From: Candidatus Nitrosopelagicus sp.
Lineage (GTDB): Archaea > Thermoproteota > Nitrososphaeria > Nitrososphaerales > Nitrosopumilaceae
Length of the DNA stretch: 36,784 nucleotides
Direction of reading: 5' to 3'
Assembly (NCBI GenBank): GCA_028345095.1
Contig: JAOMCQ010000010.1
Location: 1 to 36,784 of the forward strand
The notes beneath the pieces were generated by a model. The model made no database searches, was not told the origin of the DNA, and saw only the letters and a program-made list of their open reading frames with translations. The position numbers and the translations under genes were made by a program. Below, piece by piece: positions 1 to 36,784 of the stretch (its first letter is position 1; the number at the start of each line of letters is the position of its first letter).

Positions 1-1341
1 TAGATTTTTAGTAGATGATTTTGCCTCAAGGGAGATATTGTCTAAAGTAGAGATTTGTGGAGGAGTGGAATCTTGAATTGTAACAATTTGAGAGGCAATT
101 GCCATGTTACCAGATCCGTCAACAGCAGTCCAAATTATAGTATTGATACCTAAAGGAAATGATGAAGGAGCATTATTAGAAAGAGAGTAAATTCCACTTT
201 CATCAGTTGCCATAGCCTCTCCAATATTTACTGAAGTTAATTGACCAGATGCTTCGACTAAAACATCGTCAGGAACCAAAATTGTAGGCTTTTTGAAGTC
301 ATTATGAATAGGTGTCATAGATTGTTGTGGTGATTGAATAATTTCGATGGATTCAGATTCAAAATTAGTTTCTGCTGGAATTGTCTGTTCTTCATCAGTT
401 ATGTTAGAATTATGAACTATAGGAGTAGAAAATTTTTGAATACGATGACCTTGCGTGTCAGTAACAAAGAGGTATCCATCATTAGATACTGCTACATCCT
501 TTGGAAATTTAAAATTTCCATCATTAGTTCCCATTTGTCCAAACATGGATAGTGGAACACCAAATTCATTATACTGAATAATTCGATTATTTCTATAGTC
601 TACAATATAAAAATTATTTTCTTGATCAAAAACTATTCCTTCTGGATATATTTGATAACCACCAACACTGTTGTTGAAGATCTTTTTAAAATTTCCTTCT
701 AAATCAAAAATAATAATTTTACTTTGATTTGAATCAGTTACATAAATTTTATCAGAATTAATTGCAATATCCACAGGTGTAATAAAATTACCACCACGTT
801 TACCACTTTGTCCAAATTGTGATATGTATTCACCATCAAAAGTAAATTTTTGAATACGTGAATTTCCAGAATCAACTACATAAATAAATTTATCATCACT
901 TACAGTTATTCCTCTAGGAGATTTGAAAAATCCATTATCAGTTCCAAACCCTCCCCATTTTGAAATAAATTTTCCATCAAGATCAAATTTTTGAATATTA
1001 TGATTTTTGTTATCTGTTACAAATACAAATTCATTAGAAACAGCAATGCCCATAGGATATCCGAATTTGCCAGAAGTATTTCCGTTTGAGCCCCATTCAA
1101 TAAGAAAATTTCCATTTGAATCAAATTTTTGAATACGTGAATTTCCAAGATCAGTTACATAGACGTTATTTTCTGAATCAAATGCCAAATGTTGAGGACT
1201 CAAAAAAGAACCAGGTTTTGAAAAACCAGATTCACCCCATTCTAATTCAAAAGTATGAGTAGCAGCATTAGCATATTCAATATACGAAATACCAATCAAA
1301 GATATCGTCATAGATAAAACTAGGAATATCTTGAGATGCAT
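1..1341 (-). CDS. Secreted six-bladed NHL-repeat propeller with HYR domains (3' truncated)
   Basis: The reading frame opens at ATG 1341 and stays open for 447 codons to the window edge, so the C-terminus is missing. Residues 1-27 form a signal peptide (MHLKIFLVLSMTISLIGISY, then an ANA-like cleavage site). Six NHL repeats of about 46 residues follow. Each has a W/F-G-x-x-G strand, a P-x-G/D-I-A/V strand, a V-T-D or V-V-D strand and an R/N-I-Q-K-F strand, which is the number expected for a six-bladed beta-propeller. A Pro/Ser/Thr linker follows, then an HYR (Ig-like) domain with the hallmark FPLGINTIIWTAVDGSGN, and the start of a second one (DSTPPQIS). NHL and HYR modules usually bind proteins or glycans outside the cell, so an extracellular or S-layer-associated adhesion role is inferred. 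The ligand cannot be told. Confidence 0.9.
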   Translation of the reverse strand, partial: MHLKIFLVLSMTISLIGISYIEYANAATHTFELEWGESGFSKPGSFLSPQHLAFDSENNVYVTDLGNSRIQKFDSNGNFLIEWGSNGNTSGKFGYPMGIAVSNEFVFVTDNKNHNIQKFDLDGKFISKWGGFGTDNGFFKSPRGITVSDDKFIYVVDSGNSRIQKFTFDGEYISQFGQSGKRGGNFITPVDIAINSDKIYVTDSNQSKIIIFDLEGNFKKIFNNSVGGYQIYPEGIVFDQENNFYIVDYRNNRIIQYNEFGVPLSMFGQMGTNDGNFKFPKDVAVSNDGYLFVTDTQGHRIQKFSTPIVHNSNITDEEQTIPAETNFESESIEIIQSPQQSMTPIHNDFKKPTILVPDDVLVEASGQLTSVNIGEAMATDESGIYSLSNNAPSSFPLGINTIIWTAVDGSGNMAIASQIVTIQDSTPPQISTLDNISLEAKSSTKNL

Positions 1342-1383
1342 CAAAAAATACTCTAGAAATAGACTCAAGATCAGCCTTGTGAG

Positions 1384-1411
1384 TATTTTTTACAATTTTT
1401 GTCAAAAAATA
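1384..1411. repeat. A/T-rich inverted repeat between ABC permease and NHL gene
   Basis: An imperfect hairpin: TATTTTTT (1384-1391) pairs with AAAAAATA (1404-1411) and ACAA (1392-1395) pairs with TTGT (1399-1402). The loop is TTT and C1403 is a single bulge. It lies in the 126-nt gap after the ABC permease stop and before the NHL gene start, both on the minus strand. Two copies of CTCTAGAA flank it (about 1351 and 1418). It may act as a terminator for the transporter operon or an operator for the propeller gene. The sequence alone does not separate these. Confidence 0.45.
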
Positions 1412-1467
1412 GTTTTTCTCTAGAATGAGAATCATATTTTTAGAATTTTTTCTCGAATAAACATGAA

Positions 1468-2244
1468 TTAGAAGGGCTTGTTTACATCTCTGGTGAAAAC
1501 ATAGCTTGAAAGTCCAATCATAACCATACTAAATATCCCCAATATAGCAATACTAGTCATTGCCGATAGACTATCAACATATCCAGACATCATTTCACGT
1601 ACAAGAATTACAGTATAACTTACTGGATTAAAGGCTGCAACAGAAGCAAGCCAGTCTGGCATCAACTCAAGTGGAAAAAGTGCAGGACTAAGCAAAAATA
1701 AGGGCATTCCAAGAAAATTGATTATTCCCCAAAATGTTTCTTGAGATTTTGCAGCTGCTGCAATCATCACAGATATTCCTGAAAAACCTATTGAAAATAA
1801 AATTACAATTCCCATTATTGGTGCAATCATCCATAGATGAGGCATACTTACTCCCAACGCTAACGCCATACCCAAAATAAGACTTGATTGGAATGCTGCA
1901 ATCATAGATATTGCAAGCATTTTTCCAAGTGCAATTGATGAACGAGAAATTGGAGAAGTTAATGCCTTATTCATAAAACCATAGCGTCTATCCCACAAAG
2001 TGTTAACACCACCAAAAATACTTGTAAAAATTGCAGTCAATATTAAAACACCAGGAGCCATAAATTCAATATATTCGCCATCAAATCCTACTGATTCAAT
2101 TAATGGTTGAGTTCCAGCAAAAATATTTCCCATCACAACAATCCAAATTGCAGGTTGAATTAATCTAATAATTACACCACTTTTTGATTTTCTATAACGT
2201 TTCATTTCACGCCAGAAAATTGCATAAGTATCAGAGATAATCAT
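1468..2244 (-). CDS. ABC-2 type transporter permease (DrrB-like)
   Basis: A 258-residue integral membrane protein. Hydrophobic segments lie roughly at 26-46, 63-83, 105-131, 137-163, 172-196 and 226-250, the six-helix layout of ABC-2 exporters such as DrrB and NodJ. An amphipathic N-terminal region (FWREMKRYRKSKSG) precedes helix 1, as is common in the family. The start codon overlaps the stop of the ATPase gene by four bases (ATGA at 2241-2244), so the two subunits are translationally coupled and surely form one exporter. The substrate is unknown; family members move drugs, glycolipids or polysaccharides outward. It has the usual family length. Confidence 0.93.
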   Translation of the reverse strand: MIISDTYAIFWREMKRYRKSKSGVIIRLIQPAIWIVVMGNIFAGTQPLIESVGFDGEYIEFMAPGVLILTAIFTSIFGGVNTLWDRRYGFMNKALTSPISRSSIALGKMLAISMIAAFQSSLILGMALALGVSMPHLWMIAPIMGIVILFSIGFSGISVMIAAAAKSQETFWGIINFLGMPLFLLSPALFPLELMPDWLASVAAFNPVSYTVILVREMMSGYVDSLSAMTSIAILGIFSMVMIGLSSYVFTRDVNKPF

Positions 2245-3245
2245 AATCCACGTCTCCTAGATTGATTGTGCTCTTTTCTTTTATTGAATTTTCCATTTGT
2301 ATCATCTCGTAAATTATGACCAGTGTATGAAATGAAAACATCATCCAAAGTAGGTTTGTTCAAAATAAATGAATCAATACTAAGTCCAATTTCAGAAGAT
2401 ATTTCAAAAATTTTTGGTATAACCAGAGTAGAATCAGATGATTGGACAGTCATATTAGTTTCATTAATTTTTATATTTTTAATCAAATCAAGTGTTTTTA
2501 ATTTTTCAATGAATTGTTCTTTCTTCACTTTATCAGGAATTACAGAAAATGTTATCATATCAGTTTCTAATTTATTTTTCATTGATTGAGGTGTATCAAC
2601 TATCTGAATTTTTCCATGATCAATAATTCCAACTCGATCACAGAGATTATCTGCTTCTTCCATATAATGTGTTGAAACAAAAATTGTCATTCCAAACTCT
2701 TTGTGAATTTTTCGTATGTATTGCCAAATTTTTCTTCGTGTTTGTATATCTAATCCAACAGTAGGCTCATCCAAGAATAGAACTTTCGGTCTATGAATTA
2801 AACCACATGCAATATCTAGTCTTTTTCTCATTCCACCAGAAAACGTAATTGATTGTTCATCTTGTTTTTCAGTTAATTCCACTAGATCAATCACCTCTTT
2901 GATTCGTTTTTGAATTTGATCCTTCGGAATCTGACTAATTTTACATTGAAATTGAAGATTTTCTCGTGCGGTCAAATATTCATCAATGCCAATTTCTTGT
3001 TGAACAAATCCAATATTTTTACGCACTTTAGAAGGATTTGTAACCACATCAAATCCATATACAGATGCATTACCAGACGTAGGTTTCAATAAGGTTGTTA
3101 GAATCATCATCGTAGTACTCTTTCCAGCACCATTTGGTCCAAGAAAACCAAAAATTTCACCCTCTTTTACACTAAGAGAGATATTATCAATCGCAGTTGA
3201 TTTTTTAAAATTTTTTGTTAATGAATTAATTTCTATAGCATTCAT
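2241..3245 (-). CDS. ABC transporter ATP-binding protein (DrrA-like)
   Basis: A 334-residue ATPase that powers the adjacent ABC-2 permease. Walker A is GPNGAGKS (36-43), the Q-loop is VQQ (81-83), the signature is SGGMR (136-140), Walker B is VLFLDE (155-160) with D-loop GLD, and the switch His is H193 (STHYMEEAD). Residues from about 225 to 315 form the extra C-terminal domain typical of DrrA-type ATPases and end in the family motif PTLDDVF. The start at 3245 is preceded by a TATA-like element 20-29 nt upstream, consistent with a leaderless two-gene operon. The last about 20 residues are basic and probably disordered. Confidence 0.95.
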   Translation of the reverse strand: MNAIEINSLTKNFKKSTAIDNISLSVKEGEIFGFLGPNGAGKSTTMMILTTLLKPTSGNASVYGFDVVTNPSKVRKNIGFVQQEIGIDEYLTARENLQFQCKISQIPKDQIQKRIKEVIDLVELTEKQDEQSITFSGGMRKRLDIACGLIHRPKVLFLDEPTVGLDIQTRRKIWQYIRKIHKEFGMTIFVSTHYMEEADNLCDRVGIIDHGKIQIVDTPQSMKNKLETDMITFSVIPDKVKKEQFIEKLKTLDLIKNIKINETNMTVQSSDSTLVIPKIFEISSEIGLSIDSFILNKPTLDDVFISYTGHNLRDDTNGKFNKRKEHNQSRRRGL

Positions 3246-3264
3246 AACTAACTTTTAGAATAAG

Positions 3265-3274
3265 AATATAATTT
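3265..3274 (-). promoter_or_regulatory. TATA-like box of the ABC exporter operon
   Basis: Read on the minus strand this is AAATTATATT, 20-29 nt before the ATPase start codon. In archaea a TATA box sits about 26 nt before the transcription start, so the mRNA would be essentially leaderless. Confidence 0.5.
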
Positions 3275-3297
3275 GCTTGCTAAAACAGATTATTTCA

Positions 3298-3307
3298 TAT
3301 TTTAAAT
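3298..3307 (+). promoter_or_regulatory. TATA-like box before the small membrane ORF
   Basis: TATTTTAAAT lies 23-32 nt before ATG 3330, an internal in-frame Met of the small membrane ORF. That spacing favours 3330 over 3315 as the leaderless start. Confidence 0.45.
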
Positions 3308-3314
3308 ATTCTAT

Positions 3315-3416
3315 ATGATTACTCAGTTTATGCAGGGAAACAAAATTATGTATGTCATGGGTGTTGGAGGTTCATGTATTCTTGCAATGTTTGCAGCATT
3401 TATGGCATTTGGATGA
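3315..3416 (+). CDS. Small single-helix membrane protein
   Basis: A 33-codon ORF (MITQFMQGNKIMYVMG, then a hydrophobic stretch GGSCILAMFAAFMAFG). The last about 18 residues form one predicted transmembrane helix. A TATA-like element at 3298-3307 fits leaderless initiation at the second Met (3330), which would give 28 residues. Its TGA stop overlaps the ATG of the next gene in an ATGA quartet (3413-3416), the same coupling seen at other gene pairs in this window. That overlap is the best evidence that it is translated. No function is recognised; it may be a membrane tether or regulator for the adjacent flavin-reductase-like protein. Confidence 0.6.
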   Translation: MITQFMQGNKIMYVMGVGGSCILAMFAAFMAFG

Positions 3417-3748
3417 AAATGAAAATAATTAATAATTTAACATTTAAAGCACTGCTAAAAACTAAAGGTAGAAAAACAGGTAAGGAACATACAGTTTGGG
3501 CAAAAGCAGTTACTTATAATGATATGATTTACTTTTCTAGAAGAAATCCAAATAGCGATTGGTTAAAAAATGCAATTGCACACCCACAAGTGAAAGTTGA
3601 ATTTGATGGAAGACGGTTTTCAGGATTAGCAAGACTTGTTGAAGAGGAAGATCTTGCACAGAAAATTTCAAGTCTAAAGTATACAGAAAAAGATAGACAA
3701 AAAGAATCTAGAATTGTATTAGAAATAAAATTAATAGAAAATAATTAA
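3413..3748 (+). CDS. F420/flavin-dependent nitroreductase-family protein (DUF385-like)
   Basis: A 111-residue protein with the split-barrel fold signature of the deazaflavin-dependent nitroreductase (Ddn) family: LKTKGRKTGKEHTV near the N-terminus, a MIYFSRRNPNSDWLKN segment and a VEFDGRRFSGLARLV strand. Family members use F420H2 or bind flavin at a membrane-proximal site. Thaumarchaea make F420, so a redox role is plausible, but the substrate is unknown. I chose ATG 3413 rather than the upstream in-frame ATG at 3374. The upstream stretch (MYSCNVCSIYGIW) is the out-of-frame shadow of the small membrane ORF, and 3413 gives the four-base ATGA coupling. It converges on the next gene with a four-base overlap of stop codons. 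Confidence 0.85.
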   Translation: MKMKIINNLTFKALLKTKGRKTGKEHTVWAKAVTYNDMIYFSRRNPNSDWLKNAIAHPQVKVEFDGRRFSGLARLVEEEDLAQKISSLKYTEKDRQKESRIVLEIKLIENN

Positions 3749-4395
3749 ACAATATGAATTACAGTAGATAATCCTCGACGGTCATATTCATTTCCATCCT
3801 TCATTTCACTAATTATAACAGTAAATGAAATAACATCTCTTTGAACACATTGACTTGCATCAAGTTTTAGATGAATATCAAGTGTCTCAAATTCATGCTC
3901 TGGAATATTTGTTTCATCAAAAAATACCTTACCGGTAGATTCTATTCTAAATCTGTCAGATTGATGATGAAATCCGAGTTTAGTTTTTCTGCCATCCCTA
4001 CCAACAGACTTTACATGTACATCAATAATTCCAGGTTTTGACATAGTATATTCTGATTTTTGATTGATAAAAACTCCAATTTGAAATATTTTTCCTGCAG
4101 TAGCTTCAGCCATTTTTTGGATTCCGTCATTCATTACAACATCAACAGCTTTGATAGATGTAGGAACTTTTGCAATCCAAGTGTTTGTTTTTTCTATTAT
4201 TGCAGCAATTTCATTTCTTCTTTTTTTATCTTCGTCTTCAGGTAATTTGTAATAATCAACCCATTGTAGATAACTACCTGAAATATCTTCAATAAAATCA
4301 ATGCAGGTTCTTTTGTAATCAGTTACATTGTCAGTTCTTTCAGATTCATCACCAGTTCGCATTCCATCATAATCCATCGGCATTGCCATATTCAT
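3745..4395 (-). CDS. Conserved-looking hypothetical protein, 216 residues
   Basis: I do not recognise a family. The N-terminal third is polar and helical (a Met/Asp-rich start MNMAMPMDYDG, then KRTCIDFIEDI and a KRRNEIAAIIEKTNTWIAKVP helix). The C-terminal two thirds alternate like beta strands (KIFQIGVFINQ, IIDVHVKSVGRDGRKTKLGF, FETLDIHLKLDAS, VISFTVIISEM). There is no signal peptide or membrane segment, so it is probably cytosolic. Only two cysteines are present. It diverges from the 162-residue hypothetical gene across a 58-nt gap, and a CTAAATATG element in that gap could serve as a TATA box for either gene. Confidence 0.75.
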   Translation of the reverse strand: MNMAMPMDYDGMRTGDESERTDNVTDYKRTCIDFIEDISGSYLQWVDYYKLPEDEDKKRRNEIAAIIEKTNTWIAKVPTSIKAVDVVMNDGIQKMAEATAGKIFQIGVFINQKSEYTMSKPGIIDVHVKSVGRDGRKTKLGFHHQSDRFRIESTGKVFFDETNIPEHEFETLDIHLKLDASQCVQRDVISFTVIISEMKDGNEYDRRGLSTVIHIV

Positions 4396-4453
4396 TCGAG
4401 ATATTTTGTTCTAAAAAAACTAATCTAAATATGGCATTATGTAAAAGTGAAAT

Positions 4454-4942
4454 ATGTTCAAAACAATTATAGAAGATTTACAAAAAACATTAAAATCAAA
4501 TTTACCACAAATACGTTTTTTATTAAAGAAAAATCCAGGTATAGCTTATAAAGAAATTGGGGAAATTGGGAAAAATGTTGGGAAAAAATATGATATTGAA
4601 TTATTAGTTAATTTTCCACATGAAGGAAAAATTGAAAATTTTGAAATGTATGGAAAACAAGATCTCAGTTTGATTATAGATATGGAAAGAAGACGTTTCC
4701 CTATTGATAGAAATATCATTAAAAAGAAAGCAAAAGAAATTTTGGGAAATGTTAAAGTGGAAGATGCATACATGTATGAAGACAAAGAAGGGGCTAGAGT
4801 TATTTTCAGTGATAACATACAAGATAAGATCGATATTCTTCCACATTCATTACATATTTGGTATGAATTTACAGAACCTGTTACAGAATTTTGTGAGTGG
4901 CTTTTAGAAAATGTATATTTAATGAAAGAAAGTCAAGATTGA
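4454..4942 (+). CDS. Hypothetical protein, 162 residues
   Basis: Not assigned to a family. It is a soluble alpha/beta protein rich in Lys and Glu. It opens with an amphipathic helix (MFKTIIEDLQKTLKSNLPQI), has a central segment with several aromatic and basic residues, and ends in a hydrophobic helix-like tail (LHIWYEFTEPVTEFCEWLLE). A TATA-like TCTAAATATGG at 4424-4434 lies 20-30 nt before the ATG, which supports this start. The stop overlaps the convergent TPR gene by ten bases. Confidence 0.72.
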   Translation: MFKTIIEDLQKTLKSNLPQIRFLLKKNPGIAYKEIGEIGKNVGKKYDIELLVNFPHEGKIENFEMYGKQDLSLIIDMERRRFPIDRNIIKKKAKEILGNVKVEDAYMYEDKEGARVIFSDNIQDKIDILPHSLHIWYEFTEPVTEFCEWLLENVYLMKESQD

Positions 4943-5295
4943 GATTCTAATTCGGTGATAAGATCACGTACTTCAAAATTGTCTGGAGCAACATCTAGAA
5001 TTTTTTTACAACAATCAATTACAATGTCATTTTCTTTTAAAAATTGATGAACACGTAATTTTAAGGAAAGTGATTCCACGTCAAATGGATTTATTTCCAA
5101 AACTCTATCGATATAATGAAGTGTTTTTTTTTCATCATTTAGAATATAGTACATACTTCCCATAATGAATAAGAAATCAGGATCCTTTGAAAATTTTGCT
5201 TCCAATTCATTACCAAATACTATAGCTTGTTCATATTCACCTTGATTAATTAATTTTCGAAGTTTACGTTTTGGATAACTAAAAAGACCGGTCAT
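4933..5295 (-). CDS. Tetratricopeptide-repeat (TPR) protein
   Basis: A 120-residue protein made of about three TPR units: residues 17-50 (GEYEQAIVFGNELEAKFSKDP), 41-74 (FLFIMGSMYYILNDEKKTLHYIDRVLEINP) and 75-108 (LRVHQFLKENDIVIDCCKKILDVAPD). The helix-turn-helix periodicity and the Pro at each repeat end are typical. Such a small TPR protein is expected to be an adaptor that binds another protein; the partner is unknown. It lies 16 nt downstream of the chimeric YyaL-like gene on the same strand and is probably co-transcribed with it. Confidence 0.82.
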   Translation of the reverse strand: MTGLFSYPKRKLRKLINQGEYEQAIVFGNELEAKFSKDPDFLFIMGSMYYILNDEKKTLHYIDRVLEINPFDVESLSLKLRVHQFLKENDIVIDCCKKILDVAPDNFEVRDLITELESQS

Positions 5296-5311
5296 ATTTT
5301 CACATCATTTA

Positions 5312-7783
5312 CTAAGATAGTTTCATTATTCCATTTGTGATTAGCCATTGGATCCCACCAACGAACGTATTATCATCAATTTGACCATCAGCCCAAAATG
5401 CTGCAATATCTTTTATCCATACAGGTATTCCATCAGAACCAGAACCACTACCTTGTGCAGTTTCAGGAATTTTCATAATTCCTTGATTAATTAAATATTG
5501 TATTCCACTAACAAAATCTGAATCAGGTATCTGACCCTCTGCCCACCATTCAGCATTATTTTTTACCCATTGAGGAATTTCAGTGATAGATGCAGTAGGA
5601 GGTGCTACAAATGATGTTTGTCCACCTTTGACAACTTCAACATCAAAAGTCATTAATCCAGAAGTGTCAGGATTACCACCTAGAATGTGTTCAGGTCCAG
5701 TACCGTAGACTATTATTGCATACGTGTATTTTCCTGGAGGTTGTTCTGCTAATACAAATCTGTGTGTTTGACCAGACGCGGTGTATAATTCAGATCTTCC
5801 CTCATTAATAGAAACTGTTTGGATTGGAGGTTGAGAAGGATCTGAGAAAACTGCAATATCATAATGTACTTGATCTACATATTCAGTAGGATTTACCATT
5901 CGTTTGAAATCAATAAACATTTCAATTTCACATCCTTGTTTAACAATTTTTGGACCATAAACACCTTTTACAATCATTGAAAATGTGTTTGTAGACTCAT
6001 TAAATTTTGTTTTTTGATATTCCTTAGGACATCCTGCGGCTGCTTGTTTTGCGGCAGTGGTTTCTACATTAGCAAAAGGATTTGATGATACATTTTCCTT
6101 ATAATCTAATAATTCAAAATCATACTCAACAGGTGGTATACCTGAAGAAACATGCATGAATGTTTTACCTAGAATAGGAAATGGAAAATCATCTACAATC
6201 CAGACTTTACTTTGTTGACCACCAGTCTTCCAAGTAAGTAGAATGGAATCAAATTCACCAGCCCCAACTGAAATAGTTTCTTGACCAGAAGGCAGGATTT
6301 GTTGACCACCAATATTTCCAATCTTTCCCCATGATGCCGCTCTGAATTCTTTTGGGCCTTTTCCAGTTAAGTATACTCCATCGTCTTCTATTTCTTTTGT
6401 TGCAAATGCAGAAAGCCAAGCAATAGAAGATTTGTAAACACTTCGGTATGAAGAAATTTCTTCAGAACCACCAGTAGGTTCTGGAGCAACTTGGCCAACA
6501 TCCATGTGTCCTTTAACAATTTTCTTTCCATCATAAACTAAAACTTGTATTCTAAATTTATCCTCAGTTCCAGGTTGATCTCGTTTATCTCTCACATCAA
6601 GTAATTTTTTAGACGAACGGTTCAAAAGTTCAGTGATTTCATCTTCAGTTTTGTTAAATTTGAATGAAAGGGATGAGATATTGATATTATTTGCTAGAAT
6701 TGTATTTCCTTCAAAGTTTCCACCATCAGTGACATCATAATAGATACAAAATATTTCAGAATCTTCACCTAGGATGTTTTCAATTTCACGTTTTTTCCAA
6801 ACAAAAGTTTGTCCTTCTTCTCCATTGGTATCTGCGTCTTGAGCAGAATAAAATAAACCTGAAGTAGATGTCATTTCACGTAGTATATAATCAAGAGTTT
6901 TTGTGACAACATCAAAGTAGAACGGATCTTTTGTAATTTGATATGCTTCAACATACACAGGAGGTAAAAGTGCATTGTCATACAACATTTTTTCAAAATG
7001 AGGTACGAGCCATCTTCCATCAGTCGAGTATCTATGAAATCCCCCACCAATTTGATCAAAGATTCCACCTTTAGCCATTTTTTTTAATGTCATTAACGCA
7101 AACTCTTGAAATTTTGTGATTCCTGAGAGTTGAGAGTATCTAAACATGAAAGAAAGATTTGCAGCATTTGGGAATTTAGGTGCTTGGCCAAATCCACCAT
7201 AGTTAGTATCTGCAACCTGTAAAAGATTAACTGCAGCCTCATCCAAAATAGCTTTTTCAATTTCTCCACTATCTGAAACTTTTTCTAATTTACTAAGATT
7301 TGACATAAATTGTTCAGCGGAAGTACCAACATCTTTTGGTTTTTCCTTCCATGCTTGTGCTAACTGTCTACATAAACTACCAAAGCCAGGTCTACCATAG
7401 GAATCAAGAACTGGAAAATAGGTTCCAACGTAAAATGGTTTTTGTTCAGGTGTTAAGAATACACTTAGTGGCCACCCACCTTGACCAGTTGACATTTGAC
7501 ATATTTTTTGGTAAATATCATCCAAGTCGGGTCGTTCTTCACGGTCAACTTTGATATTAACAAAATTTTCATTCATAATTTTTGCCACATCATCATTTTC
7601 AAAGGATTCATGAGCCATAACGTGACACCAATGACAAGAGCTGTAACCAACTGACAGGAAAATAGGTTTATTTTCATCTTTTGCTTTTTTTAATGATTCA
7701 TCATTCCAAGAGTACCATTCAACAGGATTATCTTTATGCTGTAGTAAGTATGGACTTGTCTCTTTAGACAGATTATTTGGCAT
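5312..7783 (-). CDS. Chimeric protein: truncated YyaL/SPATA20 thioredoxin-like front, secreted-protein rear
   Basis: An 823-codon frame made of two unrelated parts. Residues 1 to about 409 match the start of YyaL/SPATA20 proteins: [14 protein letters not shown], the redox CxxC motif SSCHWCHVM (C50, C53), the [13 protein letters not shown] segment, [15 protein letters not shown], and (alpha/alpha) barrel motifs [15 protein letters not shown] and [13 protein letters not shown]. At [10 protein letters not shown] the YyaL family normally continues ILTSWN and runs to about 650-700 residues. Here it switches to [12 protein letters not shown] and a beta-rich thaumarchaeal surface-type sequence. That part ends in two copies of a tryptophan-rich repeat ([17 protein letters not shown] at 736-752, [17 protein letters not shown] at 786-802). 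There is no signal peptide, although the rear half looks extracellular. It could be a natural deletion fusion of two tandem genes, or an assembly or cloning artefact. Confidence 0.85.
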
Positions 7784-7819
7784 AATGATAATTCAGAGTA
7801 TTGATTATTTGTAGGTATT

Positions 7820-8062
7820 CTAGATTTTCCAGATTGCAGTATCATTACGTTTGTAAATTTCTATGTTAATCTGTTTCAGTAGTTTTTGCTTTGATTTTTC
7901 TGCCTTTTTTTCATTACTGTAATCTTTCTTTTGTAATAACTTGTCTAACAGAATAAGCTGATCATCACTTAAATTTTTGAAACTACCATTTTTAGTTACT
8001 AAATTTAAAAGCTCAACACGTCGAAAATCATCTTTTTTTAAAATTTCAGCCATACTTGTCAT
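7820..8062 (-). CDS. Small helical hypothetical protein, 80 residues
   Basis: A lysine-rich, cysteine-free, largely helical protein (AEILKKDDFRRVELLNLV, then DDQLILLDKLLQKKDYSNEKK). No family is recognised. It lies 36 nt upstream of the YyaL-like chimera on the same strand and is likely co-transcribed with it. It diverges from the alcohol dehydrogenase gene. The short divergent gap and good codon usage support it as a real gene. Met1 and Met4 are both possible starts. Confidence 0.65.
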   Translation of the reverse strand: MTSMAEILKKDDFRRVELLNLVTKNGSFKNLSDDQLILLDKLLQKKDYSNEKKAEKSKQKLLKQINIEIYKRNDTAIWKI

Positions 8063-8076
8063 TATAACATCCTACT

Positions 8077-8086
8077 AAAAATAAAT
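8077..8086 (+). promoter_or_regulatory. TATA-like box of the alcohol dehydrogenase gene
   Basis: AAAAATAAAT is 23-32 nt before ATG 8109. Because it overlaps the other in-frame ATG at 8085, it argues that translation starts at 8109. Confidence 0.5.
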
Positions 8087-8108
8087 GTGTGTAAAATTAG
8101 GCTTAATT

Positions 8109-9146
8109 ATGACAGAAATGATGCGTGCAATGGTTCTTTCAGAATGTAAGAAAATTGAAGACAAACCACTAAAATTAACAAATATTGAAAGACATTCAAT
8201 AAATAATCCTGACGAAGTTTTAATCAAGATCGAAGCATGTGGCGTATGTCATTCTCAACTACACGGAATAGAAGGAGATTGGCAAGAGATTGGAATTCCT
8301 CCATCATTTCCAACAGTGCCAGGACATGAAGTGGTTGGAAAAATTATTGAGATCGGAGATAAAGTTACAAAATTTAGAATTGGAGATAGAGTTGGAATAA
8401 CACCACTTTTGAAATCATGTATGAATTGTACATATTGTAATGAAGGAAAAGAATACCTTTGTGAAGATAATGAAATAACTGGTGAAACATTACGTGGAGG
8501 TTATACAGAATTTATTAATGCATCAGAAAACTTTCTGACAAAAGTTCCAGAAAGTATGTCATCAGAATATGCAGCACCACTATTTTGTCCAGGAATAACT
8601 GCATACAAAGCAGTAAAAGCAGCAGAACCTGAAAAAAATAAAAAAATTGCAATTTATGGAATTGGAGGAGTAGGGCATATGGCGATACAATTTGCCAAAG
8701 TAGAGGGATGTGAAGTAACTGGCATATCAAGAAAGAAAGAGCACCTAAATGTTGCAGAGAATCTTGGTGCGAAAAAAATATTCCAATTTACAGAATCTCA
8801 AGATGAATTTTTAAATAAAGTTAAAGACGATTATGGATTATTTGATGCAGCCATTGTATTTGCACCGTCAGATGTTGTCACAGACACAGCCATAAAATCA
8901 GTGAAAAAAGGAGGAACTGTGATAATTGCCACAGTAGGTAAAATTCCAAATTTCTTAGCATTTGAAGAAAAAACAGTAAGAGGTACACTAATCGGTTCTA
9001 TGAAAGACATGGAAAAAGTAATTGAGATTGCACAAAAAAATAATTTCAATGTTGTCACAGAATCATTTCCATTAGAACAAGCAAATGAAGTGCTTGAGAG
9101 ATTAAAAAATTCAAATATTGAAGCGCGTGCAGTTCTAATTCCTTAA
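8109..9146 (+). CDS. Zinc-dependent alcohol dehydrogenase (MDR family)
   Basis: A 345-residue medium-chain dehydrogenase that oxidises an alcohol or reduces an aldehyde with NAD(P). Catalytic-zinc ligands appear in ACGVCHSQLHG and PGHEVVG. The structural zinc lobe has four cysteines in CMNCTYCNEGKEYLC. The Rossmann nucleotide-binding loop is GIGGVGHMA, followed by TGISRKKEHL; the Ser-Arg-Lys after the second strand, with no acidic residue, hints at NADP preference. Length fits the cinnamyl-alcohol/AdhA-type subfamily. I take ATG 8109 instead of 8085 because a TATA-like box covers 8077-8086. The in-vivo substrate cannot be read from sequence. Confidence 0.93.
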   Translation: MTEMMRAMVLSECKKIEDKPLKLTNIERHSINNPDEVLIKIEACGVCHSQLHGIEGDWQEIGIPPSFPTVPGHEVVGKIIEIGDKVTKFRIGDRVGITPLLKSCMNCTYCNEGKEYLCEDNEITGETLRGGYTEFINASENFLTKVPESMSSEYAAPLFCPGITAYKAVKAAEPEKNKKIAIYGIGGVGHMAIQFAKVEGCEVTGISRKKEHLNVAENLGAKKIFQFTESQDEFLNKVKDDYGLFDAAIVFAPSDVVTDTAIKSVKKGGTVIIATVGKIPNFLAFEEKTVRGTLIGSMKDMEKVIEIAQKNNFNVVTESFPLEQANEVLERLKNSNIEARAVLIP

Positions 9147-9170
9147 ATTACTAGGAATTTTGTTACAAAC

Positions 9171-9323
9171 ATGAATTGTAGACGTTGTCATCATACTGAT
9201 GAAATTCATAAAACTACCACATCCTCAGAGTCAATGTTAAGAAGAGGTTCTTGCCAAATCCCAGATTGTACATGTAACCAATTTTTAGATGCATTTGAAG
9301 AGATTGACGATGAACAACTCTAG
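9171..9323 (+). CDS. Cysteine-rich mini-protein (putative zinc binder), 50 residues
   Basis: An ORF of 50 codons encoding MNCRRCHHTDEIHK, a Ser/Thr linker, and RRGSCQIPDCTCNQFL, then an acidic helix (DAFEEIDDEQL). The pattern CxxCHH plus CxxxxCxC gives five Cys and several His, enough for one zinc site. It starts 24 nt after the dehydrogenase stop, ends 30 nt before the next gene, and has no competing frame. The clean Cys spacing is the main evidence that it is coding. The function is unknown; a role in nucleic-acid or protein binding is a guess from size. Confidence 0.7.
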   Translation: MNCRRCHHTDEIHKTTTSSESMLRRGSCQIPDCTCNQFLDAFEEIDDEQL

Positions 9324-9324
9324 T

Positions 9325-9332
9325 CATATATA
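9325..9332 (+). promoter_or_regulatory. TATA box of the 78-residue gene
   Basis: CATATATA is 22-29 nt before ATG 9354, the expected archaeal spacing for a leaderless transcript. Confidence 0.55.
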
Positions 9333-9353
9333 GGAAAAAAGGATTTCAAAAAC

Positions 9354-9590
9354 ATGGATAAACACGCACCAAAAGAAGAAATGATTAAAGATTTAGAAAA
9401 TATCTTGGCAAAAATCAATGCTTTAGAGGTAACTGCTAAAGATGAAGAAGCAAAAACTAATGTTAAAATTTTAAGAAAACTTACAGAAGGACAAATTCAC
9501 TCAATTAATGAATTTGATCACTTGAAAAAAGCAATTGATCTTCTTACAATGCAATTATTTGAAGTTAAAGATAAAATAAATTCAAAATAA
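9354..9590 (+). CDS. Small coiled-coil hypothetical protein, 78 residues
   Basis: Almost entirely helical and charged (MIKDLENILAKINALEV, then EFDHLKKAIDLLTMQLFEVKDKI), with heptad-like leucine and isoleucine spacing. A two-helix coiled coil is likely. There are no cysteines or membrane segments. It has its own TATA-like box at 9325-9332. The stop abuts the end of the convergent 107-residue gene. No family is recognised. Confidence 0.7.
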   Translation: MDKHAPKEEMIKDLENILAKINALEVTAKDEEAKTNVKILRKLTEGQIHSINEFDHLKKAIDLLTMQLFEVKDKINSK

Positions 9591-9914
9591 TCATTCAACC
9601 TGACATAGAGGACGATATTTTGATATAATTTTGTCTACAATACGTTTTCTTTCTGGTTTTTCTGATTCCCATAAAGGTAAAATTGCGAGATATAGGCTCT
9701 CTTCATTGCCAGCATGTTGAATCCAGCACTTGAAATTATCATTTTGTGTGAAAAAGTCTTTCTTATCGGTTTTGTCAGATTCACCAGCATGAAGTGGTAT
9801 AAAGCCGGATTTGTTCTGATTGAATATTATGTAAATCACTTTGTCCATTGGAGGCCCCCATTCAGAAAGCTTGATTGGTCCAAGAAATTCATAATGAAGA
9901 ATTTGAATCGTCAC
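9591..9914 (-). CDS. Hypothetical protein, about 107 residues
   Basis: A compact soluble alpha/beta protein with many aromatic residues. Recognisable pieces are VIYIIFNQNKSGFIPLHAGES, FKCWIQHAGNEESLYLAILPLW and a terminal IISKYRPLCQVE. I do not assign a family. The frame can open at TTG 9920 or GTG 9914. I chose GTG 9914 because the TATA-like TTTTAAATTT (9938-9947) is then 24-33 nt upstream. That element also fits the divergent cupredoxin gene, so the two genes may share one bidirectional promoter. Confidence 0.65.
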   Translation of the reverse strand: MTIQILHYEFLGPIKLSEWGPPMDKVIYIIFNQNKSGFIPLHAGESDKTDKKDFFTQNDNFKCWIQHAGNEESLYLAILPLWESEKPERKRIVDKIISKYRPLCQVE

Positions 9915-9937
9915 TAACAAAATTAAGAAGGCTCAAG

Positions 9938-9947
9938 TTTTAAATTT
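9938..9947. promoter_or_regulatory. Candidate bidirectional TATA element
   Basis: TTTTAAATTT is near-palindromic. It is 23-32 nt before the cupredoxin ATG (9970, plus) and 24-33 nt before the GTG at 9914 (minus). One TBP site could serve both directions. Confidence 0.45.
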
Positions 9948-9969
9948 GCCTAATTTTGCCTCAAAGTAA

Positions 9970-10581
9970 ATGTCAGAAATGCAAGATCCACATAATTATA
10001 GAAAAGTTGGGTACTCAATGATATTAGTAGCTGCATCGCTAGCAGCAATCGGTCTAGTTCAATTGGCAATTGGACCAGATGTTCTTTATGCGGATCAAAT
10101 GCAGAGAGACAATACAGCATTCTTTGAGAGGTGTAAAGCAGGAAATTTCATGCAGGAAGGATGTGAGATGTTTGAAAAAGCAGGGAACACATTGTATGAA
10201 ATTCCTAGAATGACATTAGAAGAAACACAAGATAATGAAACTGAAGTTATGGAAGCACCAGTTATGGAAGCACCACAAACATCTGCAGAAATTGTTTCAA
10301 TTCCTGAAGGATCAGGTGCACCTGGATGTGAAGAAACAGACGAATGTTATATTCCTGCAACATTAAACATTTCAACCGGCACTACAGTAGTTTGGGAAAA
10401 TAACGATAATGCTGCACATCTTGCAACAAGTGGAACACCAGATGGCGGACCAGATGGAGCCTTTGATTCAGGAATGATTATGGCTGGGGCCACATACGAG
10501 TTTGAGTTTTCAGACAAAGGTGAATTTGTATACTATTGTCTTGTTCATCCCTGGATGGTTGGAACAGTTATAGTAGAATAA
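9970..10581 (+). CDS. Membrane-anchored blue-copper protein (plastocyanin-like)
   Basis: A 203-residue protein: a short cytoplasmic tail, one N-terminal membrane anchor (about 14-36), a linker with two PVMEAP/APVMEA-type repeats, and a C-terminal cupredoxin domain (about 105-203). The type 1 copper ligands are visible as H150, C190, H193 and M196 (HLATS, then YYCLVHPWM). C120 and C126 (GAPGCEETDEC) probably form a disulfide. Thaumarchaea appear to use many such proteins in place of cytochrome c, so it likely carries electrons on the outer face of the membrane. Its redox partner is not shown by the neighbours. Confidence 0.93.
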   Translation: MSEMQDPHNYRKVGYSMILVAASLAAIGLVQLAIGPDVLYADQMQRDNTAFFERCKAGNFMQEGCEMFEKAGNTLYEIPRMTLEETQDNETEVMEAPVMEAPQTSAEIVSIPEGSGAPGCEETDECYIPATLNISTGTTVVWENNDNAAHLATSGTPDGGPDGAFDSGMIMAGATYEFEFSDKGEFVYYCLVHPWMVGTVIVE

Positions 10582-11337
10582 TTATTGTCCATTCATGTAA
10601 TCTTCCCAAGTATTAAGATTAGAAGTAAAACGATTCATTTGATACATTGCACCTCCAATAATTCCAGCATGATAACAGGTGTATAGATAGATTTGAGAGT
10701 TACTAGGGTCAGTTTGTGTTAAACTCATACTAATCATTGAAAAGAAAACAAATGTTCCAAAAAATGTAATTATTTTTCCAATCATTCCACCATTTAATCC
10801 AACAATTCTTCTTGTTGCAGCAGCCATAATTGTAATACTTGATACAATCAAAAATGTTGCACCCCCATTTGCAGTAATCATGTCAGTAGCCCAAGGAACT
10901 ACACCATCATCAACTAAAGATGAATCAGGTATCATGGCACCACCGTGTAGTGCAAAATTTACAGAACTAAATAAACCTCCAATTACTAAAAAGAAAAGAA
11001 ATAATTTCATAATTTTTCTTTTGAATGCACTTCGAGTTTCAGATGGTTGTAATGCTCTTTCAGAGATTTTTAGACCATACAAAAATCCAATTCCAAATGC
11101 AGGAACAAATAGAATATTCATAAGATATGGGTGTTCAAGAAATAACTCAGCATAATAGGTATTGAGTAAAAATGCCGTCAATAATGCAATTCCAGCAGCA
11201 GTTCCAAAAACAATCAAATTTGAATATTTGAATATTTTTGGTATATTCTCATCAGAACTATTCCAACTATACACAGAAAATTCTTTTGGAATTTGGATTA
11301 AAAAACCGAGTAAAAATTGATTTACCCAATTAATCAA
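10582..11337 (-). CDS. Polytopic membrane protein of unknown function
   Basis: A 251-residue protein with about six hydrophobic segments (near 38-58, 72-92, 107-128, 158-176, 184-208 and 216-236). Between the third and fourth is an extracytoplasmic-looking loop with NFALHGGAMIPDSS and VVPWATDMI. Single histidines near membrane segments (ALHGG, YHAGI) could bind heme or metal, but no known motif is complete. It converges tail-to-tail with the cupredoxin gene with no spacer. I do not recognise the family. Confidence 0.75.
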   Translation of the reverse strand: MINWVNQFLLGFLIQIPKEFSVYSWNSSDENIPKIFKYSNLIVFGTAAGIALLTAFLLNTYYAELFLEHPYLMNILFVPAFGIGFLYGLKISERALQPSETRSAFKRKIMKLFLFFLVIGGLFSSVNFALHGGAMIPDSSLVDDGVVPWATDMITANGGATFLIVSSITIMAAATRRIVGLNGGMIGKIITFFGTFVFFSMISMSLTQTDPSNSQIYLYTCYHAGIIGGAMYQMNRFTSNLNTWEDYMNGQ

Positions 11338-11416
11338 TTCTTTTCAATTTGTTCCTAACAAATGATCATTTTCAATGAACATCGCATTTTTATTTTAACA
11401 AAAAGAACTTTAGATA

Positions 11417-11623
11417 ATGAGATCATTATCAATTGTAATTCCAGGAGTAATTCTTGTAATTTTTGGAATCATATTCAGTTTTCAAGGACAAGGAATGGTA
11501 GGACCCGAATCATCATTCATGTATGAAAGTCAAGAATGGATAGATAATGGAATAATTATCAGTATGTTAGGAGTGATTTTGATATTAATTGGGTATTTTG
11601 TAGAAAAGAAAAAGTTAACTTAG
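11417..11623 (+). CDS. Small two-helix membrane protein
   Basis: A 68-residue protein with a helical hairpin: helix 1 at about 5-23 (SIVIPGVILVIFGIIFSF) and helix 2 at about 46-62 (GIIISMLGVILILIGYF). The loop between them holds GQGMVGPESSFMY, and the tail is basic (EKKKLT). I recall similar short archaeal membrane proteins with a G-M-V-G-P-x-S-S-F-M-Y loop, but I know no function for them. The stop overlaps the convergent msrA stop by four bases. Confidence 0.75.
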   Translation: MRSLSIVIPGVILVIFGIIFSFQGQGMVGPESSFMYESQEWIDNGIIISMLGVILILIGYFVEKKKLT

Positions 11624-12078
11624 TAATTTTTTTCAAAATATTTTTGATGATATTCTTCAGCACGGTAAAATGTAGAAGCAGATTTTATTTCAGTGACAAT
11701 ATCACTTCCAAAGGTCTTTTGTGCAGATGGATTTAATTTTTCTTTTACTTCTTTTGCAGCCTCTTCTTGTTCAGAATTATGACAAAATATTGCAGAACGG
11801 TATTGGATGCCAATATCAGGACCCTGTCTATTAGGAGTGGTAGGATTATGGTTTTCAAAAAATACTTTCACTAAATCAGAATATGAAATTTCGGCAGGAT
11901 CAAACTCAACTTGTATAGCTTCAGCATGACCAGTTTTATCAGTACAAACATCTTCATAGGTAGGATTATCTGTGTGACCACCAGTATAGCCTACAGCAGT
12001 TGACTTTACACCATTTGTTTTAGAAAATACTTCTTCAACGTGCCAAAAACATCCTGCAGCAAAAGTTGCTTTCTCCAT
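11620..12078 (-). CDS. msrA: Peptide-methionine (S)-S-oxide reductase
   Basis: A 152-residue enzyme that reduces methionine-S-sulfoxide in proteins, repairing oxidative damage. The catalytic motif GCFW (9-12, C10) is followed by HVEEVF, VGYTGG and the YEDVCTDKTGHAEAIQVEFDP segment, then GIQYRSAIF and the C-terminal YHQKYFEKN. These are all family hallmarks. There is no fused MsrB domain. A recycling cysteine may be C45 or C99; the classical C-terminal one is absent. It lies 41 nt downstream of truD on the same strand and may be the last gene of that operon. Confidence 0.97.
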   Translation of the reverse strand: MEKATFAAGCFWHVEEVFSKTNGVKSTAVGYTGGHTDNPTYEDVCTDKTGHAEAIQVEFDPAEISYSDLVKVFFENHNPTTPNRQGPDIGIQYRSAIFCHNSEQEEAAKEVKEKLNPSAQKTFGSDIVTEIKSASTFYRAEEYHQKYFEKNY

Positions 12079-12119
12079 ATATCAATTCATGCTAAACAAT
12101 AAAAAAAGCTTTCAGAATT

Positions 12120-13316
12120 TTAGAAGCCGCAATCTAACGGGTTTGAGGGCTTTAGAATTTCTCTTAAAATAATAGTTGCATATGAACCACGAGATAATTG
12201 AAATTTTATTAGATTTTCATCAATCTTTAAATGTGAATAATTAATTGACGCATTGCGGAATCCGCCATCAACAGAAATTTCTTGGAAATCTTTTATGAAA
12301 AAATCTTTTGGGGCAAGTAGTTCTTCATCAAGAACTTTTTTTATGTAGTAATCAAATCTTGATTTTTTATAATAGGAGTGGCCTATAAGTGGAACAGCAA
12401 GTTTTTGGGAAGGATCATTTTCAAATTTTCCCAATATAGAATGTTTATCAAAACAAACATCATCAGTTGTTGGTAAAAATAATTCTTCTTCAAATTCACG
12501 TGCAAGACTCAAAGTTTTATTGAATAGAAACGATTGGTAGGCTTGAATGTAAAATCTTCGTAATGCAAGAGGAATTGAACGTATTGCATTTTTAGGATCA
12601 CTGTCGTTAGAAAGTTGTCTTAGTAAATTTCTTTCAATATCCATGGAATATGGCAATAATTCAATTACTTCTGATTCAGATTTACGTTCAGATATTAATT
12701 TCCTCATTTTGTTATTTCTTTCTGAATCATATTTTGATGAAAAATTTAATACATATTCAAGTGCCTCTTCATAATCACCTTTAACAATTGATTTTCCAAC
12801 TAAATGAGTTATCGGTCGTTTTGAACCAAATCTTTGATACCCAAAAAAATTTAGAATGTTTTCATTACCAGAAAATGGTGGTAACGGATTGTTCAAATCA
12901 GATACTCTAATTTCAAAATAATTTCCAAGCATATCTTTTTTTGATATTGGTTTTTGTACAAATCCAAGTCGTTGGGCAGAATATTTTTGTCCAGCATATT
13001 CTTCTAAAGAATTTATTTTTTTGTAAGTATAGACATATTGTTCTGTTTGTGCATTTGCGTCTTTCAAACCAAGTGATTTTAAGACAAGACCATAGCGTTT
13101 TTCAATATCAATTAATGCATGATTGGTATCAATTCCAGATTTTTTTAACAAGTAAACAGCATGCCCATTCAAATTATCAAATGAATCAATTGCTTTTTCA
13201 GATAAAACCTCTTTGACTAAAAAATCATTTACGTTTTTTTTGATTTTTCCAGAAATAGATGAATAATTTGTAGTGTAAACAGAGATTCCTATCTCTTTGT
13301 CAATTTGTGGAATCAC
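12120..13316 (-). CDS. truD: tRNA pseudouridine(13) synthase TruD
   Basis: A 398-residue enzyme that isomerises a uridine in tRNA (position 13 in the family). The N-terminal GKIKKNVNDFLVKEV strand is typical. The catalytic aspartate is D86 in LGLKDANAQTEQ, and later motifs include FFGYQRFGSKRPITHLVG. The C-terminal insertion domain ends with GGFRNASINY and LSRGSYATIILREI. The start codon overlaps the stop of the secreted propeller gene by four bases (13313-13316). That is unusual company for a tRNA enzyme, because the upstream product is exported. Confidence 0.95.
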   Translation of the reverse strand: MIPQIDKEIGISVYTTNYSSISGKIKKNVNDFLVKEVLSEKAIDSFDNLNGHAVYLLKKSGIDTNHALIDIEKRYGLVLKSLGLKDANAQTEQYVYTYKKINSLEEYAGQKYSAQRLGFVQKPISKKDMLGNYFEIRVSDLNNPLPPFSGNENILNFFGYQRFGSKRPITHLVGKSIVKGDYEEALEYVLNFSSKYDSERNNKMRKLISERKSESEVIELLPYSMDIERNLLRQLSNDSDPKNAIRSIPLALRRFYIQAYQSFLFNKTLSLAREFEEELFLPTTDDVCFDKHSILGKFENDPSQKLAVPLIGHSYYKKSRFDYYIKKVLDEELLAPKDFFIKDFQEISVDGGFRNASINYSHLKIDENLIKFQLSRGSYATIILREILKPSNPLDCGF

Positions 13317-14926
13317 GGTTCAATAATTACATCTATGTATTTTGAGACACTCACTTCAGAATTGAAAACTCCTAAAAGTAATTTATAATCCCCAGATAGT
13401 GCAAATTCACTTGCAGTTACAGAAACAATAATTTCATCAAAATTATTGAATTCATATGAAATTAAAAGATCTGAAGACTTTGTAACGGTAGATGCTGTAT
13501 GAGCAAAATTGAAATTGATATCGTCAATATTTGATGAGAAAGTATCAATATTCAAAGAAATTGTTTCAGTTTCACCTTTTTTGAAAGTGATTGATTCAAC
13601 ATTTGTGTTTACTGCAAATGGTAGAGGTTTTTTAATATCAACAACACCAATTTTATTTTCTGCCCATTCAGTAAACCAAATATAATTATCAATGACATCA
13701 AAACCAAAAATTTGTGCTACACCACAATTTGAATTAGATCTATTTTCACAGTCAGCCCAATTTGGGTTTTTAGATGGAATCATGTATTCAACTAACTGCT
13801 CACTATCAATGTTAAAAACTGCAAGTTGATTTGAGGTTTGTTCATTGAAGTAAAGATTTCCATTCATATCAGTTTCAGTCCAATAAGGTCTTGAAATTGG
13901 TGATTTGATTATTCCAGTTGAATTTCCGTATGTGGATTCTTGTGGAGTAGAAGTGACAAATTTTGTAAATTTTTGTGTATTAGGATTAAATTTGAAAAAG
14001 AAACTACTTGAAGTATCAGCAATCCAAACATTATCATTTTCATCTATGGATAAACCATTTGCAGTATTGAGATCTTCCGGTAAATCATAAATCTCAAAAT
14101 AATTTTCTAGTGGAATATCCATACCAGTACTTGACAAATAGGAATCCTGCTTATATTTTTCAATATTAAATTTTAATAATAAACCAGTAACCTGTGGAAC
14201 CCAATTAGTATACCATAAATTATTTTCAGAATCAACTGCAAAATCACCAGTAAATGAATTTGGAATTGGTGCTACAATACTTGAATATGTAATTTCATCA
14301 ACATATTGTGATAAATCAAAAAATGTAATTTTACTTCCAGTAAAATCATTTACTATGATATTCGAACCACTGATAGTAAGTTTTTGTGGTAATGAACCCT
14401 CTTCAGAAGCAGGAAATGTTACAGCTTCATATTTTTCACCAATTGTATCAAAACGCCAAATAGTATCAAACATTTCATCTGTATACCACATAGCACCATC
14501 AGAGGAATAATCCATTCCCCAAGACATCGTACGTGCACCTTCAGGCCATACTTCATTTTCAAATTCAGTAAATTTTTCTGAAACAGGATCGAATTTTGCA
14601 ATTTGTCCAACATTTGATTCAATAAACCAAACATTTCCATCTGGAGCAACTTTGATTGCAAGTGGTTGTGTACATAAAGTTGGGATTTGATATTCTTTTA
14701 CATAAGAAGTAGATTTTGGATCACCTACTCCACAAAAAGTAGCACGTTGATCATCAGGGAAATTATCCATAGGCGTATTTGTAATTGTGAATCCTTGTTC
14801 TTCCATAGCAATTTCTTCTTCAGTCATTGTTGCAGGTGGAGGTGGTAAAGCAAATAGTACAGTCGAGGTTAATAGAATACCACCCAAAAATGCAAATGCA
14901 AGATATCCTTTTGTTTTTTGTTTCAT
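13313..14926 (-). CDS. Secreted Vgb-like (virginiamycin B lyase-type) beta-propeller
   Basis: A 537-residue protein with an N-terminal signal or anchor helix (GYLAFAFLGGILLTSTVLFA). It has about six to seven propeller blades whose inner strand reads N-V-W-F-I-E, A-M-W-Y-T-D, N-L-W-Y-T-N, N-V-W-I-A-D, N-L-Y-F-N-E and Y-I-W-F-T-E, the Vgb/SMP-30-like pattern. A C-terminal Ig-like beta domain of about 100 residues follows (from about 435). Vgb is a lyase, but its catalytic residues cannot be confirmed here, and archaeal relatives are probably binding modules. It sits between pth2 (35 nt upstream) and truD (four-base overlap), an odd place for a secreted protein. Confidence 0.85.
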   Translation of the reverse strand: MKQKTKGYLAFAFLGGILLTSTVLFALPPPPATMTEEEIAMEEQGFTITNTPMDNFPDDQRATFCGVGDPKSTSYVKEYQIPTLCTQPLAIKVAPDGNVWFIESNVGQIAKFDPVSEKFTEFENEVWPEGARTMSWGMDYSSDGAMWYTDEMFDTIWRFDTIGEKYEAVTFPASEEGSLPQKLTISGSNIIVNDFTGSKITFFDLSQYVDEITYSSIVAPIPNSFTGDFAVDSENNLWYTNWVPQVTGLLLKFNIEKYKQDSYLSSTGMDIPLENYFEIYDLPEDLNTANGLSIDENDNVWIADTSSSFFFKFNPNTQKFTKFVTSTPQESTYGNSTGIIKSPISRPYWTETDMNGNLYFNEQTSNQLAVFNIDSEQLVEYMIPSKNPNWADCENRSNSNCGVAQIFGFDVIDNYIWFTEWAENKIGVVDIKKPLPFAVNTNVESITFKKGETETISLNIDTFSSNIDDINFNFAHTASTVTKSSDLLISYEFNNFDEIIVSVTASEFALSGDYKLLLGVFNSEVSVSKYIDVIIEP

Positions 14927-14961
14927 AATTTTTGAAAATCAGAGCTTGTTATATCTCATTC

Positions 14962-15315
14962 TTAGAGTAATGATAAATCTCCAGTGATTTTATCAATTAG
15001 GTTTTCAGGTGCAGGTCCAATAGATATGCAAGTTGTAGTACCAGGAGCAATTTGTGTATGCCCAGCATCTGTTACTTCAGACCAAGGAAGATCTAATTCA
15101 ATTGCACCTTTTTTGACTTCATCTAATTCCTTTATTCCAGAAACTTTGACAACAACTTTTTCCTGTCCACCCAACCAAGATTGAAACCATTGTGGATGTG
15201 ATTTTCGAACATGTTCTGCACCCAACACACATGCATGACCAACTTGTGCTGCAATCTTGCCTTTTCCCATTCCAAGATCAGTTCTAACTGCAATTACTTG
15301 TTTGATATCAGTCAT
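14962..15315 (-). CDS. pth2: Peptidyl-tRNA hydrolase, archaeal/eukaryotic type
   Basis: A 117-residue Pth2 that releases peptides from prematurely dropped peptidyl-tRNA. Family motifs seen are QVIAVRTDLGMGKGKIAAQVGHA at the N-terminus, a KVVVKV strand, VTDAGHTQIAPGTTTCISIGP (catalytic region with D, H and T) and the terminal ENLIDKITGDLSLL. The length is standard for archaea. It is the first gene of the minus-strand run pth2/propeller/truD/msrA and diverges from the flavoprotein gene. Confidence 0.97.
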   Translation of the reverse strand: MTDIKQVIAVRTDLGMGKGKIAAQVGHACVLGAEHVRKSHPQWFQSWLGGQEKVVVKVSGIKELDEVKKGAIELDLPWSEVTDAGHTQIAPGTTTCISIGPAPENLIDKITGDLSLL

Positions 15316-15382
15316 ATGAAATAATTATACAAGTTGATGATAAACGTTACAATTCAAATACTAAATAAAGATACAAAGATGC

Positions 15383-16525
15383 ATGTATGATGTAGTGGTA
15401 GCTGGAGGAAGTATTTCTGGACTTTTAGCAGCAAGAGAAATTGCAAAAAATGGTTATTCCGTTTTAGTTTTAGAAGAAGGATTTGAAGTAGGAAGTCCAG
15501 AACACTGTGGTGGATTAGTTAGCAAAAATGCATTGAAAGAATTGGGAATCGAGCCATCACAAAAAACATTTGATAGTGAAATAGAACGTGCAAAAATTTT
15601 TTCTCCAGGAGGAAAGGAAATTACAATTAATTCAGAAAAACAGAAAATAATAGTCATAAACAGAAGAGAGTTGGATAAACAGGCAGCAAGACAAGCAAGA
15701 GATAATGGTGCAGAAATTTCGGTAAAGACTAGTTTTCAAGAGAAAATTAAAAATGGAGTAAAAACATCAAATGGAAACTTAGAATGTAAATTTTTTGTAG
15801 ATTGTAGAGGGGTTTCAAGATTAGTCAACAAAGATAGAAACGGAATTTTGTTGACTGCCCAATATGAAGTGTATGCAGACTGGATTAAGAAAGGTCAAGT
15901 TGAAGTATATTTTGATCAAGAAAAATATCCAGAATTTTTTGCATGGATAATTCCTTCAGGAGAGGGAGTAGGAAAAATAGGAGTTTCAGGTAAAGGAATT
16001 AACACTATAACAAAAATGGATGAATTTCTAAAATCCAAAGGTGATTTTTCAACAATTAGAAAAATATTTGCACCAATATGGATAAAAGGACCAATAAAGA
16101 ATTTTGTTGAAAATAATACAATTATTGTTGGAGATGCAGCAGGACAAGCAAAACCCACAACTGCAGGAGGTATTTTTTCATGTGGAATGGCAGGAGTTAT
16201 GGCAGGTAACGCAATTTCTGAAGCATTGGAAAAAAATGATTCCTCATTGCTAATGAATTATGAAAAAAGATGGAAAGAAAAATTTGGAAAAGAATTTGAG
16301 AAACAAAATCTTGCTAGAAAAATACTTGCTAGACTAGATAACGATACAGTTAATAAATTATTTAACTCCATTACGCCAGAAATTGAAGAAGATATTTCTA
16401 ACAAAGAAGATTTTGATTTTCATACAAGTTCAATTCTCAGATTACTAGGTATGAAAGGTTCTTTCAATACAATGCAAGCATTGATTGGAGGAGAAATTAA
16501 GAGACTTGTTCAAAGTAAAGCCTAA
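15383..16525 (+). CDS. Geranylgeranyl reductase family FAD-dependent oxidoreductase
   Basis: A 380-residue flavoprotein. The N-terminal dinucleotide motif is degenerate (AGGSISG at 7-13 in place of GxGxxG) and is followed by VLVLEEG. The family motif GSPEHCGGLVS (37-47) and the second FAD motif IIVGDAAGQAKPTTAGGI near 248-265 are clear. The archaeal family saturates geranylgeranyl chains of membrane ether lipids or reduces related isoprenoids. This copy may be a digeranylgeranylglycerophospholipid reductase, but paralogues with other substrates are common, so no gene symbol is given. Confidence 0.9.
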   Translation: MYDVVVAGGSISGLLAAREIAKNGYSVLVLEEGFEVGSPEHCGGLVSKNALKELGIEPSQKTFDSEIERAKIFSPGGKEITINSEKQKIIVINRRELDKQAARQARDNGAEISVKTSFQEKIKNGVKTSNGNLECKFFVDCRGVSRLVNKDRNGILLTAQYEVYADWIKKGQVEVYFDQEKYPEFFAWIIPSGEGVGKIGVSGKGINTITKMDEFLKSKGDFSTIRKIFAPIWIKGPIKNFVENNTIIVGDAAGQAKPTTAGGIFSCGMAGVMAGNAISEALEKNDSSLLMNYEKRWKEKFGKEFEKQNLARKILARLDNDTVNKLFNSITPEIEEDISNKEDFDFHTSSILRLLGMKGSFNTMQALIGGEIKRLVQSKA

Positions 16526-16539
16526 GATTCCAAGGAAGG

Positions 16540-16547
16540 TATAAATT
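16540..16547 (+). promoter_or_regulatory. TATA box of the zinc-finger/EF-1beta/Cdc48 cluster
   Basis: TATAAATT is 22-29 nt before ATG 16569. It decides between that ATG and the upstream in-frame GTG at 16557, which would be only about 10 nt from the box. Confidence 0.65.
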
Positions 16548-16568
16548 CCTAACAGAGTGGGTTTCAAT

Positions 16569-16748
16569 ATGTCTTCAAGTATTTCACTACCTGTATGTAA
16601 TGGATGTAATAGACATATTATGCCAGGAGACAAGAATGTTAAATTTAACTGTCCAGAGTGTAACGCGGAACTAATTTGGAGATGTGGAAGTTGTAGAGAA
16701 GCCGCAGCTGCATATTTATGCAAATCTTGTGGGTTTTCAGGACCATAG
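16569..16748 (+). CDS. Two-site zinc-ribbon mini-protein (HVO_2753-like)
   Basis: A 59-residue protein with four CxxC pairs: C10/C13, C28/C31, C39/C42 and C51/C54, enough for two zinc sites, ending in CGFSGP. It matches the archaeal mini-protein family typified by Haloferax HVO_2753, which, as I recall, also neighbours the aEF-1beta gene. It begins a plus-strand cluster: only three bases separate it from the aEF-1beta start. A role in translation or RNA binding is inferred from context only. The TATA box at 16540-16547 supports this start. Confidence 0.88.
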   Translation: MSSSISLPVCNGCNRHIMPGDKNVKFNCPECNAELIWRCGSCREAAAAYLCKSCGFSGP

Positions 16749-16751
16749 AAA

Positions 16752-17033
16752 ATGGCAAAACTACTTTTAATCGTAAAAATACTTCCTACAGGAACAGAAG
16801 TTGATTTAGAAAAATTAGTCGAAGGAATAAAATCAAGTCTAAAAGATGAAATAGAATTGCGCAGACATACAAAAGAACCATTAGCTTTTGGATTAGAATT
16901 TATCAAAGCAGAATTCACATTAGAAGACGCTGAAGGTAAGATGGAATCATTAGAAAATTCTGTCAAATCTGTGGAAGGCGTCAGTGAATTTGAGGTGCTG
17001 AATATGAGCCGCATGTCGGTTGACATGAAATAG
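16752..17033 (+). CDS. ef1b: Translation elongation factor aEF-1 beta
   Basis: A 93-residue protein equivalent to the nucleotide-exchange domain of eukaryotic EF-1beta, which recycles aEF-1alpha (EF-Tu equivalent) from GDP to GTP. Typical features are [20 protein letters not shown], the [18 protein letters not shown] core and the C-terminal [15 protein letters not shown]. The length is standard for archaea. It is flanked by the zinc-ribbon gene (3 nt) and cdc48 (8 nt), so all are likely in one transcript. Confidence 0.96.
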
Positions 17034-17036
17034 GAG
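17032..17036 (+). promoter_or_regulatory. Shine-Dalgarno site that fixes the cdc48 TTG start
   Basis: AGGAG overlaps the aEF-1beta stop codon and sits five bases before TTG 17042. No comparable site precedes the next in-frame ATG (17069), so TTG is the better start. Confidence 0.6.
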
Positions 17037-17041
17037 TTTAG

Positions 17042-19219
<2,178 letters not shown>

Positions 19220-19226
19220 AATTGAT

Positions 19227-19517
19227 ATGACAATTCCAATAAGAAATCACGTATTAGAAGCAATTAAGCAAAAAGAAAATTTTACTGATAAAGAACTTGA
19301 GAAATTACTTGCAAAAGATGGAACAGTGATTACAAATAGTAAATTTAACAAAGTTTTATTAGATTTAGAGATAATGGGACTGATTTCTGTTTCGTGGGTG
19401 ACAAAAGAAAATAGACGAATAGAAGCAATTACTGAAAAAGTTGAAGAAGACAAATACGATGAACAGATAAAAGAAACACAAGAAAAAGATTATGAAGCTA
19501 GTTTTCCTAGTTCATAA
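19227..19517 (+). CDS. Small winged-helix-like protein downstream of cdc48
   Basis: A 96-residue protein. Residues 5-70 look like a winged helix: RNHVLEAIKQ, TDKELEKLLA, a recognition-type helix NSKFNKVLLDLEIMGLI, and a wing SVSWVTKENRRIEAI. An acidic tail of about 25 residues follows. It starts 7 nt after the cdc48 stop. It may bind DNA as an autoregulator or bind Cdc48 or RNA. I do not recognise a named family. Confidence 0.75.
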   Translation: MTIPIRNHVLEAIKQKENFTDKELEKLLAKDGTVITNSKFNKVLLDLEIMGLISVSWVTKENRRIEAITEKVEEDKYDEQIKETQEKDYEASFPSS

Positions 19518-19522
19518 GATTA

Positions 19523-20404
19523 TTAAAATCTGAAATTAAAAGCTGCGTCTAGTGCAACAGCTAAGAAAATTATTGTCAGGTATGGAGCTGTAACTTTGTA
19601 TGCTTTCCATGCAAAGTCAGATGTTGGTTCTTTTGTTAACTTATAATGATATACAAGCATTAGACCACCAGAAGCAGCTGCAATTGCAGTATAAACAAGA
19701 CCCATTCCAAATGCATAAAGCATTAACGAGTACGGAAGTAGAATCAGAGTGTTAATCAGAATATATTTCGATGTCTTTTGCATTCCAATTAAAACCGGAA
19801 GCATTGGAACTTTGGCTGCAGAATATTCATCCTTCATTTTCATCGCTAGACACCAAAAGTGAGATGGAGTCCAAACGAATACAAGAAATCCAATTAAAAA
19901 TCCTAGTATATCCATAGAACCAGTCGCTGCAGACCATCCAGCCATAGAAGCCGCACTTCCTGCAAACCCACCAATTACAATGTTTGATGAATTTAATCTC
20001 TTTAACCATGCTGTGTAAATTATCACATAGAAGAATATTCCAAGTGCAATGAAAAATGCTGAAATGTAATTCAATGCTAATGCACCGTAGACAACAGAAA
20101 TTACACTTACAGTCAAACCATAAATCAAAACAGAGTTTGGTTTTATTCTTCCAGAAGGTATTGGTCTAATACGGGTTCTTTCCATTAATGGATCAATATC
20201 ACGGTCATAGTAGTGATTCAATGCACTTGAGCCAGCTGATGCCAAACCTCCTGCAATAATTATATGAATTAATCCCCAGGTATCCAATTCAGGTCCAATC
20301 AATTTACTTGCTGCATACATCGATGTAACAGCTGTAATTACAAGAAGAACAACAATTCGTGGTTTTGAAATTTCAATTATTTCTTTTATTCCCAATATAC
20401 TCAC
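19523..20404 (-). CDS. ctaB: Protoheme IX farnesyltransferase (heme O synthase)
   Basis: A 293-residue UbiA-superfamily prenyltransferase that attaches farnesyl to heme b, giving heme O for heme-copper terminal oxidases. The first Asp-rich motif is N63-H-Y-Y-D67-R-D-I-D71, followed by PLMERTRIRPIPSG. The second conserved region is DEYSAAKVPMLPVLIG. About nine transmembrane helices are predicted, and the early SKPRIVVLL segment is typical. The gene diverges from the four-helix membrane cupredoxin, which fits an oxidase-related neighbourhood. Confidence 0.95.
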   Translation of the reverse strand: MSILGIKEIIEISKPRIVVLLVITAVTSMYAASKLIGPELDTWGLIHIIIAGGLASAGSSALNHYYDRDIDPLMERTRIRPIPSGRIKPNSVLIYGLTVSVISVVYGALALNYISAFFIALGIFFYVIIYTAWLKRLNSSNIVIGGFAGSAASMAGWSAATGSMDILGFLIGFLVFVWTPSHFWCLAMKMKDEYSAAKVPMLPVLIGMQKTSKYILINTLILLPYSLMLYAFGMGLVYTAIAAASGGLMLVYHYKLTKEPTSDFAWKAYKVTAPYLTIIFLAVALDAAFNFRF

Positions 20405-20495
20405 ATTTTTGATTTATCGAATTTATTCCCTTCTAATAGACGATCTACATTGTTACATAAGGATAAAATAATACTCTGAAAGCATCAAAGCAGAA

Positions 20496-21302
20496 TTGAG
20501 TAATTGGGATCTAATAATGCCAGGAGGAGGACTAACTGCAATTGGTCTTGTGGGGCTTATCACATCATATTCAGGAATTGCCCATACATTCATTGATGGA
20601 ATGCATGCATTGACAGGATTACTCTTCATGTTTGGATTAATAATTTTAGCTGCAGGCCTTTTGGAAGGAGGAATTTCAACTTCAAATAGAGCAAAAGCAA
20701 CAGTGTTAGCAATTATCTCAATTTCATTAGGATTCGGTACATTTGCAACTACAATGACAGAAAATTCAACATTGCCATTATTTATAGGATTATTGATTAT
20801 GATTGCAATTCCAGCAATTGTAATTTCATACATGGCAATGAAAATACCAACGTACGCAAAACCAGTTGGAGTGATTTTTGTTTTAGCATTTGGTACAGGA
20901 ATTGGACTTTACATGGCATTCGGATTTGTAGGACCAGACCCTTACATGATTGCATCAGAAGTTTCTGAAGTAGAAGAAGCTGTAGAAGAAGCAATTCCAG
21001 AAGGACCAATATTCATAATTTCAATGTTAGCAGGTTCAGATGTACAAGGTGCTCCAGACTATGAACCAGATGAAGCAGTAGTTTCAAAGGGCCACATTAT
21101 TGAATGGGTAAACGACGATGCAATGTCACATACTGCTACAAGTTCAGTAGACTTTGGAGAAACATTTGATACAGGACTACTAAATGCAGGAGAATCTTAC
21201 AAATTGGACACTAACAAGCTTGACCTTGGAACATACGAATACATGTGTATTGTACATCCATGGATGGTCTCAACAATAATTATAGAAGAGTCTTTAGAAT
21301 AG
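20496..21302 (+). CDS. Four-helix membrane protein with C-terminal blue-copper domain
   Basis: A 268-residue protein: four to five transmembrane helices (about 11-30, 38-56, 67-86, 94-113, 122-143), an acidic linker (VSEVEEAVEEAIPEG), then a cupredoxin domain from about 171. The type 1 copper ligands are H212, C251, H254 and M257 (SHTATS, then MCIVHPWM). Fusion of a membrane bundle to a plastocyanin is a thaumarchaeal respiratory-chain theme, so it probably passes electrons to or from a membrane complex. The start may be TTG 20496, which fits a TATA-like GATAAAATAATAC at 20462-20474, or ATG 20517. It diverges from ctaB. Confidence 0.9.
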   Translation: MSNWDLIMPGGGLTAIGLVGLITSYSGIAHTFIDGMHALTGLLFMFGLIILAAGLLEGGISTSNRAKATVLAIISISLGFGTFATTMTENSTLPLFIGLLIMIAIPAIVISYMAMKIPTYAKPVGVIFVLAFGTGIGLYMAFGFVGPDPYMIASEVSEVEEAVEEAIPEGPIFIISMLAGSDVQGAPDYEPDEAVVSKGHIIEWVNDDAMSHTATSSVDFGETFDTGLLNAGESYKLDTNKLDLGTYEYMCIVHPWMVSTIIIEESLE

Positions 21303-21307
21303 TAATA

Positions 21308-21736
21308 GTGAAAGAAATAATTCTAAATCAGTCTCAATTAGATATGCTTACAGAACATGCCATAAAATCTGCTCAAAATGAATCATGTGCAATGTTACTT
21401 GGAATTCAAAAAGAAGAACAATGGAATGTTAAAGAAATTTTTCTAACACAAAATGTAGATGGAAATCCAGAAGTAGAATTCACAATCTCGCCAGAAGAAC
21501 TTCTATCAGGATATAGACATGCAGAAGAAAAACATTTAGAATTAGTAGGTATTTTTCATTCTCATCCAAAATCAATTGCATTACCATCTAACACTGATAG
21601 AGAATTCATGAGGCTAAATGGAGATATTCCATGGATTATTTTTTCAGGATTAACCACAGATTTTAAAGCATTCATTCTAAAAGAAGACGTGGAAGAGATA
21701 AAAATCAAAATTATGGAACGACATTTTTTCCAATAA
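21308..21736 (+). CDS. JAMM/MPN-domain metalloprotease (deubiquitinase/desampylase-like)
   Basis: A 142-residue protein with a complete JAMM motif: E25 (ESCAMLLG), then H84-S-H86-x7-S94-x2-D97 (HSHPKSIALPSNTD). This site binds zinc and cleaves isopeptide bonds to ubiquitin-like proteins; archaeal members remove SAMPs (HvJAMM1 type). I start at GTG 21308, six bases after the cupredoxin stop. The same frame is open upstream, but that stretch lies inside the cupredoxin gene. It is probably co-transcribed with the cupredoxin. A partner ubiquitin-like protein is not in the window. Confidence 0.9.
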   Translation: MKEIILNQSQLDMLTEHAIKSAQNESCAMLLGIQKEEQWNVKEIFLTQNVDGNPEVEFTISPEELLSGYRHAEEKHLELVGIFHSHPKSIALPSNTDREFMRLNGDIPWIIFSGLTTDFKAFILKEDVEEIKIKIMERHFFQ

Positions 21737-21779
21737 ATTATAATAAGTTGGTTGAATTAAATAGAACTTATTTTGAATC

Positions 21780-22040
21780 ATGGATATGGACATACACGTC
21801 TACGACACTTATGTTAAAGCCAAAGATGGTCATACCATGCATTTCGATGTTATCACCGATAAGCAAGATCATGATCAAGCAATTGCATTTGCAAAAGAAT
21901 GGCTAGCAACTGTTGGGGAAGAGGGTGCTACTGTAACAGGAGAGGAATGCCAATTCTGTCACACACAAGGTGCACCAGAACCAGTAGAAACTGAGATTAA
22001 AGAAAAAGGCTATTTCATCCAAAAGATGGAAGGTTGCTAA
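21780..22040 (+). CDS. DUF2024 family protein
   Basis: An 86-residue protein matching the DUF2024 pattern: DIHVYDTYVKAKDGHTMHFDVIT at the start, AIAFAKEWLATVGEEGATVT in the middle, ECQFCHTQGAP, and the terminal GYFIQKMEGC. Three cysteines and nearby histidines (CQFCH, terminal C) could bind a metal, but no function is established as far as I know. It has a 43-nt upstream gap of its own and a strong T-rich terminator downstream. Confidence 0.88.
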   Translation: MDMDIHVYDTYVKAKDGHTMHFDVITDKQDHDQAIAFAKEWLATVGEEGATVTGEECQFCHTQGAPEPVETEIKEKGYFIQKMEGC

Positions 22041-22050
22041 TTCTATAATC

Positions 22051-22081
22051 TTTTTTTATTTTATTTTTCTTTAGATTTTTT
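22051..22081 (+). terminator. T-rich transcription terminator
   Basis: Three runs of five to seven T residues (TTTTTTTATTTTATTTTTC, then GATTTTTTC) follow the DUF2024 stop by about 10 nt. Archaeal RNA polymerase terminates on such U-rich tracts without a hairpin. The tract ends just before the stop of the convergent pyrophosphatase gene. Confidence 0.7.
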
Positions 22082-22089
22082 CAAGTATT

Positions 22090-24150
22090 CTATAATACTA
22101 TAATTGCAAAGAATACAGGTACGAATACAATTGCAATTGTATTTAGAAGTTTGATTACGGTGTTTAGTGCTGGACCTGCAGTATCCTTGTATGGATCACC
22201 TATAATGTCACCTACAATTGCAACTTTATGTTCTTCAGTACCTTTCTCACCTTTCATCTCGATTAATTTCTTAGCATTATCCCATGCACCACCAGTATTT
22301 GCCAAGTGATATGCAAGGAAAATTCCAGTTACAACAGCACCCATCAATAGACCTGCAACTGCAGAAGGACCTAGTAAAATTCCTACAATAATTGGTGCAG
22401 CTACTGCAATTGATGCAGACTTCCATAATTCACCTAATGATGCAACGGTAGCAACATCAACACATTTTGCATAATCTGGTTTTGATGTTCCCTCTAAAAT
22501 TCCAGAATCATTCTTAAATTGTCTTCTTACTTCATCGACCATTTTCTTTGCAGCTCTTTCTACGCCACTGATTAGTTGACCAGTTATAATAAATGGAATT
22601 AATCCACCAACTAAGAGACCAACAATTACTGAAGGGTTTGATAAACCATAATCAATTACCATTTCGCTGAAATAGTGTGAAGCCTCAAACTGGAATGCTT
22701 GGATCATCGCTAATGCAGCTAGTGCAGCACTTGCAATAGCAAATCCTTTGGTTACAGCCTTTGTTGTATTTCCAACTGCATCAATTTCATCAGTAATTTT
22801 ACGATTTTCTTCACCCATCTCGGTCATTTCAACAATACCACCAGCGTTATCTGCAATTGGACCGAATGCATCAATAGCAAGAACAATTCCTGCTAAACTC
22901 AACATTGCCATTGCAGTAAGTGAGGTTCCAAATATTCCATAAAGTAATGGGTCAGAACCTTCAGGTGCAGCTGAAGATGAAATAGCAAATGATATGATAA
23001 TTGCTGCAACTAGTGCAATCATAAATGGTCCAGTTGATTGTAATCCTTTGATAATTCCCATTAGTGTAAGTGATGCATAACCCCACTTTGCAGATTCAGA
23101 AATTTCTCTAACAGGTTTGGAATTGGCATTTGTATAATAATCTGTAATTTTTTGTATAACTGGAACTAGAATTACACCTATAACTGAACAACCAAATAAT
23201 GCATACGCAATTGGAGTTGTTCCTAGAATCAGATAAGTGAATACAAAATTTAATGCAATTGCAATTGCAGCTGTTATGTAAAATGAAATATTCAGAGGTT
23301 TCATGACATCCGTGATTTGTCTTGTACCAATTGTAGCAGTGCCAATAATTGATGCGATTAATCCAGATGCACCAATTAAGATAGGATATGCAAAGTTTTC
23401 AGGTGAGCCAATTAGCGCTGCGATTAATAATGATGCCAAAATTGTTACAATGTAAGATTCGTAAACATCAGAACCCATACCTGCTGCATCTCCTACATTA
23501 TCACCCACATTATCAGCAATTGTAGCAGGGTTTCGTGGGTCGTCTTCAGGAATGTTTGCTTCTACTTTTCCTACCAAGTCGGCACCCATATCTGCGGCTT
23601 TTGTAAATATTCCACCACCAATTCTAATGAATAAGGCTATCAAACTTGCACCAATACCAACACCTGCAATAGTAATTGGGTTTGGAAATATCATATACAA
23701 GATTGCTGTTGCAACTAGTGCCATAGCAGGAACTGCTAGACCAACAGTTGCACCACCTCTAAATGCAATCGCAAATGTTTTTCCTAAACCAGAACCTGTT
23801 GCATTGGCTGCTCTAACAGCAGCTTTTACAGTAACTTTTAATGAGATAAATCCTGCAACTGCAGAAAGTGTTGCACCTACTGCAAATGCAATTCCATTTG
23901 ATGCACCAATAAAGAATCCAATAATAACAGATAACCCAATAGCGATTGGAACAATAATTCTCATTTCACGTCTCAGAAATGCTGCGGCTCCTTGTCTCAC
24001 AGCTTCTGAGATTTCAAGCATTTCTTTTGTACCAGGTTTTTGTTTTGCAACCCAAGCAGTATATAATCCAGCAACTGAAAATGAAGCAATTGCTGCAATA
24101 ACAGGTAAAATGACCTCTAAAGGTAAAGGAAATGTATCTTGAATAGCCAT
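22090..24150 (-). CDS. hppA: Membrane proton-pumping pyrophosphatase, K+-independent type
   Basis: A 686-residue, about 16-helix enzyme that couples hydrolysis of pyrophosphate to ion pumping. The catalytic loop is DMGADLVGKVE (187-197) followed by DNVGDNVGD (213-221). A second site includes DAFGPIADNAGGIVEM (427-442), and the C-terminal set includes GDIIGDPYKDTAGPALN. The cation-specificity motif reads GNTTK464AVT467, the Lys/Thr pair of K+-independent proton pumps; K+-dependent enzymes have Ala/Gly there. In an ammonia oxidiser it would save the energy of PPi made in biosynthesis. A TATA box lies 29-37 nt upstream. Confidence 0.96.
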   Translation of the reverse strand: MAIQDTFPLPLEVILPVIAAIASFSVAGLYTAWVAKQKPGTKEMLEISEAVRQGAAAFLRREMRIIVPIAIGLSVIIGFFIGASNGIAFAVGATLSAVAGFISLKVTVKAAVRAANATGSGLGKTFAIAFRGGATVGLAVPAMALVATAILYMIFPNPITIAGVGIGASLIALFIRIGGGIFTKAADMGADLVGKVEANIPEDDPRNPATIADNVGDNVGDAAGMGSDVYESYIVTILASLLIAALIGSPENFAYPILIGASGLIASIIGTATIGTRQITDVMKPLNISFYITAAIAIALNFVFTYLILGTTPIAYALFGCSVIGVILVPVIQKITDYYTNANSKPVREISESAKWGYASLTLMGIIKGLQSTGPFMIALVAAIIISFAISSSAAPEGSDPLLYGIFGTSLTAMAMLSLAGIVLAIDAFGPIADNAGGIVEMTEMGEENRKITDEIDAVGNTTKAVTKGFAIASAALAALAMIQAFQFEASHYFSEMVIDYGLSNPSVIVGLLVGGLIPFIITGQLISGVERAAKKMVDEVRRQFKNDSGILEGTSKPDYAKCVDVATVASLGELWKSASIAVAAPIIVGILLGPSAVAGLLMGAVVTGIFLAYHLANTGGAWDNAKKLIEMKGEKGTEEHKVAIVGDIIGDPYKDTAGPALNTVIKLLNTIAIVFVPVFFAIIVL

Positions 24151-24178
24151 CTTATATTTGAAAAACGAATGTTTTGAG

Positions 24179-24187
24179 AATATAAAT
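24179..24187 (-). promoter_or_regulatory. TATA box of hppA
   Basis: Read on the minus strand this is ATTTATATT, 29-37 nt before the hppA ATG. It is one of the best TATA matches in the window and implies a leader of only a few bases. Confidence 0.6.
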
Positions 24188-24567
24188 CAACAAGAGAATT
24201 TAGAAGATTTTCTTTTCTGATATGGATCAAATGCCGTTCCACGCAGCCCCTGACGAACTAATTTGTTGAATCTTTTACCATGACTCAGATAAGGGAAACG
24301 CTGGTGTATAAGTTCATGAACAATTGTATTTTCCAAAGTCTTGTCATCAGGAATTCTTTTTACATTTATGAAAATTGAATTTTGTTCTAAGTACGATACA
24401 CCATAATACTTGTAAGCAGTAGTTCTACGTCCTTCAGTTATTTCCTTTGGAGCTGCCAACACCTCCTTATTTGTAAGAAACACCTGTGGCTCGTCAATTG
24501 AGAATCTTTTTGAATATATTCCTACTTTTTCCAATATTACTAATCGAAGTTCATCATCTAACTTCAT
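24187..24567 (-). CDS. HELIH-type metallopeptidase-like protein (SprT/YgjP-like)
   Basis: A 126-residue protein with zincin motif H84-E-L-I-H88 and a likely third ligand H96 in SHGKRFNKLV, the spacing seen in SprT/YgjP (WLM) metallopeptidases. The N-terminal half has beta strands ending in EQNSIFINVKRIP. The tail is Lys-rich and ends in Cys. Related proteins (Spartan/Wss1) cut DNA-protein crosslinks, while YgjP-like members are less understood. The gene lies downstream of the candidate C/D box RNA and the CoA kinase gene on the same strand. Confidence 0.85.
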   Translation of the reverse strand: MKLDDELRLVILEKVGIYSKRFSIDEPQVFLTNKEVLAAPKEITEGRRTTAYKYYGVSYLEQNSIFINVKRIPDDKTLENTIVHELIHQRFPYLSHGKRFNKLVRQGLRGTAFDPYQKRKSSKFSC

Positions 24568-24633
24568 AGTTGTTTTTGGAGTTTTGTTCTTTATTGGAGA
24601 ATGTCAAATCTTACTTGGTAAATTGTGAAAGAT

Positions 24634-24687
24634 GGTCAGAGTTTAGTGTTGTAATCACAAGTCATACAGCCACCGTCTCATCATCCC
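24634..24687 (-). ncRNA. Candidate archaeal C/D box guide sRNA
   Basis: On the minus strand the spacing is textbook: box C ATGATGA (24684-24678), a 12-nt guide GACGGTGGCTGT, box D' ATGA (24665-24662), a 3-nt spacer CTT, box C' GTGATTA (24658-24652; one mismatch to RUGAUGA), a 12-nt guide CAACACTAAACT, and box D CTGA (24639-24636). GGG and CC flank the ends. Such RNAs guide fibrillarin to 2'-O-methylate rRNA or tRNA opposite the fifth base before D or D'. It begins directly after the stop codon of the CoA kinase gene, so it may be processed from that transcript. Predicted target cores are ACAGCCACCGUC (D') and AGUUUAGUGUUG (D); the target molecules were not identified. Confidence 0.82.
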
Positions 24688-25185
24688 TTATTTCATTTGA
24701 TTTACTATTTTTTGAACTTTGTCTCTTACTGTAGGAGTAATTTCAACAATTACCAATCCTTCATTAGGTTGACCATACATTACTACAGAATTTTCAGGGG
24801 CAAATAGACATACAGGTAAAACCAATAGATCCTCTTCCCCCTCAACAATTAATCGAATTGGAGGTTTTTTAGAAAATATATTTTTTATGAGATCAAAATT
24901 TTCATCTTCAATTTTACCAGGACTATTTTTACAAGTTAATTCAGTAGTTATTGAATTCGCTAACGGTGGAGAACGTTTTTGACGTTTCTCTTGACCATCG
25001 ACTATGTGTAATAATGGAGTTAACCCCATTTGTAAGAGCAATTCGGAAGTTGCGTCACCTACAGTAATTACAATTCTTTCAGAATAAACACTACGAATAT
25101 AATTTTCTTTTTCAGATGAAGAATTAAGAATAAGTTTTCCTAATGGAATTTTTAATTCATTGCGGAGATTTTCAGGTAAAAACAA
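24688..25185 (-). CDS. GTP-dependent dephospho-CoA kinase (DUF359)
   Basis: A 165-residue enzyme that catalyses the last step of archaeal coenzyme A synthesis with GTP. Family segments are LPENLRNELKIPLGKLI at the start, VGDATSELLLQMGLTPLLHIVDGQEKR (phosphate and sugar site), NSPGKIEDE, and VEGEEDLLVLP, then VVMYGQPNEGLVIV. The frame is open further upstream, but that part lies inside the Mrp gene. TTG 25185, four bases after the Mrp stop, gives the normal N-terminus. The candidate C/D RNA follows its stop codon directly. Confidence 0.93.
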   Translation of the reverse strand: MFLPENLRNELKIPLGKLILNSSSEKENYIRSVYSERIVITVGDATSELLLQMGLTPLLHIVDGQEKRQKRSPPLANSITTELTCKNSPGKIEDENFDLIKNIFSKKPPIRLIVEGEEDLLVLPVCLFAPENSVVMYGQPNEGLVIVEITPTVRDKVQKIVNQMK

Positions 25186-25189
25186 GAGA

Positions 25190-26287
25190 CTAATTTGCAG
25201 TTGACTCAGTTTGAGTTTCAGCTCGCATTTCTTCTTGCAATTTTGCTGCAACAATACTACATTGTGCTGCAACATTTTTTGCAGCACTTCTAAATGCATC
25301 AGCACTAGGAGATTCAGTATCAGTCATCATAACAGGTTTACCTAAATCAGAACCTTCCATTATTCCAGAATTAAGTGGAACTTCTCCAAGAAATGGAATA
25401 TTATGTTTTTCACTAATCTTTTTTGCACCACCATTACCAAAAATATAATGTTTGTTAGAACAATCAGGACATGAGAAATAGCTCATATTTTCAACAACAC
25501 CTAATATCGGAACATTAAGTTTATCAAACATACCAATTGCTTTTACTGCAACATTACTTGCAACATCCTGAGGGGTTGTAACAACGAGTATTCCAGTAAT
25601 TGGAATTGTTTGTGCTAATGTCAATGGAATATCACCTGTACCTGGAGGAAGATCAACTATTAGGTAATCAAGATCTGACCAATTAGTATCAACCAAAAAT
25701 TGTTTTAATATTCCAGAGATAATTGGTCCACGATAAATTGCGGCTTGGTGTTCTTGTTCTGCAAAAAATCCAAAAGATACAACTTTAAGATCATTAAAGT
25801 CTGCAGGTTGTAATTTGTTATCCTCAACTTCCATTGCACCATCTTTCATTCCTAACATTAAAGGAATACTTGGGCCATAGATGTCAGCATCAAGTAATCC
25901 TACTTTTGCACCAGTTTGAGATAATGCAAGTGCAAGATTTAGGGAAACAGTAGATTTTCCAACTCCACCTTTACCACTAGCAACTCCAATTACATTTTTG
26001 ACAGTTGCCATTGCTTCATCTGCATCTAGTGAACGACCTTCCATTACTTTTGCAGTAACTTTCATGTCAAAATTTTCAATATCATCAATGTCATCAATAG
26101 CTTTTCTTACATCAGCTTCAATCTCATCATTAAATGGACAAGCGGGTGTTGTTAATTCTAAAGTAAATTTTAGATCACCAGAATTCAATTCTAAATCCTT
26201 AATCATTCCCATAGATACGATATCTTTTTTTAAATCAGGGTCGATTACTGTTGCCAATTTTTCTAATATTTGATCTATTCCTACCAT
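25190..26287 (-). CDS. apbC: Mrp/NBP35-family Fe-S cluster carrier ATPase with N-terminal MIP18 domain
   Basis: A 365-residue P-loop protein. Residues 1-85 form a DUF59/MIP18 domain with TTPACPF (C50). Next comes the deviant Walker A GKGGVGKS (105-112) and LLDADIYGPS, the SIMIBI hallmarks. YLIVDLPPGTGD is Walker B, and the C-P-D-C motif (C273, C276) bridges a labile 4Fe-4S cluster in the dimer. It delivers clusters to apoproteins; in this window NadA is one likely client. A TATA-like element is 22-33 nt before the start. The dephospho-CoA kinase gene follows after four bases. Confidence 0.95.
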   Translation of the reverse strand: MVGIDQILEKLATVIDPDLKKDIVSMGMIKDLELNSGDLKFTLELTTPACPFNDEIEADVRKAIDDIDDIENFDMKVTAKVMEGRSLDADEAMATVKNVIGVASGKGGVGKSTVSLNLALALSQTGAKVGLLDADIYGPSIPLMLGMKDGAMEVEDNKLQPADFNDLKVVSFGFFAEQEHQAAIYRGPIISGILKQFLVDTNWSDLDYLIVDLPPGTGDIPLTLAQTIPITGILVVTTPQDVASNVAVKAIGMFDKLNVPILGVVENMSYFSCPDCSNKHYIFGNGGAKKISEKHNIPFLGEVPLNSGIMEGSDLGKPVMMTDTESPSADAFRSAAKNVAAQCSIVAAKLQEEMRAETQTESTAN

Positions 26288-26308
26288 TATGCAGATATTG
26301 CCCTACGT

Positions 26309-26320
26309 TTATTTAAAATA
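26309..26320 (-). promoter_or_regulatory. TATA-like box of the Mrp/CoA kinase operon
   Basis: Read on the minus strand this is TATTTTAAATAA, 22-33 nt before the Mrp start codon. Confidence 0.5.
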
Positions 26321-26364
26321 TGATTTACTTAGTCCAAACTAATTATATTATTACGATTATAGAG

Positions 26365-26430
26365 ATGAATAGAGTTAAAAAAAATGTAATTTCTTCAAAA
26401 AAAACGCAAAAATTACCCAAAGACTCATAA
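26365..26430 (+). other. Possible 21-codon basic ORF upstream of rpo7 (doubtful)
   Basis: ATG 26365 opens a 21-residue frame (MNRVKKNVISSKKTQKLPKDS) in the gap between the Mrp and rpo7 genes, with ATTATATTAT about 15-24 nt before it. Its end overlaps the rpo7 TATA box. It could be a leader peptide or chance; the evidence is weak. The rest of the gap holds only the two TATA boxes and A-rich DNA. Confidence 0.2.
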
Positions 26431-26436
26431 ATAAAA
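26427..26436 (+). promoter_or_regulatory. TATA-like box of rpo7/spt4/nadC
   Basis: ATAAATAAAA is 21-30 nt before TTG 26457. TTG 26451 would be only 15-24 nt away, so 26457 is preferred. Confidence 0.55.
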
Positions 26437-26456
26437 ATTCGGATAAAAAATTGCAA

Positions 26457-27050
26457 TTGTTTTCTGTATCAACATTAGTGGATATCGTAAGAATTCCGCC
26501 TAGTCTATTTGGTTCAACATTAAAAAAAGCCGCAGAGAGTATTTTAAAATCAAAATATGAAAGTATGATCAATCAGGAATTAGGATATATCATCATGGTG
26601 ATGGATGCCAAAGTGGAACCGATGGGAAAAATGATCCCAGGAGATGGAGGTACATTTCATAGAGTTGAATTTCAAGCATTAACATTTTATCCAAAATTGC
26701 AAGAAATTGTTCAAGGCGAGATAGTAGACATTACAGACTTTGGTGCATTTGTTAGAATTGGACCAACTGACGCATTGTTACATTTGTCACAAGTAATGGA
26801 TGATTACCTAAAAAGTGATGTAGCATCTGGAATGATAATTGCAAATCAAAGTGGAAGAACATTAAAAGTTGGTGCAATGCTTAGGACAAGAATTACAGCA
26901 GTATCTTTAGGTAAAGCAGCTACAATGGGAAAAATTGGAATTACATGTAGACAACCATTTTTAGGTACTGAAGAATGGATTCAAGAAGAAATTAACAAAG
27001 CCAACAGTGAAGAATCTGATACAAAAGAAATTACGGTTGAGGAAAAGTAG
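26457..27050 (+). CDS. rpoE: DNA-directed RNA polymerase subunit Rpo7 (RpoE, Rpb7 homologue)
   Basis: A 197-residue stalk subunit. The N-terminal half (FSVSTLVDIVRIPPSLFG, then GYIIMVMDAKVEPMGKMIPGDGG) is the RNP-like tip domain. The S1 domain starts near residue 82 (VQGEIVDITDFGAFVRIGPTDALLHLSQV). With Rpo4 it forms the stalk that binds nascent RNA and helps promoter opening. The last 25 residues are acidic. The start is TTG 26457, giving the usual F-S-V N-terminus. It lies directly upstream of spt4 with no gap, a conserved archaeal pair. Confidence 0.95.
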   Translation: MFSVSTLVDIVRIPPSLFGSTLKKAAESILKSKYESMINQELGYIIMVMDAKVEPMGKMIPGDGGTFHRVEFQALTFYPKLQEIVQGEIVDITDFGAFVRIGPTDALLHLSQVMDDYLKSDVASGMIIANQSGRTLKVGAMLRTRITAVSLGKAATMGKIGITCRQPFLGTEEWIQEEINKANSEESDTKEITVEEK

Positions 27051-27239
27051 TTGGCAAAAGAATTAGCATGTAGAGAATGTAAATGTGTCACGGTATCTAA
27101 AGTATGTCCAGCATGTAAATCAACTGACCTTTCACCAGATTGGAATGGAATAGTACTAATTGTAAAACCAACTGGATCAAAGATTGCTAATACACTGGGA
27201 ATTAATAAACCAGGTAAATACGCATTAAAGGTAACTTAA
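27051..27239 (+). CDS. spt4: Transcription elongation factor Spt4 (RpoE'')
   Basis: A 62-residue zinc protein with CRECKC (C7, C10, in a four-Cys site with C19 and C22 of CPACKS), then a beta domain LSPDWNGIVLIVKPTGSKIANTLGI. It pairs with Spt5 to close RNA polymerase around DNA and raise processivity. The start is TTG directly after the rpo7 stop codon, and nadC begins two bases after its stop, so the three genes are probably one operon. Confidence 0.95.
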   Translation: MAKELACRECKCVTVSKVCPACKSTDLSPDWNGIVLIVKPTGSKIANTLGINKPGKYALKVT

Positions 27240-27240
27240 A

Positions 27241-28068
27241 TTGAAATATTCTCCAAAAAGAGAATTAAAACGATTTTTAGATGAAGATATTGGAAAAGGT
27301 GACATTACAAGTAAATTATTACAAAAGAAAAAAATTGTTGCAAAAATAATTACAAGAGAAGAAACAATTGTTGCAGGAACAAAATTTGGGAAAGAAATTT
27401 TTGCATTAAAAAAATGTAAAACTAGGATTCATAAAGATGATGGTAAAATAGCAAAAGCAAATCAAACTATTTTAGAAATAAATGGTAACGCACGAGATGT
27501 TTTAACATGTGAGAGAACAGTCTTAAATCTCCTCTCAAGAATGTGCGGAATTGCAACACAAACAAACAATCTTAAAAAACAGATTAAATCAACAGGTTCA
27601 AAATCAAAGATTTTCGCTACAAGGAAAACTGCGCCAGGTTTAAGATTTTTTGATAAAGAAGCTGTAAAAATTGGAGGAGGAGAGAAACATAGAATGACCC
27701 TTAATGAAATGATCATGATCAAAGATAATCACTTAGCAGTAGAAAAATCGATTGTGAGCATTTTATGTAAAGCAAAGAAAACAAAAGGAAGAATTGAGAT
27801 TGAAGTAGAATCACAAAGAGATGCAATTTTGTGCGCAAAATTAGGTGCGGATATAATAATGCTGGATAATTTTTCTCCATACAAAATTAGAAAAACAATA
27901 AAGAAATTAAGTGAACTCAGATTAAGAAATAAAGTTGTTTTAGAGGCATCAGGAAAAATAAATTCAAAAAATATAACAAAATATGCAGAAACAAACGTGG
28001 ATATGATTTCGATAGGAAATATTACCAATTCAGTTAATGGTATAGATTTAAGTCTAGAAATTTCTTAA
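27241..28068 (+). CDS. nadC: Nicotinate-nucleotide pyrophosphorylase (quinolinate phosphoribosyltransferase)
   Basis: A 275-residue enzyme that makes nicotinate mononucleotide from quinolinate and PRPP. Motifs include LDEDIGKGDIT, CERTVLNLLSRMCGIAT, TRKTAPGLRFFDKEAVKIGGGEKHR, MIMIKDNHL, and the barrel end VLEASGKI with DMISIGNIT. The start is TTG 27241, two bases after the spt4 stop. It faces the nadA gene tail-to-tail with a four-base overlap of stop regions, so the NAD genes sit in two convergent transcripts. Confidence 0.95.
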   Translation: MKYSPKRELKRFLDEDIGKGDITSKLLQKKKIVAKIITREETIVAGTKFGKEIFALKKCKTRIHKDDGKIAKANQTILEINGNARDVLTCERTVLNLLSRMCGIATQTNNLKKQIKSTGSKSKIFATRKTAPGLRFFDKEAVKIGGGEKHRMTLNEMIMIKDNHLAVEKSIVSILCKAKKTKGRIEIEVESQRDAILCAKLGADIIMLDNFSPYKIRKTIKKLSELRLRNKVVLEASGKINSKNITKYAETNVDMISIGNITNSVNGIDLSLEIS

Positions 28069-29000
28069 CTAATTGCAAGCATTCTTTCAATAGCCAGTCT
28101 TGCCTTATCTGCAATATCTTTTTGAACAGTAACTACAGTTGTCTCATTTAATAATGAATTATAGACTTTTTCTAATGTAATCATTTTCATGTATTCACAT
28201 TCTGCTTTTTCCGATGCAGGAATAAATTTTTTAGTAGGATTTTGTTGTTTCATTCTATATAAAATTCCAGTTTCAGTTGCAACAACAAATTCATTTGATT
28301 TAGAGGTTTTAACATGATTCATCATTCCTTCAGTAGATAAAATTTGTACTTGGTTTGAGTTATAACTACCATTTGCAACATCATACATCATAGGAGTAGT
28401 ACAACTACATTCAGGATGAATTAAAAATTCTGCATTAGCAAGAGAGTTTAATTTTTCTTTTACATGATCAGGCGTTATTCCAGCATGAACATGGCATTCT
28501 CCTGCCCAAATTAACATATTTTTTCTACCAGTCATCTTTGCAACATAAGAACCTAAGAACATATCTGGTAAAAACAAAATTTCTTTTTCATCTGGAATTG
28601 ATTTTACAACATTTACAGCATTCGATGAGGTACAACAATAATCCAATTCAGATTTTATTTGGGCAGTAGTGTTAACATAACCAACTGCAATTGCATTTGG
28701 ATGTTCTTGCTTCCATTTTTTTAATTGTTGAAGATTTATTGAATCGGATAATGAACAACCTGCATTCGTATCAGGAATGAGAACTTTTTTTTCAGGACTA
28801 ATTATGGCTGCAGTTTCAGCCATGAAATGAACACCACAAAATAAAATTGTTTTATGATTAGTTTTTGCTGCTTGACGTGCAAGACCTAAAGAATCACCCA
28901 CAAAATCAGCTACATCTTGTACTTCAGGAATTTGGTAATTATGTGCAAGAATAACAATATCTTTTTCTTTTTTTAATTCTTCAATCTTATCTTTTAACAT
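28065..29000 (-). CDS. nadA: Quinolinate synthase A
   Basis: A 311-residue Fe-S enzyme that condenses iminoaspartate with dihydroxyacetone phosphate into quinolinate. It opens with VILAHNYQIPEVQDVADFVGDSLGLAR. The three cluster cysteines are C82 (NAGCSLSD), C169 (AGECHVHAG) and C268 (KAECEYMK). The HPECSC and ATETG motifs are present. It is soluble. It has its own TATA-like element at 29024-29031, downstream of nadX, so it may be expressed both alone and with nadX. Confidence 0.96.
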   Translation of the reverse strand: MLKDKIEELKKEKDIVILAHNYQIPEVQDVADFVGDSLGLARQAAKTNHKTILFCGVHFMAETAAIISPEKKVLIPDTNAGCSLSDSINLQQLKKWKQEHPNAIAVGYVNTTAQIKSELDYCCTSSNAVNVVKSIPDEKEILFLPDMFLGSYVAKMTGRKNMLIWAGECHVHAGITPDHVKEKLNSLANAEFLIHPECSCTTPMMYDVANGSYNSNQVQILSTEGMMNHVKTSKSNEFVVATETGILYRMKQQNPTKKFIPASEKAECEYMKMITLEKVYNSLLNETTVVTVQKDIADKARLAIERMLAIS

Positions 29001-29023
29001 CCAAAAACCTCACTCCAATAATC

Positions 29024-29031
29024 ATTTAAAG
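29024..29031 (-). promoter_or_regulatory. TATA-like box of nadA
   Basis: CTTTAAAT on the minus strand, 24-31 nt before the nadA ATG. It lies within the 89-nt nadX-nadA gap. Confidence 0.45.
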
Positions 29032-29089
29032 TATTATTTTTTTACTTAAAAATACACAAAAATCTAATAATTGGGTAATTTTTGCCATT

Positions 29090-29908
29090 TTACGTACCAA
29101 TTCTAATTTCGTTAGTACAAATTGAGCGGAGAGTCTCAATTGCAGATAAAATTGCAAGCCTACTAGTTCTGGGATTATTTTCATCAGGAGTGTTTTCAAC
29201 AATTGTTGAAATTTTTCCAAATTTTCCACTAGAAATTATCATATGGGTATTTTTAGTAGTATTAGGATCCACAATAATTTTTACGATTGTTTCATGACTT
29301 CCTAAACCAACAAGACTCAACAGGGCAGATACATTGATGTTTTTTGGAAACAATCTAACCGCTTCACTTGCTGTTCCTTCAAAGATTGTAGAAGGTTCAG
29401 TTATATCATTAAGATTTATTTTAAAATTTTCAAAAAATGGTGCACCCTTTAAAGAATTTGGATGTTTTGTAGTAGTTAAAACTACAGAGTCTAATTCATT
29501 TTTTACAGATTTAATTGCATCAAGACCAGATATTGCTCCAGACGGAAGATATACAGATTTTTTTAATTCTTTACAAGCATCAGATATTATTTCATAAACA
29601 GATTCATCTAAAAGTGCACCACCGCTCATAATAACTAAATCTTTTCTGTTTTGTAAAATACTCAATGCATTATCATTTACTGCATCCTGAGAAGCCGCCT
29701 CTACTACCAAATCTACAGGATTAGAAGACAATAAATGGACATTTTCAACAATTTCAGGTTTCTGTTTTAATTTAGTAACAAGTAATTCTGATTTTTTTTT
29801 ATCAGTATCAAAAATATGTGTTAATTTTGCAGGGATTTGTCCAGTATCAATAGCGATAGCTATTTGAGTACCAATTGAACCACAACCGAGTAAACCAATA
29901 CGTTTCAT
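29090..29908 (-). CDS. nadX: L-aspartate dehydrogenase
   Basis: A 272-residue NAD(P)-dependent enzyme that oxidises aspartate to iminoaspartate, replacing the flavin-dependent NadB of bacteria. The nucleotide-binding motif is GLLGCGSIG (5-13), followed by a TDKKK segment. VVEAASQDAVN, YLPSGAISGLDAI and the C-terminal NPRTSRLAILSAIETL are family motifs. I chose ATG 29908 over GTG 29923 because the TATA box is 21-29 nt upstream of the ATG. It feeds nadA, which follows after 89 nt on the same strand. Confidence 0.92.
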   Translation of the reverse strand: MKRIGLLGCGSIGTQIAIAIDTGQIPAKLTHIFDTDKKKSELLVTKLKQKPEIVENVHLLSSNPVDLVVEAASQDAVNDNALSILQNRKDLVIMSGGALLDESVYEIISDACKELKKSVYLPSGAISGLDAIKSVKNELDSVVLTTTKHPNSLKGAPFFENFKINLNDITEPSTIFEGTASEAVRLFPKNINVSALLSLVGLGSHETIVKIIVDPNTTKNTHMIISSGKFGKISTIVENTPDENNPRTSRLAILSAIETLRSICTNEIRIGT

Positions 29909-29928
29909 GCGTATTTTTTCCACAGATC

Positions 29929-29937
29929 ATAAATAAA
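29929..29937 (-). promoter_or_regulatory. TATA box of nadX
   Basis: Read on the minus strand this is TTTATTTAT, 21-29 nt before ATG 29908. It is too close to GTG 29923 for that codon to be the leaderless start. Confidence 0.55.
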
Positions 29938-29976
29938 CTATAACTTTCAGGCAAAAAATCTACCAAAAAGATTTGT

Positions 29977-29995
29977 AGTTGGCAATTAGCCAGCT
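29977..29995 (+). repeat. Stem-loop upstream of the nurA operon
   Basis: AGTTGGC-AATTA-GCCAGCT folds into a seven-base-pair hairpin with one G-T pair, followed by TTATTTTCT. It lies about 48 nt before the nurA start, in the 135-nt gap between the divergent nadX and nurA genes. It could be an operator of the repair operon or the end of an unseen transcript. No gene is visible in this gap. Confidence 0.4.
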
Positions 29996-30043
29996 TATTT
30001 TCTACCCTAATGTTCATATTCATGAAAACCAGAATTATACATT

Positions 30044-30880
30044 ATGCTCAATACAGTTTTTAAAGATGCAATAATTAACCGTGAAAAGACATTATCCATT
30101 CTCAAAGGACCAAATTATGAAAAAATTATACAAAAAGCAAAACAAAATTGGATTGATTATACACCAGAAAAACAAGAAGTAGTTTCTGCAGGTATCGATA
30201 GTAGTTTCAATAGCACAAAATTTCAGGGTGCAGAATTATGGGCAGTGACAGCTGTATCAATAAAAACAGATGGAGAGATAATTGCAGACTTGCACGATTT
30301 TGGATTGGATACAAATCCAGTATTAGCATCATTAGCAAGTAAAATGGAGATTGATGCATGTAACATGTCAATTGATAATGCAGACTTAGTTTTGATGGAT
30401 GGATCACTTTATTCACAATTTATGACAAGACAAGCATCATTAACAGAATCAATGGTTAATGCAATGAAAAAAAGAAACAATGTTGTATTTATTTCAAAAA
30501 CATCTAACACACGAAAACAATTTGAAGATTTGGGTGCAATTGCAGGAGATATTTTTTATTATAATCATGCCGCAAGAACACCAGGATTTAGTAAGATATT
30601 TGAAGATTCAAAATTTGGGAAAGATAAAATCATTACATCAATTTTTGCAAGATTAGCAGACTCATTACCACTAATCAAAGTAGAACTATTTGGAACAGGA
30701 TATACAAATGAAGATTTCAAACAAGTATTGAATAAAATTTACAAAAATAGTATCAGTGGATATCCATATTCTCTAAAACTGGCTCATAATAACTGTAAAA
30801 TTTCAGGAAAAGATCTTGTAAAACTAGCAAGTATACACGGACTATCAAATGAGATTGGTTCAAGGGAGGTTTTAGGATGA
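30044..30880 (+). CDS. nurA: NurA 5'-3' nuclease
   Basis: A 278-residue nuclease of the archaeal end-resection machine. The active-site acids are D52 (AGIDSSFN) and D119 (LVLMDGS), the two conserved metal-binding aspartates. A C-terminal KLAHNNCKIS segment supplies the usual histidine. NurA forms a dimer that works on the HerA hexamer to produce 3' single strands for RadA. The stop overlaps the herA start by four bases (ATGA), so the pair is translationally coupled. Confidence 0.92.
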   Translation: MLNTVFKDAIINREKTLSILKGPNYEKIIQKAKQNWIDYTPEKQEVVSAGIDSSFNSTKFQGAELWAVTAVSIKTDGEIIADLHDFGLDTNPVLASLASKMEIDACNMSIDNADLVLMDGSLYSQFMTRQASLTESMVNAMKKRNNVVFISKTSNTRKQFEDLGAIAGDIFYYNHAARTPGFSKIFEDSKFGKDKIITSIFARLADSLPLIKVELFGTGYTNEDFKQVLNKIYKNSISGYPYSLKLAHNNCKISGKDLVKLASIHGLSNEIGSREVLG

Positions 30881-32403
30881 GTCTAGGATTTGTGGTAGGA
30901 GAATCAAAGCCAAATGTAGTAACAGTACAGTCATCAAGAGCACTTCCAATAGGTGAATATGTCATAATAGAAGTTGATGAAGGTAAAATTGTAGGTCTAG
31001 TAGAAACATCATTTGTTACAAGTGCAGCATTATCAGATGTGAAAAATTTTGATGAAGCAGAAGAAAGTATTGAACTTGCTGAACTCAACAAACGGGATAA
31101 AAGTTATACTGGAAAAATTTTAATTTTGGGATTCTTAGAAATGTTACGAAAAGGAAAAGCAATACTTCCTGCAATTCCACCATTACCAGGAACCAAAGTA
31201 ATCAAAGCAACAAAAGCGGATCTTGGAGATATTTTTGCTCCTGAAAGAAATGAATGGTTGAAAATTGGTAATCTTTTAAGAAATCAAGATATTGATGCAA
31301 AAATTAATCTAAACAAAATTGTTTCAAGACATTTAGGAATTTTGGCAATGACTGGAATGGGAAAAAGTAATCTTGTTTCACTACTTGCATCTAAAATTGC
31401 AGAATTAAGCGGAACAGTGATTATTTTTGATTATCATAATGACTATGCAGATTTAGACATACCAAAAATTAATGTAATTGATGCAAAAATTAATCCAAGA
31501 TTATTAGATGCTGAAACCTTATCAGAAGTTTTAGAGATTAGAGAAGGTGCAGACATTCAGCAAAGAATTTTGAGAAAAGCATTCACACCAGAAGTTAAAG
31601 AATCTTCTAGTTTTTGGGAAGCATTGGATCAACAAGTACAATACATCGGAAGTGATCCGGAAAGAAAAGAAGAAAGACATTCAGCAGACAGAGTTCAAGA
31701 TAAAATTGATGATGCACGTAATAGATTTGCAGATATTTTAGATCCAGACATGGTATATCCGGTAGGATTAATCAAAGAAGGAAGACTCAACATTCTCAAT
31801 GTTTCAGAATTTAGTGACAAACAAGCAAATGTTGCATTAGGATATTATCTTCAAGAATTACTTAATGATAGAAAGGCCGCAAGTAACGCAAAAAGTGCAA
31901 AAAGTAAATCAAAGAAAAATTACATGTTCAATAGTCCAATCTTTGTCATTATTGAAGAAGCTCATGTCTTCATTCCAAAAGGAGAAGATGTCAGAGCAAA
32001 ATATTGGGCAACAAAGATTGCAAGAGAAGGTCGTAAATTTGGATTAGGATTATGCGTAGTTTCACAAAGACCACGGAATATTGAGCCTAGCATTCTCAGT
32101 CAGATGGGCTCTTTAGCTGTAATGAAAATGGTTCAAGAAGATGACCAACATCAGATTGCATCTGCATCAGAATCAATTAGTAGGGATTTGATTGCTCAAT
32201 TAACATCATTGAATGTTGGCGATGCCGTATTGGTAGGTCAATGGGTCAACTTACCAGCAATAATTCACATTGATGAGATGAAAGGTAAAGTGATTGGTTC
32301 AGACCAAAATGCAGTTGATCAATGGACGATTGCAAGAAAATTTGAGGATGAAAACAAAGGACAGGCTCAAGGAACAGTACAAAAAGATCTGTTATTAGAT
32401 TAA
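30877..32403 (+). CDS. herA: HerA DNA translocase/helicase
   Basis: A 508-residue FtsK-like hexameric ATPase. The N-terminal HAS barrel is at 1-120. Walker A is MTGMGKSN (158-165), and Walker B is in VIIEEAHVFIP near 355. The arginine-rich segment IAREGRKFGLGLCVVSQRP is typical of HerA, and the VGDAVLVG strand ends the core. It pumps DNA into NurA and cooperates with Mre11-Rad50. It overlaps nurA and is followed by mre11 after a single base. Confidence 0.94.
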   Translation: MSLGFVVGESKPNVVTVQSSRALPIGEYVIIEVDEGKIVGLVETSFVTSAALSDVKNFDEAEESIELAELNKRDKSYTGKILILGFLEMLRKGKAILPAIPPLPGTKVIKATKADLGDIFAPERNEWLKIGNLLRNQDIDAKINLNKIVSRHLGILAMTGMGKSNLVSLLASKIAELSGTVIIFDYHNDYADLDIPKINVIDAKINPRLLDAETLSEVLEIREGADIQQRILRKAFTPEVKESSSFWEALDQQVQYIGSDPERKEERHSADRVQDKIDDARNRFADILDPDMVYPVGLIKEGRLNILNVSEFSDKQANVALGYYLQELLNDRKAASNAKSAKSKSKKNYMFNSPIFVIIEEAHVFIPKGEDVRAKYWATKIAREGRKFGLGLCVVSQRPRNIEPSILSQMGSLAVMKMVQEDDQHQIASASESISRDLIAQLTSLNVGDAVLVGQWVNLPAIIHIDEMKGKVIGSDQNAVDQWTIARKFEDENKGQAQGTVQKDLLLD

Positions 32404-32404
32404 A

Positions 32405-33547
32405 ATGAAATTTTCACATATCTCAGATACACATCTTGGACTAATCCAATATGGATTAGAGGAAAGAGAACAGGATATTTATGATTCATTTAATCAAGCC
32501 ATAGACATTTCAATACAACATAAAGTTGATTTTGTAATTTTTGTAGGAGATATTTTTCATACTCCAAATCCAAGTGGAACTGCAATTTTACAAATGGCAA
32601 ATGCATTAAAGAGATTAAAAGAAAATGAGATAGAATCTTTTTTTGTTTTAGGTGAACATGATATTAGTAGAGTACGTTCTACCCCAATTCCATATGTGTA
32701 TCATAATTTAGAATTTTCAAAATATGTGGGAAGAGGAGAGCCGGTATATTACAAAGATGTCATGATTGTAGGTTTCGATAAGATAAGAAAAAATGAAATG
32801 GCAGGGTTAGAAGAGAAATTTTTACACGTGGAATCTTTAGCTAATAATCATAAAGGACATAAAATTTTGGTACTACATCAAGGAATTACCGAAGTTAACA
32901 AATTTGCTGGAGAAGTTAATTCTACAGATCTTCCAAAGAATTTTACATATTATGCAATGGGTCACCTTCATGATAAATTTCTTAAACAATATGATCATCT
33001 AAAAGGACCATTAGCATACCCTGGATCTACAGAAATGACCACTAGTGAAGGGATTAAAGAAACAGAGAAAGGATTTTTCAAAGTCGATATTTCTGATGAC
33101 GAGGCAAAGCCAGAATGGATAAAACTCGATATAAGACCACAAATTTCAGTAAAAACTGAATTTGAAAATATTGATTCAGCAATTAAAGAATTAAACGAGA
33201 AAATTTCAGGATTAGAAAAGAAACCAATAATTGAAATAAAAATTCATGGAGAAAATTTAGAACGTGATGCTATAGAAGAAAAAATAGCAGATTTACTCAT
33301 AAAATCATTACACTTTTCATGGAAAATCTTTCAAAATGATAATGAATCATCCGTATTGTTAAACAGACCTGCACAAATTGAACAAGAGTTATTCAAACTC
33401 GCAGTAAATTCTTTGAAATCAGAAAAATTAGCACATTTTGCAATTAATGAATTATTACCATTATTATCAACAAGACAAGTAGACAATGCAACACAAGTTG
33501 TTGTAGAAAATTTTAGTAATTTTTCTGGAGAAGATAATGATTCATAG
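32405..33547 (+). CDS. mre11: DNA double-strand-break repair nuclease Mre11
   Basis: A 380-residue phosphoesterase. The metal ligands line up with archaeal Mre11 numbering: D8 and H10 (SDTHLG), D49 (VGDIFH), H85, H157 (LHQG), H186 and H188 (MGHLHD). The motif III residue that is usually Asn (GNHD) is Glu84 here (GEHD). The C-terminal part includes the capping domain and a Rad50-binding region near 340-380. It trims DNA ends with Rad50, whose gene overlaps it by 11 bases. Confidence 0.94.
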   Translation: MKFSHISDTHLGLIQYGLEEREQDIYDSFNQAIDISIQHKVDFVIFVGDIFHTPNPSGTAILQMANALKRLKENEIESFFVLGEHDISRVRSTPIPYVYHNLEFSKYVGRGEPVYYKDVMIVGFDKIRKNEMAGLEEKFLHVESLANNHKGHKILVLHQGITEVNKFAGEVNSTDLPKNFTYYAMGHLHDKFLKQYDHLKGPLAYPGSTEMTTSEGIKETEKGFFKVDISDDEAKPEWIKLDIRPQISVKTEFENIDSAIKELNEKISGLEKKPIIEIKIHGENLERDAIEEKIADLLIKSLHFSWKIFQNDNESSVLLNRPAQIEQELFKLAVNSLKSEKLAHFAINELLPLLSTRQVDNATQVVVENFSNFSGEDNDS

Positions 33548-35618
33548 TATTGAGCTAATTGATTTTCTAGCACATCATGATACAAAGTTAGAGTTTAACA
33601 ATGATGCGACAGTATTTGTTGGTCAGAATGGAGCAGGTAAATCAAGCATAATTGATGCAATTACATTTTCACTGTTTGGCTCACATATGCGAAAGAATAA
33701 CAAGAGTTTGATACGACGAGGGGCAAACAAAGCATTAGTTAAAGTTGAGTTTTCTGCAAACGGGAAAAAATACAAAACTGTTAGACAAATCGATGCAAAA
33801 GGTGCACTAACCGCACAATTTTTAGAAAAAAATGGAGAAGAATTTCTTCCTATTGCAGAAGGAGAAAGAAAACAATTCGGGGAATCCATGACTAATGAAG
33901 TAGAGAAAGTTTTAGGAATGAATTTTGAAAAATTAAAAATTGCATCAATAGTTCAACAAGGAGAACTTAATTCAATCATAAAAGCAAAACCAAAAGAGTT
34001 CAAAGAATTATTGAATACAATAATCGGCATAGATAGATTAGATGTTGCAGTAGAATCGATGAAAGAAGTTCTAAAAGAATTCAGAAAAGACACACAAAAT
34101 AAACATGGTTTCGATGATACACAAATTGAATTACTAGAAAATAAAATGAGCGAATTTGAAAATGAGATTTTGAATTCAAAACCAAAGATAGGTGAGCTAG
34201 AACAAGAGAAAAAAACTACAGAGATAGAGATATCACGAATTGAACAAGAAATTGAAAAAGATAGTATGAAAGAGTCACAGCTAGTAGAATTAGAAAATCA
34301 AAAAGAAGAATTAGTATCATATGCAAAAGATGCAATAAAAAAAATTCAAAAAGAGGTTATGGAAGAAGAAAGAAAAGTTAACGAATGCAAAGACTGTTTT
34401 TCAATTGCTAGTGAAAAAGAAGAAATAGAGATTGAAATTTCAAAACTTCATTTAGAATTATCGGTAATAATGAAAGACGTAGACGAATATGGAAAAAAGA
34501 AGATTCGTTTTGAAGAGCAAAGTGAACTTGCAAACAGACTAGAGTTAAGAGATGGTAAATGTCCAGTCTGTGATTCTAAAGTGGATCATCTGAATCCATT
34601 ATTTCAAAAAGAGCATGTTGAAGAAGAGATTAGAACACTAGGTGAAAAGATAATTCAGCTTGAAGAGAAAAAATCAGAACTAGAAAATTTAATTCAAGAA
34701 AAAACAGATAGATTAAGAAAAGCAGAAAATGCAGATGTAAAATTAAAAACACACAATATTTCGAATGAAACAGAACTAGAGCAGATTGTAGAGACCGTTA
34801 AAGAAAAAATAAAGAAAATCAAGAAAATACCAATTACAATTAATTCAGGACATCTTTTAGAGGCATCGACAATTGACACACATGCAAAAATGAAGTATGA
34901 AAAAATTTTACAAATTGAAAAAACTACAAGTGAATTTAATCAAGAACAATTTTTAGCAGAGAAAAGTGAACTTGCAAATAATCGTCAACGATTACAAGAA
35001 ATTGATCAAGAATTTGGTGCAGTATCTAACAGAATAGAAAATGCTCAAAAACAACTTGAAAAAAACAAGATTTCAATAGATGCGTTGTATAAAGTAAGAA
35101 AATATGTTATAGAGTTAGAAAATATACAAAAAAATGTCTACAGTATAGATGGACCAGTTGCAAAAAGTTTACGTTCATGGGCATTAGAAATAATTTCAGA
35201 AAAAGCATCAGAGTATTTAGAGAAACTAAATACAAAAATTCAGAGAATCTCACTTTCACAAAAGACAAGAGATGTCAACATTACCTGTTATGCTAGATCA
35301 ACCATGTTAGAGTTAGAATCACTTAGTGGTGGAGAACAAGTAAGCATCGCATTATCGCTAAGATTAGGAATGGCTCATCTCTTAGGTTCCTCAAATCTTA
35401 ATTTCATGATATTAGATGAGCCTACAACACATCTAGACAGTGAACGTAGAAAAGCACTAGTTGAAGTATTATCTCAGTTAGCAAACATTAGAGGGGAGAA
35501 TGCTTCAATGCAGTTTATCATTATTTCACATGATGCAGAAATTTTTGAAGACTCGTCTGTAGAAAATATTTACAAGTTTGAATCGGCTATTAATGGAACA
35601 GTAGTTAGTTTACTTTAG
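33537..35618 (+). CDS. rad50: DNA repair ATPase Rad50, short coiled coil
   Basis: A 693-residue SMC-like ATPase. Walker A is GQNGAGKSS (29-37), with a Q-loop VQQGEL near 139-144. The coiled coil holds the zinc hook CPVC (C342, C345). The signature LSGGEQVSIALSLRLGMA and Walker B FMILDEPTTHLD are near the end. From memory archaeal Rad50 is often about 850-900 residues, so each coiled-coil arm here is short. It tethers DNA ends with Mre11. It ends the four-gene repair operon and overlaps the convergent HEAT gene by four bases. Confidence 0.94.
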   Translation: MIHSIELIDFLAHHDTKLEFNNDATVFVGQNGAGKSSIIDAITFSLFGSHMRKNNKSLIRRGANKALVKVEFSANGKKYKTVRQIDAKGALTAQFLEKNGEEFLPIAEGERKQFGESMTNEVEKVLGMNFEKLKIASIVQQGELNSIIKAKPKEFKELLNTIIGIDRLDVAVESMKEVLKEFRKDTQNKHGFDDTQIELLENKMSEFENEILNSKPKIGELEQEKKTTEIEISRIEQEIEKDSMKESQLVELENQKEELVSYAKDAIKKIQKEVMEEERKVNECKDCFSIASEKEEIEIEISKLHLELSVIMKDVDEYGKKKIRFEEQSELANRLELRDGKCPVCDSKVDHLNPLFQKEHVEEEIRTLGEKIIQLEEKKSELENLIQEKTDRLRKAENADVKLKTHNISNETELEQIVETVKEKIKKIKKIPITINSGHLLEASTIDTHAKMKYEKILQIEKTTSEFNQEQFLAEKSELANNRQRLQEIDQEFGAVSNRIENAQKQLEKNKISIDALYKVRKYVIELENIQKNVYSIDGPVAKSLRSWALEIISEKASEYLEKLNTKIQRISLSQKTRDVNITCYARSTMLELESLSGGEQVSIALSLRLGMAHLLGSSNLNFMILDEPTTHLDSERRKALVEVLSQLANIRGENASMQFIIISHDAEIFEDSSVENIYKFESAINGTVVSLL

Positions 35619-36103
35619 CCACCAGTAAGTTTACCAAACTTTTCATTTTTACACAATGTTTTCATGAATTCAAGATTAGACAATGCAACTACTGCAGAAT
35701 GTCTTACAGATTCTTCAGGATCATTTAGTGCTTTTTCTAAAACCTCAGGCTCACCTGTAGAACCAACAACTCCTAGTGCGACTGCGGCTTCATGTCTAAC
35801 AAACATGCTAGGATCATTTGCAGTAGCATCTTCAAGTGGTGCAATTCCACTACTATAGCACATCTGTCCTAGTGAAAATGCAGCCTCATGACGAACTAAT
35901 TCATTTGGATCATCTTTGAGAACTTTTGCAATATATTGGACTTTATCCTCACCACCAAGATCAACTATGATACATGTGGCTCTACATCTGACAACATAAT
36001 CTTCATGCTCCAATAATTTAACAAAATATTCAGTGTCTTGTTTTTCATAATGAGATTCCATCTCTGCAAAGAGATCAATTCTAGATTGTGGTACTACATC
36101 CAT
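35615..36103 (-). CDS. HEAT-repeat protein resembling half of deoxyhypusine hydroxylase
   Basis: A 162-residue protein of four to five PBS-lyase-type HEAT repeats. Two consecutive repeats carry His-Glu dyads, H72-E73 (VRHEAAFSLGQM) and H104-E105 (VRHEAAVALGVVG), 32 residues apart; the next repeat has H135-S. From memory, human deoxyhypusine hydroxylase has HE dyads at 56/57, 89/90, 207/208 and 240/241, with HELAYCLGQM and VRHEAGEALGAIGDPEVLE. The match extends past the dyads (EPEVLEKAL). A homodimer could build the diiron site. It may also be a plain scaffold HEAT protein. It converges on rad50. Confidence 0.85.
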   Translation of the reverse strand: MDVVPQSRIDLFAEMESHYEKQDTEYFVKLLEHEDYVVRCRATCIIVDLGGEDKVQYIAKVLKDDPNELVRHEAAFSLGQMCYSSGIAPLEDATANDPSMFVRHEAAVALGVVGSTGEPEVLEKALNDPEESVRHSAVVALSNLEFMKTLCKNEKFGKLTGG

Positions 36104-36225
36104 ACTTTGCGATAGTTTCAGTCCTTTTTAATTCTAAGCCAGCAATAAATCCCAAAATATAAGATTTGGTTGTGATTTAGTAAGAAGTTAGAAAAACTTT
36201 CTTGAGTTAGATATTAAGAAAATGA

Positions 36226-36784
36226 TTACTCTAATTCACATTTTATTATAACATCATTGTTTTGTTCATCAATAATTTTGCAAGTGTCAATATCATCACC
36301 GCCATCAATTACATCCAAACCAAATCCTCCAAATACAAAGTCTTCACCAGATTGACCTTTAATTATATCATTTCCATTTTCACCAGAAATATTGTCATTT
36401 CCTTCATTGCCAAAAATTATATCGTTTCCATCACCAGCCATTATACAATCATTTCCTTTGCCACCAGAAATAATATCATCACCGCCATTTGCAAATATTA
36501 GATCAGATAGTGTAGTTCCAAACAATATATCATCATCTTCAGAACCAATAATCATATTATAATTCGATGGTGAATCACCACATACCTGTATAGATATTGT
36601 CTGAATAGATGAGGAAGTATTACCGAATTTATCAGTTGCAGTCCAAGTTACAATTGTTTCTCCAAGTGGGAATACCTCGGGTGCATCGTTAGTGACCATT
36701 GGGGAATCATCTACTATATCCTCTACAGAAGCAAAACCAAGTTCAAGGTATGTTTCTGTATTTATTGCATCAACCACAATATTT
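36226..36784 (-). CDS. HYR/RTX-repeat surface protein (5' truncated)
   Basis: The frame is open from the window edge to the stop at 36226, so the N-terminus is missing. It starts in an HYR domain (FPLGETIVTWTATDKFGN), then has a CGDSPSNY linker and about seven RTX nonapeptide repeats of the GGxGxDxI/F type (NGGDDIISGG, KGNDCIMAGDGND, NEGNDNISGENGND). It ends with a cysteine pair (DTCKII, IIKCELE). RTX repeats fold into calcium-binding beta-rolls outside the cell, so this is an exported, calcium-stabilised surface or adhesion protein. The apparent start at 36777 is only a GTG inside the HYR domain. Confidence 0.88.
   Translation of the reverse strand, partial: NIVVDAINTETYLELGFASVEDIVDDSPMVTNDAPEVFPLGETIVTWTATDKFGNTSSSIQTISIQVCGDSPSNYNMIIGSEDDDILFGTTLSDLIFANGGDDIISGGKGNDCIMAGDGNDIIFGNEGNDNISGENGNDIIKGQSGEDFVFGGFGLDVIDGGDDIDTCKIIDEQNNDVIIKCELE

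Follow-up and report, generated by a model that had tools for sequence, protein, structure and literature searches.

The minus strand of the window (the whole stretch of DNA that was analysed, 36,784 nucleotides from Candidatus Nitrosopelagicus sp.) contains, at 24634-24687, a complete, genuine and deeply conserved box C/D sRNA gene. We propose, with a probability of roughly 0.87, that this sRNA is carried in the tail of a kinase mRNA and that its D' guide directs 2'-O-methylation of 16S rRNA at the position of E. coli C522, the D guide being without a single selected target. The first-pass annotation, made from the letters of this DNA, had placed a C/D box guide RNA directly after the stop codon of the kinase gene, a reading that both the anatomy and the conservation of the element support.

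Anatomy and neighbourhood of the sRNA gene

Read directly on the minus strand, the boxes, their spacings and the site behind the kinase stop codon are as first described; the set of boxes is complete and spaced as in archaea. The order is TAA-GGG-ATGATGA-GACGGTGGCTGT-ATGA-CTT-GTGATTA-CAACACTAAACT-CTGA-CC, and the element and its neighbours comprise the following features:

24634-24687, minus strand: box C/D sRNA gene, terminal stem to terminal stem
24678-24684, minus strand: box C, ATGATGA, conserved in the alignment
24666-24677, minus strand: D' guide, 12 nt, GACGGTGGCTGT, complementary to the 16S 530 loop UCAGCCGCCGCG
24662-24665, minus strand: box D', ATGA, one mismatch (A for C)
24659-24661, minus strand: spacer CTT, 3 nt, between D' and C'
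24652-24658, minus strand: box C', GTGATTA, one mismatch (T for G)
24640-24651, minus strand: D guide, 12 nt, CAACACTAAACT, differing between genera and without a consistent target
24636-24639, minus strand: box D, CTGA, followed by CC; CTGAC is invariant in the alignment
24688-25215, minus strand: host gene, DUF359 (GTP-dependent dephospho-CoA kinase family), PF04019 match, start codon uncertain
24187-24567, minus strand: downstream gene, SprT-like protein with HELIH motif, Pfam score slightly under the cut-off

The kinase stop codon (TAA) occupies 24690-24688, and box C begins 3 nt after it. The window has a single occurrence of the composite C/D motif, and 100 dinucleotide shuffles gave none. 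A looser scan for C/D elements, with terminal-stem pairing required, recovered the same single element, with none in 20 Markov-simulated windows. The terminal stem consists in the window of two pairs only (GG at 24687-24686 with CC at 24635-24634), and a bulged base, G 24685, directly precedes box C. Over 34 aligned sequences the cells of this stem are 93% paired, the stem being too constant for covariation, and the pair G12-C58 (alignment columns) closes the C/D kink-turn in every sequence of the window's family. Box D' is ATGA in the window and CTGA, the consensus, or TTGA in some relatives. Its A pairs with the U at the sixth base of box C' in 34/34 aligned family sequences. This A-U pair replaces the consensus C-G, so that the two apparent box mismatches match each other; the D'-C' pair is sometimes lost in other families of the order.

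The host gene belongs to DUF359, which we take to be the archaeal dephospho-CoA kinase family. The enzyme that serves as dephospho-CoA kinase in archaea has been identified (PMC6650551). Upstream, the end of an Mrp-like ATPase gene (25190-26287, minus strand) either overlaps the kinase gene or directly adjoins it, and the sRNA may therefore form the end of a longer operon that includes the ATPase gene. Downstream of the sRNA, a conserved stretch of the TTGACATTtcAAGATAAAC type (24560-24615, minus strand) precedes the SprT-like gene by about 40-50 nt. This stretch is kept in nearly all relatives (loci L003-L082), including those in which other sequence has taken the place of what lay further upstream, and is probably the promoter region of the SprT-like gene.

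In the mechanism that we propose, a single transcript would hold the dephospho-CoA kinase message with the sRNA as its 3' tail; L7Ae, Nop5 and fibrillarin would bind the sRNA, and nucleases would then trim it from the mRNA. Boxes C and D would form a kink-turn with the short terminal stem, and C' and D' a k-loop. The D' guide would pair with UCAGCCGCCGCG in the 530 loop of 16S helix 18, and fibrillarin would methylate the 2'-OH of C456 (E. coli C522), the base that faces guide position 5. Transcription, processing, RNP assembly and methylation are all predicted here from sequence. Fibrillarin above the cut-off, with an adjacent Nop5-like reading frame recognised by eye, is present in G108, a genome of the same genus; the window's own genome, 66% complete, gave a weak fibrillarin match and none that was confident. 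Archaeal C/D genes commonly overlap an upstream stop codon, and most lack their own promoter and are processed from longer transcripts (PMC7994747), so release from an mRNA tail, as originally suggested for this element, fits known practice.

Conservation in the order and linkage to the kinase gene

We compared 80 loci fetched by the downstream SprT-like protein, in records named Nitrosopelagicus, Nitrosopumilus, Nitrosarchaeum, Cenarchaeum and relatives. The first-pass annotation had spoken of the genus Nitrosopumilus; the nearest relative of the downstream protein belongs instead to Candidatus Nitrosopelagicus (98% identity). The 23-nt block formed by box C, the D' guide and box D' (RTGATGAGACGGTGGCTGTATGA, where R at the first base is A or G) was unchanged in 76/80 loci: in the same gap of relatives, a comparison proposed at the outset, the boxes are conserved together with the flanking genes. 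As for the exceptions, the block has two changes in Cenarchaeum (L034) and is absent from L061 within the locus sequence examined; the remaining two, which are cut near a contig end or match weakly, are L066, whose sequence starts where the downstream gene starts, and L020, which extends only a little way upstream. Within the family the D' guide hardly varies, while the D guide and the stretch that follows box D drift between genera.

The exact block was found as one copy in 36/300 sampled genomes of the phylum, all of them in the window's family. A covariance model gave a strong match in 34/34 sampled genomes of this family and, among the matches listed, which exclude 20 genomes without a match, in nearly all genomes of three other families of the same order (f2, f3 and f56), of which f3 is probably Nitrososphaeraceae. 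Strong matches amounted to one per genome in four families of the order. Two f2/f3 genomes (G343 and G400) had, among the matches listed, neither a strong sRNA match nor any DUF359 match, so the absence of the sRNA there fits missing sequence. A relaxed C/D pattern occurred in 46/50 sampled genomes of the order, in 0/250 outside it and in none of the reversed controls; the four genomes that it missed belong to genus g9, in whose sequenced members box C reads ATGAGGA. No C/D element was found behind the DUF359 genes of families f57-f69 and other Thermoproteota. Weak model matches in other families (L223-L227) have no kinase nearby and look like chance.

The sRNA stays with the kinase gene. The kinase could be located in 112 loci; in 111 of these the start of box C falls in the range -23 to +28 nt relative to the end of the kinase stop codon. 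The stop codon lies inside box C in six loci, and in six (L034:2735-2763 from Cenarchaeum, L195, L201, L214, L219 and L229) the kinase frame crosses box C and the D' guide to end at the TGA of box D', so that the D' guide is there also coding sequence. Linkage is kept in other families, even with kinase identity down to 30-44%. The SprT-like gene adjoins the sRNA in the window's family only, and in loci where the interval to it is longer or rearranged the sRNA remains beside the kinase. It is conceivable, if unlikely, that an order-wide, vertically inherited sRNA is locked to the kinase gene by a regulatory link that couples decoding-centre modification to CoA synthesis; the kinase neighbourhood would then be more than a convenience of transcription.

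The 16S 530 loop as predicted target

For the D' guide of the window species the best-pairing rRNA site is 16S 452-463, within the 530 loop of helix 18. The duplex has 9 bp including one G.U pair (-16.4 kcal/mol) and is not significant by itself, at least 20 of 200 shuffled guides having stronger sites. We accept the 530 loop as the target because of the comparison of guides between families. All 18 distinct D' guides pair with this site at positions 3-10, and 14 of the 18 also at position 2. The variation at positions 7 and 10, T or C facing a G, preserves the pairing. Positions 1, 11 and 12 hardly vary within the window's family yet are unpaired with 16S, and they gain 530-loop pairs outside this family. 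The guide CGCGGTGGCTGA, found in two f3 genomes, is paired at 12/12 positions with one wobble, and the variants CGCGGUGGCUGA and GACGGUGGCUGU form 12 bp and 9 bp, respectively. The site itself is identical in the 23 relatives read.

Searched against 16S and 23S together, the 530-loop site ranked first in 13 genomes and was tied once. The mean over the 18 guides was -18.4 kcal/mol at the 530 loop, versus -11.4 kcal/mol at the runner-up 16S/23S site. The best of 400 column-permuted guide sets reached -15.4 and none (0/400) equalled the 530-loop score. A target of the D' guide in the 530 loop is, on this predicted pairing, well supported. The N+5 rule points to C456 of this organism's 16S as the methylated base, which we take to be the equivalent of E. 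coli C522, numbering through the universal GUGYCAGC...GCGGUAA motif with G530. Most likely, then, the D' guide steers 2'-O-methylation of the C522 equivalent in the decoding centre.

Of the two methylated bases forecast at first, a C for the D' guide was right in kind, and the 530 loop can now be named as its place; the U for the D guide did not hold up, as this guide drifts and has no consistent rRNA target. Exact complements of the D' guide, proposed earlier as the way to its targets, did not lead there: a search of four related genomes with no or one mismatch returned only the gene itself and one 1-mismatch site in G003. Such a search misses the 530-loop pairing because of the G.U pair and the end mismatches.

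No consistent rRNA site was found across the D guides of relatives, and judging from these guides selection does not hold the D guide to any one rRNA target. An ACCA common to the D guides of most f3 sRNAs (L204-L229) could pair with UGGU of helix 18. With UGGUGU, just 5' of the D' target, the D guides of several f3 genomes form four or five pairs in a single register; the D guide of G108, which is the same as that of the window, forms six. This pairing is short and never the best site, and we set it aside as a weak lead. As a separate observation on the rRNA genes, the 23S matches in L270 (G300) and L272 (G257) span about 3.7 kb, versus about 3.0 kb elsewhere, which suggests an intron or insertion in the 23S gene of these two genomes.

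A conserved pairing with a pseudoknotted loop is also what would be expected if the sRNA were mainly a folding chaperone of the 530 loop in 30S assembly, with methylation incidental or absent, and such roles have been proposed for archaeal C/D sRNAs (PMC7994747 and PMC4644070). We consider this improbable: the boxes, and the distance from guide to box D', are throughout as expected for a methylation guide, and chaperone models usually employ both guides, whereas the D guide here has no consistent target. A kink-turn in the 3' untranslated tail, bound by L7Ae and serving as a cis regulator of the kinase mRNA, its C/D look being secondary, would account for the fixed site directly behind or overlapping the kinase stop codon, and L7Ae binding of mRNA kink-turns has been reported in archaea (PMC5539422). 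Such an element needs neither a conserved guide complementary to 16S nor a C'/D' pair at guide spacing, and we hold it to be very improbable.

There is, in our view, just as small a chance that the D' guide acts on another RNA (a tRNA, another stable RNA or an mRNA), with the 530-loop match as a by-product. The weakness of the window-species duplex when taken alone would agree with this, as would the guide positions 1, 11 and 12 that are fixed in the family without pairing. The 41 tRNAs of G108 were scanned, however, and none offered a comparable pairing (best -11.4 versus -16.4 kcal/mol), and a tRNA target was rejected; no near-exact complement recurs in the four genomes searched, and in other families the D' guides come close to pairing with the 530 loop along their whole length. 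Guidance of 2'-O-methylation at the C522 equivalent remains our preferred reading.

Relation to known guide RNAs

No Rfam family reached its threshold for the window element. The nearest was sR20 (RF01140), with a full-length match of 28.6 bits, under the gathering score of 44 bits; this match arises because the boxes coincide, and the guides differ. In seven relative loci, likewise, no C/D family of Rfam reached the gathering threshold. Our literature search found no report of C522 methylation in archaea and no earlier description of this guide RNA in these archaea. A 2012 survey stated that none of the Thaumarchaeota in its data had annotated snoRNAs (PMC3486863), and the lineage is not mentioned in the main archaeal C/D sRNA papers that we checked. 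Ammonia-oxidizing-type archaea thereby gain a guide RNA family with a named, predicted target in the ribosomal decoding centre. The 18 variants of one guide on an unchanging target moreover show which guide positions are constrained, namely 3-10 of 12.

The sRNA belongs to a known class, the archaeal box C/D guides. It resembles those of Sulfolobus, Pyrococcus, Pyrobaculum, Methanococcus and others in its boxes, its 12-nt guides and its size of 50-60 nt, as well as in the layout of kink-turn and k-loop, the overlap with an upstream stop codon and the rRNA target; it differs from them in having a consistent target for one guide only. Closest in target are the crenarchaeal guides Tte sR114, Pca sR28, Sac sR115 and Iho sR21, which are directed to 16S helix 18, near the decoding centre (PMC4644070). 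Those RNAs are predicted to act through both guides, on the equivalents of E. coli A535 and G515, whereas here C522 would be reached by the D' guide only; the main text of PMC4644070 gives helix-18 sites other than C522, and none in its mesophile. Other archaeal guides are described as fast evolving (PMC7994747), whereas guide and locus are here nearly fixed over an order. It is this constancy that is unusual: against the usual fast turnover of guides, a C/D guide and its host gene have stayed together across families despite the divergence of the kinase.
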